This document shows, in pieces, positions 1 through 64,000 of a stretch of DNA of 64,000 nucleotides. Within the stretch, counting starts at the first letter, position 1; every line of letters starts with the position of its first letter. Position numbers and translations under genes: made by a program. The notes beneath the pieces were generated by a model. It was not told the DNA's origin. It worked only from the letters and a program-made list of their open reading frames with translations, and ran no database searches. This stretch comes from a virus, in the IMG/VR virus record IMGVR_UViG_3300046171_000252, positions 1 to 64,000 of that record; one strand, written 5' to 3'.

Positions 1-2
1 CT

Positions 3-635
3 CTGAAGTCTCGTCGTCAGATGGCAGAGGGTTATATGTACAAACTCATTGAGATGAAAGAAAAGGTCCGTGAGTTTGACTTTAAGTGGGCAGATAAGGA
101 TAAAGCACAACCAATTTTTTGGGAAGAAGGTGGACCCGGTGGTGGTTCCAAGAAACTGTGTTGGTTTGATTTAGATGAACTTACACTGTCTCATTATCTG
201 AAGTCTTCTGAACTTGAGATTCGTGATCGTCTTCACCAGATGCAACATCTAGATAAGATTCTTGATAAATTGATGGAAAAGAATGATGGCAAACCAGTCA
301 CCCGAGAACAATTCCTTGATGCTGATGGGCAGTATTGGGAAAGAAGATTTGCCGATCAGGCTATGGATGAAATGATCGCGGCACAAACTGGCATCTCTAT
401 TGGTAACCTACACAGTATGCGTCGTGCTTCTGCACCTGCAATTGTTGATAAGAGAAATGAACTGCCAGAAGGTTATATGCCTCTGAATAAGATTCTTGAA
501 AGTCCTCAAGGTAAGATGGACTTCCTGAATGATCTGCAGAAGAAAGTTCTCACAGGTATCCAAGAAGTTACTGGTGAAAATCTTGGTATGATTGCCGGTT
601 CTCCAGAAGAGGAGCAAAAGAAACTCCAAGGTTGA
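3..635 (+). CDS. hypothetical protein, 5'-truncated by the window edge
   Basis: The frame is open back to the window edge, so this is probably the C-terminal part of a larger protein; an in-frame ATG at 21 is a possible internal or true start. The visible part is about 205 residues, hydrophilic and mostly helical, with no membrane segment. A glycine run (GGPGGG) lies near residue 40 and an acidic/lysine-rich end follows. It stops at a TGA two bases before the next gene's ATG, so it is probably co-transcribed with the oxygenase-like gene and the first fibre. I do not recognise the family; a virion or fibre-assembly role is suggested only by position. Confidence 0.7.
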   Translation: MKSRRQMAEGYMYKLIEMKEKVREFDFKWADKDKAQPIFWEEGGPGGGSKKLCWFDLDELTLSHYLKSSELEIRDRLHQMQHLDKILDKLMEKNDGKPVTREQFLDADGQYWERRFADQAMDEMIAAQTGISIGNLHSMRRASAPAIVDKRNELPEGYMPLNKILESPQGKMDFLNDLQKKVLTGIQEVTGENLGMIAGSPEEEQKKLQG

Positions 636-636
636 T

Positions 637-1170
637 ATGAACCAGAAGATTATTGTTGCCGATGACTTTTATGATATCGCACATCCATATCATAAAGGCA
701 TCGTAGAAGGTGAACCAATTTTTACTGATGAAGCACCCCAGAAAATTTCACATCTTCTGGGTCGTGAGATAAAAGTAGAGAACTTATTTAATGAAGTTGC
801 TCCATCCAAGACTCCAAATCCAATCACTGCTAATCTTGCCTGTGATTGGATTGCGGTTATCTATCTGACGATGCCTGGTGATTGTGTATCACAAAGAGGC
901 ATGAGTTTTTATAGTCATTTAAGTACAGGATTTGATGCATTCCCTGATGAGTATGCCCGTCAGTTACATGGAATACAGACACAAGAAGACATTATGGCAA
1001 CATTTAATATTGATAATAGAGAAGAGTGGAAAGAATATTCTAATGTATATGTAAAATATAATCGTATTGTATTATTCGGTGCTGATTTATGGCATTCATA
1101 TGGTAAAGGTTTTGGTGAGCAACTAAATAACTCAATGATATACCAGAAGCTGTTAATACAAAATGCCTAG
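637..1170 (+). CDS. DUF6445-type oxygenase-like protein (degenerate active site?)
   Basis: The 177-residue protein opens with KIIVADDFYD, the same opening as the protein at 5899 (NIIVVDDFYD). Both share a core ending in YNR-VLF...LWHS, so they are paralogues of a 2-oxoglutarate/Fe(II) oxygenase-like family common in cyanophages (DUF6445-like, from memory). The 5899 protein has an HVD metal-binding pair before its central strand; here the equivalent segment reads ANLACDW, so the H-x-D appears lost while the distal WHS is kept. It may be inactive or use other ligands. The start follows AAGG and the gene overlaps the first fibre gene by 8 bases, which points to joint expression and a fibre-related role (inference). 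Confidence 0.65.
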   Translation: MNQKIIVADDFYDIAHPYHKGIVEGEPIFTDEAPQKISHLLGREIKVENLFNEVAPSKTPNPITANLACDWIAVIYLTMPGDCVSQRGMSFYSHLSTGFDAFPDEYARQLHGIQTQEDIMATFNIDNREEWKEYSNVYVKYNRIVLFGADLWHSYGKGFGEQLNNSMIYQKLLIQNA

Positions 1171-4100
1171 AGGAATATTTAGATTAAAACAGGTATATGA
1201 AGAGCAGTTATCTGGTAACTGGTCTGAGAAAAAAGATGTCTGGAATACTCCGAGTCCTTTTAATGCCACACATCCTTTTGGTTACTTTGGTGGTGGTCGT
1301 GCTCCAAGTGTAGTATCAACAGTAGATCGTATTGATTATTCTAATGATACGGCAACGGCATCACTAAAAGGACCATTAAGTGCTGCTATAAGCATTACGG
1401 GAGCAACAGGTAATGCCAACTTCGGTTACCATGGTGGTGGTTATCCTGGTCCAGTAGTATCAACAGTAGATCGTATTGATTATACTAATGATACTGCAAC
1501 TGCATCAACAAAAGGACCATTAAGTGTTGCTAGATATGCTCCAGCAGCAACCGGCAATACTTCCTTTGGTTACTTTGGTGGTGGTTATGCTGGTGGTGGT
1601 GTGTCAACAGTAGACCGTGTAGATTATTCTAATGATACTGGAACAGCACCAGCAAAAGGTCCATTAAGTGTTATCAGACACTATCATGGAGCAACAGGTA
1701 ATGCAGACTTTGGTTACTTTGGTGGTGGTTCTGGACCAAAATCATCAGTAGACCGTATTGATTACTCTAATGACACTGCAACAGCATCACCAAAAGGGCC
1801 ATTAAGTCTTGCTAGAGGTGGTCCAGCAGCAACAGGAAATTCATCCTTTGGATACTTTGGTGGTGGTTATCCTGGTCCAAGATCAACAGTAGATCGTATT
1901 GATTATTCTAATGACACTGCCACAGCAGTAGCAAAAGGACCATTAAGTAGTGCTAGATATTCACAGGGAGCAACGGGTAGTGCTTCCTTTGGTTATTTTG
2001 GTGGTGGCGAACCTGGTCCAGCAGTATCAAATGTAGACCGCATTGATTACTCTAATGATACGGCAACAGCATCACCAAAAGGACCATTGAATGTTGCTAG
2101 ATTTATGGCTGCAGCAACAAGTTCTCAGGCTAATGGAATCACGGATGAAACATTATTCCCGGCACCAACAGTAAGAGAAAATGTAGCACCACAAGGAACT
2201 GACTTTGGTTACTTTGGTGGTGGTAGAACTCCTGGTACTGTATCGACAGTAAACCGTATTGATTACTCTAATGATACGGCAACGGCATCAACAAAAGGAC
2301 CATTAAGTAGTGCTAGATATGGTTTAGCAGCAACAGGTAATGCTCCATTTGGATACTTTGCTGCTGGTAATCCTTCAAGTGCAGTATCAACAGTAGATCG
2401 TATTGATTACTCTAATGACACCGCAACGGCATCAGTCAAAGGACCATTAAGTGCTGTTAGTCCTGGTAGTGCTGCTAGTTTAGGCAATTCTAATTTTGGT
2501 TATTTTGCTGCTCCTTCTGCTACATCAACAGTAGAACGTATAGATTATTCTGATGACACTGCCACGGCATTAGTCAGAGGACCATTAAGTGTTTCCAAAT
2601 ATTCTAGAGCAGGAACAGGTAATGCTAATTTTGGATATGTTGGCGGTGGTGGTCCTGCAACATCGATAGTAGACCGTATTGATTACTCTAACGATACTGC
2701 TACAGCATCACCAAAAGGTCCATTAAGTCTTGCTAGAATATCTTTGGCAGCAACAGGTAATGCTTCATTCGGATACTTTGGTGGTGCTTTCCCCGGTCCA
2801 CATTCAACAGTAGACCGTATTGATTATTCTAATGACACCGCAACGGCATCACCTAAAGGACCATTGAGTTCTGCTAGAGGTCAATTTGCAGCAACAGGTA
2901 ATGCTGACTTTGGTTACTTTGGTGCAGGTTATGATGATAATCCTAATCGTGTGTCAACTGTGGACCGTGTTGATTACTCCAATGATACAGCAACGGCAGT
3001 GGCAAAAGGACCATTAAGTCAGGTTGTGATGAATCATGGAGCATGTAGTTCCAGAGCAAATGCAATCCCACTCAAAGGAACTGGTAACTTAGAAGTTCCA
3101 GTCTTAATGGGTGCTTTTAATGTCATAACACCACAAGGAACTGATTTTGGATACTTTGGTGGTGGACTTGCTCCCAGTTCTAGCTCATCAGTAGACCGTA
3201 TTGATTACTCTAATGACACTGCAACGGCAGCAGAAAAAGGACCATTCAGTGTTACTAGATATGGTGCGGCAGCAACAGGAAACCAATCATTCGGTTACTT
3301 TGCTGGTGGTCATGGTCCATTATCATCAGTAGACCGTATTAATTACTCTAACGATACCGCAACGGCATTAGAAAGAGGACCATTAACTGCTGGTAAACGA
3401 TACTATGGAGCAACTGGTAATTCATCTTTTGGTTACTTTGGTGGTGGGTCTGGTTCTGGTGGTGTTATATCATCAGTAGACCGTATTGATTACTCTAATG
3501 ACACTGCGACAGCAGTAGCAAAAGGACCATTAAGTGCTGCTAAGTATGTCACAGGAGCAACAGGTAATGCCAACTTTGGATATATTGGTGGTGGATTTGA
3601 TAATCCTAATCTCTATTCAACAGTAGAACGCATTGATTACTCTAATGACACCGCAACAGCATCACCAAAAGGACCATTAAGTGTTGCTAGACGGAGACTA
3701 GCAGCAACAGGTAATGCAGACTTTGGTTACTTTGGTGGTGGTAATGATCCCGAGCAGTCAACAGTAGATCGTGTTGATTATTCTAACGATACCGCAACAG
3801 CACCAGCAAAAGGACCATTAAGTCTTGCTAGAGCATACTTAGCAGCAACCGGTAATGCTTCTTTTGGTTACTTTGGTGGTGGTGAATCAGCACCTGGTCC
3901 AGGTGCAAGATCAACAGTAGATCGTGTTGATTATTCTAGTGATACTGCAACAGCAGCAGCAAAAGGACCATTAAGTGTTACTAGAAGATATTTTAGAGCA
4001 ACAAGTTCCAGAGACAATGCAATCCCAACTCAAAATATTGTAAATTATGCGATAGGAACTCTAGCAACTCCTAACACCGGTTACTTTGCTGGAGGTATGG

Positions 4101-5869
4101 CTGGTCCAGTATCAACAGTAGATCGTATTGATTATTCTAATGACACTGCAACAGCAACAGTAAAAGGATCATTAAGTGTTACTAGACGTGGAGTGGCAGG
4201 GACAGGTAATGCTTCCTTTGGTTATTTTGGTTGTTCTTATCCTGCTATATCAACAGTAGATCGTATTGATTATTTGAATGATACTACAACAGCATCACCT
4301 AAAGGACCGTTAACTGTTGCTAGAGCTTCTGGGGGAGCAACAGGTAATGCTAACTTTGGTTATTTTGGTGGTGGCAGTCCTAGTCCTGCAACAGTAGACC
4401 GTATTGATTACTCTAATGATACTGCAACAGCAGTAGCAAAAGGACCATTAAGTGTTGGTAGAAGATTATTAGGAGCAACAGGCAATAGTTCTTTTGGTTA
4501 CTTTGGTGGTGGTGTTCCTAATACAACAATAGTAGATCGTATTGATTATTCTAATGATACGGCAACGGCATCACCAAAAGGAACATTAACTGCTGTTAAA
4601 AGAAGAATAGCAGCAACAGGTAATGCTGACTTTGGATACTTTGGTGGTGGTGGTCCTAGTGCAGTATCAACAGTAGATCGTATTGATTATTCTAATGATA
4701 CTGCGACAGCATCACCAAAAGGACCATTAAGTGCTGCTAAACAATACACGGCAGCAACAGGAAACTCTAACTTTGGTTACTTTGGTGGTGGTGATCCTGG
4801 TCCAATGTCAACAGTAGACCGTATTGATTACTCTAATGATACTGCAACAGCATCAGTCAAAGGACCATTGAGTGCTGCTAGAAAATACTTTGCAGCATCA
4901 AGTGCCAGAGCCAATGGATTTACTGTAGTCGGTCCAGCACTGGTTTCTAATGCTGCTGCAATGGCAGTGCCTAATGCAAGATCATTTGGTTACTTTGGTG
5001 GTGGTCTTCCCAGTCAACCTACATCAAAAGTAGAACGTATTGATTATTCTAATGATACTGCAACAGCATCAGTCAAAGGACCATTAACTGATGTTGGGTA
5101 TGGTTTAGCAGCAACAGGTAATAGTTTCTTCGGTTACTTTGCTGGTGGTCAAGCTCCTTCTCCTGGTCCAACATCAAAAGTAGACCGTCTTGATTATTCT
5201 AATGACACTGCAACAGCAGTAGCAAAAGGACCATTAAGTGCAGTTGTATATAAAAATCGTGCAACTGGTAATAGTTCTTTTGGATATAATGGTGGTGGCA
5301 GAAACCCTTCTTCTGTACTATCAACAGTAGACCGTATTGATTATTCTAATGATACTGCAACAGCAGCAGTCAAAGGACCATTAAGTGTTGCTAGATATAG
5401 TCACGCAGCAACAGGTAATAGTTCTTTTGGATATTTTGCTGCTGGTCGTACTCCTACTACAAAATCAACAGTAGATCGTATTGATTACTCTAATGATACT
5501 GGAACAACACCATCAAAAGGACCATTAAGTGTTGCTAGATTTAATTTAGCAGCAACCGGCAATGCTGACTTTGGATACTTTGGTGGTGGCAGTAATCCCG
5601 AGTATTCAACAGTAGACCGCATTGATTATTCTAATGACACGGCAACGGCAGCAGTCAAAGGACCATTGAGTGCCGCTAAAACTTACTTTTCAGCAACAGG
5701 CAATGCTTCCTTTGGATACTTTGGTGGTGGTACTCCTGGTTCAGTATCAACAGTACAACGTATTGATTACTCTAATGATACTGCAACGGCATCAGTAAGA
5801 GGACCATTAAGTTCTGTTACACAAAGACAAGCAGGAGTGTCAGCAGCAGCAAATGGACTTCCACAATAG
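1163..5869 (+). CDS. giant kelch-like repeat fibre A (5 x 6 repeats)
   Basis: This 1568-residue protein is predicted to be a tail fibre or adhesin. After a short N-terminal anchor (RGIFRLKQVYE...W..PSPF) it is almost entirely a ~52-residue repeat with consensus FGYFGGG...STVDRIDYSNDTATA..KGPLS..R...AATGN. I count thirty repeats in five groups of six. The groups are separated by non-repeat linkers containing SS(R/Q)AN(A/G)I, EVPVLMGAF, NIVNYAIGTL or VVGPALVSNAA, and the protein ends AAANGLPQ. Six repeats per group suggests five six-bladed beta-propellers. The 7336 gene has the same architecture with matching linkers. The gene overlaps the upstream oxygenase-like gene by 8 bases. The receptor-binding role is inferred; repeat count and grouping are read directly. 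Confidence 0.8.
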   Translation: MPRGIFRLKQVYEEQLSGNWSEKKDVWNTPSPFNATHPFGYFGGGRAPSVVSTVDRIDYSNDTATASLKGPLSAAISITGATGNANFGYHGGGYPGPVVSTVDRIDYTNDTATASTKGPLSVARYAPAATGNTSFGYFGGGYAGGGVSTVDRVDYSNDTGTAPAKGPLSVIRHYHGATGNADFGYFGGGSGPKSSVDRIDYSNDTATASPKGPLSLARGGPAATGNSSFGYFGGGYPGPRSTVDRIDYSNDTATAVAKGPLSSARYSQGATGSASFGYFGGGEPGPAVSNVDRIDYSNDTATASPKGPLNVARFMAAATSSQANGITDETLFPAPTVRENVAPQGTDFGYFGGGRTPGTVSTVNRIDYSNDTATASTKGPLSSARYGLAATGNAPFGYFAAGNPSSAVSTVDRIDYSNDTATASVKGPLSAVSPGSAASLGNSNFGYFAAPSATSTVERIDYSDDTATALVRGPLSVSKYSRAGTGNANFGYVGGGGPATSIVDRIDYSNDTATASPKGPLSLARISLAATGNASFGYFGGAFPGPHSTVDRIDYSNDTATASPKGPLSSARGQFAATGNADFGYFGAGYDDNPNRVSTVDRVDYSNDTATAVAKGPLSQVVMNHGACSSRANAIPLKGTGNLEVPVLMGAFNVITPQGTDFGYFGGGLAPSSSSSVDRIDYSNDTATAAEKGPFSVTRYGAAATGNQSFGYFAGGHGPLSSVDRINYSNDTATALERGPLTAGKRYYGATGNSSFGYFGGGSGSGGVISSVDRIDYSNDTATAVAKGPLSAAKYVTGATGNANFGYIGGGFDNPNLYSTVERIDYSNDTATASPKGPLSVARRRLAATGNADFGYFGGGNDPEQSTVDRVDYSNDTATAPAKGPLSLARAYLAATGNASFGYFGGGESAPGPGARSTVDRVDYSSDTATAAAKGPLSVTRRYFRATSSRDNAIPTQNIVNYAIGTLATPNTGYFAGGMAGPVSTVDRIDYSNDTATATVKGSLSVTRRGVAGTGNASFGYFGCSYPAISTVDRIDYLNDTTTASPKGPLTVARASGGATGNANFGYFGGGSPSPATVDRIDYSNDTATAVAKGPLSVGRRLLGATGNSSFGYFGGGVPNTTIVDRIDYSNDTATASPKGTLTAVKRRIAATGNADFGYFGGGGPSAVSTVDRIDYSNDTATASPKGPLSAAKQYTAATGNSNFGYFGGGDPGPMSTVDRIDYSNDTATASVKGPLSAARKYFAASSARANGFTVVGPALVSNAAAMAVPNARSFGYFGGGLPSQPTSKVERIDYSNDTATASVKGPLTDVGYGLAATGNSFFGYFAGGQAPSPGPTSKVDRLDYSNDTATAVAKGPLSAVVYKNRATGNSSFGYNGGGRNPSSVLSTVDRIDYSNDTATAAVKGPLSVARYSHAATGNSSFGYFAAGRTPTTKSTVDRIDYSNDTGTTPSKGPLSVARFNLAATGNADFGYFGGGSNPEYSTVDRIDYSNDTATAAVKGPLSAAKTYFSATGNASFGYFGGGTPGSVSTVQRIDYSNDTATASVRGPLSSVTQRQAGVSAAANGLPQ

Positions 5870-5902
5870 TATGCTATAATAAACAAAAGATTGATTATAT
5901 GA
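5840..5902 (+). repeat. 63-bp direct repeat, copy 1 (fibre end + promoter-like spacer)
   Basis: Exact match to 12029-12091. It covers the last nine sense codons of the fibre gene (SAAANGLPQ), its stop, a spacer with CTATAATAAAC, and the start of the next gene through ATGA. The spacer is promoter-like and resembles a T4-type late promoter. The repeat shows that the two fibre genes were duplicated or homogenised together with their downstream junction. Confidence 0.9.
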
Positions 5903-6516
5903 GACAAAATATTATTGTTGTTGATGACTTTTATGATAATCCAGAAGAGGTCAGGAACTTTTCACTGAACGCAGAGTTTCCTGATCCTGGTGATGACTAT
6001 ACATATCCTGGAAAAAACTCAGAAGGTTCATATTATTCTGAAGAAATTCATAAAAAATTTGAGGATCTTGCCAAAGAACCACTCATTCCTGCAGATAAGA
6101 ATGGATACTTTCGTCTTTCATTAGAAAAAGATAAGTATAGACAAGACGTTCATGTAGATCCATCATGGGAATGGGGTGCCGTAATTTATATGTCCGACCC
6201 AAAGGATTGTGTTGATGAGGGTGGCACATCATTTTGGAGACATAATACTCTGAAGTATGAGAACATTCCCAAGACAGATTTTGAAGCACAGCATCACGGA
6301 TGGCCAACATACAAAGAGTGTTGGTGGACGATGGTCTATGGTGATGGACTAGATAGAGATAAATGGACACGATACTTTCTGTGTCCGATGAAGTATAATC
6401 GTTTAGTATTATTCAGAACTCATCTGTGGCACTCGCATAATTATAATTTTGGTGATACACTAGAGAATGGTCGTATGGTCCAGTTGTTCTTTTTTAATCC
6501 GGTGAAGGAGTGGTGA
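5899..6516 (+). CDS. DUF6445-type 2OG-Fe(II) oxygenase-like protein
   Basis: The 205-residue protein begins NIIVVDDFYDNPEEVR. Its core holds VHVDPSWEWGAVIYMSDP (candidate H-x-D iron ligands near residue 83), then GGTSFWRH, and a C-terminal YNRLVLF...LWHSH that could supply the distal His and the 2-oxoglutarate-binding Arg. This is the arrangement of a double-stranded beta-helix hydroxylase, so a hydroxylation role is likely, but the substrate is unknown. It starts inside the 63-bp repeat behind the fibre gene and is followed one base later by a sulfotransferase, which places it in a fibre/cell-surface modification block. It is the better-preserved paralogue of the protein at 637. Confidence 0.7.
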   Translation: MRQNIIVVDDFYDNPEEVRNFSLNAEFPDPGDDYTYPGKNSEGSYYSEEIHKKFEDLAKEPLIPADKNGYFRLSLEKDKYRQDVHVDPSWEWGAVIYMSDPKDCVDEGGTSFWRHNTLKYENIPKTDFEAQHHGWPTYKECWWTMVYGDGLDRDKWTRYFLCPMKYNRLVLFRTHLWHSHNYNFGDTLENGRMVQLFFFNPVKEW

Positions 6517-7349
6517 ATGAAAACATATCATTTTATGGCAGGTCTTCCACGATCCGGAAGCACCTTATTGAAGAGTTTGATTGATCAGAATCCAAATATT
6601 CATACTGAACCTGTGAGTTCTGTAATGGAATTGATGTATCATACGGAAGAATACTTTAAGCAATCAGAACAGTATCAGGGATATCAAAAACCACAGAATG
6701 CTCATAAGATTATCAGTAGTTTTATAGAGAATCAATATTATGAAAGAGAAGAAGAGATAATCATTGACCACTGCCGTGCCTGGCCAAATAATATAGAACG
6801 ATTAAAGACTTACATTACACCTAATCCAAAAATCATATGCCCTGTTCGTAATATCACAGAAGTATTGACTTCATTTATTACAATGATACATCGCAACTCC
6901 GATGAATTTAATTTTATTGATAAGGCACTGATTGATGGTGGGTTCAGTGTGGATGATGATAATCGTTGTCAGTATTTGATGGGTGATGAGGGTATTGTAG
7001 AGCAGGCACTATGGGCACAGTCTCAGGCATTCATCGGCACGATGATAAGTATTTGTTGATGGTTGAGTATGATGATCTAGTCAATACTCCAGAAGAAACG
7101 ATGAGAAGAATTTATAATTTCTTGGAGGTTGATTACTATCATCATGATTTTAATAATGTGCAGAATAATCATAGAGAAAGTGAAGACCAGTGGAACCTAA
7201 AGGATATGCATTATGTCCGTGATAAGGTCAAGAAAATATCAAAGAAACCCGAAGATGTTTTATCTCCTTTTATTCTAAATAGGTATAAGAAACTGGAATA
7301 CTGGAAGTATCCGGACAGCCCTTATTTGGTAAAAAATGGCAGTAACTAA
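6517..7349 (+). CDS. sulfotransferase, interrupted by an apparent -1 frameshift near 7038
   Basis: The N-terminal frame (6517-7059) carries GLPRSGSTLL, the 5'-phosphosulfate-binding loop of PAPS-dependent sulfotransferases, and RNITEVLTSF, matching the 3'-phosphate region. The C-terminal frame (to 7349) carries DDKYLLMVEYDDLVNTPEETM...IYNFLE, the usual C-terminal half. The two halves are one family domain of about 277 residues split by one missing base around GGCAC at 7036-7041. The gene may be a real pseudogene or a sequence error. It would sulfate a protein or glycan using PAPS. It sits between the two fibre genes and overlaps fibre B's start by 14 bases. Confidence 0.75.
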
Positions 7350-10300
7350 TAGAAGAGGAATATTTTCATTACTTGATGTAAGAGAAAGACAGGGTGCCGG
7401 AGTTTGGTCCACGAAAGAAGATGTCTGGAATACTCCGAGTCCTTTTTTGGTGCCACAAGGATTTGCTACTGGATATTTTGCTGGCGGGGCATATACAATT
7501 TCAACAGTAGATCGTATTGATTACTCTAATGACACTGCAACGGCATCGGTAAAAGGACCATTAAGTGTTGGTAGAAATTCTCTAGGAGCAACAGGTAATA
7601 AGGACTTTGGTTACGTTGGTGGTGGTGCGAGTCCTTCTGTAGTATCAACAGTAGACCGCATTGATTATTCTAGTGATACTGGAACAACACCAGCAAAAGG
7701 ACCACTTAGTGATGTTAGAAGACGTCAAGCAGCAACAGGTAATGCTTCCTTCGGTTACTTTGGTGGTGGTACTCCATCATCACAGGTTAGATTAACAACA
7801 GTAGACCGCATTGATTACTCTAATGATACTGCAACGGCATCACCAAAAGGACCATTAAGTTCTGCTAGATCATACCATGCGGCAACAGGTAATTCTTCCT
7901 TTGGATACTTTGCTGGTGGTTCCACTCCAAGTAAAGTAACAACAGTAGACCGTATTGATTATTCTAATGACACGGCAACAGCATCAGTCAAAGGACCATT
8001 AAGTCTTGCTAGAGATACTTCGGGAGCAACAGGTAATGCTGATTTTGGTTACTTTGGTGCTGGTTATGGATCTAGCATATTTTCAACAGTAGATCGTATT
8101 GATTATTCTAATGATACTGCGACAGCAGCAGCAAAAGGACCATTGAGTGCTGTTAAAGCAGCTTTAGGAGCAACTGGTAATAGTTCCTTTGGATACTTTG
8201 GTGGTGGTTATCCTGGTCCTGCATATTCAACAGTAGACCGTATTGATTACTCTAATGACACCGCAACGGCAGTCAGTCAAAGGACCATTAAGTCTTGCTA
8301 GATCATTCATGAAAGCATTAAGTTCCAGAGCTAATGCAATTCCCGCAAAATTATTACAACCGGCACCAACAGTAAGAACGGGTGAGATAGCACCACAAGG
8401 AACTGACTTTGGTTACTTTGGTGGAGGTTATGATGGTTCTACTACCGTATCAACAGTAGACCGTATTGATTATTCTAATGACACTGCAACGACAGTGGCA
8501 AAAGGACCATTAAGTGTTGCTAAAAATGGTATGGGAGCAACAGGTAATGCTCCCTTTGGATATTTTGGTGGTGGTAGTCCTGGACCATTATCATCAGTAG
8601 ACCGTATTGATTACTCTAATGACACTCCAACGGCATCAGCAAAAGGACCATTGAGTGTTGCTAGATATTATTTGGCAGCAACAGGTAATAGTGATTTTGG
8701 TTATTTTGCTGGTGGTGATACGATTATTTCAACAGTAGATCGTGTTGATTATAATAATGACACTGCAACAGCAGCAGTAAAAGGACCATTGAGTACTGCT
8801 AGAGATGAATTAGCAGCAACAGGTAATACTTCTTTCGGTTACTTTGGTGGAGGTGCAACACCTACTGTAGTATCATCAATAGATCGCATTAATTATGCTA
8901 ATGATACTGCTACTGCATCACCAAAAGGACTATTGAGTCAAGGTAGAAAAGATTTAGCAGCAACAGGTAATGCTTCTTTTGGATACTTTGGTGGTGGAGC
9001 TTCTCCTAGTAATGTATCAACAGTAGATCGTATTGATTACTCTAATGATACTGCTACGGCATCACCTAAAGGATCATTGAGTACTGCTAAGTTTTTTCTA
9101 AGTGCAACAGGTGATCAGAACTTTGGTTATTTTGGTGGTGGTCTTAATCCTGCTCTAAGTCCGGCTAGAAAAACAACAGTAGATCGTATTGATTACTCTA
9201 ATGATACTGTAACAGCATCACCTAAAGGTTCATTAAACACTGAAAAAACTGCTTTAGGAGCATCAAGTTCCAGAGCCAATGCAATACCACTCAAAGGACC
9301 TGGTAACTTAGAAGTTCCAGTCTTAATGGGTGCTTTTAGTCGTAATTTGGGACCACAAGGAACTGATTTTGGTTATGTTGGTGGTGGTTATCCCGCAAAA
9401 TCAACAATAGAACGTATTGATTACTCTAGCGATACTTCAACTGCATCAGTAAGAGGACCATTAAGTCTTGCTAGATATTCTTTAGGAGCAACAGGTAATA
9501 GTTCTTTTGGTTACTTTGGTGGTGGATATACTTCTAGTAATGTATCAACAGTAGACCGTATTGATTATTCTAATGACTCTGCAGATGCAGTAGCAAAAGG
9601 ACCATTGACTAGTGCTAAAAGATATATGGGAACAACAGGTACTCAAAGTTTTGGTTACTTTGGTGGTGGTTATGATAATTCTACTCCTGTATTATCAACA
9701 GTAGATCGTATTGATTATAATAATGATACCAATACGGCATCACCAAAAGGACCATTAAGTGTCGCCAGATATGAATTAGCAGCAACAGGTAATCAATCAT
9801 TCGGTTACTTTGCTGGTGGTGGTCCTGGTCCAAAATCAACAGTAGATCGTATTGATTATTCTAATGATACGGCAACGGCAGCAGTCAAAGGACCATTAAG
9901 TGCTGCTAGATGGGTTGTAAGTGCAACGGGAAATGCTTCATTCGGTTACTATGGGGGTGGGGGACAACCTGGTACAAGTTCGAAAGTAGATCGTATTGAT
10001 TACTCTAATGATACTGCAACTTCAATAGAGAAGGGTCCATTAAGTATTGCTAGGGAGAGTATGTCGGCAACAGGTAATCAATCATTTGGTTACTTTGCTG
10101 GAGGATATACTCCGACAATATCAACGATAGATCGTATTGATTATTCTAATGACACTGCCACGGCATCAGTAAGAGGTCCATTAACTGAGGTTAAGGGATA
10201 CACAGCAGCAACAAGTTCCAGAGCCAATGGAATTCCGACTGAAAATATTGTAAATTATGCGGCAGGAACTCTAGGGACTCCTAACACCGGTTACTTTGGT

Positions 10301-12058
10301 GGTGGTGCTTCTCTGAGTAGTATAGATCGTATTGATTATTCCAATGACACTGCAGCGGCAACAGTAAAAGGACCGATGAGTGTTGCTAGATATGGAGGAG
10401 CAGCAATAGGTAATGATTCGTTCGGTTACTTTGGTGGTGGTTCTCCTGGTCCAACATCATCAGTAGATCGTATTGATTACTTAAATGATACTGTAGATGC
10501 ATCACCCAAAGGACCATTGAGTGGCGCATTCCCTTATATCGCAGCAACAGGTAATCAATCGTTTGGATACGTTGGTGGTGGTTATCCTGCAAAATCAACA
10601 GTAGACCGCATTGATTATTCTAATGACACCGTAGCAGCACCAGCAAAAGGACCATTAAGTGTTGCTAGATTTGGTTTAGGAGCAACAGGTAATGCTTCCT
10701 TTGGTTATTTTGGTGGTGGTGGTCCTGGTGAAAAATCAACAGTAGACCGTATTGATTATTCTAATGACACCGCAACAGCATCAGCAAAAGGACCATTGAG
10801 TGCTGGTAGAAGATATTTTTCGGCAACTGGTAATGCTTCCTTTGGTTACTTTGGTGGTGGTGCAGGTGGTCAGACAATAGTAGACCGCATTGATTATTCT
10901 AATGACACCGCAACAGCAGTAGAAAAAATACAATTCAGTGGTGCCAGACAAGAACGAGGAGCAACGGGTAACTCTTCCTTCGGATATTTTGGTGGTGGTC
11001 ATCCTGGTCCAGCAGTATCAATAGTAGATCGTATTGATTATTCTAATGACACTGCAACGTTATCACCTAGAGGACCATTAAGTGTTGCTAGAAGATATTC
11101 TGCAGCAGCAAGTGCCAGAGCCAACGGATTCGTTCCAATCGGTCCAGCAGTGGTTTCTAATGCTGCTGCAATCGCAGGGTCATTTAATCCAACAACCTTT
11201 GGTTACTTTGGTGGTGGTAATACTGGATCTAATGCATCAACAGTAGATCGTATTGATTACTCTAATGATACTGCAACGGCATCAGTCAAAGGACCATTAA
11301 GTCTTGCTAGAAGATACCTAGCAGCAACAGGCAATAGTTTCTTCGGTTACTTTGGTGGTGGTGATCCTGCATTATCAACAGTAGACCGTATTGATTATTC
11401 TAATGACACTGCTACAGCAGCAGCAAAAGGACCATTGAGTAATGGTAGACATTCTTTGGCAGCAACGGGCAATGCTAACTTTGGTTACTTTGGTGGTGGT
11501 TGGGCTCCCAATTCGAGCTCATCAGTAGATCGTATTGATTATTCTAATGACACTCCAACAGCATCAGCAAAAGGACCATTAAGTGCTGCTAGAGATGGTT
11601 TAATAGCAACAGGAAACTTATCATTTGGTTACTTTGGTGGTGGTAGTCCTGGAGTATCAACAGTAGATCGTATTGATTATTCTAATGATACTGCAACGGC
11701 ATCACCAAAAGGACCATTAAGTTTTGGCAGAGATCAATTGGGAGCAACAGGTAATGCAGACTTTGGATATTTTGGTGCTGGTCATCCTGCAAAATCAACA
11801 GTAGATCGTATTGATTATTCTAATGATACTGCAACGGCATCAGTCAAAGGACCATTAAGTGTTGGTAGGCATGCTTTGGCAGCAACAGGTAATTCATCTT
11901 TTGGTTACTTTGGTGGTGGTACTCCTGGTCCAAAATCAACAGTAGATCGTATTGATTACTCAAATGATACTGCTACGGCAGCAGCAAAAGGACCATTAAG
12001 TGTTGCTAGATATGGTTTGGGAGCAACTTCAGCAGCAGCAAATGGACTTCCACAATAG
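7336..12058 (+). CDS. giant kelch-like repeat fibre B (5 x 6 repeats), +1 frameshift at ~8272
   Basis: This is the paralogue of the 1163 fibre, with anchor RGIFSLLDVRE...W..PSPF and thirty FGYFGGG/DRIDYSNDTATA repeats in five groups of six. The linkers match those of fibre A (PAPTVR, LEVPVLMGAF, NIVNYA, PAVVSNAAA) and the end is AAANGLPQ. The frame opened at 7336 runs to 8301, and the rest is in another frame (to 12058). The break falls in the sixth repeat of the first propeller at GGCAGTCAGTC. Dropping one T restores TATAAVKGPLS and gives about 1573 residues. If the frameshift is real, only one propeller is made. A tail-fibre/adhesin role is inferred. Confidence 0.75.
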
Positions 12059-12091
12059 TATGCTATAATAAACAAAAGATTGATTATATGA
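12029..12091 (+). repeat. 63-bp direct repeat, copy 2
   Basis: Exact copy of 5840-5902. It again spans the fibre's last codons, stop, the CTATAATAAAC spacer and the ATGA of the next gene, here the prolyl-hydroxylase-like gene instead of the DUF6445-type gene. Confidence 0.9.
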
Positions 12092-12750
12092 TTGATAATC
12101 CACTGACACATATTTTGATCCGACCCAATGTAATTTCTCCTGAAGGTATTCGGGAGATGGTGGATCATATTAAACAATCACCTTGTGAAGACCTATCTGT
12201 ATTTGATTCGGAGACGACAAATAGAACAGGTGAGACATCATGGCAGGTTGATAAGAAGACAAGAGACACACAAATTGTTCCTATGGGAGATTTGTATCCC
12301 AAGATTACGGAACTTCTTCATCATGCCGTAAAAGAAGTTATCAATCCTTTCTATGGTATTGATGTAACCAGTAGTGAAGTCCCACAGGTTCTATCCTATG
12401 GTATTGGTGGACACTACAAACCTCATATTGATGGTGAGAGTATCTGGGTCACACCAAGAGGTGAAAAGATTTGGAAAAAATCTACGGACAGAGATATCTC
12501 TATGGTCTTTTATCTCAATGATGATTTTGAGGGTGGAGATTTTATTTTTCCAGAACATCACATTCGTGTAAGACCTGAACCTGGTATGATGGTTTGCTTC
12601 CCTTCCAGTCATTATTATATGCACGGAGTAGAACCAGTGACAAGAGGGAAAAGATATAGTATAGTGTGTTGGGCTACGGTAAAAGGTCAACCAAGTATGG
12701 ACGAAATTAATAATCAGTTATCTCAAGAGTATGGAGTCAAAGTAATTTAA
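12088..12750 (+). CDS. prolyl-4-hydroxylase-like 2OG-Fe(II) oxygenase
   Basis: The 220-residue protein has a clear P4H-type core. HYKPHID supplies the H-x-D iron ligands (near residue 112), MVFYLNDDFEGGDFIFP is the family's central strand, and MHGVEPVTRGKRYSI supplies the distal His and the basic residue that binds 2-oxoglutarate. P4H-family enzymes hydroxylate proline or related residues in proteins using O2 and 2-oxoglutarate. No signal peptide is present, so it should act in the host cytoplasm, for example on virion proteins before assembly. It lies directly downstream of fibre B inside the copied 63-bp junction. Candidate substrates in this window are the fibres and the G-T-P repeat protein at 32239. 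Confidence 0.85.
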   Translation: MIDNPLTHILIRPNVISPEGIREMVDHIKQSPCEDLSVFDSETTNRTGETSWQVDKKTRDTQIVPMGDLYPKITELLHHAVKEVINPFYGIDVTSSEVPQVLSYGIGGHYKPHIDGESIWVTPRGEKIWKKSTDRDISMVFYLNDDFEGGDFIFPEHHIRVRPEPGMMVCFPSSHYYMHGVEPVTRGKRYSIVCWATVKGQPSMDEINNQLSQEYGVKVI

Positions 12751-12753
12751 ATT

Positions 12754-14163
12754 ATGGCAAACATTTTGGGATTGCAGTTCGGACATGATGGATCCGTTTG
12801 CCTTGTTAAGAATGGTAAGTTAGAGTTTGCCATTGGAACAGAAAGAATTACTGGTGTTAAAAAGCAACAAGGATTTACAGACGAGGTTATAAATTATGCT
12901 TTGGACTCTTGTGGTTTAACAGTTGATGATATTGATTGTGTTGCCACCAATGATTTTAAGCAAGAATTTTTTGGTAATGAATATCTTGTAGATAATTTTA
13001 TTATTCAGGGTAGAGAGATTAAGTGTTATATTATTTCTCACCATCTAGCACACTGTGCCTCTGCATATTATACTAGTCCATTTAATGAAGCACATTGTTT
13101 CAGTATGGATTGTAGTATGGGAAAGATAGAAGCAAACTCTGTGGTGGCATATGGTAAAGGGAAGAAACTTTTTGCCGAATATTGTCCCGGAGAAATGGTC
13201 GGAGTATTATATGGTGAAGTAACAGAGAAGTTAGGACTCGGACCTGCACTTCATAAGGCAGGAACAACAATGGGTCTCTCATCATATGGGACACCATTTG
13301 ATTTTGATTATCAATCTTATACTGATGACATCAAACATAAGATGGATGTGGCAGCATCCGTTCAGAATTTGTTTGAGAATAAAGTATTGAGTGTCTTGAA
13401 TGATATAGATCAGAACTCTGATAATCTTTGTCTCTCCGGAGGATCATTTTTAAATTGTAATGCTAACTCAGAGGTCGTAAGAAAATCTAAATTTAAACAG
13501 TTTCATCACTTTCCGGCATGTGGTGATGATGGAACGGCAGTTGGTTCTGCACTTTATGTTGCTCATCATATTCTTGGAGAGGCAAGGTATGATTATGAAC
13601 CACAAGACATCTGTTATACCGGAAGAGATTATCCAAGTCAGACACCGGACTATAATCACATAGCAAGACAAATTGCCGATGGTAAAATAATTGGTTGGTT
13701 TCAGGGCAAATCAGAGTTTGGTCCAAGAGCACTAGGTAATCGTTCTATTCTTGCAGACCCAAGAAACTTTCATAATCGTGAACTCATCAATCATGTCGTG
13801 AAGAATAGAGAATGGTTCCGTCCTTTTGCTCCTGTTGTATTAGAAGAGTGCTATCAAGATTGGTTTGACTTTCCTATCCCCAGTCCCTACATGCTTTATA
13901 CCGCACAGGTGAAGCAACCAGAAAAAGTTCCAGCCATAACTCATGTTGATGGGTCTGCCAGATTTCAGACAGTCACAGAGAAATCTAATAAGCACTACTA
14001 TAATATTATTAAAGCATTTGGAGAACTAACTGGTGTGCCTGTTCTACTGAATACAAGTTTAAATGGAAACGGACAACCCATATTAGAAACCGAAGAGGAC
14101 GCACAAGAGTTTTACAAAAATTCTAAACTTGATATGATGATTATCAATGGTGCTATAATATAA
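12754..14163 (+). CDS. carbamoyltransferase (NodU/CmcH family)
   Basis: The 469-residue protein has the NodU/CmcH layout: an N-terminal actin-like domain opening ILGLQFGHDGSVCLV and GTERITG, then the family signature KSEFGPRALGNRSILADPR near residue 328, and RPFAPVVLEE. Family members transfer carbamoyl from carbamoyl phosphate to a hydroxyl, usually on a sugar. It is somewhat shorter than the ~550-600 residues of bacterial NodU. It follows the prolyl-hydroxylase-like gene by three bases and closes the fibre/modification block, so a role in decorating a surface or fibre sugar or hydroxyl is plausible but unproven. Confidence 0.85.
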   Translation: MANILGLQFGHDGSVCLVKNGKLEFAIGTERITGVKKQQGFTDEVINYALDSCGLTVDDIDCVATNDFKQEFFGNEYLVDNFIIQGREIKCYIISHHLAHCASAYYTSPFNEAHCFSMDCSMGKIEANSVVAYGKGKKLFAEYCPGEMVGVLYGEVTEKLGLGPALHKAGTTMGLSSYGTPFDFDYQSYTDDIKHKMDVAASVQNLFENKVLSVLNDIDQNSDNLCLSGGSFLNCNANSEVVRKSKFKQFHHFPACGDDGTAVGSALYVAHHILGEARYDYEPQDICYTGRDYPSQTPDYNHIARQIADGKIIGWFQGKSEFGPRALGNRSILADPRNFHNRELINHVVKNREWFRPFAPVVLEECYQDWFDFPIPSPYMLYTAQVKQPEKVPAITHVDGSARFQTVTEKSNKHYYNIIKAFGELTGVPVLLNTSLNGNGQPILETEEDAQEFYKNSKLDMMIINGAII

Positions 14164-14166
14164 ATA
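14159..14166 (+). promoter_or_regulatory. T4-type late promoter (TATAAATA)
   Basis: An exact TATAAATA octamer overlaps the stop of the carbamoyltransferase gene, 23 bases before the ATG at 14189. TATAAATA is the -10 element used by T4-like phages with gp55/gp33/gp45; gp33 is encoded in this window. Confidence 0.6.
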
Positions 14167-14188
14167 TTTGAAAGTTATCTCACAAAAA

Positions 14189-14578
14189 ATGGCAAAATAT
14201 CTAAAGCATTATTGGAAGAAAAATGGTTCTTGGTTAACCGATCCCGGTACATATGTAGAACAACATCACCCAGAAGCAGACTATCCTGGTCTTGGAGTAA
14301 AGGTCTGGATGCACGACTCTGATGGTGTTGATGTCTGCCTTTCTGAAGTTCCTGATAGCACTACGATTTCTACTATTAATGTAGGTTCTAAGAAAGCTGT
14401 TATGGAACTGACCGAAACGCAATTTAATTCTGTCAAAACTCCTCTTGATGAAGAATCAGTTCTTCGCCAAGCAGCAATGGAGGCAGAAATGAGTGGTGAT
14501 ACTGACACCGCAGCAACTAAGAATACTGCTGCAGCTGCCAAAGCAACCGAAGCACAGAATGCACTGAATGCACTCTGA
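14189..14578 (+). CDS. conserved hypothetical protein
   Basis: The 129-residue protein starts MAKYLKHYWKKNGSW. A TTG at 14168 would add seven residues, but the ATG is preferred because it lies just downstream of the TATAAATA late promoter. The first part is soluble and beta-rich (PGLGVKVWMHDSDGVDVCLSEVP), and the C-terminus is a low-complexity alanine/threonine helix (DTAATKNTAAAAKATEAQNAL). I do not recognise a family. It is the last gene of the adhesion block and may be a small virion protein. Confidence 0.6.
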   Translation: MAKYLKHYWKKNGSWLTDPGTYVEQHHPEADYPGLGVKVWMHDSDGVDVCLSEVPDSTTISTINVGSKKAVMELTETQFNSVKTPLDEESVLRQAAMEAEMSGDTDTAATKNTAAAAKATEAQNALNAL

Positions 14579-14579
14579 T

Positions 14580-14608
14580 TTGACGTAAAATCAAAGATGG
14601 TGTACAAT
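14580..14608 (+). promoter_or_regulatory. sigma70-like promoter for the 14615 small RNA
   Basis: TTGACG (14580-14585), a 17-base spacer and TACAAT (14603-14608). The predicted start near 14615 falls exactly at the first base of a stem-loop, and no ORF begins before a strong terminator. Confidence 0.7.
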
Positions 14609-14614
14609 ATGTAA

Positions 14615-14720
14615 GTCTTCAGCATCTTCGTAATTTTGAGACTGAAGACCCTTTCTGTGGTGGGAAAGGTGAGTTGGTGATATACTAAGTAGGGGGGGAA
14701 AGAACTTCTCCCCCCTTTCT
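14615..14720 (+). ncRNA. candidate ~105-nt small RNA
   Basis: The stretch between a good promoter and a strong terminator has no ORF but is highly structured. Stem 1 pairs GTCTTCAG (14615-14622) with CTGAAGAC (14642-14649). Stem 2 pairs CCTTTC (14650-14655) with GAAAGG (14664-14669). Stem 3 is the G/C-rich terminator at 14693. The two 5' stems are adjacent and the first begins at the expected +1. This is the layout of a stand-alone regulatory RNA. It could instead be a structured 5' leader for the glutaredoxin gene if the terminator is leaky. The target is unknown. Confidence 0.6.
14693..14718 (+). terminator. intrinsic terminator ending the small RNA
   Basis: GGGGGGA (14693-14699) pairs with TCCCCCC (14709-14715) around a 9-base loop and is followed by a short T run. 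Confidence 0.8.
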
Positions 14721-14756
14721 TATCTTATAAATTAATTTACAATCCCTTATAGACGT

Positions 14757-14993
14757 ATGAATTTCACGGTATTTTCTAAAAACAATTGCCCATACTGCGA
14801 GAAAATTAAAAAAGTTTTAGAGTTGACAAAAAGTGAGTTTGTGGTCTATACTCTAGGAGAAGATTTTGATCGGGAATCATTTTTTGATAAGTTTGAAGAA
14901 AACTCTACCTTTCCACAGGTTTTATGTGATGATAAAAAATTAGGAGGTTGTGTTGACACCATTAAATTCCTCCGAGAAAACAACGTCATCTGA
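14757..14993 (+). CDS. glutaredoxin
   Basis: The 78-residue protein has the glutaredoxin fold size and the redox-active CPYC motif in NNCPYCEKIK near residue 12, followed by the cis-proline segment TFPQVL and the GGCVDT glutathione-binding turn. It would reduce disulfides with glutathione, for example supplying electrons to ribonucleotide reductase during phage DNA synthesis. The 3' end overlaps the likely GTG start of the next gene. Confidence 0.9.
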   Translation: MNFTVFSKNNCPYCEKIKKVLELTKSEFVVYTLGEDFDRESFFDKFEENSTFPQVLCDDKKLGGCVDTIKFLRENNVI

Positions 14994-15327
14994 TTCCCCA
15001 CTAAATAAAGACACTCATCAAGTTAATCGTGGTATTGAGTTTATACTAAACAGGAGAAGAAAAAGTCTAAACGAAAAAATTAGTCCTGAGGTAAGATCTA
15101 TGTTAGCAGTAAGTTTAGTCTTTGGTTCATTTCTGACCGTTTTGTTTCTAATACTAGGACTCGTAATTGGTTGGACTGCTAGAGAATATATGATGAACTA
15201 TCGGGAAGTACCCAGACCTCACCCCGAAATGTTTGATGAACAGGGCAACCTGATTCCAGATGAGGTCATAGCATTTAATTTTGAAAACTATCATGACGAC
15301 AGCGAAGAAGATGACAACAACGACTAA
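14950..15327 (+). CDS. conserved cyanophage membrane protein
   Basis: About 125 residues from a GTG at 14950 that lies behind AGGAGG and overlaps the glutaredoxin gene; the start is uncertain. The N-terminal segment NKDTHQVNRGIEFILNRRRK is basic. One strong membrane helix follows (LAVSLVFGSFLTVLFLILGLVIGW, about residues 50-73), then HPEMFDEQGNLIPDEVIAFNFEN and an acidic tail. I recall similar proteins next to glutaredoxin in cyanophages, but their function is unknown. It is probably an inner-membrane protein with a cytoplasmic acidic tail. Confidence 0.7.
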   Translation: MLTPLNSSEKTTSSDSPLNKDTHQVNRGIEFILNRRRKSLNEKISPEVRSMLAVSLVFGSFLTVLFLILGLVIGWTAREYMMNYREVPRPHPEMFDEQGNLIPDEVIAFNFENYHDDSEEDDNND

Positions 15328-15904
15328 GGCAAAGACAACCACTAAAAAGAAGACAACTTCATTTGTGGTGGATAATCTTCCAAGAAATCCACTAGCATTT
15401 GAAGTTTTTGACTTGGTATCTCGTTCAAGAACAAAGGCAAAGAAGATTGAAGTATTGAAAAAGTATAATGATCCTTCACTAAGAAGACTCTTTGTCTGGA
15501 ACTTTGATGAGTCCATCGTCTCTATTCTTCCTGATGGACCTGTTCCTTATGTTGGATACGATCAGCAAAACACTTATTCAGGAACTTTAACAACTAAAAT
15601 TGATCATGACATTCGTACAATGTATGAATCTGGAAATTTCTCTCTAGGTATTAGTGATAAACAGGGGCACACAACTATTCGTAGAGAATCAAAGCACTTC
15701 TATCACTTTGTTAAAGGTGGCAATAGCGGAATTAATGCAATTCGTCGTGAAACAATGTTTATTAATATTCTTCAAGGACTACATCCACTTGAAGCAGAAA
15801 TTTTAACTCTTGTTAAAGATAAACAACTAGAAACTAAGTATAAAATTTCAAAAGATATTGTTTCGGCAGCATATTCTGATATTATTTGGGGGGATCGCGC
15901 ATGA
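15293..15904 (+). CDS. conserved T4-like cyanophage protein (DUF6433-like)
   Basis: 203 residues from the ATG at 15293 (a TTG at 15281 is an alternative). The N-terminus is a Thr/Lys-rich low-complexity run. The main domain begins NPLAFEVFDLVSRSRTKAKKIEVLKKYNDPSLRRLFVWNF and includes SILPDGPVPY; I associate this pattern with DUF6433 of T4-like phages. The function is unknown. It overlaps the preceding membrane-protein gene by 35 bases and the next gene by 4, so the three are one operon. Confidence 0.7.
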   Translation: MTTAKKMTTTTKAKTTTKKKTTSFVVDNLPRNPLAFEVFDLVSRSRTKAKKIEVLKKYNDPSLRRLFVWNFDESIVSILPDGPVPYVGYDQQNTYSGTLTTKIDHDIRTMYESGNFSLGISDKQGHTTIRRESKHFYHFVKGGNSGINAIRRETMFINILQGLHPLEAEILTLVKDKQLETKYKISKDIVSAAYSDIIWGDRA

Positions 15905-16242
15905 CAACAGCAGTAGAAGAAAAACAAACAACGCCAGAGGCAGGACAAGAAATGATTTCAATTAAAGAATCTGATTATGGATGTCAGATTCTTTTAGAAA
16001 AAACTACTATTGAAAAGGCAAAAGACAAGAGTTTTCCTACTGATGCCAAATTGATTTGGTATGTTGTTGATGGAGTGACATGTATAGATCTTACCCGTTG
16101 TGGAAAAGACTCTAGACTTTTTGATATGTACTATGATAAGTATGGCAAAGGTGCCGTTCAGAAGATTGATTTTGGATATGGTGGGGTCAATCCAAAGAGT
16201 TGGGGATATGAACCACCACCACCAACCAAAAAACGAAAATAA
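15901..16242 (+). CDS. conserved hypothetical protein
   Basis: 113 residues from an ATG that overlaps the previous stop (ATGA). It contains a compact alpha/beta core (LIWYVVDGVTCIDLTRCGKDSRLFDMYYDKYG) and ends in a proline run and a basic tail (EPPPPTKKRK). It resembles a protein I recall beside the DUF6433-like gene in cyanophages; no function is assignable. A bidirectional terminator lies directly downstream. Confidence 0.65.
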   Translation: MTTAVEEKQTTPEAGQEMISIKESDYGCQILLEKTTIEKAKDKSFPTDAKLIWYVVDGVTCIDLTRCGKDSRLFDMYYDKYGKGAVQKIDFGYGGVNPKSWGYEPPPPTKKRK

Positions 16243-16260
16243 TTCCAAAAATAGTCGAAA

Positions 16261-16297
16261 AAAAATCCCGGCAAAATTTTGACCTGTAGGGATTTTT
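16261..16297 (+). terminator. intrinsic terminator
   Basis: AAAAATCCC (16261-16269) pairs with GGGATTTTT (16289-16297). A-rich and T-rich flanks let it work in both directions. It separates the DUF6433 operon from the riboswitch promoter. Confidence 0.75.
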
Positions 16298-16306
16298 AAA
16301 AATTAC

Positions 16307-16335
16307 TTGACTATATATTAAAGAGGGTCTATAAT
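16307..16335 (+). promoter_or_regulatory. near-consensus sigma70 promoter for the riboswitch transcript
   Basis: TTGACT (16307-16312), a 17-base spacer and TATAAT (16330-16335). The expected start near 16342 falls just before the first aptamer strand. Confidence 0.85.
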
Positions 16336-16344
16336 AAGACCTGA

Positions 16345-16402
16345 CGTTCATCCCGCTCTAGGGTGGGACGCAAGTAAGTCGCGGAACGGAGCCGTTCATC
16401 CC
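16345..16402 (+). promoter_or_regulatory. glutamine-II (Downstream-peptide) riboswitch
   Basis: The sequence fits the Downstream-peptide/glutamine-II class, known from cyanobacteria and their phages. P1 pairs CGTTC (16345-16349) with GAACG (16384-16388), an inner CCC/GGG hairpin follows, and the conserved GGGACGCAAGTAA lies at its 3' side. A competing hairpin is visible: the same GAACG can instead pair with a downstream CGTTC (16393-16397) around GAGC. That encloses the GGAG Shine-Dalgarno-like sequence just before the ATG at 16403. The two folds are mutually exclusive, which gives a simple translation switch sensing glutamine, i.e. nitrogen status. Class assignment is from memory; the alternative pairing is read directly. 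Confidence 0.8.
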
Positions 16403-16575
16403 ATGATTGAATTTCTTTTATACTCATCACTCAGTTGTTCCGATGCCGATGCAATTATGTTTCGGATGAGGAATCACAAGGATCTTGACAATCAAGTTAA
16501 GGTTGAACTAATAGAAGCCGTAAAGGAATCTACACCTGAGTGCTATCCATGGGACGCAAACGACTAAAGGAACGG
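16393..16575 (+). promoter_or_regulatory. second, split glutamine-II-like aptamer enclosing the 54-codon ORF
   Basis: CGTTCATCCC recurs at 16393-16402, immediately before the small ORF's ATG. The matching 3' half, GGGACGCAA + 9 bases + GGAACG, recurs across the ORF's end (16551-16575), with the same 9-base gap as in the first aptamer (GGGACGCAA + 9 + GGAACG). The two halves of a second aptamer thus bracket the whole ORF. Whether they fold across about 150 bases is unknown. Confidence 0.5.
16403..16567 (+). CDS. 54-residue riboswitch-controlled small protein
   Basis: The protein runs from MIEFLLYSSLSCSDADAI to PWDAND and has no membrane helix. It begins right after the glutamine-II riboswitch and is the kind of short ORF for which the Downstream-peptide motif was named. 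I recall similar short proteins (hydrophobic start, SC.DA motif, charged helix) in cyanophages, with no function assigned. Its last codons overlap the 3' half of the second aptamer copy, so its C-terminal sequence may be constrained by RNA structure. Confidence 0.75.
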   Translation: MIEFLLYSSLSCSDADAIMFRMRNHKDLDNQVKVELIEAVKESTPECYPWDAND

Positions 16576-16608
16576 ACCTAAAAATCCAACTACTTTAGGA
16601 GTAAACAA

Positions 16609-16776
16609 ATGAACACACTTCAAATGATTAAGAAGCAGATCAACAAAGCATCTGCACTGCATGACGCACAAGTTCTTCACACCTCATATCGTGGTGTTGA
16701 GTATGATACTCGTTGTGTAGAATCAAAAGAAATGCACGGTACATTCTGTTATCGTGGTCATATCTACAACAAGTGA
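16609..16776 (+). CDS. DUF4278-family small protein
   Basis: 55 residues from an ATG behind TTAGGAG. It has two YRG motifs (SYRGVEYDT and CYRGHIYN), the signature of DUF4278, a small-protein family of cyanobacteria and cyanophages with no known function. It lies in the same transcript as the riboswitch peptide and is followed by an intrinsic terminator. Confidence 0.75.
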   Translation: MNTLQMIKKQINKASALHDAQVLHTSYRGVEYDTRCVESKEMHGTFCYRGHIYNK

Positions 16777-16798
16777 GTCACTTACGTTAAAATTGTTA

Positions 16799-16824
16799 GG
16801 GGGGTTGACTAACCCCCCTTTTTT
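16799..16824 (+). terminator. intrinsic terminator
   Basis: GGGGGGTT (16799-16806) pairs with AACCCCCC (16811-16818) around GACT and is followed by six T. It ends the riboswitch/DUF4278 transcript. Confidence 0.9.
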
Positions 16825-16855
16825 ATGTAAAATACCTATAATCATATACAATTTT

Positions 16856-17026
16856 ATGGAAAAGGATAGATTAAAACTAATTGTCCGGAATTTAGAATTG
16901 TTAGTCGATGCTCTAAAATCCGAAGTATATTCTGACAGAGAGTTATGTGTTTCCAAACAAGAAAACTTTGATGACCCAGCTTCTAACTATATCATGGACT
17001 ATGACGAAGTTTTTGAGGATGATTGA
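16856..17026 (+). CDS. small acidic hypothetical protein
   Basis: 56 residues from the ATG at 16856; longer in-frame starts would run through the terminator. A TATAAT lies at 16837-16842. The helical N-terminus (DRLKLIVRNLELLVDALKSEVYSD) resembles a small coiled coil, and the tail is acidic (MDYDEVFEDD). Its stop overlaps the next start. Function unknown; it begins the thyX operon. Confidence 0.65.
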   Translation: MEKDRLKLIVRNLELLVDALKSEVYSDRELCVSKQENFDDPASNYIMDYDEVFEDD

Positions 17027-17187
17027 TGAAAACTAAGCAATTGATTAAAGACCTTAGAAGTGCAATTTCTCAAGATTATTTGTATAATAGTGATGAGCTT
17101 AAATACATGCAAGAGCAACTTGACCAACTGGAACTATCAGTAAAAAGAATTCCAAGAACAAAACCCAAAGGATTTGGTGAAAAATGA
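17026..17187 (+). CDS. small helical hypothetical protein
   Basis: 53 residues, ATG overlapping the previous stop (TGATG), and its own stop overlapping thyX (ATGA). It is a predicted helical hairpin (KQLIKDLRSAI...ELKYMQEQLDQLELSV) with a basic tail (KRIPRTKPKGFGEK). The tight overlaps on both sides support it as a real gene translated with thyX. Function unknown. Confidence 0.65.
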   Translation: MKTKQLIKDLRSAISQDYLYNSDELKYMQEQLDQLELSVKRIPRTKPKGFGEK

Positions 17188-17819
17188 CTGTTAAACTTAT
17201 AAGTGTCACTCCTGATGCAGAACAAACCATGGCATATATTGCCAGGGTTTCGAATCCATCAAATCAGAATAATGAAAAGTATGCAGGTCTGCTGAAGTAT
17301 TGCATCAAACATAATCATTGGTCGGTATTTGAACAATCTACAATGACTCTGGAGATTGAGACTACTCGTGCCATTGCAGCTCAGATTTTAAGGCATCGTA
17401 GTTTTACATATCAGGAATTTTCACAACGATATGCTGATTCTTCAATGCTGGCAAAGAAAATTGCTTTACCAGAACTACGTCGTCAGGATGATAAGAATCG
17501 TCAAAACTCTATTGACGATCTAGATCCTTTTGAGGTTCAGATTCTAGAGAAACAGATGGCCACTTTGTTTGATTCCGCCATGTCATTGTATCAGCAAATG
17601 CTTGAGCGTGGTGTAGCAAAAGAATGTGCTCGTATGGTGCTTCCATTATGCACACCCACACGAATCTATATGACAGGTTCATGTCGTTCATGGATTCATT
17701 ACATCACCCTGAGGTCCGCACATGGCACTCAGAAAGAACATATGGACATCGCAGAAGCATGTAGAAAAGTCTTCATTGAACAGTTTCCTGCTGTTTCTGA
17801 ATCCCTTGAATGGGTCTAA
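17184..17819 (+). CDS. thyX: flavin-dependent thymidylate synthase ThyX
   Basis: 211 residues, typical ThyX length. The family signature is RHRSFTYQEFSQRY near residue 70 (the RHR-x7-S motif that positions FAD and dUMP). C-terminal CRSWIHYITLRSAHGTQKEHMDIA matches the conserved helix with substrate-binding Arg residues. The enzyme makes dTMP from dUMP with methylenetetrahydrofolate, FAD and NADPH. It is common in T4-like cyanophages, where it supplies thymidine for phage DNA. It is translationally coupled to two small upstream genes. Confidence 0.95.
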   Translation: MTVKLISVTPDAEQTMAYIARVSNPSNQNNEKYAGLLKYCIKHNHWSVFEQSTMTLEIETTRAIAAQILRHRSFTYQEFSQRYADSSMLAKKIALPELRRQDDKNRQNSIDDLDPFEVQILEKQMATLFDSAMSLYQQMLERGVAKECARMVLPLCTPTRIYMTGSCRSWIHYITLRSAHGTQKEHMDIAEACRKVFIEQFPAVSESLEWV

Positions 17820-17844
17820 ATATTTTTATATTGAATTTTTAACA

Positions 17845-18093
17845 ATGGCAACATATCCTGTAATTAACAAAGAATCAGGTGAACAAAAGGAAGTAGTTCT
17901 GAGTGTTCATGACTGGCCTCAATGGTGCGACGATAATCCCGATTGGAAAAGAGATTGGTCTGACCCATCAACATGTCCTGGTGCAGGAGAAGTTGGTGAA
18001 TGGAAAGATAAATTAGTTGCTAAAAACCCCGGATGGAATGATGTCCTTGGAAAAGCATCCAAAGCACCCGGATCAAGAGTAAAGAAGATTTAG
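17845..18093 (+). CDS. small conserved cyanophage protein (FmdB-like annotation in relatives)
   Basis: 82 residues beginning MATYPVINKESGEQKEVVLSVH, rich in Trp and Asp (PQWCDDNPDWKRDWSDPSTCPG) and ending in a basic tail. From memory, close relatives in cyanophages are labelled FmdB-type regulators. FmdB zinc ribbons need two CxxC pairs, and only two isolated Cys are present here, so metal binding is doubtful. It lies between thyX and phoH, one base before phoH. Confidence 0.6.
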   Translation: MATYPVINKESGEQKEVVLSVHDWPQWCDDNPDWKRDWSDPSTCPGAGEVGEWKDKLVAKNPGWNDVLGKASKAPGSRVKKI

Positions 18094-18094
18094 T

Positions 18095-18850
18095 ATGCCT
18101 AGAAGAAAAAAGACTTCAGAAGAATCTATTGGAGTAGGTATGACTTCAATAAGAATGAAAAAGAAGAAACCTTTGAGTGCCAATTATTTGGTTGATATTA
18201 AACCTCTTTCTGACAATCAACAAAGGTTATTTGATTCATATAATAATGACAAACATTTAGTCGCATATGGATGTGCCGGTACAGGTAAGACTTTTATTAC
18301 TCTCTATAATGCATTGAAAGATGTTCTGGACGAGAATACTCCATATGAAAATGTGTATATCGTCAGATCTCTGATTGCCACTCGCGAGATTGGATTTCTG
18401 CCGGGAGATCATGAAGACAAGTCTTCTCTTTATCAGATTCCATACAAATCTATGGTAAAGTATATGTTCCAGATGACATCTGATGTGGATTTTGAAATGC
18501 TGTATGGCAATCTCAAAGCACAGGAGACTATCAAATTTTGGAGCACCTCTTTCCTGAGAGGAACAACTCTTGATAATGCAATCATCATCGTTGATGAATT
18601 CCAAAACTTGAATTTTCATGAACTTGATAGTATAATTACTCGTATTGGTGAAAACAGTAAAATTTGTTTCTGTGGTGATGCCAGACAATCAGATTTGACA
18701 AAAACCAATGATCGTAATGGTATTATGGATTTTATGAGTATTTTGAGAAAGATGCCTTCTTTTGATGTTATTGAATTTCAAATAGAAGACATTGTTCGTT
18801 CAGGTTTAGTTCGAGAATACATCGTCGCAAAAATAGAAGCAGGTTTGTAA
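18095..18850 (+). CDS. phoH: PhoH-like P-loop ATPase
   Basis: 251 residues. Walker A GCAGTGKTF lies near residue 55, NVYIVRSLI and GFLPGDHEDK are PhoH hallmarks, Walker B is IIIVDEFQNL, and GDARQSDL is the sensor region. The protein is a single-domain PhoH of the type found in most cyanophages, where its biochemical role (RNA/DNA-linked ATPase) is unsettled. Its stop overlaps the exonuclease start by one base, placing it in a DNA-metabolism operon rather than with phosphate genes. Confidence 0.9.
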   Translation: MPRRKKTSEESIGVGMTSIRMKKKKPLSANYLVDIKPLSDNQQRLFDSYNNDKHLVAYGCAGTGKTFITLYNALKDVLDENTPYENVYIVRSLIATREIGFLPGDHEDKSSLYQIPYKSMVKYMFQMTSDVDFEMLYGNLKAQETIKFWSTSFLRGTTLDNAIIIVDEFQNLNFHELDSIITRIGENSKICFCGDARQSDLTKTNDRNGIMDFMSILRKMPSFDVIEFQIEDIVRSGLVREYIVAKIEAGL

Positions 18851-19530
18851 TGTTTAATCATGTTGATTTGAATCTCTCTCCTCTTGAGAGGGAGACTATT
18901 GATGGAGTCCGATACTATTCCGTTCCTCATGAAGAAGAACTCTTAAAACTAGTTTCCATCACTTCTGTAACCAGTCATTTTAATAAAGAGATTTTTGTTA
19001 AGTGGCGAAAAAAGGTTGGTGATGAAGAAGCAAATCGTGTCACAAAGGCTGCAACTGGTCGTGGAACGGATCTGCATACTTTGGTAGAATATCATCTCAA
19101 AAATGAAAATCTTCCTAAAGTTCGCCCTATTTCTGAGTTCTTATTTAAGATTTCTAAAGGAACTTTGAGAAACATTGACAATATTCATGCTCTAGAAACT
19201 TCCCTATATAGTAAGCAGTTAGGAATTGCGGGAACGGTTGATTGTATTGCAGAATATGATGGTGAGTTAGCAATAATTGACTTCAAGACTTCTAAGAAAC
19301 CGAAACCAAGAAATTGGATCGAAAACTATTTTGTCCAATGTGCGGCATATGCATGTATGCTGTATGAAATGACTGGTATTCCGGTCAAAAAATTTGTAAT
19401 CATTATGGCTTGTGAAAATGGAGAATGCGTCGTCTACGAAGAACGAGACAAATCAAAGTACATCAAACTTCTTACCGAATACATTAGAAAGTTTGTTACA
19501 GATAAATTGGAACTCTATGGAACCGAATAA
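18850..19530 (+). CDS. RecB/Cas4-like PD-(D/E)XK exonuclease
   Basis: 226 residues with the ordered motifs of this nuclease family: GRGTDLHTLVEYH (metal-binding His), AGTVDCIAEYDGELAIIDFKTSK (the D...DxK catalytic core near residues 125-145), and FVQCAAYACM (the Q-x3-Y motif). This is the exonuclease usually found between phoH and gp33 in T4-like cyanophages, where it probably degrades host DNA or processes ends. It overlaps the gp33 gene by 14 bases. Confidence 0.9.
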   Translation: MFNHVDLNLSPLERETIDGVRYYSVPHEEELLKLVSITSVTSHFNKEIFVKWRKKVGDEEANRVTKAATGRGTDLHTLVEYHLKNENLPKVRPISEFLFKISKGTLRNIDNIHALETSLYSKQLGIAGTVDCIAEYDGELAIIDFKTSKKPKPRNWIENYFVQCAAYACMLYEMTGIPVKKFVIIMACENGECVVYEERDKSKYIKLLTEYIRKFVTDKLELYGTE

Positions 19531-19777
19531 AGAACTAGAGAAAGCGTTAGAAAGTAAATTTCTGACACCATCTAAGTTTTCTATGGAGATAGAAACCATA
19601 GTAGCAAAGGAAGGTATGAATTATATTGATGCCATTTGCTACTATTGCGAAATTAATAGTATTGAGGTAGACTCAGTAACAAAATTAATTTCAAAACCAC
19701 TGAAAGAAAGATTAAAGTATGATGCTATTAATCTTAATTTCATGAAGAAAACTTCAAGAGCAAAACTTCCACTATGA
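19517..19777 (+). CDS. 33: late transcription co-activator gp33
   Basis: 86 residues from the ATG at 19517. The pattern KFSMEIETIVAKEGMNYIDAICYYCEINSIEV...LISKPLKERLKYDAINLNFM parallels T4 gp33 (IEKMVEEFGMSYLEATTAFLEENSI...SEAIDENLL). In T4, gp33 bridges RNA polymerase and the gp45 sliding clamp and activates late promoters together with gp55. The hydrophobic end (KLPL) could be the clamp-binding tail. It overlaps the exonuclease upstream and the next gene by 4 bases. Its presence fits the TATAAATA-type promoters seen in this window. Confidence 0.8.
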   Translation: MEPNKELEKALESKFLTPSKFSMEIETIVAKEGMNYIDAICYYCEINSIEVDSVTKLISKPLKERLKYDAINLNFMKKTSRAKLPL

Positions 19778-19971
19778 TTTCTCATGATGAACTCCTACAT
19801 CTTAAGATGCAGGCAGCAATAAGGGAACATAATATTCCCAAAACCGAGATCAAATATATTGGTCCCGGTGAAGGAACACACTGGTATCTAATTGCCAATA
19901 AGCACAGTGTTCCTGTTAATATGATTGAAGAATTTGAAAGAGTAGATGATGTTGAAAGTGACCCCGTTTGA
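19774..19971 (+). CDS. small hypothetical protein between gp33 and gp59
   Basis: 65 residues. It starts with an ATGA overlap with gp33 and its 3' end overlaps the gp59 start by 26 bases. The sequence is compact alpha/beta (ELLHLKMQAAI...IKYIGPGEGTHWYLIANKHSVPVNMIEEFERV). The overlapping arrangement argues for real expression with the replication genes. I recall positional equivalents in cyanophages without assigned function. Confidence 0.65.
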   Translation: MISHDELLHLKMQAAIREHNIPKTEIKYIGPGEGTHWYLIANKHSVPVNMIEEFERVDDVESDPV

Positions 19972-20554
19972 AACATACCAGCACTATCTTTCATTAAAGA
20001 ATCATTTTACAAATCCAAAATATGATTTCTTTAAATATGGTGCAAAGACCCGTGCTTCAATGGCATCATTTAATAAAAGGAAGGATAAGTATTGGTTTGA
20101 AAAAACTTCCCGTAAGTATTCTAATAAAGAAATTGTTAATTTCCTTGTATCTAATTTTGTTTCCACCGACAACCCACAAAACCTATGGATTGGAGAAATT
20201 ATCAATTCTGGCGAAAGAAAGTACGCCGATTGGATGAAACGTCAGCAGAGTTTGACTTACTTATTCAAAGAACAAAGCAACGAATTACTATCGGAGAACG
20301 ACTTGGAGAGTCTATTCGATTGCTCCAGGGGACATCCCAAAATCCTAAAAAAATTTCTAGGAGGGAACATCTCTCTAGAAACTTTAACAATCTACGAAAT
20401 CATCTTCCATTTTTCAAAAAATTTCGATAAGAAGTTAAATGATCCGGTGTGGGAATCCGTCAATTTAAAAATAAAAAAATATACTCCCTTTCTAAATATT
20501 AATGTGTTCAACCATAAAAAAATAATAAAGGAGATTCTTGGTAATGGCTCTTAA
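19946..20554 (+). CDS. 59: gp59-like helicase loader
   Basis: 202 residues, close to T4 gp59 (217). The N-terminus VTPFETYQHYLSLKNHF followed by DFFKYGAKTRASMASFNKRKDKYWFEKTSRKY matches the family's start, with many basic residues for binding forked DNA. In T4, gp59 loads the gp41 helicase onto gp32-coated forks. There is a choice of adjacent ATGs at 19946 and 19949. It lies in the canonical 33-59-32 order with gp32 about 580 bases downstream. Confidence 0.85.
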   Translation: MMLKVTPFETYQHYLSLKNHFTNPKYDFFKYGAKTRASMASFNKRKDKYWFEKTSRKYSNKEIVNFLVSNFVSTDNPQNLWIGEIINSGERKYADWMKRQQSLTYLFKEQSNELLSENDLESLFDCSRGHPKILKKFLGGNISLETLTIYEIIFHFSKNFDKKLNDPVWESVNLKIKKYTPFLNINVFNHKKIIKEILGNGS

Positions 20555-20741
20555 AAATGATGAAGTTCTTGCTCGTTTGCAGGAACAACTTGTTCAAACA
20601 AATGAAGAATTAACTGTTTTATCTAACACCCGCTTAAAGTTAATGGGTGCTATTGATGTCTTAATGCAAATTGAAAATAGTAAAGTTCAAGAAGAACAAA
20701 GTGAAGAACAAGAAGAAAACGTAGAAGAAGGAGAAGAGTAA
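20544..20741 (+). CDS. small acidic coiled-coil protein
   Basis: 65 residues from the ATG at 20544 (AAGGAG upstream), overlapping the gp59 stop by 11 bases. A heptad-rich helix (VLARLQEQLVQTNEELTVLSNTRLKLMGAIDVLMQI) is followed by a Glu-rich tail (QSEEQEENVEEGEE). It is probably a small oligomeric protein. I recall similar proteins between gp59 and gp32 in cyanophages; function unknown. Confidence 0.7.
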   Translation: MALKNDEVLARLQEQLVQTNEELTVLSNTRLKLMGAIDVLMQIENSKVQEEQSEEQEENVEEGEE

Positions 20742-20742
20742 T

Positions 20743-21069
20743 ATGAGTTTTTTTAACTCTGAAATTGTTCGGGAAGAACTGGAAACTATTAATGAATTAC
20801 AAAATGATATATTTGAAGAATTATCATCTTTTCCCAATTTAACTACGCAACAAAAAAACGAACACATTGAAAAAATGACATCATTGTTGGAAAAGCAACA
20901 ACTGATGTATACGAGAGTGTCTCTTTCTGATGATCCGCAAGCGATTAGAATGAAAGAAGAATTGCAGAAGTCACTTATCTTGATGGGATTCCCGCCCAAT
21001 ACCAATGTCAATACATTTTTCGAAACCATGACTCAGACAATTAAAAATCTGAGATTGAATGTTGACTGA
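20743..21069 (+). CDS. DUF1825 family protein
   Basis: 108 residues. MSFFNSEIVREELETINELQ and HIEKMTSLLEKQQLMYTRVSLSDDPQA match DUF1825, a family otherwise typical of cyanobacteria (they begin MAFFDSEIVQ and contain RFELSDDFQA). The role is unknown. Finding a cyanobacterial family in the gp59-gp32 operon supports a cyanobacterial host. The gp32 promoter lies across its stop codon. Confidence 0.85.
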   Translation: MSFFNSEIVREELETINELQNDIFEELSSFPNLTTQQKNEHIEKMTSLLEKQQLMYTRVSLSDDPQAIRMKEELQKSLILMGFPPNTNVNTFFETMTQTIKNLRLNVD

Positions 21070-21090
21070 CTGCAAAATTTTTGCTATAAT
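21062..21090 (+). promoter_or_regulatory. near-consensus sigma70 promoter for gp32
   Basis: TTGACT (21062-21067), a 17-base spacer and TATAAT (21085-21090). It gives gp32 its own strong transcript in addition to operon read-through. Confidence 0.85.
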
Positions 21091-21135
21091 ATCCAAGTAA
21101 ATCCAATCAATCCTAATTAATCCGAGGTAATCCAA
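21091..21135 (+). promoter_or_regulatory. gp32 leader with reiterated AATCC motif
   Basis: The short 5' leader has ATCC five times at 7-11-base spacing (ATCCAA, AATCCAAT, AATCCTAA, AATCCGAGG, AATCCAA) and looks unstructured. T4 gp32 represses its own translation by binding cooperatively to an unstructured leader, so this is a candidate operator for gp32 autoregulation. Confidence 0.45.
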
Positions 21136-22050
21136 ATGTCTTTCGCAGACCTTAAAAAGCAATCCAAACTGGGTTCTTTGACTGCCAAACTGGTCAAAGA
21201 AGTAGAGAAGATGAATAATGCAGGTAGTTCAGGTGATGAACGCCTATGGAAACTAGAGTGTGATAAAGGCGGCAATGGTTATGCCGTTATTCGTTTCCTG
21301 CCTGCTCCTGAAGGAGAAGACCTTCCATTTGTAAAACTATACTCCCATGCCTTCCAAGGTCCTGGTGGATGGTATATTGAAAACTCTCTGACTACTCTGG
21401 GTCAGAAAGACCCTGTGTCAGAGTACAATACTTCTCTGTGGAACAATGGCACAGATGCAGGTAAAGAAACCGCACGTAAGCAGAAGCGTAAACTGACTTA
21501 TGTTGCAAACATCTATGTTGTCAAGGATCCTGCTAATCCTGACAATGAAGGTAGAGTCATGCTCTATAAATTCGGTAAGAAAATCTTTGACAAACTCACT
21601 GCTGCAATGCAACCCGAGTTTGAAGATGAGGAAGCAATTGATCCATTTGACTTCTGGCAGGGTGCTAACTTCAAGTTGAAGGCAAAGAACGTTGCCGGTT
21701 ATCGTAATTATGACTCTTCTGAGTTTGCCCGTCAGGATGCTCTCCTAGACGACGACGATGCGATGGAAGGAATCTGGAAGAAAGAATATTCTCTTGCAGA
21801 ATTCGTTGGTGCCGATCAATTCAAATCTTATGAAGACTTGAAGAAGCGTCTTGGATATGTTCTAGGCAACTCAATTCGCAATTCCACAGACGAAGAACTT
21901 GAGGATGAAAGTGAAGGTCGCGGTCCTGTACCTTCTTCACTTCCAGAAAATCTTCAGGATGAACTTAACAGTCTAAAACCGACTGCTTCAGTTGCATCAG
22001 TTGAAGAAGATGATGATACGCTATCTTACTTTGCTAAACTAGCAGAATAA
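21136..22050 (+). CDS. 32: gp32-like single-stranded DNA-binding protein
   Basis: 304 residues (T4 gp32 is 301). The basic N-terminus KKQSKLGSLTAKL fits the LAST motif that drives cooperative binding. The core contains GYAVIRFLPAP, AFQGPGGWYIE, DPVSEYN and RKLTYVANIYVVKDP, all typical of the OB-fold. The C-terminal tail is acidic (VEEDDDTLSYFAKLAE), as needed to contact replication partners. The Cys-rich zinc site of T4 gp32 is not evident (one Cys seen), as I recall for other cyanophage gp32 proteins. An intrinsic terminator follows. Confidence 0.95.
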   Translation: MSFADLKKQSKLGSLTAKLVKEVEKMNNAGSSGDERLWKLECDKGGNGYAVIRFLPAPEGEDLPFVKLYSHAFQGPGGWYIENSLTTLGQKDPVSEYNTSLWNNGTDAGKETARKQKRKLTYVANIYVVKDPANPDNEGRVMLYKFGKKIFDKLTAAMQPEFEDEEAIDPFDFWQGANFKLKAKNVAGYRNYDSSEFARQDALLDDDDAMEGIWKKEYSLAEFVGADQFKSYEDLKKRLGYVLGNSIRNSTDEELEDESEGRGPVPSSLPENLQDELNSLKPTASVASVEEDDDTLSYFAKLAE

Positions 22051-22054
22051 TTAC

Positions 22055-22079
22055 AAGAGGTCTTCGGACCTCTTTTTTT
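22055..22079. terminator. bidirectional intrinsic terminator between gp32 and gp53
   Basis: AAGAGGTC-TTCG-GACCTCTT hairpin followed by a T run. A-rich bases on the left allow function for the convergent gp53 operon, whose stop codon touches the T run at 22078. Confidence 0.9.
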
Positions 22080-22725
22080 ATGGTGAGGTTATTCTAGTAT
22101 TCTCTGTTCTTATCAAATTCTCATTCACATATTCAGATGATCTAGAGTAAATCATTTCTTCACGCATATCATTAAGGAATTGTTGCAGATATGATTCTTT
22201 TAGAAGAAAAATTGACCTCTTGGCATCATTCTTTCTAACTTCATATTCATAGTTAGAGATTCCATTGATTGGAGATATTGTTTCGATATAAAAGTCAGGA
22301 TTTGGAATTTTAAAAGTAGAATCAACAACCTTACCTTTGGGTAAAATCAATCTACCATTAGCATCTTTTACTTCTCTAGTTTCATAGTGATGCACATCAT
22401 TTAATTGAGTGCCATAAAGTTCTAGTGAATAATTATAAATCTGTCTATCCGAGAGTGGCCATTCATTTCTAACATTAATAATACCGGCAGTCATCAGAAC
22501 AACCCAATCAAGTTCTGCATCACCATATAATTCTTCTGCCACAGTATCGGGTCTTGCACCCTCTACAATCTCATACTTATTGAAGATAGTAAAAACACTC
22601 TGCAAGTCATCACGAAGTTTGCATCTCCTGAAGAGATTCTTGACTCTTAGATAGTTTGAAGATGAATCACTATCAGATAAAAATGACTGATAGTCTAGTT
22701 CTGGTAGTTCTCTGAAGTATCCCAT
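22078..22725 (-). CDS. 53: baseplate wedge gp53
   Basis: 215 residues. MGYFRELPELDYQSFL, then VFTIFNKYEIVEGARPDTVAEELYGDAELDWVVLM, and NEWPLSDRQIYNYSL are the gp53 pattern (a LysM-like wedge protein of T4-like baseplates). It connects adjacent wedges around the hub. It is the last gene of a four-gene minus-strand operon and ends in the terminator shared with gp32. Confidence 0.9.
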   Translation of the reverse strand: MGYFRELPELDYQSFLSDSDSSSNYLRVKNLFRRCKLRDDLQSVFTIFNKYEIVEGARPDTVAEELYGDAELDWVVLMTAGIINVRNEWPLSDRQIYNYSLELYGTQLNDVHHYETREVKDANGRLILPKGKVVDSTFKIPNPDFYIETISPINGISNYEYEVRKNDAKRSIFLLKESYLQQFLNDMREEMIYSRSSEYVNENLIRTENTRITSP

Positions 22726-22726
22726 T

Positions 22727-23818
22727 TTAGTATCCTACTCCTCCTGGGGCTAATATAATATCATCGCCCATGGCATCGCTTGTATAATTATCATCATAAT
22801 CAATATCATAAATTGGTGCGAGTTCTTTAAATGCTAAAGTCATCTCCATAGAAACTGGTGTTCCATCATCATAAGTTGAATACACACCTTCACCAGTATA
22901 ATTTACAGAAATATTTTCCAAGAAACACTGTTTAAATCTATGTAAGAACTGATGTTCTCCATTTCCTTGTCGATATCTTAATTCAAAAACATTAGGTGTC
23001 TTTAAGAATAAATTTCCAGAACCTGCTTTAGGAGCCATGCCTCTTTTGAAAAATCTAATTATCTGTTTTATCTCTTCTGCCTCACTTGAACTTCTTGGCA
23101 TCATCTTAAAGGTAAAATTAAAATTTCTCAGTGATGGTCCATTGAAAAGTAACTCCATGTTTGGGTTAAAGACCTGACCACTTTCTCTTGCCAATAATTG
23201 ATTAATGGAAACATTAGCACCAAAAAGGTTGACAGCTTGGGAGGCAAAATATTTTGTCGCTATATCTTGAGCGTTCTGAAGATCAATTCCACTTGCTCTT
23301 AATCCACCTCCGGCTTGTTCTACAAATATTTTTCCTGCTGTTCCAAAGTCTCCTCTGAGTACTGCTGGACCCACACCTTTCATTATTCCCTCTACCGAAC
23401 CCAATCCGGCACCAATTAATGAATTCATGCTGTCATCAGTATAATTTACTGAATTGCCATCTTGAATATTTGAAGGTATTGGAAGTAGAATAGTTCCTAA
23501 TGGTTGCTTATTGCTATTTCTCCTAAATCCTGATCTAATATCACGGGAATAACTACTGTACTTAGTTCTGTTTGCGCCAGTATCGTATGTTTCTTTTTTT
23601 GTGGGAATATCTGGACCAGGTGGTCCAACAAAAGTTGAATCTACAGGTACATCTCTAGTTCCCATAACATCTTCTTGCCCATCGGCCCGGGCAACAGGAA
23701 CATAATCCAACATATCAATCTGAAGATAATCGGTCCCAGCCGTAAACATCTTCAGTGGATATCTCAGAACTTGTTTATTGCGACCTCTACCACTACGATT
23801 AAATTTTACGGCTGCCAT
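22727..23818 (-). CDS. 48: baseplate tail-tube cap gp48
   Basis: 363 residues, the length range of T4 gp48 (364). The N-terminus is basic (KFNRSGRGRNKQVLRYPLKMF). The C-terminal half has LRNFNFTFKMMPRSSSEAEEIKQIIRFFKRG and SVNYTGEGVYSTYDDGTPVSMEMTLAFKEL, the tail-tube-like beta fold shared by gp48, gp54 and gp19. It tops the baseplate hub and starts tail-tube polymerisation. Exchange of the labels gp48 and gp54 cannot be excluded without alignment. An A/T-rich CTAAATAAATA upstream could be its late promoter. Confidence 0.8.
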   Translation of the reverse strand: MAAVKFNRSGRGRNKQVLRYPLKMFTAGTDYLQIDMLDYVPVARADGQEDVMGTRDVPVDSTFVGPPGPDIPTKKETYDTGANRTKYSSYSRDIRSGFRRNSNKQPLGTILLPIPSNIQDGNSVNYTDDSMNSLIGAGLGSVEGIMKGVGPAVLRGDFGTAGKIFVEQAGGGLRASGIDLQNAQDIATKYFASQAVNLFGANVSINQLLARESGQVFNPNMELLFNGPSLRNFNFTFKMMPRSSSEAEEIKQIIRFFKRGMAPKAGSGNLFLKTPNVFELRYRQGNGEHQFLHRFKQCFLENISVNYTGEGVYSTYDDGTPVSMEMTLAFKELAPIYDIDYDDNYTSDAMGDDIILAPGGVGY

Positions 23819-23843
23819 TACATGACTATTTTCGTTTCCATAT

Positions 23844-24191
23844 TTATTTAGTCACGAATTTCGCATAATTAATATTTTTTAAATCATCAAACTCATCAAT
23901 ATCAACAATATAAAGTTGTCCTGCAAGTTCTGCCCATGTATATGCTCTAGATTGTCTCCAGTGCATGTTAATTCCTACGAATCCCCACTGATAAACTCCG
24001 GTGCAGGCAATAAGTGGATGTTGATCATATTCAATGTTAGGTGTCTTTGCATTATAAACAAAAGTATAATAACCACCAGGATCAGGAACAGGAGTCACTG
24101 TTCCATTCAGAGCACTCATGATTTCCATCATTTGGTCTTCTGGATTAGTCATTCCGATAATCTTATCTTTAATTTTTTCTATACGATTCAT
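23844..24191 (-). CDS. conserved hypothetical protein between gp4 and gp48
   Basis: 115 residues, overlapping the gp4 stop by 4 bases. The helical N-terminus (MNRIEKIKDKIIGMTNPEDQMMEIMSAL) precedes a Trp/Tyr-rich domain (GYYTFVYNAK, GVYQWGFVGINMHWRQSRAYTWAELA). It is probably late-expressed with the neighbouring virion genes and may be a structural or assembly factor. I do not recognise a T4 equivalent. Confidence 0.7.
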   Translation of the reverse strand: MNRIEKIKDKIIGMTNPEDQMMEIMSALNGTVTPVPDPGGYYTFVYNAKTPNIEYDQHPLIACTGVYQWGFVGINMHWRQSRAYTWAELAGQLYIVDIDEFDDLKNINYAKFVTK

Positions 24192-24625
24192 CTGATACCC
24201 AACTCATCCTCTGTTAGAACTTTGAACTCCCATTGTCTATCTTCACAGAATTCTTTTGCTGCTTTCCACTTTGCCTGATTCTTGGCATACTCACAAACTT
24301 CATAGACATAACCCTTAGTCTTTCTTTTCTGAACTTTGGGTTCAATGCATTGTTTTTTAGGTTTGATTTCAATCACGTATTTTTTAATCTTACCACCTCT
24401 TTCTTTAACCTTGATATAAAAGTCAGGAAAGTATCTGTGATATCTATTATCAATGGGTGAAACATATGGTAATACAATCTCTTCACTTCCCCATTCTAAT
24501 ATATTCTCATTGGAATCACAATATTTCATAAACTTTAATTCCCACAAAGACCTATAAACAATATTAGTATAATCACCTCTATATTTTTCTGGATATGATG
24601 GACGATATTTTCCCTTATAAGACAT
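24188..24625 (-). CDS. 4: head completion protein gp4
   Basis: 145 residues (T4 gp4 is 150). MSYKGKYRP...YRSLWELKFMKYCD and EWGSEEIVLPYVSPIDNRYHRYFPDFYIKVKE..IKKYVIEIKPKKQC show the nuclease-like fold of gp4: E in the first helix, PDF, and E-x-K. In T4, gp4 is needed to complete packaged heads before tail joining. It is the first gene of the minus-strand operon behind a late-type promoter at 24658-24666. Confidence 0.9.
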   Translation of the reverse strand: MSYKGKYRPSYPEKYRGDYTNIVYRSLWELKFMKYCDSNENILEWGSEEIVLPYVSPIDNRYHRYFPDFYIKVKERGGKIKKYVIEIKPKKQCIEPKVQKRKTKGYVYEVCEYAKNQAKWKAAKEFCEDRQWEFKVLTEDELGIR

Positions 24626-24666
24626 CTAAATACTTAATAATGTAATACTCCTGAAAGGTATTTAGA
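24626..24666. promoter_or_regulatory. divergent late-promoter pair between gp4 and gp54
   Basis: CTAAATAC at 24626-24633 points right, 33 bases before the GTG of gp54. Its mirror (GTATTTAGA, 24658-24666, i.e. TCTAAATAC on the minus strand) points left, 32 bases before the ATG of gp4. Both resemble the T4-type late -10 box (TATAAATA) and are symmetrically placed. Confidence 0.55.
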
Positions 24667-25719
24667 GTGGCAAATAGGATAGTTAAAAAGTTTGCGATGA
24701 AGGATATGAGAGAATTGGTCGGTGACCTTTCTCAGACAAATCATTATATGGTAAGTTTTTCTACATTGAATTCCACTCTGATGAGTTATATTCAAAAAAG
24801 AATTGGTTTTCAAGAAGATGTAAGAAATTTTTTATCTAGAAAAACTGGTCTTCTTTGTTCTGAGGCATCATTGCCAACGAGTTCATTTGCAACTGGTGAA
24901 GTACGAGATAATTTCATGGGTATTCCTCAGGAGTTTGCTCATACTCGTTTATATACTGATATTGACTTTACATTCTATGTTGATACGAATTATGTCAACC
25001 TAAAAATATTTGAATCATGGATGGATTATATTAGCGGTGGATCAGAAGCAGAAATATCAGAATTAAATGAGGACTATTATAGAAGGATGAGATATCCTGA
25101 TACTTATAAAGTTCAGACGATGTTCATCTCAAAGTTTGAAAGAGATTTCAACTCTCAAATAGATTATCAATTTATTAATGCATTTCCAAAATTAGTCACC
25201 GCAATTCCTGTATCGTATGGTGCGGCAGATTTACTAAAAGTTTCCGTCCAATTTACATATGACCGATACATTGTGAACCCCAGAGGATCTATCAAAAAAT
25301 CAAACACAAGTGGATTTAATGATATTACTCGTGTGGCAAATAATTCAAAGGCAAATGATTTACAAGCATTTATAGAGGATAACACAATATTACCAAATAA
25401 GTTGGCACCTGATCAAGGGTATAGTTCTGAACAATTAGCTATAATAGGAAATGGAGGATTTATAGAAACTGTTATTGATGAATCAACAGCAAACCCAGCA
25501 AAGAAAATATTAGAAAGACAACCTACATCCGGCGTACAGATGACAGAACGACCACCATATGAACAACCTTTTGATCGACCCGGAGATCAATCTGCTGCAG
25601 CAGCAGCTGCAAAGCAGGAAGCAGCAAAATTAAAAAACTACCAGCAAAGACAGAGAGAGGAAGCAGCACTTAAAGCAGATATTGAAGCGAGACGAAAAAT
25701 GTTTGGGACTCCATTTTAA
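24667..25719 (+). CDS. 54: baseplate tail-tube initiator gp54
   Basis: 350 residues from a GTG start (T4 gp54 is 320). The N-terminal two thirds have the tail-tube-like fold (HYMVSFSTLNSTLMSYIQ, ARLYTDIDFTFYVDTN-type strands, DLLKVSVQFTYDRYIVNPRG). The C-terminus is a long Ala/Gln/Glu helix (AAAAAAKQEAAKLKNYQQRQREEAALK), longer than in T4. It should sit on gp48 and begin tube assembly. gp48 and gp54 are encoded divergently here. Confidence 0.75.
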   Translation: MANRIVKKFAMKDMRELVGDLSQTNHYMVSFSTLNSTLMSYIQKRIGFQEDVRNFLSRKTGLLCSEASLPTSSFATGEVRDNFMGIPQEFAHTRLYTDIDFTFYVDTNYVNLKIFESWMDYISGGSEAEISELNEDYYRRMRYPDTYKVQTMFISKFERDFNSQIDYQFINAFPKLVTAIPVSYGAADLLKVSVQFTYDRYIVNPRGSIKKSNTSGFNDITRVANNSKANDLQAFIEDNTILPNKLAPDQGYSSEQLAIIGNGGFIETVIDESTANPAKKILERQPTSGVQMTERPPYEQPFDRPGDQSAAAAAAKQEAAKLKNYQQRQREEAALKADIEARRKMFGTPF

Positions 25720-25733
25720 ATTAAAAATAACTC

Positions 25734-25741
25734 TATAAATA
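25734..25741 (+). promoter_or_regulatory. T4-type late promoter (TATAAATA)
   Basis: An exact TATAAATA octamer lies 28 bases before the gp26 ATG, at the head of the long plus-strand baseplate operon. Confidence 0.8.
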
Positions 25742-25769
25742 AAATTACTGAAGTGTTATTACAATTACT

Positions 25770-26492
25770 ATGCCTTTACCCAAGATTAATACACCGACTT
25801 ATGAGTTGGTGTTGCCTTCTACCGGAAAGAAGATTAAATATAGACCCTTCCTTGTAAGAGAAGAAAAAATTCTTATTATGGCAATGGAATCTGAGGACAT
25901 GAATCAGATTACCAGCGCAATCATTCAAATCATTAGTGATTGTATCCTAAACAAGGATATCAAAGTAGAATCTTTGGCAACTTTTGATATGGAATATTTG
26001 TTTTTGAATATTCGTGCAAAGTCTGTTGGTGAAACTGTAGAAGTCAATGTGACTTGTCCTGATGATGGTGAAACTCAGGTTGAGATGTCTATCAATATTG
26101 ATGATATCAAAGTTAAAAAGACTAGAGGACATAAGAACATCGTTAAACTTGATGATGAACTTTCAATGAAACTTAAGTATCCATCACTGGATCAGTTTAT
26201 TGAAAATAATTTTGATACAGGGCAGACAAATAATGATATCTCCCAATCCCTTTCAATGATTACTTCATGTATTGAAATGGTCTATAATCAAGAAGAAAGT
26301 TGGGAAGCAAAAGACTGCTCTCAGAAAGAACTCAGTGAGTTTGTAGAACAAATGAATACAAAACAGTTTAAGCAAATTGAAAAGTTTTTTACTACAATGC
26401 CTAAACTATCACATGAGATTGCAGTGAAAAATCCAAATACTGGTGTTGAATCTGAAGTAGTTCTTGAGGGATTAGCATCTTTTTTCAGCTAG
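25770..26492 (+). CDS. 26: baseplate hub protein gp26
   Basis: 240 residues. LPKINTPTYELVLPSTGKKIKYRPFLVREEKILIMAMES is the typical opening of the T4 baseplate (gp26-type) family. Conserved acidic strands follow (VTCPDDGETQVEMSINIDDI) and a helical C-terminus. T4 gp26 is a hub-assembly component. It lies directly downstream of a TATAAATA promoter and two bases before the short gp51-like ORF. Confidence 0.85.
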   Translation: MPLPKINTPTYELVLPSTGKKIKYRPFLVREEKILIMAMESEDMNQITSAIIQIISDCILNKDIKVESLATFDMEYLFLNIRAKSVGETVEVNVTCPDDGETQVEMSINIDDIKVKKTRGHKNIVKLDDELSMKLKYPSLDQFIENNFDTGQTNNDISQSLSMITSCIEMVYNQEESWEAKDCSQKELSEFVEQMNTKQFKQIEKFFTTMPKLSHEIAVKNPNTGVESEVVLEGLASFFS

Positions 26493-26494
26493 GT

Positions 26495-26674
26495 ATGTCT
26501 CATACGAATCTTGAGTCATACTTTAAGATAAATTTTGCTTTGATTCAGCATCATAAATACTCTTTAACAGAGATTGAAAATATGATTCCTTGGGAGAAGG
26601 ATATCTATCTAACACTACTTCAACAATACATTGAAGAAGAAAATCTAAAGGCACAACAAAATAGTGGAAACTAA
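26495..26674 (+). CDS. 51: gp51-like baseplate hub assembly catalyst
   Basis: 59 residues, MSHTNLESYFKINFALIQHHKYSLTEIENMIPWEKDIYLTLL. The helical sequence with ENMIPWE resembles the short gp51/tail-assembly chaperone family that precedes the tape-measure gene, in the usual order gp26-gp51-tape measure. It probably acts transiently in hub assembly. It overlaps the GTG start of the tape-measure gene by 11 bases. Confidence 0.7.
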   Translation: MSHTNLESYFKINFALIQHHKYSLTEIENMIPWEKDIYLTLLQQYIEEENLKAQQNSGN

Positions 26675-28328
26675 TCTAGAGCAGCAATCACCAAAACTAA
26701 ATGTTACGAATGTCTCCTCGGCAGTGTTCGGAAAAGAGGAAGGTGCTGCTTTAGGTGGGGAAAGTAGTATTGGAAAACTTGCAAGAATTTTAAGAACTAC
26801 TCGTCTTAAAGTAAATGAAGTTGAAAAAAGTATTACTGGAATATCTGCAAAATTTCTTGAAATAGAAAAAAGAATTACATTAAACACCGAGAATATAACC
26901 GGTAATATAGAAAAGACTGCATCAAATACTGAAAAAATAACAAGTAATATAGAAAAGACCGAAAAAAACGCCGAAGAAATAAAAGGCAATATAAAAAAAA
27001 GCAAAATAAACGCCAAAAAAATAACAAGTATTAAAAACACACTTCAAAATCAAAAAAGTAAAATAGGAGAAAAATTACCCGGAAGCACCGAAGAAAAAGA
27101 AAAGGCAAAGTTAAATACAACACTGACAGAAACCAATAGAATTCTTGTAGAGATTCAGAAGCAACTTGCTTATGACTTTGCCATGAGAGTGGCAGAGGAT
27201 AAACAAGAGGTAGCAGAGGATAAGGAAGCAACATCCAAGAAAAGATTTAAGAGAGAAGAAAGTGCTCTAGAAAAATCTGCAAAGGCCATGGTTTCCACAG
27301 TTAAAACCGCAACCAAGAAAATTGTTTCTCCGATTGGAAATATCTTTGAGAAACTACTGGCATTCATAGGAATTCTTGGTAAAGGTATAGCACTTAATGC
27401 TGCTTTTGAGTTTTTTAAAGATGAAGAGAATAGGAAAAAAATAACTAAATTCTTTAATATTTTAAAAGAAAACTGGCAATTACTTGCAAAAATATTGGGA
27501 GTTATTGGAGGAGCAATTTTACTAGGTAAAATAATTGGATTCATTGGTGCAATGACAAAATTTGGTGGTTTTATTTTAGGACTCGCTGCAAATCCACTTT
27601 TTCTTGCCGGTATTGGAATAATTATGGCAGCTGCTATGCAAGGATTGGGCGAACAAGAAAAAGAAGTTGTAAAACAATTGCAGGATCAAGATAAAGTTAA
27701 TCCTTTTTCGGCGGAAAATAGAAAGAAACTCCTGGAAAAATATAAAGATGAGTTAGACGGAATAATGAAACCAATACCAGGAACCGGACTTAACTATACA
27801 ACTAATCCTTTCATTGAAAATGAACTTAGACATAGAATTAGGTTCTTAGAAACTGGTAGATATGATTACGGCGGAGAAACTTTAACATTTGATTTTGGAG
27901 GTATTCCTTTTTTGGAGAATATTAATATAAATGCAGGTAGTAAGTTTAATTTTGAAACAGGAGAAGCGGAATCTCTTTCTGGTGATGGAAAACCCCCTGG
28001 AATTAGTATTCAACAAAGAGCAATGGGTGGTCCTGTAACAGCAAAAACTCCATATCTCGTGGGAGAATCCGGACCAGAAATCTTTACTCCAAATGTTGAT
28101 GGTTCTGTAATTAATAATATGAGAACAGAAAAAATATACCAAATGCTTTCGACCGGAAAAAAAGGTAGAACGAGAATTGTAGAGTTGCCACCACAAACAA
28201 TTGAAGGACCAAAACCAGAGATTAAAATGCCAAGAGGTCCGGCAACCAAGGCACCCAAGATTTCCAGTTCTAATTCTTTAGATGGTTATAGAAGTGTGAG
28301 TTCTGGAATTTACGGTATAATGGTGTAG
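26664..28328 (+). CDS. tail tape-measure protein
   Basis: 554 residues from a GTG start. The N-terminal third is a charged coiled coil (repeated NTEKITSNIEKT-like heptads, residues ~50-140). Two hydrophobic segments typical of tape measures lie at about 275-330 (GVIGGAILLGKIIGFIGAM, LFLAGIGIIMAAAM). The C-terminal GGPVTAKTPYLVGESGPEIF is a hallmark seen at the end of many tape-measure proteins. It should set tail length and may leave the tail during DNA ejection. The position after gp51 matches T4 gp29's role although the sequence is divergent. Confidence 0.75.
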   Translation: METNLEQQSPKLNVTNVSSAVFGKEEGAALGGESSIGKLARILRTTRLKVNEVEKSITGISAKFLEIEKRITLNTENITGNIEKTASNTEKITSNIEKTEKNAEEIKGNIKKSKINAKKITSIKNTLQNQKSKIGEKLPGSTEEKEKAKLNTTLTETNRILVEIQKQLAYDFAMRVAEDKQEVAEDKEATSKKRFKREESALEKSAKAMVSTVKTATKKIVSPIGNIFEKLLAFIGILGKGIALNAAFEFFKDEENRKKITKFFNILKENWQLLAKILGVIGGAILLGKIIGFIGAMTKFGGFILGLAANPLFLAGIGIIMAAAMQGLGEQEKEVVKQLQDQDKVNPFSAENRKKLLEKYKDELDGIMKPIPGTGLNYTTNPFIENELRHRIRFLETGRYDYGGETLTFDFGGIPFLENININAGSKFNFETGEAESLSGDGKPPGISIQQRAMGGPVTAKTPYLVGESGPEIFTPNVDGSVINNMRTEKIYQMLSTGKKGRTRIVELPPQTIEGPKPEIKMPRGPATKAPKISSSNSLDGYRSVSSGIYGIMV

Positions 28329-28332
28329 TATC

Positions 28333-30036
28333 ATGCCTTTACCTCTATTAGGATTAGCAACAGGAATAGGAAAAAAACTACTCGGCGGCGCAAAAAAAAC
28401 GGGCACTGCAGTAAAATCTGGTGCTAAAAAAACTATTTCTGGTGGCAAATTTTTAGCAAAAAAATCAGTAGATAAAGGTGCCGATCTTGCTCAAAGTGGT
28501 GTTGAGGTTGCAAAAAAGGGAACTACAAATGTTATAAAAGGAGCAAAATTTTTCAAAAAGAAAGTTGGCAGTGTAGGTGGTAGTATATCCAAAAGACTCA
28601 AAGAAAATGCAACTAGTATTAAAAATTTACTGAATAAGGAAAATAAAAAACAAGATAAGTTGAGAGCAAAAGGAACAGAAAGAAAAAAGAAGAAAGAAAG
28701 TATTGAAAAGAAACGAGAAAAAGAAAAAGAAGTAGAGTCAAAAAAATCAACCTCTGGACCAAAGAGAAATATTTTATCGGGTTTGGCAAAATCTCCGTTG
28801 AGTATTCTTGATAAATTATTTGGTTTTGGTGGAATTCTTCTTGGTGGAATTCTTGTCAATTCGGCAAAGGGTCTCATAGACAAAGCAAAACAATTTGTAG
28901 CAGACAATAAAGAACTTTTTGACACCATTGGAAACTTTCTGAGTGGTGTAAAAGATGCTGTCGTTGGATTATTGGATTCTTTTACTGGTCCAGAATCAAA
29001 AGAGGGTGCTTATGATTACTTGGCAAAATTTGATGATTCTGGAAAAGTAACTGGAGGAATACTCTTTGAAGTAGAAAAGGCATTTGATAATGTTGCTAAT
29101 GTTATTAATGCTGTAAACAAACTTACAGGTGGCAAAGGCGATATTGCAAACTTCCTATATTCTGATCAAGGGCAAGTTTTGGCAGAAAGAGGTGGTAAAG
29201 AAGGTATTCTTGATAAAAATACTGACAAATTTTATGAAAAACCATTCACTAAACAAGAAAGACAGAGATATGATAGGGGTGATACACAATTAGGTGGAAC
29301 ACCCACACCATCAGTATCTTCTAGCCAACAACCTTCCACATCTCACTCTGGACAATATGGTCCATTATTTGAGGTCATTTCTCGTGGAGAGGGAGGAGTA
29401 AACTCTGTCAATAAAGGAAATGCTGGTGATACTCCTGGTGGTGCAAAATCTATCTTTGGTAAAAATCTCACAGATATGACTGTAGATGAAATTTATGCTG
29501 CCCAAAGATCCGGAAGAGTTTTTGCTGTAGGCAAATTTCAGATTATTGATATAACGATGCCAGGATTCATTAAGTATTTAAAATCTAGAGGAATTGATAC
29601 TTCAACTGCAAAATTTACAGAAAAAATACAAGATTATTTTAAACCATATGTAGTAAATTATAAGAGACCTATAGTTGGTAAATATTTAAGAGGAGAAAGT
29701 AATAATAGGGCAGAAGCAGCACAAGCACTTGCTAGAGAATTTGCTTCTATTGGGGCATCTTATCCAGAGACAATACAAGGTTTTCAACCTGCAGATAGAG
29801 GAGATACTTTATATGGTGGTAGAGGAAACAACAGAGCTTCCATATCACCAGCAAAAATAGAGGCAGCACTTGATACAGCAAAAATAAAACCCAAACCAAA
29901 AATAAAACCAGTGCCAGATAAAAAGGATCAAGCAAGAGCAATCAATCAACCAGATCCTGCTGATGAAGAAGTAGCAACCATCTTCATTCAACGTGTAAAT
30001 ACTATACAGTATGTTCCATTTCCAGTAACAGCATAA
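28333..30036 (+). CDS. tail-associated protein with lysozyme-like domain
   Basis: 567 residues. The first ~150 are Lys/Gly-rich and highly basic, then comes a hydrophobic stretch (FGFGGILLGGILVNSAKGL, about 165-185). Residues ~340-480 form a lysozyme/lytic-transglycosylase-like domain: a catalytic-Glu candidate in FEVISRGEGG, GKFQIIDITMPGFIKYL matching the G-(R/K)-(Y/F)-Q-I-I...T motif, and an all-helical remainder. It probably cuts host peptidoglycan during infection. In T4 this activity is part of gp5; here the gp5-like protein lacks it. The N-terminus may substitute for or extend the tape measure. Confidence 0.7.
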   Translation: MPLPLLGLATGIGKKLLGGAKKTGTAVKSGAKKTISGGKFLAKKSVDKGADLAQSGVEVAKKGTTNVIKGAKFFKKKVGSVGGSISKRLKENATSIKNLLNKENKKQDKLRAKGTERKKKKESIEKKREKEKEVESKKSTSGPKRNILSGLAKSPLSILDKLFGFGGILLGGILVNSAKGLIDKAKQFVADNKELFDTIGNFLSGVKDAVVGLLDSFTGPESKEGAYDYLAKFDDSGKVTGGILFEVEKAFDNVANVINAVNKLTGGKGDIANFLYSDQGQVLAERGGKEGILDKNTDKFYEKPFTKQERQRYDRGDTQLGGTPTPSVSSSQQPSTSHSGQYGPLFEVISRGEGGVNSVNKGNAGDTPGGAKSIFGKNLTDMTVDEIYAAQRSGRVFAVGKFQIIDITMPGFIKYLKSRGIDTSTAKFTEKIQDYFKPYVVNYKRPIVGKYLRGESNNRAEAAQALAREFASIGASYPETIQGFQPADRGDTLYGGRGNNRASISPAKIEAALDTAKIKPKPKIKPVPDKKDQARAINQPDPADEEVATIFIQRVNTIQYVPFPVTA

Positions 30037-30042
30037 TTTAAT

Positions 30043-31329
30043 ATGTCAAAGGCATCTGCAGCATCAAAATATGAAATCATGGTCATCTCCAAGAAAGGAA
30101 CAGAAGTTCGTTTGGAGGGAAAAACAGTTGCCTTTGATTATTATGAAAGTATATTATCACCTAATGTAACTGCAACAATGGCAGTTGTGGATACTGGCGG
30201 TTCGGTAGCATATACAAAAGATTATGATAAGCAGGAAAGATTAGGTTCAATTTATAATGCACTTCCTATTACTGGTAGAGAAGAATTAAAATTTAAAATT
30301 CGTTCTGCATCAGGTTTACTAGATTTTTCTAGAAAACCATTATTTGTGAATGCTGCAGTAAATCCGGATCAAAATTCTCAGAGAGAATCAATTGTATTGA
30401 GTCTTTTTTCTGAGGGAGCAAAACTTAATTCAGAATCTACTGTAATCAGGAAATATCAAGGTAATATTGGCGACTCTGTTAAAACTCTTATTAATCAATT
30501 TTTGACAGGTAAGAGTGATAGAGTCAAAATTAATGAGATACAGAATACTGCAAATGCATATAATTTTGTTGGAAATAGTGAATCTGTTTTTGAAATATGT
30601 TGCAATCTCGGATCAAAATCTACTGCCGCAAAAGATAGTGCCGGGTTTCTTTTCTTTGAAACACAGGATGGATTTAATTTCAAATCAATTGATAGTTTAG
30701 TTTCTCAGAAACCTGTGCAAGTATATTTTAGATCAGAAGTGTTGCGAGAAAATATTAATAGTCCTGAAAACGATTTTAAAATTTTATCATGCATTATTAG
30801 AAAAAATCAAAATGTTCTGAATGCTTTAAATGCAGGAGTTTTCTTTTCTAGAAACATTTATTTTAATCCAAAAACTTTTGAAGAAACTGAAATTGAATAT
30901 CGATTTACTGATGGCAAATTAGTAAAATCATTAGGTAAATCCGCAGAAGCACCTGATGTAAATGCATATACTAAAACAAATTATAATATTCTAGATATCG
31001 GCACACTTGAACCAACTGTTAAAGGTGGTGATAATAATGATCCCAACGATTATCAGGCACAGGCAGCAATGAGATATAATATATTATTCAGTCAATTAGT
31101 TGATATTCAAGTTCCCTGCAACCCGAATCTAAGGGCAGGAGATACAATTAGATGTGAATTTGAAATGATTACACAATCTAAAATAGAACAAGGATCTATG
31201 GACCCTGTTCAGAGTGGTAAATACTTAATAGTTGATTTATGCCATCATTATGAACCAACAAGGTCTATTACTTCATTAACACTGGCTCGTGATAGTTACG
31301 GTCTATATACGGAGAAAAATAAATCATGA
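30043..31329 (+). CDS. 27: baseplate hub gp27-like protein
   Basis: 428 residues (T4 gp27 is 391). YEIMVISKKGTEVRLEGKTVAFDYYESILSPNVTATMAVVDTGG is the first hub barrel; later segments include IGDSVKTLINQFL, VFEICCNLGSKS and LVDIQVPCNPNLRAGDTIRCEF. This is the pattern of trimeric hub proteins that carry the central spike. Its stop overlaps the gp5-like gene by 4 bases, as expected for the gp27-gp5 partners. Confidence 0.8.
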   Translation: MSKASAASKYEIMVISKKGTEVRLEGKTVAFDYYESILSPNVTATMAVVDTGGSVAYTKDYDKQERLGSIYNALPITGREELKFKIRSASGLLDFSRKPLFVNAAVNPDQNSQRESIVLSLFSEGAKLNSESTVIRKYQGNIGDSVKTLINQFLTGKSDRVKINEIQNTANAYNFVGNSESVFEICCNLGSKSTAAKDSAGFLFFETQDGFNFKSIDSLVSQKPVQVYFRSEVLRENINSPENDFKILSCIIRKNQNVLNALNAGVFFSRNIYFNPKTFEETEIEYRFTDGKLVKSLGKSAEAPDVNAYTKTNYNILDIGTLEPTVKGGDNNDPNDYQAQAAMRYNILFSQLVDIQVPCNPNLRAGDTIRCEFEMITQSKIEQGSMDPVQSGKYLIVDLCHHYEPTRSITSLTLARDSYGLYTEKNKS

Positions 31330-32207
31330 AAAGCGCAACATTACCAGACGGTTTTTTCCTAGGACAAGTCCCACCTAATTGGACTGAATATGTGCGAACT
31401 CTATCATGGGAAGACGCACATAACAATAGAGTGAAGGTTAGAATACCAGGAAAACATTCCAAAGGACCTGAAATTCTTGATAAGGATTTGCCATGGGCTA
31501 TTGTATCTCAATCAACTTCTACTGGAAATCGTAATGGAGCATCAACCGGACTATCAGGTGGTGAATGGGTTATAGGATTTTATCTTGATGAAGATGAGCA
31601 ACTTCCAGTCATCATGCAGGTATTAGGAAGAAATGAAGTATCGGGGGCAAAGATAAAAGCATCAGAAAATGGCACGACACAATTCAGAGATGTTTCAAGA
31701 TTTGCTAGTTTTACTGCACCATCAACAATGTTGAAAGGTGGACCACCACCAGATGCATCTGCTGAACCATCTAAAGAAGAAATTAAGAAAGGAACACAGA
31801 GTCCACCACCACCAGCAGAAACAGGAGAAGAATTGCCAGGATTTGTGCCAGAAGCAGAAGCAGCAGCAGAAGCAGCAGAAGCACAGGCAGCAGCAGAAGC
31901 AAGAGCAATAGAAAACATTCCAGAACCAACTGGAGATGTGATTGATTTGAGTGATGCAACTGTAGACACCAGAACACAGGCACAGATACAAGCAGATATA
32001 GATGCAAGAATACAACAGCAGACAATTGAACGAGCATTTAGTAGAATGAATGCTGATGGTATTCAAGGTCAAGCTGGAGGAGTTGCTGTAAACAGAACTC
32101 CTACTCCAGATGAACTTCAACAATTTGAATCTAAAGGGTATAGATTTGTTCCCGGTTCTAATGGTCGTGGAACAATTGTTAAAGATGTGGGGCAAAACTA
32201 TGGGTGA
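31326..32207 (+). CDS. 5: baseplate spike/hub gp5-like protein, OB domain only
   Basis: 293 residues. The N-terminal OB-fold is clear (DGFFLGQVPPNWTEYVRTL, NNRVKVRIPGKHS, GEWVIGFYLDEDEQLPVIMQVLGR). The middle is Pro/Glu/Ala-rich low complexity (EAEAAAEAAEAQAAAEA), followed by a short C-terminal part ending KDVGQNYG. The lysozyme domain of T4 gp5 and its long beta-helix are absent. The activity may be on the 28333 protein and a needle-like beta-structure on the 34722 protein. It overlaps gp27 by ATGA. Confidence 0.8.
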   Translation: MKSATLPDGFFLGQVPPNWTEYVRTLSWEDAHNNRVKVRIPGKHSKGPEILDKDLPWAIVSQSTSTGNRNGASTGLSGGEWVIGFYLDEDEQLPVIMQVLGRNEVSGAKIKASENGTTQFRDVSRFASFTAPSTMLKGGPPPDASAEPSKEEIKKGTQSPPPPAETGEELPGFVPEAEAAAEAAEAQAAAEARAIENIPEPTGDVIDLSDATVDTRTQAQIQADIDARIQQQTIERAFSRMNADGIQGQAGGVAVNRTPTPDELQQFESKGYRFVPGSNGRGTIVKDVGQNYG

Positions 32208-32238
32208 TAAATACGAGCATAAGGAGGTAAAATCATAG

Positions 32239-34709
32239 ATGTCCCAATCACCAGATGAACAGGCAGTTATACCAAAAGAAAAAGTAAAAGTATCCAATCC
32301 CAAAGATCTCGCCCCAGAGGTACTTAGGAGTGCAAATGCAATTAATGATCAAGTAGATGTTGTCAATAAATTAATAAAAGATAATGAAGGAACTGCATAT
32401 CCTCAATGGAGTGATGAACTAAAAGCAGAATATAATAATGAACTCAACAAATTAGCAGAACTAGACGAAGAATTTAAAGAACTTGCATCCGATAATGATT
32501 TTGCTAAGTGTTTGGCAAGGGAAACTATAGGTAAATCATGGAGTCTTCCAGGAGCTCCTGACTGCACAACATTCAGAAAGACTGCGGCATATCAAAAAGC
32601 ACTTAGTCTTTTAAACTCCCCAGTAGATTTACCAGATCCATGTGGGAAAAGTGATCTATCCAAAATTAACACTGCATTATTAAAATTTTTCAATGATCTT
32701 AAAGCAATAAGAAAATTTGGAGACACCTATATTAATAGTTCATTTAATGAAATATACAGGGTTACGAATTTAGTTAGAAATACGGCATCAACAATTGGTG
32801 CTGTATTAAAAGGTATAATGCAGAATCTTCGTAATTGGTTATTGGATAAGATTAGACGAGGTATTCAAGATTTACTTGATCGGTTATTTCCGACTCTTGT
32901 CAAACAATTTAAGAATACAATAATCGGAGAAATCATTGAAAAGGTTTTATGTAAGTTTAAAGATATAATAAAAAATCTTCGCAATCTCGTTGGAGATTTC
33001 TTATTTGAACTTATTGGTAAAGTTGTAAATGCTCCTCTTTGTGCGGTTCAACAATTTACAAATGGATTAATTAACAACGTTGTTGCCAAAGTAGATGAAG
33101 CACTGGGACCAATACTAGATGGCATCAGTAATCTTCTAGGTGGTGTTGGCAAAATTGCAGGATCAGCATTTGAGGCACTTGATTTTATTCTTGGATTTGA
33201 AGCATATCTTTGCCAAAAACCAAATTGCCCTGAAATTAAGTCAACAGTATTGGGACCATGGGCAAACTCCCCCAACAAACCTTTTGGAGATGGGTTTGAT
33301 AATTTTATTAACAATGCCGAAGAAGATTTCTCAGAGGAGGGAATACAAAAATATGTAAATGGATTATCAATTTTTGGTGGCACACTAGGAGACTTGGCAG
33401 ATGCTCCTGCAACAGCATTCCCATGTGATACAAATCCATTCCAATGTGGTCCGCCTAGTGTTGAAATTTTTGGTGGCGGTGGTATTGGTGCCGTTGGAAA
33501 GGCAGTTATTAATGATCTAGGACAAATTTATGGTAGTCAACATAGAAAATGGAGGTTCTGGATATTCAAAACCTCCATTTGTAAGTATTATTGATCCATG
33601 TGATAATGGTAGAGGTGCATCTGGATATGCAGTAATTGATTATGAAACTGGACAAGTTATTGATATTCCAATAATTACTCATGGAAATGGATATCCAAAC
33701 GCACCAACTGGTCGTGATGAATTTGGCAATTCGGTAGATTCAACATCGCCTGGTGTTGGAACTCCTGGTGGTATAACTCCTGGAACTCCTGGTGGTGGAA
33801 CTCCCGGAACTCCCGGAACTCCTGGTGGTGGAACTCCTGGGACTCCTGGTGATGGAATTCCTGGGACTCCTGGGACTCCTGGTGGTGGAACTCCTGGTGG
33901 TATAACTCCTGGTGGTGGAACTCCCGGAACTCCTGGTGATTATAGACTCCTGAGTAGAGGAGTTAATGATTATATTGTTTGTTTAGAAGGATTTGATATT
34001 ATTTCAACAGGACTTGGATATTCTCAATTAGATAAAATGATAATTCACACCAGATCTCCCAATCTAGAGGCATCTGTGAGAATGACAGAGGCAGGTCAAA
34101 TTATAAGTATAACCCTAGCAGAAAGAATTTGTGGTCTCACTGATATTCCAACTATCCTAATAGAGAGTTTGACAGGAGAAGGTGCTAAAATTAAACCAAA
34201 ATTCTCCTTCATCAAAATTACTGACGATATTGAAGAAGAACTGCCACCACAAACAATTCTTCCCATTGATAGAACAACTACTAGCGATGAAAGTATTGCC
34301 GTTCTTGCACAAAGAAATGTTGTTCGTGTAATTGATTGTGTTGGTAATACACCTCCTGTCATTGGATATGTTAATGGTAGACCATATTCTGGTCCGTTCC
34401 ATGTTCATCCATCTACTGGCGTGAAGATGGTTGGTGCCTTCCACATTTCGGGATATCATGATACAATTTATGATACTGCTCAAGAGAGCTTAAATAGAAC
34501 GAAAATCATCTACTCAATATCCCAGCACATCTACTCCTACTTCCACACCATCAACCCCCGCATCATCAACTCCTGCACCATCTCCTGCTCCGAGACCCGC
34601 CCCAAGTCCTTCTCCTTCTCCCTCTCCAAGTCCTTCTCCTTCTCCCTCTCCAAGTCCTTCACCTTCACCACCACCCTCCGGAGGAGGTGGATATGGTGGT
34701 GGATATTAA
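32239..34709 (+). CDS. large virion structural protein split by two apparent +1 frameshifts
   Basis: Three frames read as one protein of about 820 residues. Part 1 (to ~33528) is helical and structural. Part 2 starts in the new frame with VVNIENGGSGYSKPPFVSI and includes a G-T-P-rich segment and a folded domain. Part 3 ends PSPSPSPPPPSGGGGYGGGY at 34709. Removing one T from TTT at 33527-33529 and one A from AAAA at 34502-34505 restores a continuous frame (DLGQIMVVNIENGG; ESLNRTKSSTQYP). Both breaks are homopolymer insertions, so sequence error is likely. It lies in the baseplate operon. Confidence 0.7.
33757..33941 (+). repeat. collagen-like G-T-P minisatellite
   Basis: A tandem array of GGAACTCC(T/C)GG-type units encodes PGTPGTPGGGTPGTPGDG-like sequence inside the 32239 protein. 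G-T-P triplets place proline at the Y position of collagen G-X-Y. Length variation by replication slippage is expected. Confidence 0.85.
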
Positions 34710-34721
34710 ATATAAAACATT

Positions 34722-35312
34722 ATGACATTTATCCCAGAACATATAGTAACAGATAATCCTCATGGAATATTATCCTTCGGTCCCATAGCACCAGAGGATA
34801 AGGATGATAATACTGCAATGCTTTTGTCCTTAGATGGGGGGCATACTATTTTATGCAACAAAAATGGAAATAAAGCAGAAATTAATCCAGGAAAATCTGA
34901 AGAACTTTGTGGAACTCAATTAGTACAGGGTGATCAACAAGAGGCATCAGAAGAAGCAATTGCAAAAATTATTACTGCGAAAAATGGCGACATTTGCATC
35001 ATTGCCGAAAATGGAAACATAAAATTGAAGGCAAAAAATATATACGCAGAATGTATAGGTGATGGTAATGATGGGTCATTTTTATTAAAGGCAAATGATC
35101 ATATAACAATGACTGCCGGAGAACAAATAACCATAAGTGGTTCTAAATTATGCATGTTGTCATCCGATGCCATTACTTTAAATGCTCAGGGTTTTTTAAA
35201 TTTATTCTATGCTGATGTAATTCAATCATCTCCTCTTAATGTGGTTTCAAAATTATTAACTGGAGATATTATTGGTGGTTTTATAGATACTGTTAGAAAA
35301 ACTTGTGGATAA
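34722..35312 (+). CDS. virion protein with needle/beta-helix-like repeats
   Basis: 196 residues. The middle consists of short alternating strands (NGDICIIAENGNIKLKAKNIYAE, FLLKANDHITMTAGEQITISGSKLCM) resembling the triple-stranded beta-helix of gp5/VgrG-type spikes. The N-terminus (HIVTDNPHGILSFGPIAP) and C-terminus (VVSKLLTGDIIGGFIDTV) are not repetitive. It may form part of the membrane-piercing needle that the gp5-like protein here lacks. That role is inferred from strand pattern and position only. Confidence 0.6.
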   Translation: MTFIPEHIVTDNPHGILSFGPIAPEDKDDNTAMLLSLDGGHTILCNKNGNKAEINPGKSEELCGTQLVQGDQQEASEEAIAKIITAKNGDICIIAENGNIKLKAKNIYAECIGDGNDGSFLLKANDHITMTAGEQITISGSKLCMLSSDAITLNAQGFLNLFYADVIQSSPLNVVSKLLTGDIIGGFIDTVRKTCG

Positions 35313-35321
35313 GGAGTAGAA

Positions 35322-36134
35322 ATGGCATTTGAATATTTGGAAGTACATCATCTAGATGTTTTCAACTCTTTTGTGGGTGGAGGTCTTGTATTTCCAAAAG
35401 CACTTACAGAACCCGGTGGAGGTGTTCTATCGGCATATAAGGGACACTTTGGACAGGGATCTAGTACAATTCCTTATAGTGCATCATTAGTTTCTGGACC
35501 TTCTGGTGTTGGTGGTGTTGGTCCTATTCCCACTCCATTATCATGGAACTTTTTGGGTTTTGGTGTTGAAACTGGAACGAGAAATTTAATTGGAGCAGAT
35601 ATAAAACTTGGTTCAGATATATCACTAGGAGCAATCGCGGCAAGATATAGTGCATTATTCAATAAAATAACCGGAAAAGAAGTAACTGTAGCTCCGGCAG
35701 ATACTTCTGTGGCACCGAAAGAAACACATGTAGCTGCTAAGGGAGATTTATTTGGACACTGGGCATATAATGGACTCTCACTTGCTCTTCTTCATACTCA
35801 CTCCGATTCAAGATTAAAAAAGAAAATTGAATCTATTCCCAATTCCACATCCTTGACAAAGGTGCTACAATTAAACCCAGTATATTATGAATGGAGAGAA
35901 GATATTCTTCCCTCGGCATTTGTCAAAAATCACAAACCGGGGAGGCAGATCGGATTAATAGCACAGGAGATTGAAGACATCATTCCCGAAGTTGTAAAAG
36001 AAGAAAAAATTTATGACGAAAAATGGAAAGGTGTCAACTACGAGAAACTTACTGCCGTATTAATTGGAGCAGTCAAAGAACAACAAGAACAAATTGAAGA
36101 ATTGAAAACTAGAATTACTGAATTAGAATCATGA
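35322..36134 (+). CDS. virion fibre protein with C-terminal S74 chaperone domain
   Basis: 270 residues. The first ~160 are Gly/Ser/Pro-rich and beta-like. The end is an intramolecular chaperone of the peptidase S74 type: HSDSRLKKKIESI (Ser and Lys of the self-cleaving dyad), LNPVYYEWRED, IGLIAQEIEDIIPEVV, VNYEKLTAVLIGAVKEQQEQIEELK coiled coil. S74 domains trimerise and fold the fibre and then cut themselves off. It overlaps the next gene by ATGA. Confidence 0.85.
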   Translation: MAFEYLEVHHLDVFNSFVGGGLVFPKALTEPGGGVLSAYKGHFGQGSSTIPYSASLVSGPSGVGGVGPIPTPLSWNFLGFGVETGTRNLIGADIKLGSDISLGAIAARYSALFNKITGKEVTVAPADTSVAPKETHVAAKGDLFGHWAYNGLSLALLHTHSDSRLKKKIESIPNSTSLTKVLQLNPVYYEWREDILPSAFVKNHKPGRQIGLIAQEIEDIIPEVVKEEKIYDEKWKGVNYEKLTAVLIGAVKEQQEQIEELKTRITELES

Positions 36135-37054
36135 ATGAAAATTTAACAAACAGGGCTCTTGAAGTTGTAAACAGGGATCAGGATCAATTAAAAGGTGTAT
36201 ATGAAAATCAATCGGAATATAATGCTCCGGATAAAATAGAAAAGATAACCATCACAGAAAACTCTGATGGAACTTGGAATCAGAATAAAGAGACTGTTGA
36301 CAGTGGATTAAAAGATGGTGGAGTGATTGGTGTAAGAGAGGCAGAAATTGAAGAGGAAGCAGAAGTATTGCAAGAATTTTGTGCAGATGTAGATAATAAA
36401 ATTATTGGTATTTTAACTCAGATTGATGATAAGAAAAGAGAAATTGTGACACTTTCTCTTCAGGCAGGAATTTCAAGTGGAACAGAAGGTAGTCCACTCA
36501 ATTTTTGCAATTCATCGGCAGGTATTGGTATTACATTATTTAATATACAAGAAGATACAGAGACAGTTCACATATACACCAAGATGGCAGGTCCTAATGT
36601 TGATTATGGAACAGAAAATCCATTTGAACCTGATACTACTATTTCATTAAGTGGAGTAACAACACATTATGCAGGATTTGGATACGAGAATGATGCAGAA
36701 CCATTAATTTACAAAAATAGTGCCGGATCTGTGACTGGACTAAAAACAGATGGAAGTGGACCAGGAATTTCTACAAATGGCAGACTTGATTTATCTGGAA
36801 CCGGAATACCTTTTAGTGGTTCTTTATCATGTGCTCAAATAAAAACTCAAATCGATTCCTTGTATACTGATATTATTGTGCTCCGAAATGAAATAGGAAC
36901 ACTCAGAGGTAATCTTAATATTGTTAAAAATAAAAAATCCGAAAAAGAACTACAAAACTGGGGATGTAAAAATACTAAACATGATGTTGATGCAAGAGCA
37001 ACTTCCGAAGCAACTACAATAGCTGCAATAACCGGACTATCAACAGCTATATAA
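36131..37054 (+). CDS. virion structural protein
   Basis: 307 residues, soluble. The N-terminal part is charged and helical (EAEIEEEAEVLQEFCADVDNKIIGILTQIDDKKREIV). The middle is Gly/Ser/Thr-rich beta (PLNFCNSSAGIGITLFN, ISLSGVTTHYAGFGYENDAEPLIYKN). A C-terminal coiled coil follows (AQIKTQIDSLYTDIIVLRNEIGTLRGNLNIV). The two coiled coils suggest an elongated trimer or dimer. It sits inside the baseplate/fibre operon, overlapping the S74 protein by 4 bases. No T4 counterpart recognised. Confidence 0.65.
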   Translation: MNENLTNRALEVVNRDQDQLKGVYENQSEYNAPDKIEKITITENSDGTWNQNKETVDSGLKDGGVIGVREAEIEEEAEVLQEFCADVDNKIIGILTQIDDKKREIVTLSLQAGISSGTEGSPLNFCNSSAGIGITLFNIQEDTETVHIYTKMAGPNVDYGTENPFEPDTTISLSGVTTHYAGFGYENDAEPLIYKNSAGSVTGLKTDGSGPGISTNGRLDLSGTGIPFSGSLSCAQIKTQIDSLYTDIIVLRNEIGTLRGNLNIVKNKKSEKELQNWGCKNTKHDVDARATSEATTIAAITGLSTAI

Positions 37055-37076
37055 TGCCAGATATGGATATATTCAT

Positions 37077-37295
37077 ATGGGGAATGAAAATGTCAGCAAC
37101 ATTTTAATTGATGTTTGCAAAAGAACCGTCATTGTACTCGGTAATGAAGGCGATACAAGACTAGTAGAATGCGAAACCATAAACGAGTTTATGAACGTTC
37201 TAAAAATTGTTGAAAAATATATTGATCCAGAAATGGTGTTGTATGCCAAACCTTTAGTGCTTAAGAGAAAAAAATCAATTAATAAAGGTAACTAA
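37077..37295 (+). CDS. small conserved hypothetical protein
   Basis: 72 residues with a compact alpha/beta pattern (ILIDVCKRTVIVLGNEGDTRLVECETINEFMNVLKIVEKYIDPEMVLYA) and a basic tail. The ATG at 37077 is used; no strong ribosome-binding site is visible. It lies between structural genes and is probably late-expressed. I do not recognise the family. Confidence 0.6.
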   Translation: MGNENVSNILIDVCKRTVIVLGNEGDTRLVECETINEFMNVLKIVEKYIDPEMVLYAKPLVLKRKKSINKGN

Positions 37296-37332
37296 ATAGA
37301 ATATAGAAATATTTCAGCAGTAAAATAATCCC

Positions 37333-40300
37333 ATGCCTCTGAATAAACTAGATAATTTCATCAAGAATACTGAAGGTCGAATCTTATATGTAAGTCCATC
37401 GGATTTGGATGCAACTGATAGTATTAATAACCAGGGCAATTCCCTTGCTCAACCATTCAAAACTCTTCAGAGAGCACTCTTAGAGTCGGCAAGATTTTCT
37501 TATGTTCAAGGAAATAGTAATGATTTAGTAGAGAAGACCACTATTCTTCTCATGCCCGGAATTCATGAAGTTGATAATAGACCGGGATTTGCAGTAAAAA
37601 ATGATGGTGGAGTTGCAAAAGTAATTTCTCCTGGTGGTGGAGAAACTGCGGCATCTGATACTTTAAATTTACAACTTGATTCTAATTTTGATATTAATCA
37701 AGAAGATAATATTCTTTATAAGTTCAATAGTGTCAATGGTGGTATTATTATCCCCAGAGGAACATCCGTTGTTGGTCTTGACTTAAGAAAGACCAAAGTT
37801 CGTCCAAAATATGTTCCTAATCCTACAGATTTAGCAGTTGCCAATTCGGCAATCTTCAGAATTACTGGCACATGTTATTTTTGGCAGTTCTCCTTCTTTG
37901 ATGGAGATGATGCAGGTGTAGTATATACCGACCCCGTTGATTTCTCAGTAGATAATAGGTCTAAACCAACATTCTCACACCACAAACTTACTTGTTTTGA
38001 GTATGCCGATGGTGTTAATAATGTCAGTGGTTATGATCTCACTGACCTTGACATGTATTATGCAAAACTTGGTAATGCATATAATCAGGCATCGGGTAGA
38101 ATTATTGACCAAAAATATCCTGCCAACCCACAAGGATTTGAGAAGCAAAGACCTGAATGGGAAATTGTTGGTGCTTTTGCATCTGACCCACTAGAGGTTA
38201 GTGCCATTGTATCTGGTTCGGGTGGAACTCCTACGAGTGTGGTTACTGTAACCACGGCAACCGATCATAAATTGCAGGCAGGAACTCCAATAAAAATTAA
38301 AGGAGTTGTTCCTGACGACTACAATATTTCAACGAAAGTTCAGAGTGTTTCTACAGATAATCCAAAAGTATTCACATATTTACTTCCAGATTTTAGAAAG
38401 AATTTAGAGACACCTGGTAATACATCAAGTGCCACTGTAACGATTGAAACTGATACTGTAACTGGTGCATCACCATATATCTTTAATATCTCTCTGCGTT
38501 CTGTTTTTGGCATGAATGGAATGAAAGCCGATGGTGCTAAGGCATCCGGTTTCCGTTCAATGGTTGTGGCTCAATTTACTGGAGTCAGTCTCCAAAAAGA
38601 TGATCGTGCCTTTGTAAAGTATAGCAAGTCAAATAGAACATATGAAGGCATTGGTATTGGTAAAGTAACTGGATCTGCATTATCCACACAATCATCATCT
38701 ACCAATGCCAGCACTGTTTATCATCTAGATTCAGGTGCCGTCTATAGAAAGGATTGGGAGACCGCACACATTTCAATGGTAAATGATGCAATCCTTCAGA
38801 TTGTTTCTGTCTTTGCTATTGGATATAACCAACACTTCTTTGCCGATACTGGTGGTGATGCATCTATCACCAACTCAAACTCAAACTTTGGACAACTAGC
38901 TCTTATATCCGCAGGATTTAAGAAAGAAGCATTTGCAAAAGACAACAAAGGATTTATCACTAATATCATTGCTCCTAGAGCAATTACGAGTTTAGAGGAG
39001 AATATTGACTGGCAAACAATTGATGTTGGTGTCACAACTTCTGTTGCAAATAACAAAAGACTATATCTCTTTGGTTTCACAGAAGCAGACATCAAACCAT
39101 CAATTCTCACTCAAGGTTTTAGAGTTGGTGCAAAAGTAGAAGATGTATTAAGTGTAGACTTCAGTGCCGTTACAGGTTATGGCATAAGTGAAGCAAGAAT
39201 TTTGATGAGTGATGAGGAAACAAGTAGTGTTAAAGAATATAGAGTAGTATCAGGTCCAACATCAAATCAGTTTGCAATCGGTGCTCATAATTTATCAACC
39301 GGCGAGAAAATTATTATCAAGAGTGATGATGCCGACTTACCAGAAAACCTTACTCCAGAAAGAACCTACTATGTAATTGATAGTGGAGATAATAACAATA
39401 TTAAATTGGCATCTTCCTATGCAGCATCTGTTAATGGAACTCCAATTACAGTTTATGGCGGAACAAACCTTGTAATTTTGAGTAGAGTATCTGATAAAGA
39501 TGCAGGAGACATTGGTCATCCGGTCCAGTATGACTCTACACAAGGTCAATGGTATATTAACACTAATGCAGGCAATGACATTTATAATGCTCTAACTCAA
39601 GTTGGTGTTCAAACTAATAATGGATTGGATGCCAGAACGGAAGTCTCATTCTTAAAAAGAACATCAGATACTAGAAGTCTTGATGAAAAGATTTACAAAC
39701 TTAGAGTTGTAGTTCCAAAAGAGGTTTCTAATGGAAAGAATCCAGAAAGTGGATTCATTCTTCAAGAATCTAGCACAACTGGATTAAGAACTGATGCCGA
39801 TGCATCTCTCTCGTCCATTACGATAGATGATTACGATTTCAACAAAAATTCAAGATTCATTGGTAGTTGCACATTCTCTGGTGGAACAGTAACTGTTAGA
39901 TCTGAATTACCACACAATGTATCTGTTGGTGATGTAATCATTACCAAAAATATACAAGATACATCCAATACTGTTGGCACTGCTAATAGTGGATATAACG
40001 GAACATTTACCGTTGTATCAATTCCTAATGATATGGAGTTCACCTATGAAACAGGTGCATCTCTTGGACCTGCATTAACAAATGATTTAACTAACAGAAC
40101 AACATCTCTGCCGAGATATGAGGTAAATGATTTACAGAATAAACTTTTCGTTTATAGAAATGAAATCATCACTGACTATATTCAAGATGTTCAGGACGGA
40201 ATCTATCATCTGTATGCACTAAATGCAAACCTCAGTGTTCCGACTGAATTTACAAATTACGAATATAATCAAAATGTTGTTGACCTCTATCCTCAGTTAG

Positions 40301-42822
40301 ATAGAGATAATGTCAATGATAATCCACAATCTGCTAAGTCGTTTGCACTGAGAGAACCACTTGGGGAAGTTCAAACTAATGATCTCAAGAAGAGTATCAC
40401 AAAAGAATCTACTGACTCATTCAATAAGAAGTTCAGAAAGCACCTAGAAGTATCTGCCGAGTCGGATTTGAGTGTTGTTGCAGGTATTGCCACACTAACA
40501 TTCACTAGAAATCATGGTTTATCAGGAATTGTGACTCATGAGGGTGCAATTACTGGTGGTTCTGGTCATACAAATGGCACACACTATAATGTAAAACTCT
40601 TTAATGAGGTTGGACTATCCAGTTGGAATGGTGCCACTGCCATCGTCGGTGTATCTGGTGGTGCTGTTGTCAGCATGGATATTCAATCACCCGGTTCTGG
40701 TTATCAATCTGGTGCCACATTATACTTTGACACCGCAGTAATTGGTGGATCTGCTAATGCAACAATCACCGTTGCTCAAAGAGGATTATCTGCCAGTAGT
40801 CTTTCTGCAACTGATGGTGCCGTTGTTCAGGTTACTGGTATTGGAACAACTGCATTTGGTCTTTATAGAACTTCTAGTATTCCTGCCAAAGATAAAGTTG
40901 CCATTGCAAAAACAGCAGGAGATCCTGAAAGTATTCTTGGGCAATATGTTTATATTGTTGCTCCAACAGGAAAAGTTTCATCCAATTCATATAACTCTAC
41001 CACAGGAGTTCAACAATTTAACTGCTCCACTCCTCACGGATTAGTTGCAGGAAGTAGGTTCAGAGTTCTTGATAGTAGCAATAACAATCTTGGAGATTAT
41101 CTGGTTAAGTCTAGAGTTGGTGTCAATACATTTACTGCCACCACCAATTCAAGTCTGTCGGCACAATATGTTCTCAAGCATGGTATGTCGTCAAATGATG
41201 GCATATCCGATCCAACTGAAGAGAACATTGATGCTCGTGGCGTCTCTCTATTTGATACCGAGTCTCTAACACTTGGTGGATTTAATGGCGATACTAAGTT
41301 ACAAGTAGCTTCGCCTTATTCTGGTATTGCAACCACTAAGAGATTCCCTCTCGGTTCATACCTTCAGGTTGATGAAGAGATTATGAGAGTTGTAACTGAT
41401 ACCATCACTGGTACTGGTAGCAATGAAATAACTGTGGCACGAGGAGCATTAGGCACAGGAATCTCTACTCATGATTCTGGTTCTTTACTGAATAAAGTAG
41501 ATCCAATCGCGATTGAATTCCGCAGACCATCTATCATTCGTGCATCAGGTCATACATTTGAATATCTTGGATATGGTCCTGGTAACTACTCAACGGGTCT
41601 TCCACAAGTTCAGGACAGAACACTCACAGAGACCGAAGAATTCCTCTCTCAGGCGCAGGAAAGAAGGGGTGGTATTGTTGTTTATACAGGTATGAATAAC
41701 AAGGGTGATTTTTATATTGGAAACAGAAGAACATCATCTTCAACAGGTGAAGAAAAAACTTATGACATTCCAGTTTCGACAGTTACTGGCGAAGATCCAT
41801 CTAGTCTCAGTGTAGTTTTTGATGAAGTTATCGTCAAAAATAATCTTGTAGTTGAGGGTGGAGATTCGGGACAGATTCTTTCACAATTTGATGGTCCAGT
41901 TACACTTAATGGAGAAGTCACCTTTAAAGATAATTTAACGGCAAAAGGTCCAGTCAAGATTGCAAATACTACACAATCAACAACTAAAACTACTGGAGCA
42001 CTTGTCGTTGATGGTGGTGCTGGTATTGTTGGTGATTTAAATATTGGAGGAAACATTACCTTTGAGAATAATGTAACTGGTGCTGGTGCTACTTTCGGTA
42101 ATATTCAGATTGCGATCACCGAAGACAATACGATTGATACCACCACGGGCGATTTAATCCTCAATTCTGCTTCTGGTGAAGTTGAAATTAATGACAACCT
42201 AGATTTAAACGGAACATTAAATGTTTCTTCAACATCAATATTTGCAGGACAGGCAGTATTTAATACTGGCATCGTCCCAGATGCTGATGAGGGTGCATAT
42301 CTTGGCACTGCATCATTACCATTCTCCGAGGCACACATTGACGAGATTAGAATTGGTGTAAGTGGCAATGGAGAAATTGATACTGCATCTGGCAATTTAA
42401 CACTTGATTCTACTGGTGGAACAACAACAGTTGATGACAACTTGATTGTTAGTGGCACATCTACATTACAGAGCAACACTGCCATCACCGGAACATTAAC
42501 AGTCACTGATGACATCACCGCATTCTTCTCATCTGATGAAAGATTAAAATTAGATATTACACCGATTAAAGAACCTCTTGCCAAGATTCGTTCAATCAGT
42601 GGTAATACATTCACCTGGATTGAGGGTGGTGTTCATGAAGGTGAAGATACGGGTGTCATCGCACAAGAAATTGCTGCTCTTGGACTTCCCGGACTCACTA
42701 CTATCAGAGAGACTGGTTATATGGCAGTCAAATATGACAAACTCACTGCACTACTTATTGAAGCAGTTAAGGAATTATCAGCTAAGGTTGAAATTCTAGA
42801 GCAAAAATTATCAGATAAATAA
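37333..42822 (+). CDS. very large baseplate/fibre protein with C-terminal S74 domain
   Basis: 1829 residues. It opens MPLNKLDNFIKNTEGRILYVSP and SLAQPFKTLQRALLESARFSYVQG, the opening I recall for the long virion structural protein of T4-like cyanophages. The body is a series of beta-rich modules with many G/S/T/N residues. The end is an S74 intramolecular chaperone (FFSSDERLKLDITPI, TFTWIEGG, DTGVIAQEIAALGLPG, VKYDKLTALLIEAVKELSAKVEILEQKL). It is probably a baseplate-anchored fibre comparable in place to T4 gp10/gp12 or long fibres; direct homology is uncertain. Confidence 0.8.
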   Translation: MPLNKLDNFIKNTEGRILYVSPSDLDATDSINNQGNSLAQPFKTLQRALLESARFSYVQGNSNDLVEKTTILLMPGIHEVDNRPGFAVKNDGGVAKVISPGGGETAASDTLNLQLDSNFDINQEDNILYKFNSVNGGIIIPRGTSVVGLDLRKTKVRPKYVPNPTDLAVANSAIFRITGTCYFWQFSFFDGDDAGVVYTDPVDFSVDNRSKPTFSHHKLTCFEYADGVNNVSGYDLTDLDMYYAKLGNAYNQASGRIIDQKYPANPQGFEKQRPEWEIVGAFASDPLEVSAIVSGSGGTPTSVVTVTTATDHKLQAGTPIKIKGVVPDDYNISTKVQSVSTDNPKVFTYLLPDFRKNLETPGNTSSATVTIETDTVTGASPYIFNISLRSVFGMNGMKADGAKASGFRSMVVAQFTGVSLQKDDRAFVKYSKSNRTYEGIGIGKVTGSALSTQSSSTNASTVYHLDSGAVYRKDWETAHISMVNDAILQIVSVFAIGYNQHFFADTGGDASITNSNSNFGQLALISAGFKKEAFAKDNKGFITNIIAPRAITSLEENIDWQTIDVGVTTSVANNKRLYLFGFTEADIKPSILTQGFRVGAKVEDVLSVDFSAVTGYGISEARILMSDEETSSVKEYRVVSGPTSNQFAIGAHNLSTGEKIIIKSDDADLPENLTPERTYYVIDSGDNNNIKLASSYAASVNGTPITVYGGTNLVILSRVSDKDAGDIGHPVQYDSTQGQWYINTNAGNDIYNALTQVGVQTNNGLDARTEVSFLKRTSDTRSLDEKIYKLRVVVPKEVSNGKNPESGFILQESSTTGLRTDADASLSSITIDDYDFNKNSRFIGSCTFSGGTVTVRSELPHNVSVGDVIITKNIQDTSNTVGTANSGYNGTFTVVSIPNDMEFTYETGASLGPALTNDLTNRTTSLPRYEVNDLQNKLFVYRNEIITDYIQDVQDGIYHLYALNANLSVPTEFTNYEYNQNVVDLYPQLDRDNVNDNPQSAKSFALREPLGEVQTNDLKKSITKESTDSFNKKFRKHLEVSAESDLSVVAGIATLTFTRNHGLSGIVTHEGAITGGSGHTNGTHYNVKLFNEVGLSSWNGATAIVGVSGGAVVSMDIQSPGSGYQSGATLYFDTAVIGGSANATITVAQRGLSASSLSATDGAVVQVTGIGTTAFGLYRTSSIPAKDKVAIAKTAGDPESILGQYVYIVAPTGKVSSNSYNSTTGVQQFNCSTPHGLVAGSRFRVLDSSNNNLGDYLVKSRVGVNTFTATTNSSLSAQYVLKHGMSSNDGISDPTEENIDARGVSLFDTESLTLGGFNGDTKLQVASPYSGIATTKRFPLGSYLQVDEEIMRVVTDTITGTGSNEITVARGALGTGISTHDSGSLLNKVDPIAIEFRRPSIIRASGHTFEYLGYGPGNYSTGLPQVQDRTLTETEEFLSQAQERRGGIVVYTGMNNKGDFYIGNRRTSSSTGEEKTYDIPVSTVTGEDPSSLSVVFDEVIVKNNLVVEGGDSGQILSQFDGPVTLNGEVTFKDNLTAKGPVKIANTTQSTTKTTGALVVDGGAGIVGDLNIGGNITFENNVTGAGATFGNIQIAITEDNTIDTTTGDLILNSASGEVEINDNLDLNGTLNVSSTSIFAGQAVFNTGIVPDADEGAYLGTASLPFSEAHIDEIRIGVSGNGEIDTASGNLTLDSTGGTTTVDDNLIVSGTSTLQSNTAITGTLTVTDDITAFFSSDERLKLDITPIKEPLAKIRSISGNTFTWIEGGVHEGEDTGVIAQEIAALGLPGLTTIRETGYMAVKYDKLTALLIEAVKELSAKVEILEQKLSDK

Positions 42823-42844
42823 CTCCATGGAGATGCACAAGTAG

Positions 42845-45208
42845 ATGGCAAATTATAGAAAGTCTTTTAATTTTCGTAATGGTGTTCAGGTTGATAACGA
42901 CAACTTTATTGTAGATGCAAATGGACTGGTCGGAATTGGCACCTCTGTTCCCTCCGAGTTTCTTGATGTAAGAGGAACTGCGAAAGTTAGTGGTATTGTA
43001 TCAACTGCGGACTTATTTGTCACTGAAGACGTATTTGTATCAGGTGCCTCAACAGTAACAGTGTTAGATGCAACCAGTCTTAATGCAACTGGTATTGTAA
43101 CAGCACAACAATTTTTTGGTGATGGTAGTCAATTATCTGGTGTTGTTGCCGTTGCAAGAACCGGATGGTCTATTACTGATGCAGGAATCTCCACAATAGC
43201 TAATGTTGGAGTAGGCACCACCAATCCCGTATCATTATTGCAAATTGGTGATGATCCAACATCGGCAACTTATGGTGTTGGTATTGATTCAACCGGACAA
43301 GGAAACTTTACAGGTATTTTAACAGCAGGTTCATTTCAATCTACCGGTATTATAACTGGTTCCAATTTGCTTGCATCGGGATTCTCTACATTCTTCTCCA
43401 GTGTTCAGATAACGAATGATGTAAATGTTGGTGGTGTTGTAACTGCAACCACCTTCATTGGAGATTTGACCGGAGAAGTTAATGCCGCAAAATTTGATAC
43501 AAATTCTACGGGTATCGTTGTATCTGGTATTGCAACTTTTACCGATGATGCACAAATCACTGCTGGTGGATTAGTCGTTACTGGTGTCACCACTTCAACG
43601 AGTTTTGTTGGTAATATCACTGGTAGTGTAACTGGAAATGTTACTGGTGATGTAATGGGTAATGTCACAGGATATTTGAGTGGTGTTGCACAGACAGCAG
43701 GTTTTGCATCAACTTCATTCGGACTTGATGGCACACCTGCTATTACAGTAGGAAATATTGTTGGTTCATCTGCAACTGTAACCGCACTGGTAGTTGATAA
43801 TAAACTTGGTATTGGTTCTGATACTCCTGCATCTGATATTGAAATCAGAAAGATTACAAATACAGCAATAGATGTTATTACATCTAGCAATACCTCTAGA
43901 ATCAGTGTCGGACAATCTGTAGGAACAGGTAATAGCAGTGGTGTTTTAAGTTTCAACTCTGGAACACTAAGTCTCTCTAACTACGATCTTGGTGGAGTTA
44001 ATATCAATCTCCATTCTGGATCTGGTGCCGGAACAACAGAAAGTTTCAAGGTTAGATACGACGATAATACTAAATTTGAGACCACATATGATGGTAAGGT
44101 AGGTGTTAATCGTCATGGTATTACATTAACACGAGAACTGGAAGTCGGTGGAAATACATTCATAAGTGGTTACGGACAGGTTGCAGGTATTCTTACCGTA
44201 GGACAAGGTGCTAATCAACTCACTCTTGGTGATGGTAGTGCCCTACCAATTTCTAGTAGTGCTGTTATTAGCGTAACCAGCGGAATTTCTACATTCAATG
44301 ATCTTCTTGTTAGTCGCAATTTCCAAGTTGGAAGTGGCATCGGAACTTTCTTAGGAGATACTTTTGTTGGTGGAAAGTTGGGGATTGGTACAGCATCTGA
44401 GACTGGATTCCCATCTGGAGGTGGTTTTGACTCTGCTGTCTTTGGTGATTTTTATTCAGATGGAAGAATTATTTCTACAACACAACTTGGAATGTCAACC
44501 AGCACTGATGGTTCATTCATATCTGATCCAAGAACGAGTGTAGATGCATTGGGACAAATTGTTCCTGATTTTGCAAATGGAAGTTTCCAAACACAAAATA
44601 GTTTCGTCATGTTTGGTGGAAGTGGATTATTTGTTCCAACTGCTCCTATTATTGCGGCAGGATATGGACAAACTAATCAAGGATTAGTTCCCACTGATGC
44701 AGGCGATAAAAAATATCTGACTAGAATCGGAATCAATACTTACTTTGCAAGATCTGTTCTTGATGTTGGTATGGCAAGCACCACGATGAACAGTTATGTC
44801 GTTATGCCTTCACTTAATAATGAAGAATTAGACATCGTTGCTAACCTCTGGTCCGGCAATGCTGGTGGTAATCAGAATGTGAATCCAGTTCAATCTGGAT
44901 TTGGAACAGCAATTGCCAAGAAACTTCTTGCACCTGATGGTGTTCCTGGTGGTTCAGTCGTTTATAACAATGAATCTAGAAGACTTAATGTTAGCACAGG
45001 TGGCACAGTATTCTGTGGTGTTGCAACATTAACACAAAACCAATCTGGATATGATTCACTTGCAATTCCCACATTCAATAGCACCAAGAGAAACTTAATG
45101 AGTGGTTATGGAAACCTTCCCAAAGGTGCAATCATGTATAACACAACCACAAACAAACTTAACTTCTGGAATGGTTCTGCATGGGAGGCAGTAACAAGTT
45201 CAACGTAA
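42845..45208 (+). CDS. tail fibre-like virion protein
   Basis: 787 residues. The N-terminal RKSFNFRNGVQVDNDNFIVDANGLVGIGTSVPSEFLDVRG contains the GIGT..P...LDVRG motif common in phage fibres; similar LGIGSDTPASDIEI and LGIGTASETG motifs recur. The body has many V/T/G strands (NITGSVTGNVTGDVMGNVTGYLSG) suggesting a triple beta-helix. The C-terminus ends LPKGAIMYNTTTNKLNFWNGSAWEAVTSS, a typical fibre tip segment. It is the last gene of the structural operon and is followed by a terminator hairpin at 45305. Confidence 0.8.
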   Translation: MANYRKSFNFRNGVQVDNDNFIVDANGLVGIGTSVPSEFLDVRGTAKVSGIVSTADLFVTEDVFVSGASTVTVLDATSLNATGIVTAQQFFGDGSQLSGVVAVARTGWSITDAGISTIANVGVGTTNPVSLLQIGDDPTSATYGVGIDSTGQGNFTGILTAGSFQSTGIITGSNLLASGFSTFFSSVQITNDVNVGGVVTATTFIGDLTGEVNAAKFDTNSTGIVVSGIATFTDDAQITAGGLVVTGVTTSTSFVGNITGSVTGNVTGDVMGNVTGYLSGVAQTAGFASTSFGLDGTPAITVGNIVGSSATVTALVVDNKLGIGSDTPASDIEIRKITNTAIDVITSSNTSRISVGQSVGTGNSSGVLSFNSGTLSLSNYDLGGVNINLHSGSGAGTTESFKVRYDDNTKFETTYDGKVGVNRHGITLTRELEVGGNTFISGYGQVAGILTVGQGANQLTLGDGSALPISSSAVISVTSGISTFNDLLVSRNFQVGSGIGTFLGDTFVGGKLGIGTASETGFPSGGGFDSAVFGDFYSDGRIISTTQLGMSTSTDGSFISDPRTSVDALGQIVPDFANGSFQTQNSFVMFGGSGLFVPTAPIIAAGYGQTNQGLVPTDAGDKKYLTRIGINTYFARSVLDVGMASTTMNSYVVMPSLNNEELDIVANLWSGNAGGNQNVNPVQSGFGTAIAKKLLAPDGVPGGSVVYNNESRRLNVSTGGTVFCGVATLTQNQSGYDSLAIPTFNSTKRNLMSGYGNLPKGAIMYNTTTNKLNFWNGSAWEAVTSST

Positions 45209-45330
45209 TAGATTGACAGAATCATGAAAACCCTATAGACTACCTTTGTCCGGGTTGAAGAGGAAGTCTTAAGACACTATAGAAACCGGTTGCAAAACTG
45301 TCACACCACCTCCTAATCGGGGTGGTTTTC
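45209..45330 (+). terminator. structured intergenic spacer ending in an intrinsic terminator
   Basis: The spacer holds AACCC/GGGTT arms, the palindrome GTCTTAAGAC, and then ACCACC (45305-45310) pairing with GGTGGT (45321-45326) followed by a short T run. It most likely terminates the structural operon just ahead of the helicase promoter. No ORF is seen in it. Confidence 0.65.
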
Positions 45331-45332
45331 TG

Positions 45333-45354
45333 CTATAATATATTCATACCAAAC
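45333..45354 (+). promoter_or_regulatory. family A promoter for the helicase gene
   Basis: CTATAAT-AT-ATTCATACC matches the core of the promoters at 49992, 50725 and 53936. A TGTCACAC element lies upstream (45299-45306), as in the other family members. Confidence 0.65.
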
Positions 45355-45364
45355 AGGACAGCAC

Positions 45365-46540
45365 TTGGTCACCCTTCGCCCACACCAGAAGAAAGCACTG
45401 AATGCAATGCTGGCATATGACAAGGGTCAGGTCATCATCCCTACGGGTGGTGGTAAGACCATGTGTATGATACATGATATTATTGAGAATCAAAAGTATA
45501 TTGATAATGGTTCTACTATTGTTGTTGTAGCACCTCGTATTCTTCTGGCAGAGCAACTCTGCAAAGAGTTTCTTGAAGTGATTGATACTAATCACACTCA
45601 TGTGATGCAGGTTCATAGTGGTGATGTTGAGTATTTCAGCACTACCAAAGCAGACACGATTCACTTGTTTGCCAATACTGCACGGACTGCTGGTGAGAAT
45701 GTCATCATCTTCACCACATATCACTCACTACATCGTCTTGTAGAGGCAGACATTGAAGTGAATACAATTTACTTTGATGAGGCACATAACTCAGTTCAAC
45801 GTAATTTCTTTCCTGCAACTGAGTTCTTCAGTAGCGATTCTGATCGTTGCTATTTCTTTACTGCGACTCCTAAGCACTCGTTGTCTGTATTCAAACCAGG
45901 AATGAATGATCCTGAGGTTTATGGTCAGGTCATTTGTAATGTTCCTGCACCTCAACTTGTCAAAGAAGGTTATATCCTTCCTCCTAAGGTTGTGGTTCAT
46001 CAACTACCTCAGGGTGATTTCAAACTATCTGATGATAAGAATCTGTTGAATACGATTGATGCAAACTCACTCAATAAGATTCTGATTGCAGCACGTTCTA
46101 CTAAGCAGATTCTGCGTATGGTAAGTCAGTCTGATTTTTGTCAGCAATTACATGAGCGTGGATACAACTGGATGTATATTACATCTAAGACCGGTGCAAT
46201 CATCAATGGTAAGAAGGTTTCCCGTGAGGAATTCTTCAAGACCTTGAATACTTGGGGTCAGGATGATACTCGTTTTGTTGTCATGCACCACTCTATCTTG
46301 TCTGAAGGTATCAATGTCAAGGGACTGGAGGCAGTTCTATTCATGCGGAACATGAACTACATTGGAATCAGTCAGTCTATCGGTCGTGTGATCCGTCTGG
46401 GTGGTGCTGAGAAGACCTTTGGACTGGTCTGCGTGCCAGTCTTTGATAAGGTGGGAATCAGCACTGCTAAGAGCGTTCAGGCAGTGGTTGACACCGTATT
46501 TGAGCAGGGTGAACCTGCCATCTCAGTGGTCCGGAAGTAG
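45365..46540 (+). CDS. superfamily 2 DEAH-type helicase
   Basis: 391 residues from a TTG start (AGGA 7 bases upstream; no better in-frame start). VTLRPHQKKALNAM is a Q-like motif, IIPTGGGKTMCM is Walker A (near residue 25), IYFDEAHN is the DEAH box, FFTATP is motif III, and QSIGRVIRLGG is motif VI. It is a compact SF2 helicase related to the type III restriction/UvsW group. T4 UvsW (recombination, R-loop unwinding) is a plausible role, but the N-terminal UvsW domain is not obvious. It is transcribed from its own promoter. Confidence 0.85.
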   Translation: MVTLRPHQKKALNAMLAYDKGQVIIPTGGGKTMCMIHDIIENQKYIDNGSTIVVVAPRILLAEQLCKEFLEVIDTNHTHVMQVHSGDVEYFSTTKADTIHLFANTARTAGENVIIFTTYHSLHRLVEADIEVNTIYFDEAHNSVQRNFFPATEFFSSDSDRCYFFTATPKHSLSVFKPGMNDPEVYGQVICNVPAPQLVKEGYILPPKVVVHQLPQGDFKLSDDKNLLNTIDANSLNKILIAARSTKQILRMVSQSDFCQQLHERGYNWMYITSKTGAIINGKKVSREEFFKTLNTWGQDDTRFVVMHHSILSEGINVKGLEAVLFMRNMNYIGISQSIGRVIRLGGAEKTFGLVCVPVFDKVGISTAKSVQAVVDTVFEQGEPAISVVRK

Positions 46541-46542
46541 AA

Positions 46543-46584
46543 CTGTCACACCAGGAGCAGAATCCTGCTCCACTCTGCTATAAT
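46543..46584 (+). promoter_or_regulatory. hairpin + TATAAT promoter unit
   Basis: TGTCACAC (46544-46551), then GGAGCAG-AATC-CTGCTCC (46554-46571), then TATAAT (46579-46584). The hairpin occupies the -35 region and may terminate the helicase message or act as an operator. Layout matches the other GTGTCACA promoter units. Confidence 0.55.
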
Positions 46585-46609
46585 ACAAAAGTAATCAGGG
46601 GAACATCCC

Positions 46610-46750
46610 ATGAAGTGCAAAGTTCAACTCTATGTGTCTGGCACCGTCTTTGATGAGATTGTCATCGCACGGAACTATGAAGAAGCAAGAAAAACTGCAC
46701 TTGCACGCAATCCTACGGCAACAGTTGTAAGTGTTACTGCCGTCTTCTAA
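46610..46750 (+). CDS. small conserved cyanophage protein
   Basis: 46 residues, MKCKVQLYVSGTVFDEIVIARNYEEARKTALARNPTATVVSV, a simple beta-beta-alpha-beta pattern. I recall near-identical small proteins in many T4-like cyanophages, with no known function. The ATG follows a GGGGAACATCCC mini-hairpin leader. Its stop overlaps the next start (TAATG). Confidence 0.75.
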   Translation: MKCKVQLYVSGTVFDEIVIARNYEEARKTALARNPTATVVSVTAVF

Positions 46751-46983
46751 TGAGTGAATCAAAAGATTACCGAAAGTTCTATACTTGTCCCAATAAGGAC
46801 ATTTTAGAAAGCAAAGTTGGGTATCCGAGTGGTTATGTAACCAAGGATGGTATGTGGGCAGCTGTTCCACTTGCAAAATCAAAAAAGTTTGTGATTATCA
46901 ACAACGGATCAATTGTTCACACTTCAAAAAATTATCCATCTGCTGTTTCATACATAGAAAAAAATATGAAGAAAAAACGATGA
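46750..46983 (+). CDS. small hypothetical protein
   Basis: 77 residues, start overlapping the previous stop. It is basic, with an alpha/beta core (GYPSGYVTKDGMWAAVPLAKSKKFVIINNGSIVHTSKNYPSAVSYIEKNMKKKR) that could be a small nucleic-acid-binding domain. Its stop overlaps the next ATG. No family recognised. Confidence 0.6.
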   Translation: MSESKDYRKFYTCPNKDILESKVGYPSGYVTKDGMWAAVPLAKSKKFVIINNGSIVHTSKNYPSAVSYIEKNMKKKR

Positions 46984-47177
46984 AGGATCAAAACAGCATT
47001 AAAGATTGTGAAAGCAAACAGGAAAAGTGGAATCGTGGACTTGATATCTTTATTGAATCCGTAATTAAACCTGATGCATCTCTTCGTGATTGTGCTCGTA
47101 ATCAAAAATGTTATCATGAACTGATGGATGTTCGCAATGATGTTTTGGATTATCTCAAAACAAAGAGATGGCAATAA
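46980..47177 (+). CDS. small hypothetical protein
   Basis: 65 residues from the ATG at 46980 (ATGA overlap with the previous gene). It is helical and charged (CESKQEKWNRGLDIFIESVIKPDASLRDCARNQKCYHELMDVRNDVLDYLKTKRWQ) with three Cys. A longer in-frame opening upstream lies inside the previous gene and is not used. Function unknown. Confidence 0.6.
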   Translation: MKDQNSIKDCESKQEKWNRGLDIFIESVIKPDASLRDCARNQKCYHELMDVRNDVLDYLKTKRWQ

Positions 47178-47207
47178 TATAACTAATAAAGAACTATAGT
47201 TAAAGTT

Positions 47208-47369
47208 ATGGATCCTGAAGAAATTACTTTAAGTACAACAAGCAGACAATTTACCTATGAAAAGATGTCTCGCAATCTTGATGGTTTAACTCCTGATGAA
47301 TTGAGAGATATGTGTAAATGTTATATGAAACTTTACCTCAAACAACAAGAAGTTCTCAAGACTATATGA
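47208..47369 (+). CDS. NblA-like small protein (candidate phycobilisome degradation factor)
   Basis: 53 residues. Pattern: short beta/loop start (EITLSTTSRQF), helix 1 (TYEKMSRNLDG), LTPDELRDMCK, helix 2 (CYMKLYLKQQEVLKTI). NblA is a ~55-residue helical hairpin with a similar order (LTLEQQFKLR...MSREQAQDFLVELYKQMMLRE). Size, helix pattern and the -LT(P)DEL- turn agree, but identity is low by eye. If correct it would bind phycobilisomes and target them for proteolysis, a function known from some cyanophages and consistent with a Synechococcus host. Alternative: unrelated small helical protein. Confidence 0.45.
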   Translation: MDPEEITLSTTSRQFTYEKMSRNLDGLTPDELRDMCKCYMKLYLKQQEVLKTI

Positions 47370-47521
47370 CAGTAAGTACATCATCCTAGGCATAAATTTT
47401 TATTTCAGAAACTTGCAAATGTCAGCAATTCGTGATAAATATTAGGGAGAACTTCGGAGGAACGATGATCTGAAAATTTTTATATTATGTCTTTTGCTTA
47501 TCTAATACATGGAGGTTCATC
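47370..47521 (+). other. structured leader with a 15-codon upstream ORF
   Basis: 152 bases without a main gene. TTTCAGA (47403-47409) can pair with TCTGAAA (47469-47475) around a 59-base insert containing GGGAGAACTTCGGAGGAAC. A 15-codon ORF (47487-47534, MSFAYLIHGGSSCTI) overlaps the start of the 47522 gene, whose own GGAGG lies inside the small ORF. This is a possible cis-regulatory leader; no known riboswitch recognised. Confidence 0.35.
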
Positions 47522-47683
47522 ATGCACAATCTAATATCATTTAATCAATTAGCAGGTTTTAAACTGGATGAAAACAAGTCCGAAATTTCTGATAATTTAA
47601 TCAACGAGTATTATGAATGTCTGGTAGAATGTGACAATAATCAGTCAGTCTGTAAAAGAATCTGTCGGGAGGTTCTAATTTAA
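47522..47683 (+). CDS. small cysteine-containing cyanophage protein
   Basis: 53 residues behind a good GGAGG at 6-base spacing. A helical N-terminus (LISFNQLAGFKLDENKSEISDNLINEYYECLVECD) precedes a C-x3-C...C-x3-C arrangement (CLVEC, CKRIC) that could bind a metal or form two disulfides. I recall similar short proteins in cyanophages, with no function known. Confidence 0.7.
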   Translation: MHNLISFNQLAGFKLDENKSEISDNLINEYYECLVECDNNQSVCKRICREVLI

Positions 47684-47785
47684 GTTTACACACAGTCAGT
47701 TAGAGGTAAAAATGTTAGTTTATCTGCACCCGCCTTGATTATTCAGAGAATTTAATAAGATTAACCCTCGCAAGAGGGTTTTTTT
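47684..47785 (+). terminator. intergenic spacer with intrinsic terminator
   Basis: AACCCTC (47763-47769), GCAA loop, GAGGGTT (47774-47780), then a T run to 47785. The preceding ~80 bases show no supported gene. Confidence 0.85.
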
Positions 47786-47830
47786 AATGCAAAGTTGTTA
47801 AATACTTAAAACATCCAAATAAAACTTAAA

Positions 47831-47983
47831 GTGGATTTATCCGACAAAAAAGCATCAAAAAAAATTATCAAAAGATTCAAGAAACACCCTGAGTGGTATA
47901 CACCAGAGGAGGTTTTGTATGCTAAAATGATTAGAAAGCAATTAAAGAAAAATGGAAGACAGTCTGAAAGTAGAACAGAATAA
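47831..47983 (+). CDS. small basic hypothetical protein (GTG start)
   Basis: 50 residues from GTG. Very basic (KKASKKIIKRFKKHPEWYTPEEVLYAKMIRKQLKKNGRQ). The HPEWYTPEEV..AK segment recurs in cyanophage small proteins from memory. No strong ribosome-binding site is visible. It overlaps the next ORF by 32 bases in another frame. A nucleic-acid-binding role is possible but unsupported. Confidence 0.55.
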   Translation: MDLSDKKASKKIIKRFKKHPEWYTPEEVLYAKMIRKQLKKNGRQSESRTE

Positions 47984-48113
47984 AGATGGCACATTCACTA
48001 TAGAATGGGATAATGATGATCCCAGATGGAATTTTTTGAATAACTTGACAAGTAAAGAAATTAGTACTATGATAGAGACCCTAGTCAAAGATAATCTAGA
48101 TGAAACCATTTAA
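47952..48113 (+). CDS. small acidic hypothetical protein
   Basis: 53 residues, MEDSLKVEQNKDGTFTIEWDNDDPRWNFLNNLTSKEISTMIETLVKDNLDETI: a short beta hairpin then a helix, acidic overall. It overlaps genes on both sides (32 and 14 bases), typical of compact phage operons. Function unknown. A promoter for the next gene lies inside it. Confidence 0.6.
   Translation: MEDSLKVEQNKDGTFTIEWDNDDPRWNFLNNLTSKEISTMIETLVKDNLDETI
48045..48073 (+). promoter_or_regulatory. sigma70-like promoter inside the 47952 gene
   Basis: TTGACA (48045-48050), a 17-base spacer and TATGAT (48068-48073), followed by the ATG at 48100. Confidence 0.65.
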
Positions 48114-48507
48114 TGAGCACGAAGATTACTCACTGAATATGTTATCCGATTGGGTTAAGGAATCATTAGAGTCTTCACATACTCCACAACAAGTGTATGA
48201 AACAATTGTAAGAGCTGTCAGGGAGAAAAGAGACTATTATGAAACATGCTATAACCATAGCAAGAAACTTTTAGAACTTCTAAAAGGTGAATTGACACCT
48301 CTGCCAGAACATTATGATGACTTTGAGTGTCCTATTCCAGAGCAAGAAACTATTACTTTTTCGGGACAAGATGGATCTGCAGAATCTTTAAGAAATTGGG
48401 AAAATTTTTGGTATGATGAGAATCATTTAACATTCAATTCTTCTTTACAACAAGAGGTGGATAGAATTGGTAAGGAAGGTGGATATGAATGGACACCAGG
48501 AACCTAG
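48100..48507 (+). CDS. conserved cyanophage hypothetical protein
   Basis: 135 residues. The N-terminal half is helical (SDWVKESLESSHTPQQVYETIVRAVREKRDYYETCYNHSKKLLELLKG). The second half is acidic and Trp-rich (LRNWENFWYDENHLTF). I recall relatives in T4-like cyanophages, without function. It has its own promoter and overlaps the preceding gene by 14 bases. Confidence 0.7.
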   Translation: MKPFNEHEDYSLNMLSDWVKESLESSHTPQQVYETIVRAVREKRDYYETCYNHSKKLLELLKGELTPLPEHYDDFECPIPEQETITFSGQDGSAESLRNWENFWYDENHLTFNSSLQQEVDRIGKEGGYEWTPGT

Positions 48508-48601
48508 CACAATATTTGTAAAGCAATTACAAAGAAAATCTTAAATTACTAACTAATTTTGTGCGGAAACGCTAAAATATCTCAGTAAAAGCAAGACACC
48601 T

Positions 48602-48766
48602 ATGACTCTTCCCCAAAATGGCAAGAAATTGACAGAAATAGAGAAGAAAAGCATGAAAATTGCTTTAAAAGAGGCAGACATTCGTGCAATTCATCCCGAA
48701 AGGATGGAAGCACTTGCTGATTCTATGGTTCAAAGACTCAAGAATAGTGCAAATGTAGCACTTTGA
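48602..48766 (+). CDS. small hypothetical protein
   Basis: 54 residues, MTLPQNGKKLTEIEKKSMKIALKEADIRAIHPERMEALADSMVQRLKNSANVAL, predicted all-helical and basic. It is isolated by ~95 bases upstream, in which I see no other gene. It precedes cp12 by 45 bases. Function unknown. Confidence 0.6.
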   Translation: MTLPQNGKKLTEIEKKSMKIALKEADIRAIHPERMEALADSMVQRLKNSANVAL

Positions 48767-48811
48767 ACCATTAATCAAAATAAATAAGTAAAACAAATTA
48801 CAAAACTTCGC

Positions 48812-49039
48812 ATGGACACAATCGAGCAGCATATTGAGGTGGATAAACAGATCCTTGACAATCCTCTAACTTCTCCTAATCAACGTCGTCACATTGAAGG
48901 TGAGCTACATGAATTAGAAGATTATGTAGAGCATCATCAGAAAGAAATTGAAGCAGGTGATCATCATGACCCCACCGCACTTGAACTTTATTGTGATTCT
49001 AACCCATCAGAACCTGAATGTAAAGTTTATGAGGACTGA
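48812..49039 (+). CDS. cp12: CP12-like Calvin-cycle inhibitor
   Basis: 75 residues. The C-terminus ALELYCDSNPSEPECKVYED matches the CP12 signature (C-x8-C with N-P and E-C-x-V-Y-E/D), which forms a redox-sensitive loop that binds GAPDH and phosphoribulokinase. The charged helical N-terminus (RRHIEGELHELEDYVEHHQKEIEAGDHHDPT) is typical of the cyanophage form. Cyanophage CP12 is thought to switch off carbon fixation and favour the pentose phosphate pathway for nucleotide synthesis. It is a diagnostic cyanophage metabolic gene. A strong terminator follows. Confidence 0.92.
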   Translation: MDTIEQHIEVDKQILDNPLTSPNQRRHIEGELHELEDYVEHHQKEIEAGDHHDPTALELYCDSNPSEPECKVYED

Positions 49040-49065
49040 TTGAGACAGTTCAATAAGTGTCACAA

Positions 49066-49089
49066 GGGGGGTTTCATACCCCCCTTTTT
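49066..49089 (+). terminator. intrinsic terminator after cp12
   Basis: GGGGGGT (49066-49072), loop TTCAT, ACCCCCC (49078-49084) and five T. A GTGTCACA element (49057-49064) abuts the stem, as in several promoter units further right. Confidence 0.9.
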
Positions 49090-49199
49090 CGTGTATATTA
49101 GATGAGTGGAGGGGAGACCCGACACAACACACCCAGAGGCAACACACATAAGAGCAGAGACAAACTTCTGCCGCCTCTCATCCACCTTCTCTTTCTAGC
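49090..49199 (+). other. long leader of the 49200 gene
   Basis: The leader has TATATT (49093-49098, possible -10), GTGGAGGGGAGAC near 49105, and a pyrimidine-rich stretch immediately before the ATG with no adjacent Shine-Dalgarno. The leader at 61990-62035 has the same two elements in the same order. Confidence 0.4.
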
Positions 49200-49628
49200 A
49201 TGGCAACTCGCTCACGCATTGGCATTCAACTCTCAGATGACTCTATTCTTTCTGTTTATCATCACTGGGATGGTTATCCTACTTGGTTGGGTCGGATTCT
49301 CAAGACGCACTACAATACAAAGGAGAAAGTAGCAGAACTGATTGATGGTGGCGATATGTCATCTTGCTGGACAAAGGATCGCTGGACTGGTAAGCAAGTT
49401 GCAAAATATGTGATCGAAAATGTTGAGGTTGAGGAATATGGTCCTCAGTATTATTCTGCTCGTGGTGAGAGTTGCCCTCCTCGTCTTGATGATGATATCA
49501 CTGAATTTCTGGACAATGGTGAAGAGTATTCTTACATCTTCACTCGTGCTGATGAGTGGATCTGCTACGATTTGCACGACATCACTGGAAAACTGACTGA
49601 GATTCCAGAAGGAGCACTTGCAGTATGA
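49200..49628 (+). CDS. conserved phage protein with WDGYP motif
   Basis: 142 residues. MATRSRIGIQLSDDSILSVYHHWDGYPTWLGRIL is a recurring opening in phage proteins (R-x-x-I-G...S.Y.H.DGY....G..L). YSYIFTRADEWICYDLHD lies near the end. The function is not established. An overlapping frame at 49102-49332 is judged non-coding. It overlaps the zincin gene by 4 bases. Confidence 0.75.
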   Translation: MATRSRIGIQLSDDSILSVYHHWDGYPTWLGRILKTHYNTKEKVAELIDGGDMSSCWTKDRWTGKQVAKYVIENVEVEEYGPQYYSARGESCPPRLDDDITEFLDNGEEYSYIFTRADEWICYDLHDITGKLTEIPEGALAV

Positions 49629-49960
49629 CATCAATGCTTTTCACTTCCGGACAATCATCACACTCACATCTTGCTCAAAGTGTATTTGAGTTCTTTACAT
49701 CACTCTATGGTGTAAAGAGTGATGTTGAAGTATTTCATACAGATCTTACTGATGACAATGCATTTGGTTTTACTGAAATCAATGGTGATGAGCAATTCAT
49801 TCAGATTCATAATAATTTGAATGAGAAGGATTACATTACCACACTATTGCATGAACTTGTTCATGTTGTTCAGAATGAAAATGGTCAGTTTGATGACACT
49901 CGGAGAGAGGAGGAGGCATATGGGTTAGAGTCTATCCTGTTCAACCAGTTCAGGAAGTGA
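49625..49960 (+). CDS. small zinc metallopeptidase-like protein
   Basis: 111 residues. TTLLHELVHVVQNENGQF contains the HExxH zinc-peptidase motif (near residue 81), followed about 16 residues later by EEEAYGLES, whose Glu could be the third zinc ligand. It is too short for most known families and probably represents a minimal gluzincin-like domain. Substrate unknown; host protein processing is one possibility. It overlaps the upstream gene by ATGA. Confidence 0.65.
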   Translation: MTSMLFTSGQSSHSHLAQSVFEFFTSLYGVKSDVEVFHTDLTDDNAFGFTEINGDEQFIQIHNNLNEKDYITTLLHELVHVVQNENGQFDDTRREEEAYGLESILFNQFRK

Positions 49961-50024
49961 CACAAGGGGCGTTCCACTGCCTCTCCCCATGCTATAATTA
50001 ATTCATACCAAGGGAAACCACCCC
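49956..50024 (+). promoter_or_regulatory. family A promoter and leader
   Basis: GTGACACAAGGGG, then CTCCCC, then CTATAAT (49992-49998), AATTCATACC, and AAGGGAAACCACCCC directly before the ATG. The -10 context and the GGG...CCC leader match the 50677 and 53888 repeats. Confidence 0.65.
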
Positions 50025-50291
50025 ATGCAACTCACCAACTCCGTCTGTATCGTTGATTTCTTCCCTGAGGCATTCATTGCCGAGGCAGATCCTATCACAG
50101 GAATGAAGGTTGTTGTTAAGCGTTTCCAGAAGCGTGTTACTTTCCGTGCTAATGGTCAAAAATCTTATAGCACTGTGACTATGCTCACTGCCAAGAATGA
50201 GTGGGCAGAGCGTATTGCCAACGGTGCAACAGTTACTAACTACAACACCGACAAAATGGATCGTTCCGAGTACACTCCAATGGGTTGCTGA
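50025..50291 (+). CDS. small hypothetical protein
   Basis: 88 residues, beta-rich (NSVCIVDFFPEAFIAEADPITGMKVVVKRFQKRVTFRANGQKSYSTVTMLTAKNEWAERIANGATVTNYN). It is expressed from the family A promoter just upstream. No family recognised; two bases separate it from the next ORF. Confidence 0.6.
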   Translation: MQLTNSVCIVDFFPEAFIAEADPITGMKVVVKRFQKRVTFRANGQKSYSTVTMLTAKNEWAERIANGATVTNYNTDKMDRSEYTPMGC

Positions 50292-50293
50292 TT

Positions 50294-50440
50294 ATGTTTA
50301 CTACAGAAGACCATGAGTTTATCGATTTTCTCTTCGGTAAACTCACTTGCCTCACTGATACTGAGATGATTGATTTGCACGATGATGATTCTTGTGATGA
50401 TCATCTTCAATTTGAACAACTTACTCTTCCCGAATCATGA
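50294..50440 (+). CDS. small acidic hypothetical protein
   Basis: 48 residues, MFTTEDHEFIDFLFGKLTCLTDTEMIDLHDDDSCDDHLQFEQLTLPES, strongly acidic. It lies tightly between two genes (two-base gap, then ATGA overlap). Function unknown; acidic DNA mimicry is possible but not supported beyond charge. Confidence 0.55.
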   Translation: MFTTEDHEFIDFLFGKLTCLTDTEMIDLHDDDSCDDHLQFEQLTLPES

Positions 50441-50685
50441 ACCCACAATTTACTGGTGTATTTACAACGGTCAAAGAGCATGGTGGAGTCTATGCAGTTT
50501 GTACTGAGGGTGAATTATTTTACTCTCCAATGTATGAAGATGGTAGTGTGAATTTTGAGGAGTTTGAAATTGTAGATTTTTGGGATTCTGAAATTGACCC
50601 AGAGGAACTTGAAAAAATTCAATCTGTATTGATTGATATGATGCAGATTGCTGGTCTTTATTTCAAGTCCATGGTGCCAGTTTAA
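50437..50685 (+). CDS. small acidic hypothetical protein ending in PV
   Basis: 82 residues, acidic, starting with an ATGA overlap. Its last codons and stop (CCAGTTTAA) form the left end of the 84-bp direct repeat. The Dam methylase at 53387 ends with the same codons in the other copy. Function unknown. Confidence 0.6.
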   Translation: MNPQFTGVFTTVKEHGGVYAVCTEGELFYSPMYEDGSVNFEEFEIVDFWDSEIDPEELEKIQSVLIDMMQIAGLYFKSMVPV

Positions 50686-50760
50686 CTAGTGTCACACGGC
50701 ATGTTGAAACCCCATCAGGATGCCCTATAATACATTCATACAAGGGAAACCACCCATGAC
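50677..50760 (+). repeat. 84-bp direct repeat, left copy (stop codon to next ATG)
   Basis: Exact match to 53888-53971. It contains the last codons and stop of the upstream gene, ACTAGTGTCACACGG, a promoter (TTGAAA 50704-50709, 16-base spacer, TATAAT 50726-50731), inverted arms GGCAT/ATGCC, the AAGGGAAACCACCC leader and the ATGAC of the next gene. Recombination between copies would remove or duplicate the five intervening genes with clean junctions. Confidence 0.95.
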
Positions 50761-50938
50761 CACCTTTGACTTTGATACAGAATATTACTGGGGTGCTCTC
50801 ATGGTCAAACTGGTTCCCTTGTTTGCCATGGATGTTTACAAAGCATCCGATGATGAGTTGGTATGGGTTTTTGATGTGAACAACCCTGATAATGGGTATC
50901 ATGTTCCTGCTCGCAATCTTTCCACCTATTCTTATTGA
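50756..50938 (+). CDS. small hypothetical protein behind the left repeat
   Basis: 60 residues, MTTFDFDTEYYWGALMVKLVPLFAMDVYKASDDELVWVFDVNNPDNGYHVPARNLSTYSY. Its start is inside the 84-bp repeat and its promoter is the repeat itself. A short alpha/beta protein with no family recognised; first gene of the repeat-bounded cassette. Confidence 0.6.
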   Translation: MTTFDFDTEYYWGALMVKLVPLFAMDVYKASDDELVWVFDVNNPDNGYHVPARNLSTYSY

Positions 50939-50940
50939 TT

Positions 50941-51237
50941 ATGTACTCCATCGAAATTATTGAAGAGTTTATCCGCAATCAAATTGCAAAGCCAACTGCC
51001 GATCCTACCATTTTCCGTAGTTGGTATAAGTATGCTAATGCCTCTGGTGAGTGGAATTTAACTAAAGGACATGCACCTGGATTTTGTCGTCTTGCAAAAA
51101 TTGCAGGCAAAAATATCAACGAAGAGTTTGGGTTTGATGTAATCAAGATGCACTTCTATGGTATCTGGAAAAACAATGAGATTAATAATCCCGAATTTAT
51201 GATTTGGGAAAAAGATCACGACTTCACACTGGTTTGA
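50941..51237 (+). CDS. small hypothetical protein in the repeat-bounded cassette
   Basis: 98 residues, two bases after the previous stop. The helical start (YSIEIIEEFIRNQIAKPTADPTIFRSWYKYA) is followed by NLTKGHAPGFCRLAKIAG and an aromatic end (FYGIWKNNEINNPEFMIWEKDHDF). No family recognised. It lies two bases upstream of the MutH-like nuclease gene and is probably co-transcribed with it. Confidence 0.6.
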   Translation: MYSIEIIEEFIRNQIAKPTADPTIFRSWYKYANASGEWNLTKGHAPGFCRLAKIAGKNINEEFGFDVIKMHFYGIWKNNEINNPEFMIWEKDHDFTLV

Positions 51238-51239
51238 TT

Positions 51240-51920
51240 ATGTCTGACAATCGCCCTACACTTGCAGAAGGATTTGCAAATGCCAAACAATATGAGGGAA
51301 AGAAAGTGGTTGATGTTCTGAGTAACATTACTAGACGCAATAAGGGTTCTGTTGGTAGCGAATTTGAGAAGAAGATTGGTATTCCTAAGTCTTCTGAAAG
51401 ATGTGATTACATTGATAGTGGTGATTGTAAGACTCTAAAATTCAAAAACAACAAACCCGCAGAATGTTGTGATATTATTATGCTTCAAGAGATTCTCCAT
51501 GAAGCGATGAACAACATCTCATTCTATGATAGTGCTGTATATGAAAAGATTCAACAAGTTCATTTTGCACCTATTAACAAGGATGGTGATATTGACGAGT
51601 GGACATTTGGTGAGAACTTTGTAATTTCTAAAGACACTAATCCTGCACTTTACAATCAAATGGAGAAGGATTACAATCATATCACTGAACGTATTCGCAC
51701 TCTAGTTAATTCTGGTCAGTATATTAGTGCTAGTGATGTGAATCAACGTTCGGCAGTTAAAATCCTTGAGATTCGTCCCAAGGGTGCAGGTGGTGGTTCA
51801 AGTAGAAACACTTGGAATGGTGTTGTTATCACCAAACCAGATGCACAATCTGCTTATTCTTATTACTTTAAGCAATCTGGTGTCAAGTACATCTACAACA
51901 ACCGATTGACAAATAATTAA
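51240..51920 (+). CDS. MutH/Sau3AI-like PD-(D/E)XK endonuclease
   Basis: 226 residues (E. coli MutH is 229). TRRNKGSVGSEFEKKIGIP aligns with MutH KRDKGWIGVLLEIWLGA. CDYIDSGDCKTLKF aligns with the catalytic strand DFAALGVELKTI, keeping D...(E/D)-x-K with Asp for Glu. VKILEIRPKGAGG aligns with YLQIRPKAANA, and the N-W...YYFKQS end parallels FYLKKNFTSALL. MutH and Sau3AI nick or cut at GATC when it is unmethylated. The nearby Dam-type methylase makes a GATC restriction-modification or repair pair likely. Alignment is by eye. Confidence 0.75.
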   Translation: MSDNRPTLAEGFANAKQYEGKKVVDVLSNITRRNKGSVGSEFEKKIGIPKSSERCDYIDSGDCKTLKFKNNKPAECCDIIMLQEILHEAMNNISFYDSAVYEKIQQVHFAPINKDGDIDEWTFGENFVISKDTNPALYNQMEKDYNHITERIRTLVNSGQYISASDVNQRSAVKILEIRPKGAGGGSSRNTWNGVVITKPDAQSAYSYYFKQSGVKYIYNNRLTNN

Positions 51921-51934
51921 AAACCTGCTACACT
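51906..51934 (+). promoter_or_regulatory. sigma70-like promoter for the 460-residue gene and dam
   Basis: TTGACA (51906-51911), a 17-base spacer and TACACT (51929-51934). It overlaps the end of the nuclease gene, so the methylase side has a promoter separate from the nuclease side. Confidence 0.65.
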
Positions 51935-52007
51935 GAATACATCGACAGAATACTCAACCATTACCGAGTTCTGTTATTCCTAACCATTATCCGGAAGCAT
52001 TACCACT

Positions 52008-53390
52008 ATGAAAACTATTTCATTCACAAAACAAAAAACTTGGAAAGAGAAAGTAGTTGACCAAGTTGTCAACACAGAGAAAAAATCTTTCAATACCAAA
52101 ATAAAAATTTTTGGAGAACTTCTTGTTCGTAAGGGAAATCGTTGGGTAAAGAGTACCGACCCAGTTACGATGCAAAGAGATTCTTCAAAGAGAGCAAAAA
52201 CTGATATTGTTGATGCTTATTATTTCAAAAAGAATCCAAACACAGATCGATGTCGTGGATATGATCATACTGCATCAAATATGGGAAATACTCTCATAGT
52301 TACTACCAAAGACATTGTTGATACTTTTGGTGAAAAAATTCCTGCCTTTAGTATCCTTCAACTTAACGGAAATACCAACCTTGTTGCTCAGTGTCAACTT
52401 CTCAATGGTGATATTACTATTCCTAATGATTATCAACTGAGTGATTTCATTGCATCAAAAGATGAAGAATTAGATTTTAATGTAATAGTCATTAGCAATC
52501 AAGCAGATTATAATTTTTACTATAAAATTGTTGACAATACTGTTAGTGCTAAATCAAAAGATGACAACTATTCTTCTTGCTTAGTTGGTCATAAACTTCT
52601 CAATTATGAAACTGGAGAAACAGATCTCATTACTTGGGTAACAAGAGCAATGGATCGACCTCTTTCATATTTGAATCTTAGTGCTGTTCCCAAAGATATT
52701 CCTGAGATGAATAAAATCTTCTCAGAATATAAGGGAGTAATTGTTAATGTAAGAGAAGAAACATCACCCATTGTCAACAATGGTGGCAGCAATCAATCTG
52801 TCTGGAAAGCATTTTGTTTAGACCTTTCTAAACTTGAACTTTCTGGAAAACTTTCTCCTCTTCAACTTTCTTCAGTCCTTGACAATCTAGGAAAAGAAAT
52901 TACCCAAGCATCTGACAAAAATGTTGAAGAATATTGGAACAATAAATTCTTTGGCATTAAGAAGAAACGAGGTTCTTCAATGATTGACACTAAACTTACA
53001 AATTTCAATAAATTTGTTTGTTCTCCAAAGTCTTCATGGACTCAACTAAGTTTTACTATTGAAGACTGGATTCTTTGGGAATTGTTTAGTGTAACTCGTG
53101 ATGATATTCGGGATGCACAAGATCATCGTCTTTATGGTCACGGCGGTGGTGACATTCTTGGTGGAAAAGATAGAACTGACGTTGCACATCAATCACTCAA
53201 CTTTTTAAGAACAATGTTGTTGTATGCTAATCACATTAACTTCGAAAGTCGTTTTACTGCTATTAAAGCATTTGAGTGGGCAGAAGAGAACATTTGCACG
53301 AAATTTGCAGCGGTTGACCAAGTTGATCGTCTTGACATTCTTGCAGATAAAAAAGTAAAATTAGCACTAAAGTCTCACATTTATTCATGA
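52008..53390 (+). CDS. unrecognised 460-residue protein between MutH-like nuclease and Dam
   Basis: Soluble, 460 residues, Lys-rich N-terminus (SFTKQKTWKEKVVDQVVNTEKKSFNTKIKIFGELLVRKGNRW). RDSSKRAKTDIVDAYYF (near residue 60) has a K-T-D-I that recalls substrate-binding strands of some restriction enzymes, but this is weak. The C-terminal half includes WILWELFSVTRDDIRDAQDHRLYGHGGGDILGGKDRTDVAHQSLNFLRTMLLYANH. I do not recognise a family. Its stop overlaps the dam start by ATGA and it has its own promoter, so it is most likely a functional partner of the methylase. Confidence 0.75.
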   Translation: MKTISFTKQKTWKEKVVDQVVNTEKKSFNTKIKIFGELLVRKGNRWVKSTDPVTMQRDSSKRAKTDIVDAYYFKKNPNTDRCRGYDHTASNMGNTLIVTTKDIVDTFGEKIPAFSILQLNGNTNLVAQCQLLNGDITIPNDYQLSDFIASKDEELDFNVIVISNQADYNFYYKIVDNTVSAKSKDDNYSSCLVGHKLLNYETGETDLITWVTRAMDRPLSYLNLSAVPKDIPEMNKIFSEYKGVIVNVREETSPIVNNGGSNQSVWKAFCLDLSKLELSGKLSPLQLSSVLDNLGKEITQASDKNVEEYWNNKFFGIKKKRGSSMIDTKLTNFNKFVCSPKSSWTQLSFTIEDWILWELFSVTRDDIRDAQDHRLYGHGGGDILGGKDRTDVAHQSLNFLRTMLLYANHINFESRFTAIKAFEWAEENICTKFAAVDQVDRLDILADKKVKLALKSHIYS

Positions 53391-53896
53391 CATCATCCAC
53401 ACTCAAAGTATTAACAGCAAGCACAGGTAATCGTAAAGACACATGGAACACTCCCCCCGAATTTGTGGGGGATGTTGTTAAGTTCTTCGGTGGTAGGATT
53501 GGATTAGACCCGTGCTCTAATAGTATGGATGAACCTAATGTTCCTGCCGACAAAGTTTATACTGAAGAAATGGATGGACTTCAACAAAGTTGGGTTGCTG
53601 ATAGTGTTTTCATGAATCATCCATATTCTGCTAGTAAAAAATGGATTCCCCATGCTGCTGCCCAATACGAAAATGGAAATGCGAAAGAAATGGTTCTTCT
53701 CATTAAGTTGGACGTTTCTACCAAATGGTGGAGATCTATTGAGAAATATCCATGGATAGGAGTCAATAGACGGTTAAGATTCGGTGCTGCCAAAAGTGCA
53801 GCACCATTTCAGTCTGCTATCATATACCTTGGGACTGATCTTGACCGATTTAAGAACACTTTTGGTAAGTATGGAACCCTTTATGCACCAGTTTAA
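53387..53896 (+). CDS. dam: Dam-type DNA N6-adenine methyltransferase
   Basis: 169 residues, the size of the phage Dam family (DNA N-6-adenine-methyltransferase, PF05869 type from memory). DTWNTPPEFVGDVVKFFGGRIGLDPCS carries the SAM-binding DPC motif (near residue 45). FMNHPYSASKKW is the catalytic (D/N)PPY position, here NHPY. LLIKLDVSTKWW follows as in the family. It would methylate adenine, probably in GATC, and could protect phage DNA from the neighbouring nuclease or from host enzymes. The His replacing the first Pro is unusual. Its stop lies in the right 84-bp repeat. Confidence 0.8.
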   Translation: MTSSTLKVLTASTGNRKDTWNTPPEFVGDVVKFFGGRIGLDPCSNSMDEPNVPADKVYTEEMDGLQQSWVADSVFMNHPYSASKKWIPHAAAQYENGNAKEMVLLIKLDVSTKWWRSIEKYPWIGVNRRLRFGAAKSAAPFQSAIIYLGTDLDRFKNTFGKYGTLYAPV

Positions 53897-53971
53897 CTAG
53901 TGTCACACGGCATGTTGAAACCCCATCAGGATGCCCTATAATACATTCATACAAGGGAAACCACCCATGAC
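53888..53971 (+). repeat. 84-bp direct repeat, right copy
   Basis: Exact copy of 50677-50760, with the promoter at TTGAAA (53915-53920) and TATAAT (53937-53942). It again runs from the PV-stop of the upstream gene to the ATGAC of the downstream gene. Confidence 0.95.
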
Positions 53972-54353
53972 TGCCACCTTCACCGACTACGTTGCTCAAC
54001 AGGATGCACGTAACACCATTCAGTTGAATGTCACTAAGTATGCTCTCATGCTTTGTGATGCACTGCAACAGTCTTATCAACGTCAGTATCCAAATGGTCG
54101 CAACTATTCTTATGCACTGATCTCCGGTCGTAAGTATCACAAAGTGATGCAGTGTGTAGATGGTCAAACTGAATCAGTTCATGCCTTCATTGATAAGAAA
54201 ACTGGTGAAGTATACAAACCAGCATCCGTCAAGGCACCGGCAAAAGGTGTTCGTTTCAATCTACTAATCATCGAAGAACGTGAGTTTGTGTTGGAGAACT
54301 GTGATTGGGCAGGTGGTTATCTCTACCGCAATGCATACTATCAAGGTGCATGA
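53967..54353 (+). CDS. hypothetical protein behind the right repeat
   Basis: 128 residues, ATG inside the repeat. ALQQSYQRQYPNGRNYSYALISGRKYHKVMQCVDGQTESVHAFIDKKTGEVYKPASVKAPAKGVRFNLL has the GRKY.K......VHAFID..TG.VYKPAS pattern I recall from small phage proteins; function unknown. It is the first of five overlapping small genes (53967-54924). Confidence 0.7.
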   Translation: MTATFTDYVAQQDARNTIQLNVTKYALMLCDALQQSYQRQYPNGRNYSYALISGRKYHKVMQCVDGQTESVHAFIDKKTGEVYKPASVKAPAKGVRFNLLIIEEREFVLENCDWAGGYLYRNAYYQGA

Positions 54354-54490
54354 TAGAATTTAATGAAGAACAATACTGCCTCATTATAGAGGCAGTAGAG
54401 GATTACGCTATGTTAGTTGATGAAGAAACCTCCTTCAAATGTGAGGAGATTAACTCTATTATTCAGGCACATCTTGATGAATTACACTAA
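54350..54490 (+). CDS. small acidic hypothetical protein
   Basis: 46 residues, MIEFNEEQYCLIIEAVEDYAMLVDEETSFKCEEINSIIQAHLDELH, all-helical and acidic. ATGA overlap upstream and 14-base overlap downstream support it as real. Function unknown. Confidence 0.6.
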   Translation: MIEFNEEQYCLIIEAVEDYAMLVDEETSFKCEEINSIIQAHLDELH

Positions 54491-54677
54491 AGCACAATTG
54501 GTTGATGCACTTGTGGCAGAGTGGGACTATCTTTGTCATGATGATTATGACCCAGAAGATCCAACACCAGAAGAATATCGCAAAGAGATGGAAGAACTCA
54601 CAATCGAAGAATTGATTGAAGAAACATCAACTGGCGAAGGTTACACTCTTGACGAATTTATGGAGAATTACGGATGA
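54477..54677 (+). CDS. small acidic hypothetical protein
   Basis: 66 residues, MNYTKAQLVDALVAEWDYLCHDDYDPEDPTPEEYRKEMEELTIEELIEETSTGEGYTLDEFMENYG. The opening YTKAQLVDAL resembles short helical domains seen in many phage small proteins, and the rest is very acidic. It overlaps the previous and next genes. Function unknown. Confidence 0.65.
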   Translation: MNYTKAQLVDALVAEWDYLCHDDYDPEDPTPEEYRKEMEELTIEELIEETSTGEGYTLDEFMENYG

Positions 54678-54832
54678 ATGTATCATGTGATCGATGGGTT
54701 GTTTCATGGAAACGTGAGAAGAAAAATGGTTACACTTCAACCCAGCAGGTTGTAGTCTATGGAATCGAAAATGTTGAGCACGTCATCAACACAATGGTTC
54801 CGACAGATGAATGGAGTGTAACACCGGCATGA
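54674..54832 (+). CDS. small hypothetical protein
   Basis: 52 residues, MNVSCDRWVVSWKREKKNGYTSTQQVVVYGIENVEHVINTMVPTDEWSVTPA: a beta-rich N-terminal half, then a short helix. ATGA overlaps at both ends. No family recognised. Confidence 0.6.
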   Translation: MNVSCDRWVVSWKREKKNGYTSTQQVVVYGIENVEHVINTMVPTDEWSVTPA

Positions 54833-54924
54833 CTGCCACACACAAACTAATCTTTATAGCATCTTTCATGTGGTTTATGAATTGGGGAACACGACTCACC
54901 TATTCTCTTCTGAGTGGATTATGA
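54829..54924 (+). CDS. very small membrane peptide
   Basis: 31 residues, MTATHKLIFIASFMWFMNWGTRLTYSLLSGL, mostly hydrophobic and aromatic, likely one membrane helix. The ATGA overlap with the preceding gene is the main support. Its function is unknown. Confidence 0.5.
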   Translation: MTATHKLIFIASFMWFMNWGTRLTYSLLSGL

Positions 54925-54938
54925 TTGAAATTCCTCCA

Positions 54939-54967
54939 TTGACATGTGGTATAAATTAAAGTAAAAT
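54939..54967 (+). promoter_or_regulatory. sigma70-like promoter
   Basis: TTGACA (54939-54944), a 17-base spacer and TAAAAT (54962-54967), followed by GAGG and the ATG at 54992. Confidence 0.7.
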
Positions 54968-54991
54968 AGTAGCACACTTGAGGTGAATCAC

Positions 54992-55168
54992 ATGGAAGAA
55001 AGACTTTTCAAAATTCAAGAGTTGAGTACAGTCGGGTGGGAAGATGTTGTTGAGGACGACAATTCTAATCGTAAATTGACTAAGGAACAATGTAATGCCA
55101 AACTGCAAGGTTATCTCGGAATTGGAATCGCACCAGACAGACTCAGAGCAGTTATTGACAACGATTGA
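54992..55168 (+). CDS. small hypothetical protein
   Basis: 58 residues from the ATG at 54992, chosen over a GTG nine bases earlier because GAGG is eight bases upstream. EERLFKIQELSTVGWEDVVEDDNSNRKLTKEQCNAKLQGYLGIGIAPDRLRAVID has the look of the short F.IQ.L.TVGWE...L.KE.....L..Y...G..P..LR pattern seen in cyanophage small proteins. Function unknown. Confidence 0.65.
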   Translation: MEERLFKIQELSTVGWEDVVEDDNSNRKLTKEQCNAKLQGYLGIGIAPDRLRAVIDND

Positions 55169-55457
55169 ACTTCCGCGTGATTTCATACATCAATCTCCAA
55201 AAGGTTTCTCATATGAAGTTACAGAGCATAGAAAAAATATGCTTGCTATTTGGATTCTCAATCATGGCATGTTCTCTTATACTGATACACCTCCCCGATC
55301 AATCTGGGGATTCTACAGCACAAAGAAGAGATGCTATCATGCGCCTATTAACTCCACCAAGCACGGAGATAAGGTAGATATTAGTTCTACGACTCCATAT
55401 ACCGCAATGCAACTCAATCTCAACCCTCTTGAATATGCACTATACTCCAAAAGTTGA
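55155..55457 (+). CDS. hypothetical protein (non-ATG start likely)
   Basis: About 100 residues in the frame containing LPRDFIHQSPKGFSYEV and IWILNHGMFSYTDTPPRSIWGFYSTKKRCYHAPINSTKHGDKVDI, a conserved-looking protein. The start is uncertain: a TTG at 55155 overlaps the previous gene's end; an ATG at 55095 would overlap it by 74 bases. A different-frame ORF (55165-55377) is judged spurious. I recall relatives in cyanophages without function. Confidence 0.6.
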   Translation: MTTIELPRDFIHQSPKGFSYEVTEHRKNMLAIWILNHGMFSYTDTPPRSIWGFYSTKKRCYHAPINSTKHGDKVDISSTTPYTAMQLNLNPLEYALYSKS

Positions 55458-55731
55458 TGACTATGTTATTTGGAATCATAATGGTTTAGTTCATAAGGGT
55501 TGGGTGTATTTTGTGGATGAAATGTATATTACGATTGAGACTGGTATCAAACCAAAACCTAATTGTCAATATACAAAGAATGAGAAACACAAATACATTC
55601 ATACACTCTTACTATGTCATCCACACTATTGGAAAGATTTAGAGTATGTTTATACAAGGAAGAATAAGTACGGCAAAACCTTAGATGAGATGGATACATA
55701 CAATCGGTTTGATAATGTTGAGGTAGATTAA
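55435..55731 (+). CDS. conserved cyanophage hypothetical protein
   Basis: 98 residues. VIWNHNGLVHKGWVYFVDEMYITIETGIKPKP...YTKNEKHKYIHTLLLCHPHYWKDLEYVYTRK is a beta-barrel-like sequence (GWVYF..E.YITIE.G.K) that I recall from many T4-like cyanophages; function unknown. Start ATG at 55435 overlaps the previous gene by 23 bases. Confidence 0.7.
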   Translation: MHYTPKVDDYVIWNHNGLVHKGWVYFVDEMYITIETGIKPKPNCQYTKNEKHKYIHTLLLCHPHYWKDLEYVYTRKNKYGKTLDEMDTYNRFDNVEVD

Positions 55732-55735
55732 ATTT

Positions 55736-56386
55736 GTGAATCCATATAAAAAGGTATTATTCCCGATACACATCTTCCAGGCTCATATCAAAGAGAATGA
55801 GTTAATTAAGGAGGAATTGTCTCATGCGATTGAGAACTATCGTGATAAGGGAGATTCAAAAGTACCCGAAGGATGGTTGACTGATAATCTACTGACATCA
55901 TTTGATGCAGATAATTTTAACTTCAAACTCTTTTCCGAGAGTCAAGTGACACAGAGATTATATGAAAAATATATTCTTAAGTTCTTTGATAGACCGACAA
56001 AGGTCAATGTACTCGAAATGTGGTTTAATTATTATAGTAATGGTGAGTATCAAGAAGTGCATACACATGTGCAACCTGATATGTTTGCACCACGCCCACA
56101 TTTCTCATGTATTCATTACTTAAAGTTTGATCCTGAGGTACATCAACCAGTGGTATTCAATGACCCAATCGGAATACTAAGGCAAACCAATTCAATTGAA
56201 CTGGACTCTAATAACTATAATGATAAGTATGAACCACAATTAAGGGAGGGTAGTATTATTATGTTCCCTCCATACTTAGAGCACTATGTACCAAAATCAG
56301 AACCAACACCGAACAATCCAAGAATTAGTGTGGCATTTAATATTATCCTGACAGAATATGGAGAGGACAAATTGTATGGACCTTAA
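55736..56386 (+). CDS. 2OG-Fe(II) oxygenase-like protein
   Basis: 216 residues from a GTG start. VLEMWFNYYSNGEYQEVHTHVQPD, then FSCIHYLKFD, then EGSIIMFPPYLEHYVPKSE....RISVAFNI match the putative 2OG-Fe(II) oxygenase family found in phages (H-x-H/H-x-D region near residue 115, distal H in EHYV, Arg in RISVAFN). It would hydroxylate an unknown protein or small molecule. It heads a cassette with a second oxygenase and a glycine-rich fibre. Confidence 0.75.
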   Translation: MNPYKKVLFPIHIFQAHIKENELIKEELSHAIENYRDKGDSKVPEGWLTDNLLTSFDADNFNFKLFSESQVTQRLYEKYILKFFDRPTKVNVLEMWFNYYSNGEYQEVHTHVQPDMFAPRPHFSCIHYLKFDPEVHQPVVFNDPIGILRQTNSIELDSNNYNDKYEPQLREGSIIMFPPYLEHYVPKSEPTPNNPRISVAFNIILTEYGEDKLYGP

Positions 56387-56855
56387 TTATATCGATCAGT
56401 TCTTTTCTGAGGAAGAGCATCAGGTTATTCATGAGTATTGTATGAGTGCAGAGTATTCATATGGTGAGAGAGATGATATGAATTTACCGGTGACGGGTAT
56501 GATTCATAATATACCAGAGACAGAGTTTGTATATAAACTGATTAAAAAGAAGTTAAAAGATTCATCAGAGCAAGTGCAGGGTAAGAAACTTTACCGAATG
56601 TATGTGAATTGTTTTGTACCATGTGAGCGTCCATATTTTCATACCGATGGAGAGGAAGGAATTACATTCATCTATTATCCGAATATGGGATGGGACAAAG
56701 ATGATGGAGGAGAGACACAATTTCTAATGAATGATGAAATGTATGGTGTGCTACCAATACCGAATCGTATGGTCGTGTTTAGTGCGAATCTATTACATCG
56801 TGCCACAACATTTAGAAATGACCACCGATTCACCGTCGCAATTAAATATATGTGA
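56376..56855 (+). CDS. 2OG-Fe(II) oxygenase-like protein
   Basis: 159 residues from the ATG at 56376, overlapping the previous gene by 11 bases. The core has YFHTDGEEGITFIYYPNM (H-T-D iron ligands near residue 90), DDGGETQFL, and VVFSANLLHRATTFRNDHRFTVAIKY (distal His and Arg). This is a compact P4H-like hydroxylase. It ends 32 bases before the glycine-rich fibre gene. Confidence 0.8.
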   Translation: MDLNYIDQFFSEEEHQVIHEYCMSAEYSYGERDDMNLPVTGMIHNIPETEFVYKLIKKKLKDSSEQVQGKKLYRMYVNCFVPCERPYFHTDGEEGITFIYYPNMGWDKDDGGETQFLMNDEMYGVLPIPNRMVVFSANLLHRATTFRNDHRFTVAIKYM

Positions 56856-56887
56856 ATAAATAAATATGGGTAAAAACTGTTTCTGTA

Positions 56888-58069
56888 ATGGCAATTAATA
56901 ACACACAAACCAAATACTTTACTTCCGGAGAAATTAAATTCAGTGCCATTCGGGATACTTTTGGTGATTTAGCAGGAACGAATGTAAGTGCATCTGATTA
57001 TCTAAGAAATGCCGGTGATGATATAGATTGGTCCGATGATTCTAATATCACTCCCAGAGTACCAAATGCGACAGAGAATGCGGATGTTGCGACATCATCT
57101 AATTGGAGTACATCACAATTAAGAGATTCGATTGTAGAATATAATATCACACAAAGTGGAAATGATGAAGAATTAGAATTTGCGGATACGAATGCATCAC
57201 AATGGAATTCTAATTTATCAAAGAATGTTCCAAAGAGAATGGATGTGGAGGGTGTTGTTTATGCGAATGAGGTGAGTAAGTATGCACTGAAGTTTAGTGA
57301 GGGAGAATATAATAATCTAACGATTAATGTACCGGACGGTGGTGCAATCTATGGTGAGGGTGGTGCTGCCGGAGGAGGAAATGGTGGTGGTGCCCTGTAT
57401 ATTGAGAATACTGCCAGTTATGATAATGTATCAATCACATTAGGAAGTAATGGTCGAATATGGGCCGGAGGTGGCGGTGGAAATAGTGGAAATAGTGGAA
57501 ATAGTGGTTCATCTATTAGTTGTTCTGTTAATAGTAACAATATTACTGGTAATTATACTAGTAACGGAAGAAATTATCCTGGAAATGCGGCAGGAATTAG
57601 TGCCTGTCAGCAAAATACTGGTTTTGGTGTGAATAGTGTAATTTCTGCCAATCCAAATAGTGTAAGAAATCGTTGTCGTGGTGGATCATTTCGTGCGGGA
57701 CAAGGATGGAATCCGAATTCAAAGAGCGGATATCAATGTAGTCCAAATTGGTCATTTGTTTGTAGTGGATCATCATCCAATAATATTGGTGGTGGTAATG
57801 GAGGTTCTGGAGGTAGTGGAGGAGTCGGACAAGGATTCAGTAATCAGAGTGGACCCGGTGCCGGTAATCCTGGTAATAGTGGTAATACTAACTCATGTGG
57901 AAACTCAGGTGCAAGTAGCAGTGGAAATCCCGGAAATAGTGGTGGTACAGGAGGAACATGGGGAGTTTCTGCCGGAGGTAGTGCCGGAATTGCGATTAAG
58001 AAGAAGAGTACAAGTGTCAATCAAGGATTATCGGCTAATACTGTCAAGGGCGGAATCAGTAATATATAA
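56888..58069 (+). CDS. glycine-rich fibre/adhesin-like protein
   Basis: 393 residues. The N-terminal anchor (KYFTSGEIKFSAIRDTFGDLAGTNVSASDYLRN) resembles the start of other phage tail or collar proteins. The body has a beta segment, and from ~160 a long Gly/Asn/Ser-rich region (GGNGGGALYIEN, GNSGNSGNSG, GNPGNSGGTGG) with several Cys. Such regions form thin adhesive tips in T4-like receptor-binding proteins. It is flanked by oxygenase-like genes on both sides, repeating the fibre-plus-hydroxylase arrangement seen at 1-13 kb. Receptor binding is inferred. Confidence 0.75.
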   Translation: MAINNTQTKYFTSGEIKFSAIRDTFGDLAGTNVSASDYLRNAGDDIDWSDDSNITPRVPNATENADVATSSNWSTSQLRDSIVEYNITQSGNDEELEFADTNASQWNSNLSKNVPKRMDVEGVVYANEVSKYALKFSEGEYNNLTINVPDGGAIYGEGGAAGGGNGGGALYIENTASYDNVSITLGSNGRIWAGGGGGNSGNSGNSGSSISCSVNSNNITGNYTSNGRNYPGNAAGISACQQNTGFGVNSVISANPNSVRNRCRGGSFRAGQGWNPNSKSGYQCSPNWSFVCSGSSSNNIGGGNGGSGGSGGVGQGFSNQSGPGAGNPGNSGNTNSCGNSGASSSGNPGNSGGTGGTWGVSAGGSAGIAIKKKSTSVNQGLSANTVKGGISNI

Positions 58070-58090
58070 TTGAAAGTATGATATAATAGT

Positions 58091-58429
58091 ATGATGAATG
58101 ATGTGAAACTATCAACAATTGTATTTCGTTTTCTGGATGAATTCTTTTTACAGGAAGCATCCGGAAAGGAATGGAGAGCATCAAAGAACTGTCAAAAGGA
58201 AAGGTGGTCAATTTGTGATGGATGTGAGTACTTTGATGAACCCGAAGAAGGATGTAAGTATTGTGGATGTTATCTACCACATAAGATAAAGGATCCATTT
58301 GGTGATTGTCCATTGGATAAGTGGATATCAAATAGTGAGCAGTGGTATGATGAGGACTATGATTATCTCAAACAATTAATTATTGAAAAGAACCCAGAAC
58401 TGAAGGAGTATTTGAATGGAAACAGTTGA
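58091..58429 (+). CDS. zinc-ribbon-like protein
   Basis: 112 residues (ATG at 58091 or 58094). RWSICDGCEYFDEPEEGCKYCGCYLPHKIKDPFGDCPLDKW gives C-x2-C...C-x2-C-x-C...C, likely one zinc ribbon. A related protein lies at 59011 (ICKKCEYYSMRQNRCKHCGCWLEHKVKF). Both sit beside oxygenase genes. The family is frequent in cyanophages from memory; function unknown. It overlaps the next gene by 14 bases. Confidence 0.75.
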   Translation: MMNDVKLSTIVFRFLDEFFLQEASGKEWRASKNCQKERWSICDGCEYFDEPEEGCKYCGCYLPHKIKDPFGDCPLDKWISNSEQWYDEDYDYLKQLIIEKNPELKEYLNGNS

Positions 58430-59018
58430 ACTCAAAGGTGAATATCATGATTTTATAGGAACATATTCGAATGTATATGATTCTAAGTTCTGTGATAGTA
58501 TTATAAAGTCTTTTGATTATTATCAGGATATTGATGCAGTCTTCTGTGAAGATAATCAATTTGAGAACAGTAATGCCGGACGATTTGATTGGGCATTAGA
58601 TTTGGCAGAGATGAATCCTGCAATGAAAGATAATCAGTCACAATTGTTAAATGAGACATTACAACCATGTTTTGATGAATATGTAAATGTCTTCGGTCAT
58701 CTAAAGACTGTACCAATGTATTCACTCTCACAGAAGATACAGAAGACTCCTGCCGGTGGTGGTTATCATGTCTGGCACGATGAGAACTCAAACTTAGAAC
58801 AATCCAATCGTTGTCTTGTATGGATGATCTATTTGAATGATGATTATCAGGGTGGAGAAACAGAGTTCCTATATTATAAGAAAAGAATACAACCTGAGAA
58901 GGGAAAGTTATTAATATGGCCCGCAGGTATGACACATTGCCATAGAGGAGGATTAGTATTGGAAGGAACAAAGTATATTGCAACAGGTTGGTTCTATCTG
59001 GCAAATTACAATGGATGA
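58416..59018 (+). CDS. prolyl-4-hydroxylase-like 2OG-Fe(II) oxygenase
   Basis: 200 residues. GGGYHVWHDENS carries the H-x-D position (WHDEN, near residue 117), LVWMIYLNDDYQGGETEFLYYKKRIQPEKGKLLIWPAG is the P4H core, and THCHRGGLVLEGTKYIATGWF supplies the distal His and Lys. It is the third oxygenase of this cassette and more similar in core to the 12088 enzyme than to the DUF6445 pair. Substrate unknown; the glycine-rich fibre is a candidate. Confidence 0.85.
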   Translation: METVELKGEYHDFIGTYSNVYDSKFCDSIIKSFDYYQDIDAVFCEDNQFENSNAGRFDWALDLAEMNPAMKDNQSQLLNETLQPCFDEYVNVFGHLKTVPMYSLSQKIQKTPAGGGYHVWHDENSNLEQSNRCLVWMIYLNDDYQGGETEFLYYKKRIQPEKGKLLIWPAGMTHCHRGGLVLEGTKYIATGWFYLANYNG

Positions 59019-59283
59019 TAATAATAATAAGGAAGAGTTTCCTACAATTAAGGAACAAGGAAAGAGTCTTGCAAAGTTTACATTTGAAGTGGTTAAGGAT
59101 AGTGTATTCAATCTATCACCAGGAGAAGTATTCGCAAGTGATGAATTAAAGAAAGAACGATTGGATATATGTAAGAAGTGTGAGTATTATAGTATGAGAC
59201 AGAATAGATGTAAACACTGTGGTTGTTGGTTAGAACATAAGGTTAAGTTCAAGGTAAGTGAGTGTCCTATCTACAAATGGTGA
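59011..59283 (+). CDS. zinc-ribbon-like protein
   Basis: 90 residues, overlapping the oxygenase stop by 8 bases. A helical N-terminus (IKEQGKSLAKFTFEVVKDSVFN) precedes RLDICKKCEYYSMRQNRCKHCGCWLEHKVKFKVSECPIYKW, the same zinc-ribbon as at 58091. It overlaps the next GTG start by 4 bases. Confidence 0.75.
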   Translation: MDDNNNKEEFPTIKEQGKSLAKFTFEVVKDSVFNLSPGEVFASDELKKERLDICKKCEYYSMRQNRCKHCGCWLEHKVKFKVSECPIYKW

Positions 59284-59540
59284 ATGATAATGAATGCTTG
59301 GTGAGAGAGGTAATTAAGGTATGGAAGTATACTCTGGGTAGTTTTAATGATGAAAAGACTGAGAGATATGATAATATTATTTGTATTCTAAGAACGGGTA
59401 TATTACTGACTTATCTGTTGACGAATGTCTTTATTGTGGCAGGAGTGGTGAGACATTGGGACACTTCGCGTCCCTCACCCCTTCGGGATTGGAATCAGAG
59501 TAAAAGTGTATCCATTGATACAGAATACATTAAAAAATAG
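59280..59540 (+). CDS. small membrane protein (GTG start)
   Basis: 86 residues from the GTG at 59280 (TGGTGA overlap). One membrane helix (GILLTYLLTNVFIVAGVV, about 40-57). The downstream coding sequence is unusually GC-rich and contains GGGAC-ACTTCGC-GTCCC and CTCACC-rich inverted repeats, so the last ~25 codons may be a terminator or RNA element rather than conserved protein. Function unknown. Confidence 0.55.
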   Translation: MNDNECLVREVIKVWKYTLGSFNDEKTERYDNIICILRTGILLTYLLTNVFIVAGVVRHWDTSRPSPLRDWNQSKSVSIDTEYIKK

Positions 59541-59834
59541 GTTTTAAATAGTATTATAAATATAAAACTGTTTTTTAACAAGGTTGTGGAAAAGTGTATT
59601 ATTTGTGTGGATAAACCCTAATATTAGATGTTTATCTGTGGAAAACTATGAGTATAGTATCTTCTAAGTATCTTCTAAACATCAGATCTTATGCAAGTTT
59701 AGCGAGCGTATCATGGAGAGCGCGGTTTGTCAACCCACGGGGCGCGAAATTTTTCTCGACGAGATATAAATTGTAACATAAAGACATCTTATAGTATAAA
59801 TATATTGATTATAAATCTCGTCTAGATCTTACAC
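59541..59834. other. gene-free AT-rich region, candidate replication origin
   Basis: About 290 bases with no supported gene. It contains TGTGGATAA (59606-59614), a perfect match to the consensus DnaA box on one strand, plus TTGTGGAAAA (59584-59593) and CTGTGGAAAA (from 59656), tandem AGTATCTTCTA units, and a short GC-rich patch (GAGAGCGCGG, GGGGCGCG). AT-rich DNA with DnaA-like sites and few genes suits an origin, though T4-like phages usually start from R-loops at promoters. Confidence 0.3.
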
Positions 59835-59864
59835 TTGACATAGAACGAGATTACATGATATAAT
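59835..59864 (+). promoter_or_regulatory. strong sigma70-like promoter
   Basis: TTGACA (59835-59840), an 18-base spacer and TATAAT (59859-59864), upstream of the ATG at 59892. Both hexamers are perfect. Confidence 0.8.
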
Positions 59865-59891
59865 CATACAATAGATATCTCGACGAGAACC

Positions 59892-60071
59892 ATGAACGAC
59901 TACGAGACATTCTACATATGGGACTACGAGACATCATGTCATGATACTCGCGACGAGATGTATATGCTCGACGAGATGCATCATGATACACAATACACAT
60001 ATGATCTAGATGATGAATATGCACGAGATAGCACAGACTATCAAGCACTTGCATATAGACATTACGCATGA
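59892..60071 (+). CDS. small acidic Asp/Tyr-rich protein
   Basis: 59 residues, MNDYETFYIWDYETSCHDTRDEMYMLDEMHHDTQYTYDLDDEYARDSTDYQALAYRHYA, extraordinarily rich in Asp, Tyr and Met, with no hydrophobic core visible. Part of its composition stems from the reiterated GACGAGA(T) DNA motif it overlaps. It follows a near-perfect early-type promoter, so expression is likely. Acidic small phage proteins often inhibit host enzymes, but no function is assignable. Confidence 0.55.
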   Translation: MNDYETFYIWDYETSCHDTRDEMYMLDEMHHDTQYTYDLDDEYARDSTDYQALAYRHYA

Positions 60072-60077
60072 TATAAT
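60049..60077 (+). promoter_or_regulatory. sigma70-like promoter
   Basis: TTGCAT (60049-60054), a 17-base spacer and TATAAT (60072-60077), just upstream of the ATG at 60102. Confidence 0.65.
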
Positions 60078-60101
60078 ACGTAAACATCACACGAGATACA
60101 C

Positions 60102-60254
60102 ATGTACGCACAGAAACGAATTGTGAGTGTTACATTAGACATTGAGTGTTATGAAGATCTAGATGTAGAGAATATCGATTGGACTGATATTCTAGGTCTA
60201 GAAGGTGATGAACATATTGACATTAGTATAAAAGAAACAGTTAACAACTACTAG
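60102..60254 (+). CDS. small acidic hypothetical protein
   Basis: 50 residues, MYAQKRIVSVTLDIECYEDLDVENIDWTDILGLEGDEHIDISIKETVNNY: two strands and acidic loops (DVENIDWTDILGLEGDE). It has its own promoter. Its stop codon lies within ACTAGTGTG, part of the recurring upstream element. Function unknown. Confidence 0.6.
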   Translation: MYAQKRIVSVTLDIECYEDLDVENIDWTDILGLEGDEHIDISIKETVNNY

Positions 60255-60314
60255 TGTGTCAGTTTGTAGATTGGCACACTTAAACTAGTGTCTTGTGGCA
60301 ATCGAACTAGTGTC

Positions 60315-60351
60315 ACACGGTTTTGGCACAGACCTGAAAATCGTGTATTGT
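60315..60351 (+). promoter_or_regulatory. family B palindromic promoter
   Basis: ACACGGTTTT (60315-60324) and AAAATCGTGT (60337-60346) form an inverted repeat (one G/T mismatch) that spans -35 TTGGCA (60323-60328), a 17-base spacer and -10 TATTGT (60346-60351). ACTAGTGTCACACGG abuts it upstream. The stretch 60255-60403 has no gene but holds further ACTAGTGTC elements. Confidence 0.65.
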
Positions 60352-60403
60352 TATTTTTGTGGGTCGAAAATGTTACCTACTTCCCCACAAATTCTTTTCA
60401 CAA

Positions 60404-60622
60404 ATGAACAACACAATTCTCGTAATTCTTCACACTTTGAACATTCTGGCATTCGTGATAGAAATTGCCACAGAATCTGCAGTTCGTGTCATCGCACTTG
60501 CAATTGTCCTGGGTGAGTATACCTGGACCGGCGCACAAGTTCTTTACAACAATCGTCGTGAAATCCTGGAGAACATTAACATTTTTCGTGAGACCGTTGG
60601 ATCTTACTTTGTGTATGCATGA
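60404..60622 (+). CDS. small membrane protein
   Basis: 72 residues from the ATG at 60404. It begins MNNTILVILHTLNILAFVIEIA and continues AVRVIALAIVLGEYTW (two probable membrane helices), then a soluble basic end. Cyanophages carry many such small membrane proteins; function unknown. Expressed from the family B promoter. Confidence 0.65.
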   Translation: MNNTILVILHTLNILAFVIEIATESAVRVIALAIVLGEYTWTGAQVLYNNRREILENINIFRETVGSYFVYA

Positions 60623-60663
60623 TAAGTAACACCATGTGCCAAAAGTACTAGTGGCACAGTAAA

Positions 60664-60692
60664 TGAGCACAGACCCCAAAATCGTGTATTGT
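60664..60692 (+). promoter_or_regulatory. family B promoter (left arm missing)
   Basis: TGAGCA (60664-60669), 17 bases and TATTGT (60687-60692), with AAAATCGTGTATTGTA matching the 60337 element. ACTAGTGGCACAG lies upstream, but the left palindrome arm is absent. Confidence 0.6.
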
Positions 60693-60717
60693 AGTTAAGT
60701 CATCAGGAATTCACCAA

Positions 60718-60957
60718 ATGCAAGGTTACAACGGTTGGGCAAATTGGGAGACCTGGAATGTTGCTCTCTGGATCGGAAATGATCCTGGTTTGTATGAACT
60801 GGCATGTGAAACTGCAAGGGATGGTGGAACTTATGGTCATCTGGTGAGTATGATTCACGATTGTGGAAGTAAAGAAACACCAGACGGATGTAAGTGGGAC
60901 GATATAAAGATAGACGGAATACGGATAAATGAAATGATGAAAGAACTTGTAGACTAA
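60718..60957 (+). CDS. conserved phage protein with GWANWETW motif
   Basis: 79 residues. MQGYNGWANWETWNVALWIGNDPGLYELA is the conserved opening (YNGW.N.ETW.V.LW..N) of a small family found in phages and some bacteria (DUF7249-like from memory). LVSMIHDCGSKET and INEMMKELVD complete it. No biochemical role is known. It follows a family B promoter. Confidence 0.75.
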   Translation: MQGYNGWANWETWNVALWIGNDPGLYELACETARDGGTYGHLVSMIHDCGSKETPDGCKWDDIKIDGIRINEMMKELVD

Positions 60958-60999
60958 GTAACCCTTACTCAACTCACACTAACTAACACTTTTTTTCAA

Positions 61000-61149
61000 A
61001 TGGATTACGACACTTTCGACACTGACATTTTCTCTGAGATTAATGACATGCCCGGAGAGATTTATGATGTGATTGAATACAAGGAAGAATATGAAGATGA
61101 TAAGAAGTTTGATGTAGAAAAATATATTGAAGGAAATACAGACTACTAA
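61000..61149 (+). CDS. small acidic hypothetical protein
   Basis: 49 residues, MDYDTFDTDIFSEINDMPGEIYDVIEYKEEYEDDKKFDVEKYIEGNTDY, very acidic, no family recognised. Stop followed by the recurring AAGTAACAC spacer. No clear ribosome-binding site. Confidence 0.55.
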   Translation: MDYDTFDTDIFSEINDMPGEIYDVIEYKEEYEDDKKFDVEKYIEGNTDY

Positions 61150-61185
61150 GTAACACTCACTCATTCACCCCTATTTGATACTACC

Positions 61186-61341
61186 ATGACCGAACTTGAA
61201 ATGCAAGCAATTGAAGTCCTTGAAATCGTTGAGGATTCAGTAGAATACATTTGTGGCGAACATGTTATCAGTGGAGAAAAGGTCTGGACTATGGTAGCAG
61301 CACTTGCCGATGCCAAACTTGCACAATTCCCTGATAATTGA
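61186..61341 (+). CDS. small hypothetical protein
   Basis: 51 residues, MTELEMQAIEVLEIVEDSVEYICGEHVISGEKVWTMVAALADAKLAQFPDN, helical hairpin pattern. VSGE..W.MV..LA.AKLAQF resembles short conserved cyanophage proteins. Function unknown. Confidence 0.6.
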   Translation: MTELEMQAIEVLEIVEDSVEYICGEHVISGEKVWTMVAALADAKLAQFPDN

Positions 61342-61394
61342 GAGACTAAGTAACACAAACCATTCGGCCGCCCGTGGACGGTTGAGTTAGTGTC

Positions 61395-61431
61395 ACACGA
61401 TTTTGGCACTACCCTCAAAACCGTGTATTGT
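61395..61431 (+). promoter_or_regulatory. family B palindromic promoter
   Basis: ACACGATTTT (61395-61404) and AAAACCGTGT (61417-61426) with -35 TTGGCA (61403-61408), 17 bases and -10 TATTGT (61426-61431); preceded by TTAGTGTC. Confidence 0.7.
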
Positions 61432-61455
61432 AGAAGGGTGAAAGAAATCAACCAA

Positions 61456-61671
61456 ATGCAGACCTACACCGACCCTTGCACCTATGCCATGCAAAGTGAC
61501 ATGCGCCAACTGAAAGAGATGATCGCATCAGACCTTGCAAACTACATGCTGGAAATGATGCCACCACTTGACATGTGCGTCGATTGGGTATGTGATCGTT
61601 TTGCACTGAATGCAACCGACGAACTGATTGATTTCGTTGCTGATTGTCATGATGAGTTCTTCGGTAACTGA
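61456..61671 (+). CDS. small acidic hypothetical protein
   Basis: 71 residues from the ATG at 61456. Helical (MQSDMRQLKEMIASDLANYMLEMMPPLDMCVDWVCDRFALNATDELIDFVADCHDEFFGN), acidic, Met-rich. It follows a family B promoter; no family recognised. Confidence 0.6.
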   Translation: MQTYTDPCTYAMQSDMRQLKEMIASDLANYMLEMMPPLDMCVDWVCDRFALNATDELIDFVADCHDEFFGN

Positions 61672-61680
61672 TACAAACCT

Positions 61681-61788
61681 ATGAAATTTACCATCGTTAA
61701 GTTCAAAGGTCGTTGGGTCAAAGTATCCAACAAACTATCACCCCCGACTGAATGGGTTACAGTCATCAACAAAGCAAACCTTAAGTAA
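61681..61788 (+). CDS. very small basic protein
   Basis: 35 residues, MKFTIVKFKGRWVKVSNKLSPPTEWVTVINKANLK. Short beta-like protein nine bases after the previous stop. Only spacing and codon pattern support it. Confidence 0.45.
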   Translation: MKFTIVKFKGRWVKVSNKLSPPTEWVTVINKANLK

Positions 61789-61797
61789 CACAAACTC

Positions 61798-61929
61798 ATG
61801 CGTATTTGTCTTTCTGCCATTGTGATTTTGTTGGGTGCCAATCTTCTCATCGATTTGTTAGATTCTGATATGGTACAAATCATGCAAGAGCGTAACGAAA
61901 CAATCCAGCGCAGCATAGACCGCATGTGA
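61798..61929 (+). CDS. very small membrane protein
   Basis: 43 residues, MRICLSAIVILLGANLLIDLLDSDMVQIMQERNETIQRSIDRM: one N-terminal membrane helix or signal-anchor and a charged helix. Follows the recurring TAAGTAACACAAAC spacer. Function unknown. Confidence 0.5.
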   Translation: MRICLSAIVILLGANLLIDLLDSDMVQIMQERNETIQRSIDRM

Positions 61930-61945
61930 CAGTCGGACTAGTGCC

Positions 61946-61982
61946 ACACGGTTTCGTTTTGGACCTTAAAACCGTGTATTGT
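61946..61982 (+). promoter_or_regulatory. family B palindromic promoter
   Basis: ACACGGTTT (61946-61954) and AAACCGTGT (61969-61977) are perfect inverted repeats flanking the spacer; -10 TATTGT at 61977-61982. GACTAGTGCCAC lies upstream. The leader to 62035 contains GTGGAGGGGAC and a pyrimidine tract before the ATG. Confidence 0.7.
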
Positions 61983-62035
61983 ATAGAAGTGGAGGGGACA
62001 ACGCCCGCCACACGCTCTAAACCTCTTCTCTTCTC

Positions 62036-62362
62036 ATGCGTAAAATCGAAACCCAGATGAACGCCGCCATCCAGGCAAACCAAGACTGGAAGTCGGGCAA
62101 CACTCAGGTGATCACCATTGAGGGTGTGAGTTTCGTCTATCTCCACGGCAATCAGATCGCGACAGTCGATGAAGACTCCATGACCATCTTCGATGGCGGT
62201 TGGCAGTCGGTCACCACCAAATCCCGTCTCAACGCTCTCTGTGATGCGTTCGGTTATTCTGGCGAGAGCGTATTCCAGAAGAACTGGACCTGGTTCGTCC
62301 GTCTCTGGACTGGCACCGAATTCCATACCACCGAGTTCCGGAACGGGATGCGCCTCGCCTGA
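62036..62362 (+). CDS. conserved cyanophage hypothetical protein
   Basis: 108 residues. VITIEGVSFVYLHGNQIATVDEDSMTIFDGGWQSVTTKSRLNALCDAFG is a pattern (V.LHGN.IA......I...GW.T.TT.SRLNAL) I recall in many phages, followed by VFQKNWTWFVRLWTGTEF. The coding sequence is clearly more GC-rich than its neighbours. Function unknown. Confidence 0.75.
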   Translation: MRKIETQMNAAIQANQDWKSGNTQVITIEGVSFVYLHGNQIATVDEDSMTIFDGGWQSVTTKSRLNALCDAFGYSGESVFQKNWTWFVRLWTGTEFHTTEFRNGMRLA

Positions 62363-62403
62363 TACAAACCTCCCTCTAATCCTTCAAAATCCTAATTCAC
62401 AAC

Positions 62404-63051
62404 ATGACAAAAAATCTTCACATCGAACATCCCGAAGACACAATCCTTACCGGAGATACTTCGTTTTTAGTATCTCTCAAACTGAAGGGTGATTTATCAG
62501 TGAAGATTGACGGCGCTCCTGCCATCGTATGGGGGACTAATCCTGCATCGGGTGAGTTCTTCGTCGGGACCAAATCCGTATTTAATAAGGTAAAGATCAA
62601 AATCAACGAATCGCATCAGGACATTGATGCGAACCACACGGGAGAGGTTGCAACAATTCTGCATAAGTGCTTCGACTATCTACCACGGGTCGGGGGTATT
62701 ATTCAGGGGGACTTCATCGGATTCGGTGGTGCTGATGAATACACACCGAACACAATCACGTATAAGTTCGATGACACCGTAAGCGAGGAAATCATCGTCG
62801 CGCCGCATACTCTCTACACGGCAGAATCCGACCTACGTGATGCCGTGGCAGAACCGCTAAGGTTCATGATTACCGATACAGTTTATTGTAAGTTCGTGTT
62901 CCCTAAGGCATACATCTGGAGCGGTCAGTATGATGACGGATTGGATCAGTTTGAGATTCCTCTCGTCATAGACTTGATTCGTCAGGTATATGATAAGACC
63001 GTGTTCGTAAGTGATAGAGACGCAGCACAGAATCAAGCAAAATGTGAATAA
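62404..63051 (+). CDS. conserved protein with ligase-like KIDG motif
   Basis: 215 residues. LSVKIDGAPAIVWGTNPASGEFFVGTKSVF (K near residue 34) resembles nucleotidyltransferase motif I (K-x-D-G) followed by a substrate strand. GIIQGDFIGFGG near residue 98 resembles motif III/IIIa of ATP-dependent ligases (G-E/D-h-h-G). The classic motif V is not evident, and the protein is short for a ligase (T4 Rnl2 is 334). It might be a trimmed RNA/DNA ligase-like fold or a DUF6267-type protein with a chance match. Confidence 0.6.
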   Translation: MTKNLHIEHPEDTILTGDTSFLVSLKLKGDLSVKIDGAPAIVWGTNPASGEFFVGTKSVFNKVKIKINESHQDIDANHTGEVATILHKCFDYLPRVGGIIQGDFIGFGGADEYTPNTITYKFDDTVSEEIIVAPHTLYTAESDLRDAVAEPLRFMITDTVYCKFVFPKAYIWSGQYDDGLDQFEIPLVIDLIRQVYDKTVFVSDRDAAQNQAKCE

Positions 63052-63073
63052 GTCAATTCGCGAAGGTTATCCT

Positions 63074-63316
63074 ATGACGAATGAGGACTTCATGGGCAAT
63101 GAATCACTTATGCACCTCTACGGGTTGATGATAGTTTTGAAAGAAGAGTTGATGAATCAGTGCCGCAATGTAGGTCCTGAGGCATACCTCGGTCAGGACA
63201 GAATCGATGGTGAGGGTTATGTCTACTCCACTGAGTTAGGTACATATAAGTTGGTTAATCGTCAGCAGTTTTCTGTTGCTAACTTCAACAACACTAAGTT
63301 CACAACAGTCGCATAA
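63074..63316 (+). CDS. small hypothetical protein
   Basis: 80 residues from the ATG at 63074; a GTG at 63044 inside the previous gene would add ten. ESLMHLYGLMIVLKEELMNQCRNVGPEAYLGQDRIDGEGYVYSTELGTYKLVNRQQF: a helix then a small beta domain. Function unknown. Confidence 0.6.
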   Translation: MTNEDFMGNESLMHLYGLMIVLKEELMNQCRNVGPEAYLGQDRIDGEGYVYSTELGTYKLVNRQQFSVANFNNTKFTTVA

Positions 63317-63340
63317 TCAGTCGTTCGTGAATACAGCAGT

Positions 63341-63358
63341 CCCCCCGTTAAAGGGGGG
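63341..63358 (+). terminator. GC-rich hairpin, probable terminator
   Basis: CCCCCC-GTTAAA-GGGGGG followed by GCGTTTATAAA. The T tract is weak, so termination is likely but not certain. The rest of 63317-63475 shows no gene. Confidence 0.55.
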
Positions 63359-63475
63359 GCGTTTATAAAAACCCATGACTCCCCTAACCTACAAAGGTTT
63401 CCAAGAGCGCGATAAAATTCCAAGGCACATAAAATTTTTTTTCGCTATATAAAATCAAGTGTAAGGTTCGCGTAT

Positions 63476-63652
63476 ATGCAAAAAAATTCCGAGAAAATTT
63501 TTAGTGAAGTAGAGGTCGATCCTGTGACTGGAGATTATTATGTAACGGTGCCCGAAGTAATTTTGAATGAGATGCAATGGTATGAGGGCACTACTTTAAG
63601 GTGGTTAGTGGATGGAGATGAGATTGTCTTAGCAGAAGAAAAGAGCTCTTGA
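63476..63652 (+). CDS. AbrB/MazE-like small protein
   Basis: 58 residues. EVEVDPVTGDYYVTVPEVILNEMQWYEGTTLRWLVDGDEIVLAEE has the swapped-hairpin AbrB/MazE pattern (...V.(I/V)P..(I/V)L..(M/L)...EG..L.W...G..I.L...). Such proteins are DNA-binding regulators or antitoxins; no toxin gene is evident alongside. It may regulate phage promoters. The next gene's -35 box overlaps its stop. Confidence 0.55.
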   Translation: MQKNSEKIFSEVEVDPVTGDYYVTVPEVILNEMQWYEGTTLRWLVDGDEIVLAEEKSS

Positions 63653-63677
63653 CAATCGCTATATAATGTTGTATGAT
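63649..63677 (+). promoter_or_regulatory. sigma70-like promoter
   Basis: TTGACA (63649-63654), a 17-base spacer and TATGAT (63672-63677), 23 bases before the ATG at 63700. Confidence 0.75.
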
Positions 63678-63699
63678 TCGAAAGTAAATTGTTATTCTT

Positions 63700-64000
63700 A
63701 TGGCAAAGGGATTCACAGTAAAGGCAAAAACGCCGGTCAAAAAAACTGCAGAGTGGGATTACGATAAAGCAAAAGAGATGGTAAGAGGAAAGGCAATTGT
63801 CTTTTGTCTTCCTGGGAGAGGATGTTCTTATGCGTATCTAAAGAATTTTGTACAACTTTGTTTTGACTTAGTACAATCGGGAGCAAGCATCCAGATTTCG
63901 CAGGACTACTCGTCCATGGTTAACTTTGCAAGATGCAAGTGTCTTGGAGCAAATGTATTGCGTGGTCCGGACCAATTGCCCTGGGACGGAAAATTAAAGT
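63700..64000 (+). CDS. conserved phage protein, 3'-truncated (glycosyltransferase-like?)
   Basis: The first 100 residues are visible. After a Lys/Thr-rich start, KAIVFCLPGRGCSYAYLKNFVQLCFDLVQSGASIQISQDYSSMVNFARCKCLGANV looks like the first half of a Rossmann-like GT-A glycosyltransferase domain. I recall full-length cyanophage relatives with a downstream D-x-D-like motif, but that part lies outside this window, so the assignment is tentative. Confidence 0.55.
   Translation, partial: MAKGFTVKAKTPVKKTAEWDYDKAKEMVRGKAIVFCLPGRGCSYAYLKNFVQLCFDLVQSGASIQISQDYSSMVNFARCKCLGANVLRGPDQLPWDGKLK

Follow-up and report, generated by a model that had tools for sequence, protein, structure and literature searches.

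Two long genes, here called A and B, lie near the start of the window, a stretch of 64,000 nucleotides of viral DNA (positions 1 to 64,000 of IMG/VR record IMGVR_UViG_3300046171_000252). Gene A is a single open frame encoding 1568 amino acids and 30 repeat units in five groups of six, with the units spaced 46-51 aa apart within groups and 67-77 aa apart past each sixth unit. Gene B holds 6 + 24 units in two pieces, grouped in the same way, with spacings of 46-52 aa inside groups and 65-76 aa between them. A sequence-only reading of this DNA had described five blocks of six repeats of about 52 residues in both genes; the spacings bear out the grouping in A and in B, whereas the mean unit comes to about 48 residues. 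The same reading counted two paralogues, and there are three: gene C, also of 30 units as 5x6 (1589 aa), lies outside the window at positions 200223-204992 of the full record (G000, 207,616 bases). Since the two ends of the contig share 814 bases (99.3% identity), gene C falls about 3.0 kb upstream of gene A, and all three genes sit in a single cluster. In consensus the unit opens with GY(F/W)..G; a variable loop leads to (S/T).VDRIDYSNDT and KGPLS.(A)R, and another variable stretch to AATGN. As the earlier reading had stated, the non-repeat linkers between blocks match, being alike by position across the paralogues. The blocks themselves give no clear signal of gene-specific or position-specific lineages, with mean identities of 68% for the same position (15 pairs), 65% within the same gene (30) and 66% for all others (60); the exception is the pair A2-C2 (Table 1). 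Both gene A (E 5.3e-282) and the second ORF of gene B (E 6.4e-240) match the profile of PHROG 19111, annotated as 'unknown function'.

Table 1. Features of the propeller-array locus, by position in the window
Feature	Position	Strand	Remark
Protein with glycosyltransferase group 1 domain, 3' part, between genes C and A	21..635	+	whole in relative L009 (15684-17438)
DUF6445-type protein before A	592..1170	+	Pfam 23.9 bits (cut-off 24); PHROG 'minor coat protein'
Gene A: N-terminal segment and five blocks of six kelch-like units	1163..5869	+	1568 aa
Gene A N-terminal segment	1163..1249	+	GIF.L..VYE.Q..G.W...KDVW.TPSPF; common to the relatives aligned
Gene A block 1	1250..2152	+	
Gene A block 2	2177..3073	+	83% identical to gene C block 2
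Gene A block 3	3119..4027	+	the block modelled; predicted six-bladed kelch propeller
Gene A block 4	4049..4936	+	
Gene A block 5 and C-terminal tail	4958..5869	+	
DUF6445-type protein between A and B	5899..6516	+	Pfam 46.8 bits (cut-off 24); PHROG 'minor coat protein'
Sulfotransferase	6517..7349	+	frame-broken
Gene B first ORF: N-terminal segment and block 1 as far as the frame break	7336..8301	+	
Gene B second ORF: remainder of block 1, then blocks 2-5	8243..12058	+	
2OG-Fe(II) oxygenase, directly 3' of B	12088..12750	+	PF13640
Nol/NodU-like carbamoyltransferase	12754..14163	+	

Gene B (7336-12058 as a whole) is split by a frame break near 8270-8280, in its first block. A programmed or phase-variable frameshift was considered here and set aside, because the sulfotransferase (6517-7059 and 7011-7349, intact in its relative in L020) and two photosystem II reaction-centre genes, each present as two frame-shifted pieces (frames by arithmetic), are broken in the same way. 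Taken together, these breaks make sequencing error likelier than biology, and suggest that the record, rather than the virus, is at fault. The reaction-centre genes, which we infer to be psbA and psbD, combine with a T4-type major capsid protein gp23 (E 1e-155) and a transaldolase gene to identify the virus as a T4-like cyanophage, whose host group is the marine cyanobacteria. Among named records, Synechococcus phage S-SKS1 (Llyrvirus, 208 kb) is the closest, and apart from it and two single-cell marine viruses, no close sequence match to the arrays was found in the phage collection. In S-SKS1, the hypothetical proteins SWZG_00001/00291, 00289 and 00287 resemble the products of genes A-C in being homologous arrays with a sulfotransferase in between, in a genome of similar size, but they are shorter, share 37% identity and are frame-broken in the record. 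Two of them amount to 12 units each when summed across the frame breaks, while the third is split by the record ends, with 8 + 5 units seen. The N-terminal segment of the arrays, which is likely an anchor, matched only S-SKS1 in the phage collection (two records, E 9e-3) and no other phage fibres.

From the six-fold grouping, the sequence-only reading had predicted that each block folds into a six-bladed propeller, and the model of a single block agrees. Built with AF2 from an alignment of 61 of 65 non-redundant blocks (drawn from 99, with four divergent ones omitted), block 3 of gene A is predicted to be a closed six-bladed propeller with a pLDDT of 93.0 and a pTM of 0.92, and it is specifically of the kelch type. 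Its best Foldseek match is Keap1 (9j7g, E 8.7e-20, TM 0.84/0.90), and VIA-align places it closest to the designed kelch ring SAKe (7onc, Z 40.2, 275 residues, rmsd 1.7), followed by Keap1 (1zgk, Z 38.8) and KLHL12 (2vpj, Z 38.3), with aligned lengths of 275-281 residues across kelch rings. Profile searches lead to the same family: the 61-block profile finds the KLHL12 kelch domain in the PDB at E 1.3e-6, SAKe designs at E 4.9e-5 and 0.0043, and another kelch weakly at 0.05. The modelled block scores 23.8 bits against Pfam Kelch_3 (cut-off 22, E 5e-5); at E up to 1, Kelch_3 and Kelch_1 each match 11 of the 61 blocks, and the best kelch-type match among blocks reaches E 1.4e-11 (KLHDC2-type). 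A Pfam scan of full-length gene A at E 1 returned no kelch match, and no BTB domain appeared among Pfam results at E up to 1 for gene A and both gene B pieces. In the predicted structure the first strand is E10-14 and the last E293-296, so that strands B-C-D open a block, strand A comes at its end, and this last strand closes the first blade. Excerpted text on the KLHL20 propeller (PMC6720452) describes the same arrangement, in which the C-terminal A strand closes the ring onto the N-terminal B-C-D strands; judged by strand order, the modelled block closes in this way as well. The unit is a diverged kelch repeat, and the block is, on the model, a closed ring of six four-stranded blades.

Array length was surveyed among relatives. 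The relatives comprised 17 loci plus 51 loci from the best 80 of 243 confirmed stretches, searched with a unit profile after one round of refinement. They yielded 144 arrays of at least five units, of which 98 were left after repeated spacing patterns had been removed (a step that also took out the array of the first gene B ORF) and 76 after 22 arrays cut by contig ends had been dropped; the distant relatives L083 and L084, whose units are poorly detected (15 and 10; 12), stand outside the count. A multiple of six units was found in 71 of these 76 uncut arrays, which are related rows rather than independent ones, from relatives that include the best 80 of the 243 stretches. They comprise two arrays of 6 units, 37 of 12, 12 of 18, six of 24, eight of 30 and six of 36. 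Five arrays depart from this rule: three are S-SKS1 pieces, one is the piece of gene B with the broken frame, and one is a 17-unit array with a stop inside its last unit. Within the 71 arrays, 140 of the 141 positions that follow a sixth unit have a spacing of at least 55 aa, as against 25 of 1060 elsewhere, so the grouping by six is not due to chance. Sets of three arrays repeat the pattern: 12/12/12 in eight loci complete on their contig and in three more with the first gene cut, 18/18/18 in two loci and 30/30/30 in G000 (with B counted across the break). Mixed sets also occur, with 12 beside 30 (L034) and with 24, 36 and 24 on one contig (L036, L021). Repeat number among relatives, whose free variation would have spoken against the sequence-only reading, does not vary freely; six units are the quantum, and arrays would change in length by whole rings. 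In bacterial genome contigs, 24 pattern matches were found and none was confirmed by tblastn, a search that diverged relatives could escape.

A beta-solenoid or an open superhelix would be another way to build a chain from long, uniform repeats, and the model of the N-terminus plus three blocks, made from a 13-row alignment, showed no closed rings, at low confidence (pLDDT 36.8, pTM 0.34). We nevertheless regard such a shape as highly improbable, given that a single block is confidently predicted as a closed ring with no sign of a solenoid, that a linker follows every sixth unit with array sizes in steps of six, and that the homologues are kelch. The linkers and the independent closure of blocks suggest a picture of beads on a string. 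The earlier reading is supported in its central claim, that of six-bladed propellers, and is extended.

The genes between the arrays also follow a pattern. A Pfam-supported homologue of a glycosyltransferase or sulfotransferase occurs in 33 of the 34 distinct intervals separating adjacent arrays (61 when counted per contig), with a 217-aa protein without Pfam glycosyltransferase support kept apart from this count, and a DUF6445 protein occurs in 27 of the 34. By eye, an oxygenase-like HxD...H pattern is present in the DUF6445 protein starting at 5899 and absent from the one starting at 592. Directly before gene C stand proteins of 1821 and 607 aa with tail-fibre PHROG matches. The core of T4-type late promoters is ATAAATA; it occurs 12 times in the window against 21.6 expected, which is rarer than chance, with none near genes A and B, and three times in L009 against 5.0 expected, one of them at 2100, ahead of the ORF for a 607-aa fibre-type protein. 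These counts lend no support to T4-type late promoters for A and B. PADLOC, run on three proteins, returned no match.

The units also differ from one another, and they do so mainly on one face. Variability across 1455 units is highest at positions 8 and 10-12, in the BC loop, and at 35 and 38-40, in the DA loop; loops were allotted to faces from the order of the strands and from homology to kelch. For selection, ten candidate pairs were considered and seven fell within 70-97% identity; a set of six pairs took five of these seven plus L071-L076, omitting L071-L050 and L076-L068, and the pair L009-L020 is one of paralogues. With Nei-Gojobori counts and a bootstrap over codons, dN/dS in the six pairs is 1.83 (1.48-2.24) for DA loops and 1.32 (1.12-1.58) for BC loops, as against 0.04 for the CD turn, 0.33 for the AB turn, 0.38 for linkers and 0.16-0.86 for strands, in pairs that are few, related and partly overlapping and in which gene conversion among repeats could distort the values. 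Pooled over the seven pairs, BC loops give 1.24 and DA loops 1.81, and both are at least 1.03 in every pair. Within the variable BC loop a proline recurs, being found at its position in 73% of units and retained in 86 of 136 cases, compared with 225 of 563 for other BC residues (Fisher p 1.3e-6). Diversifying selection acts on the BC and DA loops, which lie together on one face, and the framework is under purifying selection; the check by propeller face comes out with variation concentrated on a single side. According to excerpts of two reports (PMC7333892, PMC6720452), the ligand pocket of KLHL12 and KLHL20 has BC loops as its frame and DA loops as its floor. That diversifying variation is limited to a single face suggests that a changing partner is being recognised, and the face most likely binds a variable one, such as host surface glycans or proteins.

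The same loops could instead be changing to escape host factors that bind the fibre, or could serve as modification sites, with the propellers acting mainly as spacer or shield. A dN/dS above 1 fits binding and escape alike, divergence is similar in all blocks, and modification-type enzyme genes are interleaved with the arrays. Selection, however, is limited to the face with which kelch domains bind ligands, and neither the opposite face nor the linkers share in it; we consider this explanation unlikely. A further idea, which we offer tentatively and regard as rather unlikely, is that the oxygenase, glycosyltransferase, sulfotransferase and carbamoyltransferase whose genes lie between and behind the arrays might modify the fibres, for example by hydroxylation of the BC-loop proline and addition of a sulfated or carbamoylated glycan. 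If so, the rapidly evolving recognition face of the virion would be covered by a host-like coat.

The propellers might instead work off the virion, as kelch scaffolds in the infected cell or on its envelope that bind proteins of the host or of rival phages: among solved kelch domains, those nearest to the blocks belong to intracellular adaptors, no signal was found, and a metabolic gene, for transaldolase, is among the neighbours. The tail-fibre-type genes directly before gene C speak against this, as do BFVD matches to proteins named virion structural in the phages PhiPA3, Noxifer and Phabio and the kelch protein CBB_552, which excerpts of the report on phage CBB (PMC5259590) place in the virion, and a role off the virion appears improbable. 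The putative virion location is suggested by the gene neighbourhood and the CBB_552 precedent, and the array proteins are most likely virion-borne, beads-on-a-string adhesins engaged in a recognition arms race. On the mechanism we propose, each gene would produce a chain of five closed six-bladed kelch propellers, with short linkers particular to each position between them and a short N-terminal segment, common to the arrays, in front; that segment would hold the strung rings, which together would present many copies of a fast-evolving binding face. Three paralogues per phage, and arrays that in relatives contain one to six propellers, would provide a multivalent, length-adjustable set of adhesins, made beside the tail-fibre genes and probably carried on the tail or baseplate. 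As a whole, this reading of a chain of five kelch propellers with one diversifying face, acting in a multivalent adhesin set, seems to us quite probable. Counting against it are the low confidence of the three-block model, the sparse Pfam kelch matches, the 'unknown function' label of PHROG 19111 and the scarcity of ATAAATA around A and B.

The usual phage fibre is trimeric and beta-structured. If the reading is right, marine T4-like cyanophages would have a fibre of a different design, built as a modular string of closed kelch rings that lengthens or shortens only by whole rings and in which each ring carries one fast-evolving face, and the arrays would be candidate determinants of host range in cyanophages. 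As modelled, the blocks resemble Keap1, KLHL12 and KLHL20 in their six four-stranded blades, their unit of about 48 residues and their variable BC and DA loops on the ligand face, and they resemble KLHL20, so far as the excerpted structure report goes, in closure by the C-terminal A strand. Unlike BTB-Kelch proteins, the arrays are phage-borne, have no BTB domain in the Pfam results, contain up to six propellers each and bear motifs of the GY(F/W)..G and DRIDYSND types. Kelch rings in phage virions are already known, from the excerpts on CBB_552, and jumbo-phage kelch proteins (CBB_552 and the structural proteins of PhiPA3) share the fold with the arrays, as the BFVD fold matches indicate; the excerpted text of the CBB paper (PMC5259590), however, speaks of kelch domains and does not describe arrays of up to six rings in six-unit steps. 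In the open-access literature searched, we found no description of arrays of one to six rings, in three paralogues, with diversifying selection on one face. The designed SAKe rings come closest in structure, with the best Z (40.2) together with a sequence-profile match to the blocks, but SAKe is an artificial single ring, whereas the phage arrays are natural, tandem and present as three paralogues, and would, if they fold as proposed, offer a natural tandem series for the study of propeller evolution and design.

Between the paralogous genes A and C, block 2 (window 2177-3073 in A; carried in C by L009, the stretch at the other contig end) reaches 83% identity, whereas the remaining block pairs lie at 55-75%, and this difference suggests that one whole predicted propeller was recently exchanged or converted between the two genes. 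Among relatives, two lone six-unit arrays within longer frames are possible one-ring forms (table). The third paralogue of the 12-unit type (L053:11137, L050:7128, L070:11575 and others) has ~100 additional N-terminal residues, which in L053 gave no match in a Pfam search.

The contig ends overlap by 814 bases (window 1-814 and L009 16804-17617; 99.3% identity, six mismatches), so this is a circular or circularly permuted record, even though it carries no flag on its ends. The splitting of its two photosystem II reaction-centre genes points to indel errors in this sequence.

Reaction-centre genes of the whole record (G000) and lone arrays of relatives.
Feature	Position	Detail
Two photosystem II reaction-centre genes	G000 183904-186166 (L077-L080)	two pieces per gene, in different frames
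Lone six-unit array	L030:839	within 561-aa frame
Lone six-unit array	L055:6084	within 1041-aa frame

Downstream of the C, A and B cluster, a small protein of unknown function (window 14168-14578), without a PHROG match, recurs in many relatives at about 128-142 aa. The DUF6445 protein (window 5899-6516) bears the PHROG name 'minor coat protein'; its HxD...H pattern, judged by eye, looks like that of a 2OG-Fe(II) oxygenase.

Follow-up and report, generated by a model that had tools for sequence, protein, structure and literature searches.

Glutamine-I riboswitches (glnA motif, RF01739) fold into a P1/P2/P3 three-way junction with a loop E, which in the crystallised RNA, CGUUGACCCAGGAAACUGGGCGGAAGUAA-P3-UGAAGCAACGCG, is formed by GAAGUAA and UGAAGC (PMC5393176). 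Their glutamine pocket consists of the C1:G59 pair, G22 on G2:C58 and a long-range pair 23:60 (PMC6698751, PMC11477058), and a C:G long-range pair is the orientation of the class II glutamine riboswitch (PMC6698751). In cyanobacteria, glutamine riboswitches are ON switches that control DUF4278 genes (PMC6316151, PMC6698751), glnA-type RNAs are already known in cyanophages (PMC9964418), and doublets of glutamine riboswitches have been described as tandem (PMC9481103).

Here we describe a leader RNA in a 64,000-nucleotide stretch of DNA (the window) from a viral record of 207,616 bases. The leader of its DUF4278-like gene is probably an interlocked (strand-swapped) double glutamine-I-type aptamer whose second P2 arm carries a 54-codon gene in its loop. 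It resembles glutamine-I (RF01739) in its P1/P2/P3 junction, loop E (AAGUAA/UGAAG), G22 and 23:60 pair and in its site before DUF4278-type genes, but differs in that two junctions share P3 with their strands exchanged, 23:60 is C:G instead of G:C, an ORF fills a P2 arm, and there is no loop E at the inner junction, which is circularly permuted. With glutamine-II (Downstream-peptide motif, RF01704) it shares the C:G long-range pair, the GCGCA and GGAACGG segments and small downstream proteins with DUF4278; unlike that class, it has a loop-E three-way junction in place of the H-type pseudoknot and the stem enclosing GGAACG. Like the tandem doublets (PMC9481103), it carries two aptamer-sequence repeats before one gene, but the cyanophage repeats are interlocked and not independent.

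Repeated halves and their setting

Within the window, the 5′ half CGTTCATCCC has exactly two exact copies (16345 and 16393), GGGACGCAA has two (16365 and 16551), and GACGCAA-N-GGAACG occurs twice with identical 9-base spacing (16367 and 16553) and nowhere on the other strand of the window; the chance expectation for an exact GGGACGCAA-N9-GGAACG within 200 bases 3′ of the 5′ half is approximately 7e-8. The original prediction had read positions 16393-16575 as a second aptamer copy split open by the small ORF, with one half directly before the ATG, the other at the stop and the internal spacing of the first copy. This description was accurate: the ATG at 16403 directly follows 16402, the TAA at 16565-16567 lies inside the 3′ half, and the 9-base spacing is common to both copies. 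Lack of the 3′ half in relatives had been named as a finding that would speak against it; we found this half kept nearly letter for letter, with its spacing, in 79 of the first 80 related viral loci (found via the ORF protein), and in the remaining one, L045, the contig ends. The halves flanking the ORF (16393-16402 and 16551-16575) were found again in approximately 350 cyanophage loci, the inner CGC(A) motif being present in 350 of 351 distinct loci. The relatives at this locus are T4-like cyanophages, with nucleotide matches to 449 phage records.

The transcription unit runs from a promoter through repeat 1, the 54-codon ORF framed by repeat 2 and the DUF4278-like gene to a terminator (Table 1). 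The promoter spacing predicts a transcript that begins near 16342, immediately 5′ of the aptamer and at the beginning of repeat 1, and a -10 box lies just 5′ of the aptamer in approximately 200 of 250 assessable loci.

Table 1. Coordinates of the leader, its genes and its signals in the window
Feature	Position	Strand	Remarks
Sigma70-type promoter, TTGACT-N17-TATAAT	16307-16335	+	11/12 consensus positions
a1 CGTTC, outer P1 5′ strand	16345-16349	+	pairs with 16570-16574; CGTTC/GAACG to CGTTT/AAACG; paired in 257/258
P2_1 hairpin TCCC...GGGA	16351-16368	+	compensatory changes; small ORF in arm in many relatives
G22, C23 (16371), loop-E 5′ strand AAGTAA	16370-16377	+	match to glutamine-I E-loop GAAGUAA/UGAAGC (PMC5393176)
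P3 5′ strand GTCG	16378-16381	+	pairs with 16561-16564; 174/174 paired, main type
Inner P1 hairpin GAACG-GAGC-CGTTC (a1′ 16384-16388, inner G60′ 16389, a2 16393-16397)	16384-16397	+	258/258 paired; GAACG/CGTTC to CAACG/CGTTG two-sided in 77
P2_2 5′ strand TCCC	16399-16402	+	pairs with 16551-16554 across the ORF
54-codon ORF	16403-16567	+	phrog_504, E 5.7e-28; fills P2_2 loop, stop in loop E
3′ half: P2_2 GGGA 16551-16554, C21′-G22′-C23′ 16555-16557, P3 CGAC 16561-16564	16551-16564	+	
Loop-E 3′ strand TAAAG 16565-16569; a2′ GAACG 16570-16574; G60 16575	16565-16575	+	TAAAG is also ORF stop and anti-SD strand; a2′ is the outer P1 3′ strand
CTTTAGGAG, anti-SD target and Shine-Dalgarno (SD) of DUF4278-like gene	16593-16601	+	234 loci
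DUF4278-like gene	16609-16776	+	phrog_545, E 3.6e-35
Intrinsic terminator, end of transcription unit	16798-16824	+	9-bp stem and T tract

A host origin of the interlocked form was considered and rejected: across 300 picocyanobacterial genomes, one match reads as the element and two other pattern matches are chance-like, and the sole match lies on a 189,106-base contig equal in size to a record filed as viral. RF01739 itself has matches in 41 of 121 picocyanobacterial genomes. Phage S-8S53 (L097:476-770) seemingly carries one half only (promoter, CGTTCATCCAATG, ORF, GGGACGCAAACGACTGAAGGAACG) and no copy 1; its record has a run of N in the same interval.

Strand exchange between the repeats

The 5′ P1 strand of copy 1 pairs with the 3′ strand of copy 2, and the 3′ strand of copy 1 with the 5′ strand of copy 2. 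This yields an outer three-way junction (P1 16345-49/16570-74, P2_1, P3 16378-81/16561-64 and loop E 16372-77/16565-69) and an inner junction composed of a closed P1 hairpin (16384-88/16393-97), P2_2 (16399-402/16551-54) and the opposite end of P3; all sequence between the P3 strands lies inside P3. AAGUAA of loop E is found in repeat 1 only and UAAAG/UGAAG in repeat 2 only, so that only the 5′ part of repeat 1 together with the 3′ part of repeat 2 makes up a complete aptamer; joining the repeats gives P3 (GUCG with CGAC). Of the predicted second fold, the riboswitch-like character and the placement of the ORF in a loop, that of P2_2, were retained; its self-containment was not, because both P1 strands of copy 2 find their partners in copy 1 and not in one another, and loop E and P3 also take one strand per copy. 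Judged from the sequence, the element is a single interlocked double aptamer spanning 16345-16575, rather than a second copy at 16393-16575.

The two folds were compared in 258 distinct parsed loci, of which 257 have the interlocked P1 pairs and 180 the tandem ones. The tandem pairs are broken in 78 loci, of which 77 retain the interlocked pairs, a count inflated by one scan that chose CAACG/CGTTG loci; none of the 258 is tandem-only, and one ambiguous locus fits neither fold. The fair count comes from the 141 loci without scan selection, with interlocked pairs in 140, tandem pairs in 132 and all 8 discordant loci interlocked. Because the parser fixes four of the five P1 pairs, P1 covariation refers to the fifth pair only, one per helix: two-sided changes occur in 77 loci at the inner P1 (G-C to C-G) and in 8 at the outer P1 (C-G to U-A). 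On the ORF tree the inner pair was altered at least 18 times, and all of the supported independent contrasts (7/7, p 0.016) were concerted in this sample, which the scan selection also affects. RNAalifold recovered the same outer and inner P1 unaided from 20 ORF-free sequences, with two-sided changes in 9 of 22 pairs, and in ACG-2014f the RF01739 model follows the outer aptamer along its interlocked strands with a score of 41.1 bits (cut-off 35), placing a 41-nt insert in P3. Compensatory changes between the two halves, the check originally proposed, are seen in P2_2, whose pairs are held in 217-219 of the 220 ORF-bearing loci (shuffle maximum 190) and whose pair 4 has changed on both sides in 43. 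From these sequence comparisons we regard the interlocked architecture as well supported. P3 is only 4 bp long; its variants GUCA/UGAC and GUUG/CAAC keep pairing, and mismatches occur in the GCCGAC type. This type (L095, L099, L335-L365) reads GCCGAC[U/A]CG / [A/U]GnnGAC; its far end covaries from U-A to A-U, and its internal loop contains C-A oppositions.

An arrangement of two independent glutamine aptamers in tandem, a pseudo-cooperative doublet with the second member interrupted by the ORF, fits the repeats by eye and the cataloguing of glutamine riboswitches as tandem doublets (n=157; PMC9481103), and the 180 loci that pair either way do not discriminate. In such a doublet every copy closes its own P1, whereas here that helix is broken in the 78 loci above, with no reverse case to the 77 that keep the interlocked pairs; moreover, P3 and a full loop E are present in neither copy alone, and RF01739 itself takes the interlocked path in ACG-2014f. 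Covariation thus led us to reject the tandem reading of the repeats, and we consider a doublet very unlikely here. Still less credible is an ordinary small gene whose flanking repeats are a transcriptional or protein-binding signal and whose last codons are conserved for the peptide. The ORF does have its own family, phrog_504, and is under purifying selection (dN/dS approximately 0.26), but its third-position entropy falls from 1.2 bits in the body to approximately 0.1 bit in the last codons, a freezing that indicates that the RNA dictates the sequence there. Furthermore, in S-CAM1 the ORF ends earlier and the 3′ half is still kept, the covarying pairs span the ORF, and the same RNA occurs in ORF-free relatives (ACG-2014f and S-PM2), where the P2_2 site is an ordinary hairpin (ATCCAGGAAACTGGAC and ATTCGCTATTCGCAAATAGCGAAC, respectively).

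The small ORF in the P2_2 arm

Its selection and family membership mark the 54-codon ORF as a real gene. The predicted peptide has two main helices (pLDDT 80) and conserved cysteines at residues 12 and 47. The ORF starts 4-6 bases beyond the P1 strand, and in 210 of 220 ORF loci its stop codon coincides exactly with the loop-E UGA/UAA. Many phages (L478, L480, L484 and others) carry a second small ORF family in the P2_1 arm, which is related to the P2_2 family by profile comparison (96.8%); in syn9 the ORFs of the two arms appear to be gp196 (L578:2443-2643) and gp197. Among 215 loci, ORFs occupy P2_2 only in 142, both arms in 58, P2_1 only in 8 and neither in 7, proportions that are biased by scan choice. 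Group I introns with homing endonuclease genes likewise carry ORFs in peripheral loops of structured RNAs. The cyanophage element shares with them a gene inside the loop of a functional RNA fold but is no ribozyme or mobile intron, and its ORF begins and ends right beside the ligand-binding core.

The ORF start abuts the P2_2 5′ strand and its stop lies within loop E, and a ribosome reading or ending on the ORF would have to open P2_2, P3 and loop E. With the ORF bounds so placed, the aptamer should not be able to fold while ribosomes pass, nor ribosomes to pass while it is folded; a ribosome that terminates at 16565-67 would, in addition, expose the downstream SD. Two candidate controls of ORF initiation were rejected: the GGAG of the inner hairpin loop as SD of the ORF, of which only the first G is conserved (loops GTTC and GAT occur), and a start codon sequestered by an extension of P2_2 (TCCCATG/CATGGGA), which is possible in the window; across 197 loci, conserved pairing of the AUG itself was not found, its U and G being paired in 88 each.

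Glutamine pocket, second site and expression platform

In Rfam searches, repeat 1 scores 22.4 bits with each of the two glutamine classes, below both thresholds. For RF01739 the gathering score is 35, which the ORF-free homologue in ACG-2014f exceeds and the window copy misses, its insert of approximately 180 nt being presumably too long for the model to bridge; the window element is therefore a variant of the glutamine-I riboswitch and not a plain member. It has the three-way junction of that family, with covariation in outer P1, P2_1 and P3, and a loop E obtained solely by combining strands of copies 1 and 2. The H-type pseudoknot of RF01704 with its stem around GGAACG was not found in the window copy (cut-off 33; several stem pairs are broken), and glutamine-II was rejected, as covariation and alignment-based folding favour the three-way junction.

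At the outer junction the pocket letters C1:G59, G2:C58, G22 and 23:60, the last as C:G, are all kept. C23 (16371) has its expected partner in G60 (16575); G60 is found in 348 of 351 loci, and C23 belongs to the search seed. From the identity of the pocket and loop E, this RNA switch probably senses glutamine. The same pocket letters are kept at the inner junction, which has no loop E. This pattern in the sequence argues for a second site: C21′-G22′-C23′ is retained in 350 of 351 loci, and the inner G60′ is G in all 240 loci in which the search left this position free.

Aptamer-like sequences of another arrangement were seen in marine gammaproteobacterial genomes, where an apparent circularly permuted glutamine-I aptamer, TGAGACGCAAGTAA-GC-GGAA-GC-TGAAG-AAACG-GAGT-CGTTT-A-TCTCA, has P2 open, P1 closed and loop E and C23/G60 kept (L406:4930-4970 and 5034-5074, L407:3602-3640, L418, L427 and L410). 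It precedes a glutamine-synthetase-like gene in L406, L407 and L418 and had no Rfam match at gathering score.

A DUF4278-like (YRG) protein is encoded downstream in 244 of 248 assessable loci, at a median of 34 bases after P1; the match of the window gene to PF14105 is weak (19.9 bits, cut-off 25.3). The predicted link of the structure to this gene gained support, as the loop-E 3′ strand, which also carries the ORF stop, is complementary to bases overlapping the SD of the gene. In the 234 loci, the variable pair of this anti-SD helix is A-U in 89, G-U in 86, G-C in 59 and A-C in none; mapped on the tree, its changes either follow the prediction or are neutral, though a sign test confined to supported branches reaches only marginal significance (median p 0.06). 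An anti-SD context is found at 1 of the 12 SDs in the window. When the window leader is folded without constraint, the anti-SD strand and the SD region pair with a probability of 0.99. With ViennaRNA, which models neither loop E nor ligand, SD accessibility is almost unchanged between aptamer-constrained and unconstrained folding (0.40 versus 0.37), and in ORF loci the free ensemble is favoured over the aptamer state by a median of 8.5 kcal/mol. Between P1 and the SD, several phages (S-SM1, Syn19, Sf-FR1, S-T4 and S-PRM1; L083, L084, L085, L087, L098) have a conserved hairpin, AAACGGATCC-stem-GAAA-stem-AGAAGGTTAA or similar, with no match in Rfam. In P-TIM40 (L086:1178-1372), a manA RNA (141.7 bits) lies directly 3′ of the DUF4278 gene.

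Glutamine binding would stabilise P1, P3 and loop E and would then hold the loop-E 3′ strand CUAAAG (16564-69) off CUUUAGGAG (16593-601), so that the DUF4278-like gene is translated; in the ligand-free RNA the CUAAAG strand could cover the SD. As loop E and the SD compete for one strand, ligand binding should free the SD, and our best reading is a translational ON switch for the DUF4278-like gene, coupled to translation of the ORFs in the P2 arms. The reverse, an OFF switch in which glutamine represses the downstream gene, or an attenuator with the ORF as leader peptide, would be in keeping with folding that gives no clear SD difference and with an overlap of ORF stop and anti-SD strand of the kind seen in translational coupling; it is unlikely, given that the SD-covering strand is also needed for loop E, so that binding should free the SD, and that the cyanobacterial relatives are ON switches (PMC6316151, PMC6698751). 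As to the number of sites, glutamine may be bound by the outer junction only, the inner hairpin and P2_2 being a structural spacer and landing site for ORFs. Such a division, which we find plausible if short of probable, agrees with the confinement of loop E to the outer junction and with the handling of the inside as a P3 insert by RF01739, but leaves the invariance of G60′ in a short, otherwise variable hairpin loop and the retention of C21′-G22′-C23′ unaccounted for. Tentatively, as something possible rather than probable, we propose a two-site cooperative glutamine sensor of interlocked aptamers whose P2 loops are gene slots, one leader reading both glutamine and ribosome traffic and choosing between peptides and the DUF4278-like protein.

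Our search of the open-access literature, a scope that leaves absence unproven, turned up no account of the interlocked fold, of the loop-E/SD switch or of an aptamer that encloses an ORF, and none of any riboswitch aptamer with a complete protein gene in a core-adjacent arm or of two aptamers swapping strands around a shared helix. Our results suggest that, in phages at least, what has been counted as a 'tandem' glutamine riboswitch is a single interlocked unit. With a whole small gene built into the loop of the switch, reading of the gene and folding of the switch should interfere, and competition between translation and RNA folding becomes directly testable in a cyanophage leader. An abundant group of marine phages thereby gains a probable nitrogen-sensing circuit aimed at DUF4278 proteins, which are relatives of part of a host glutamine synthetase inactivating factor.
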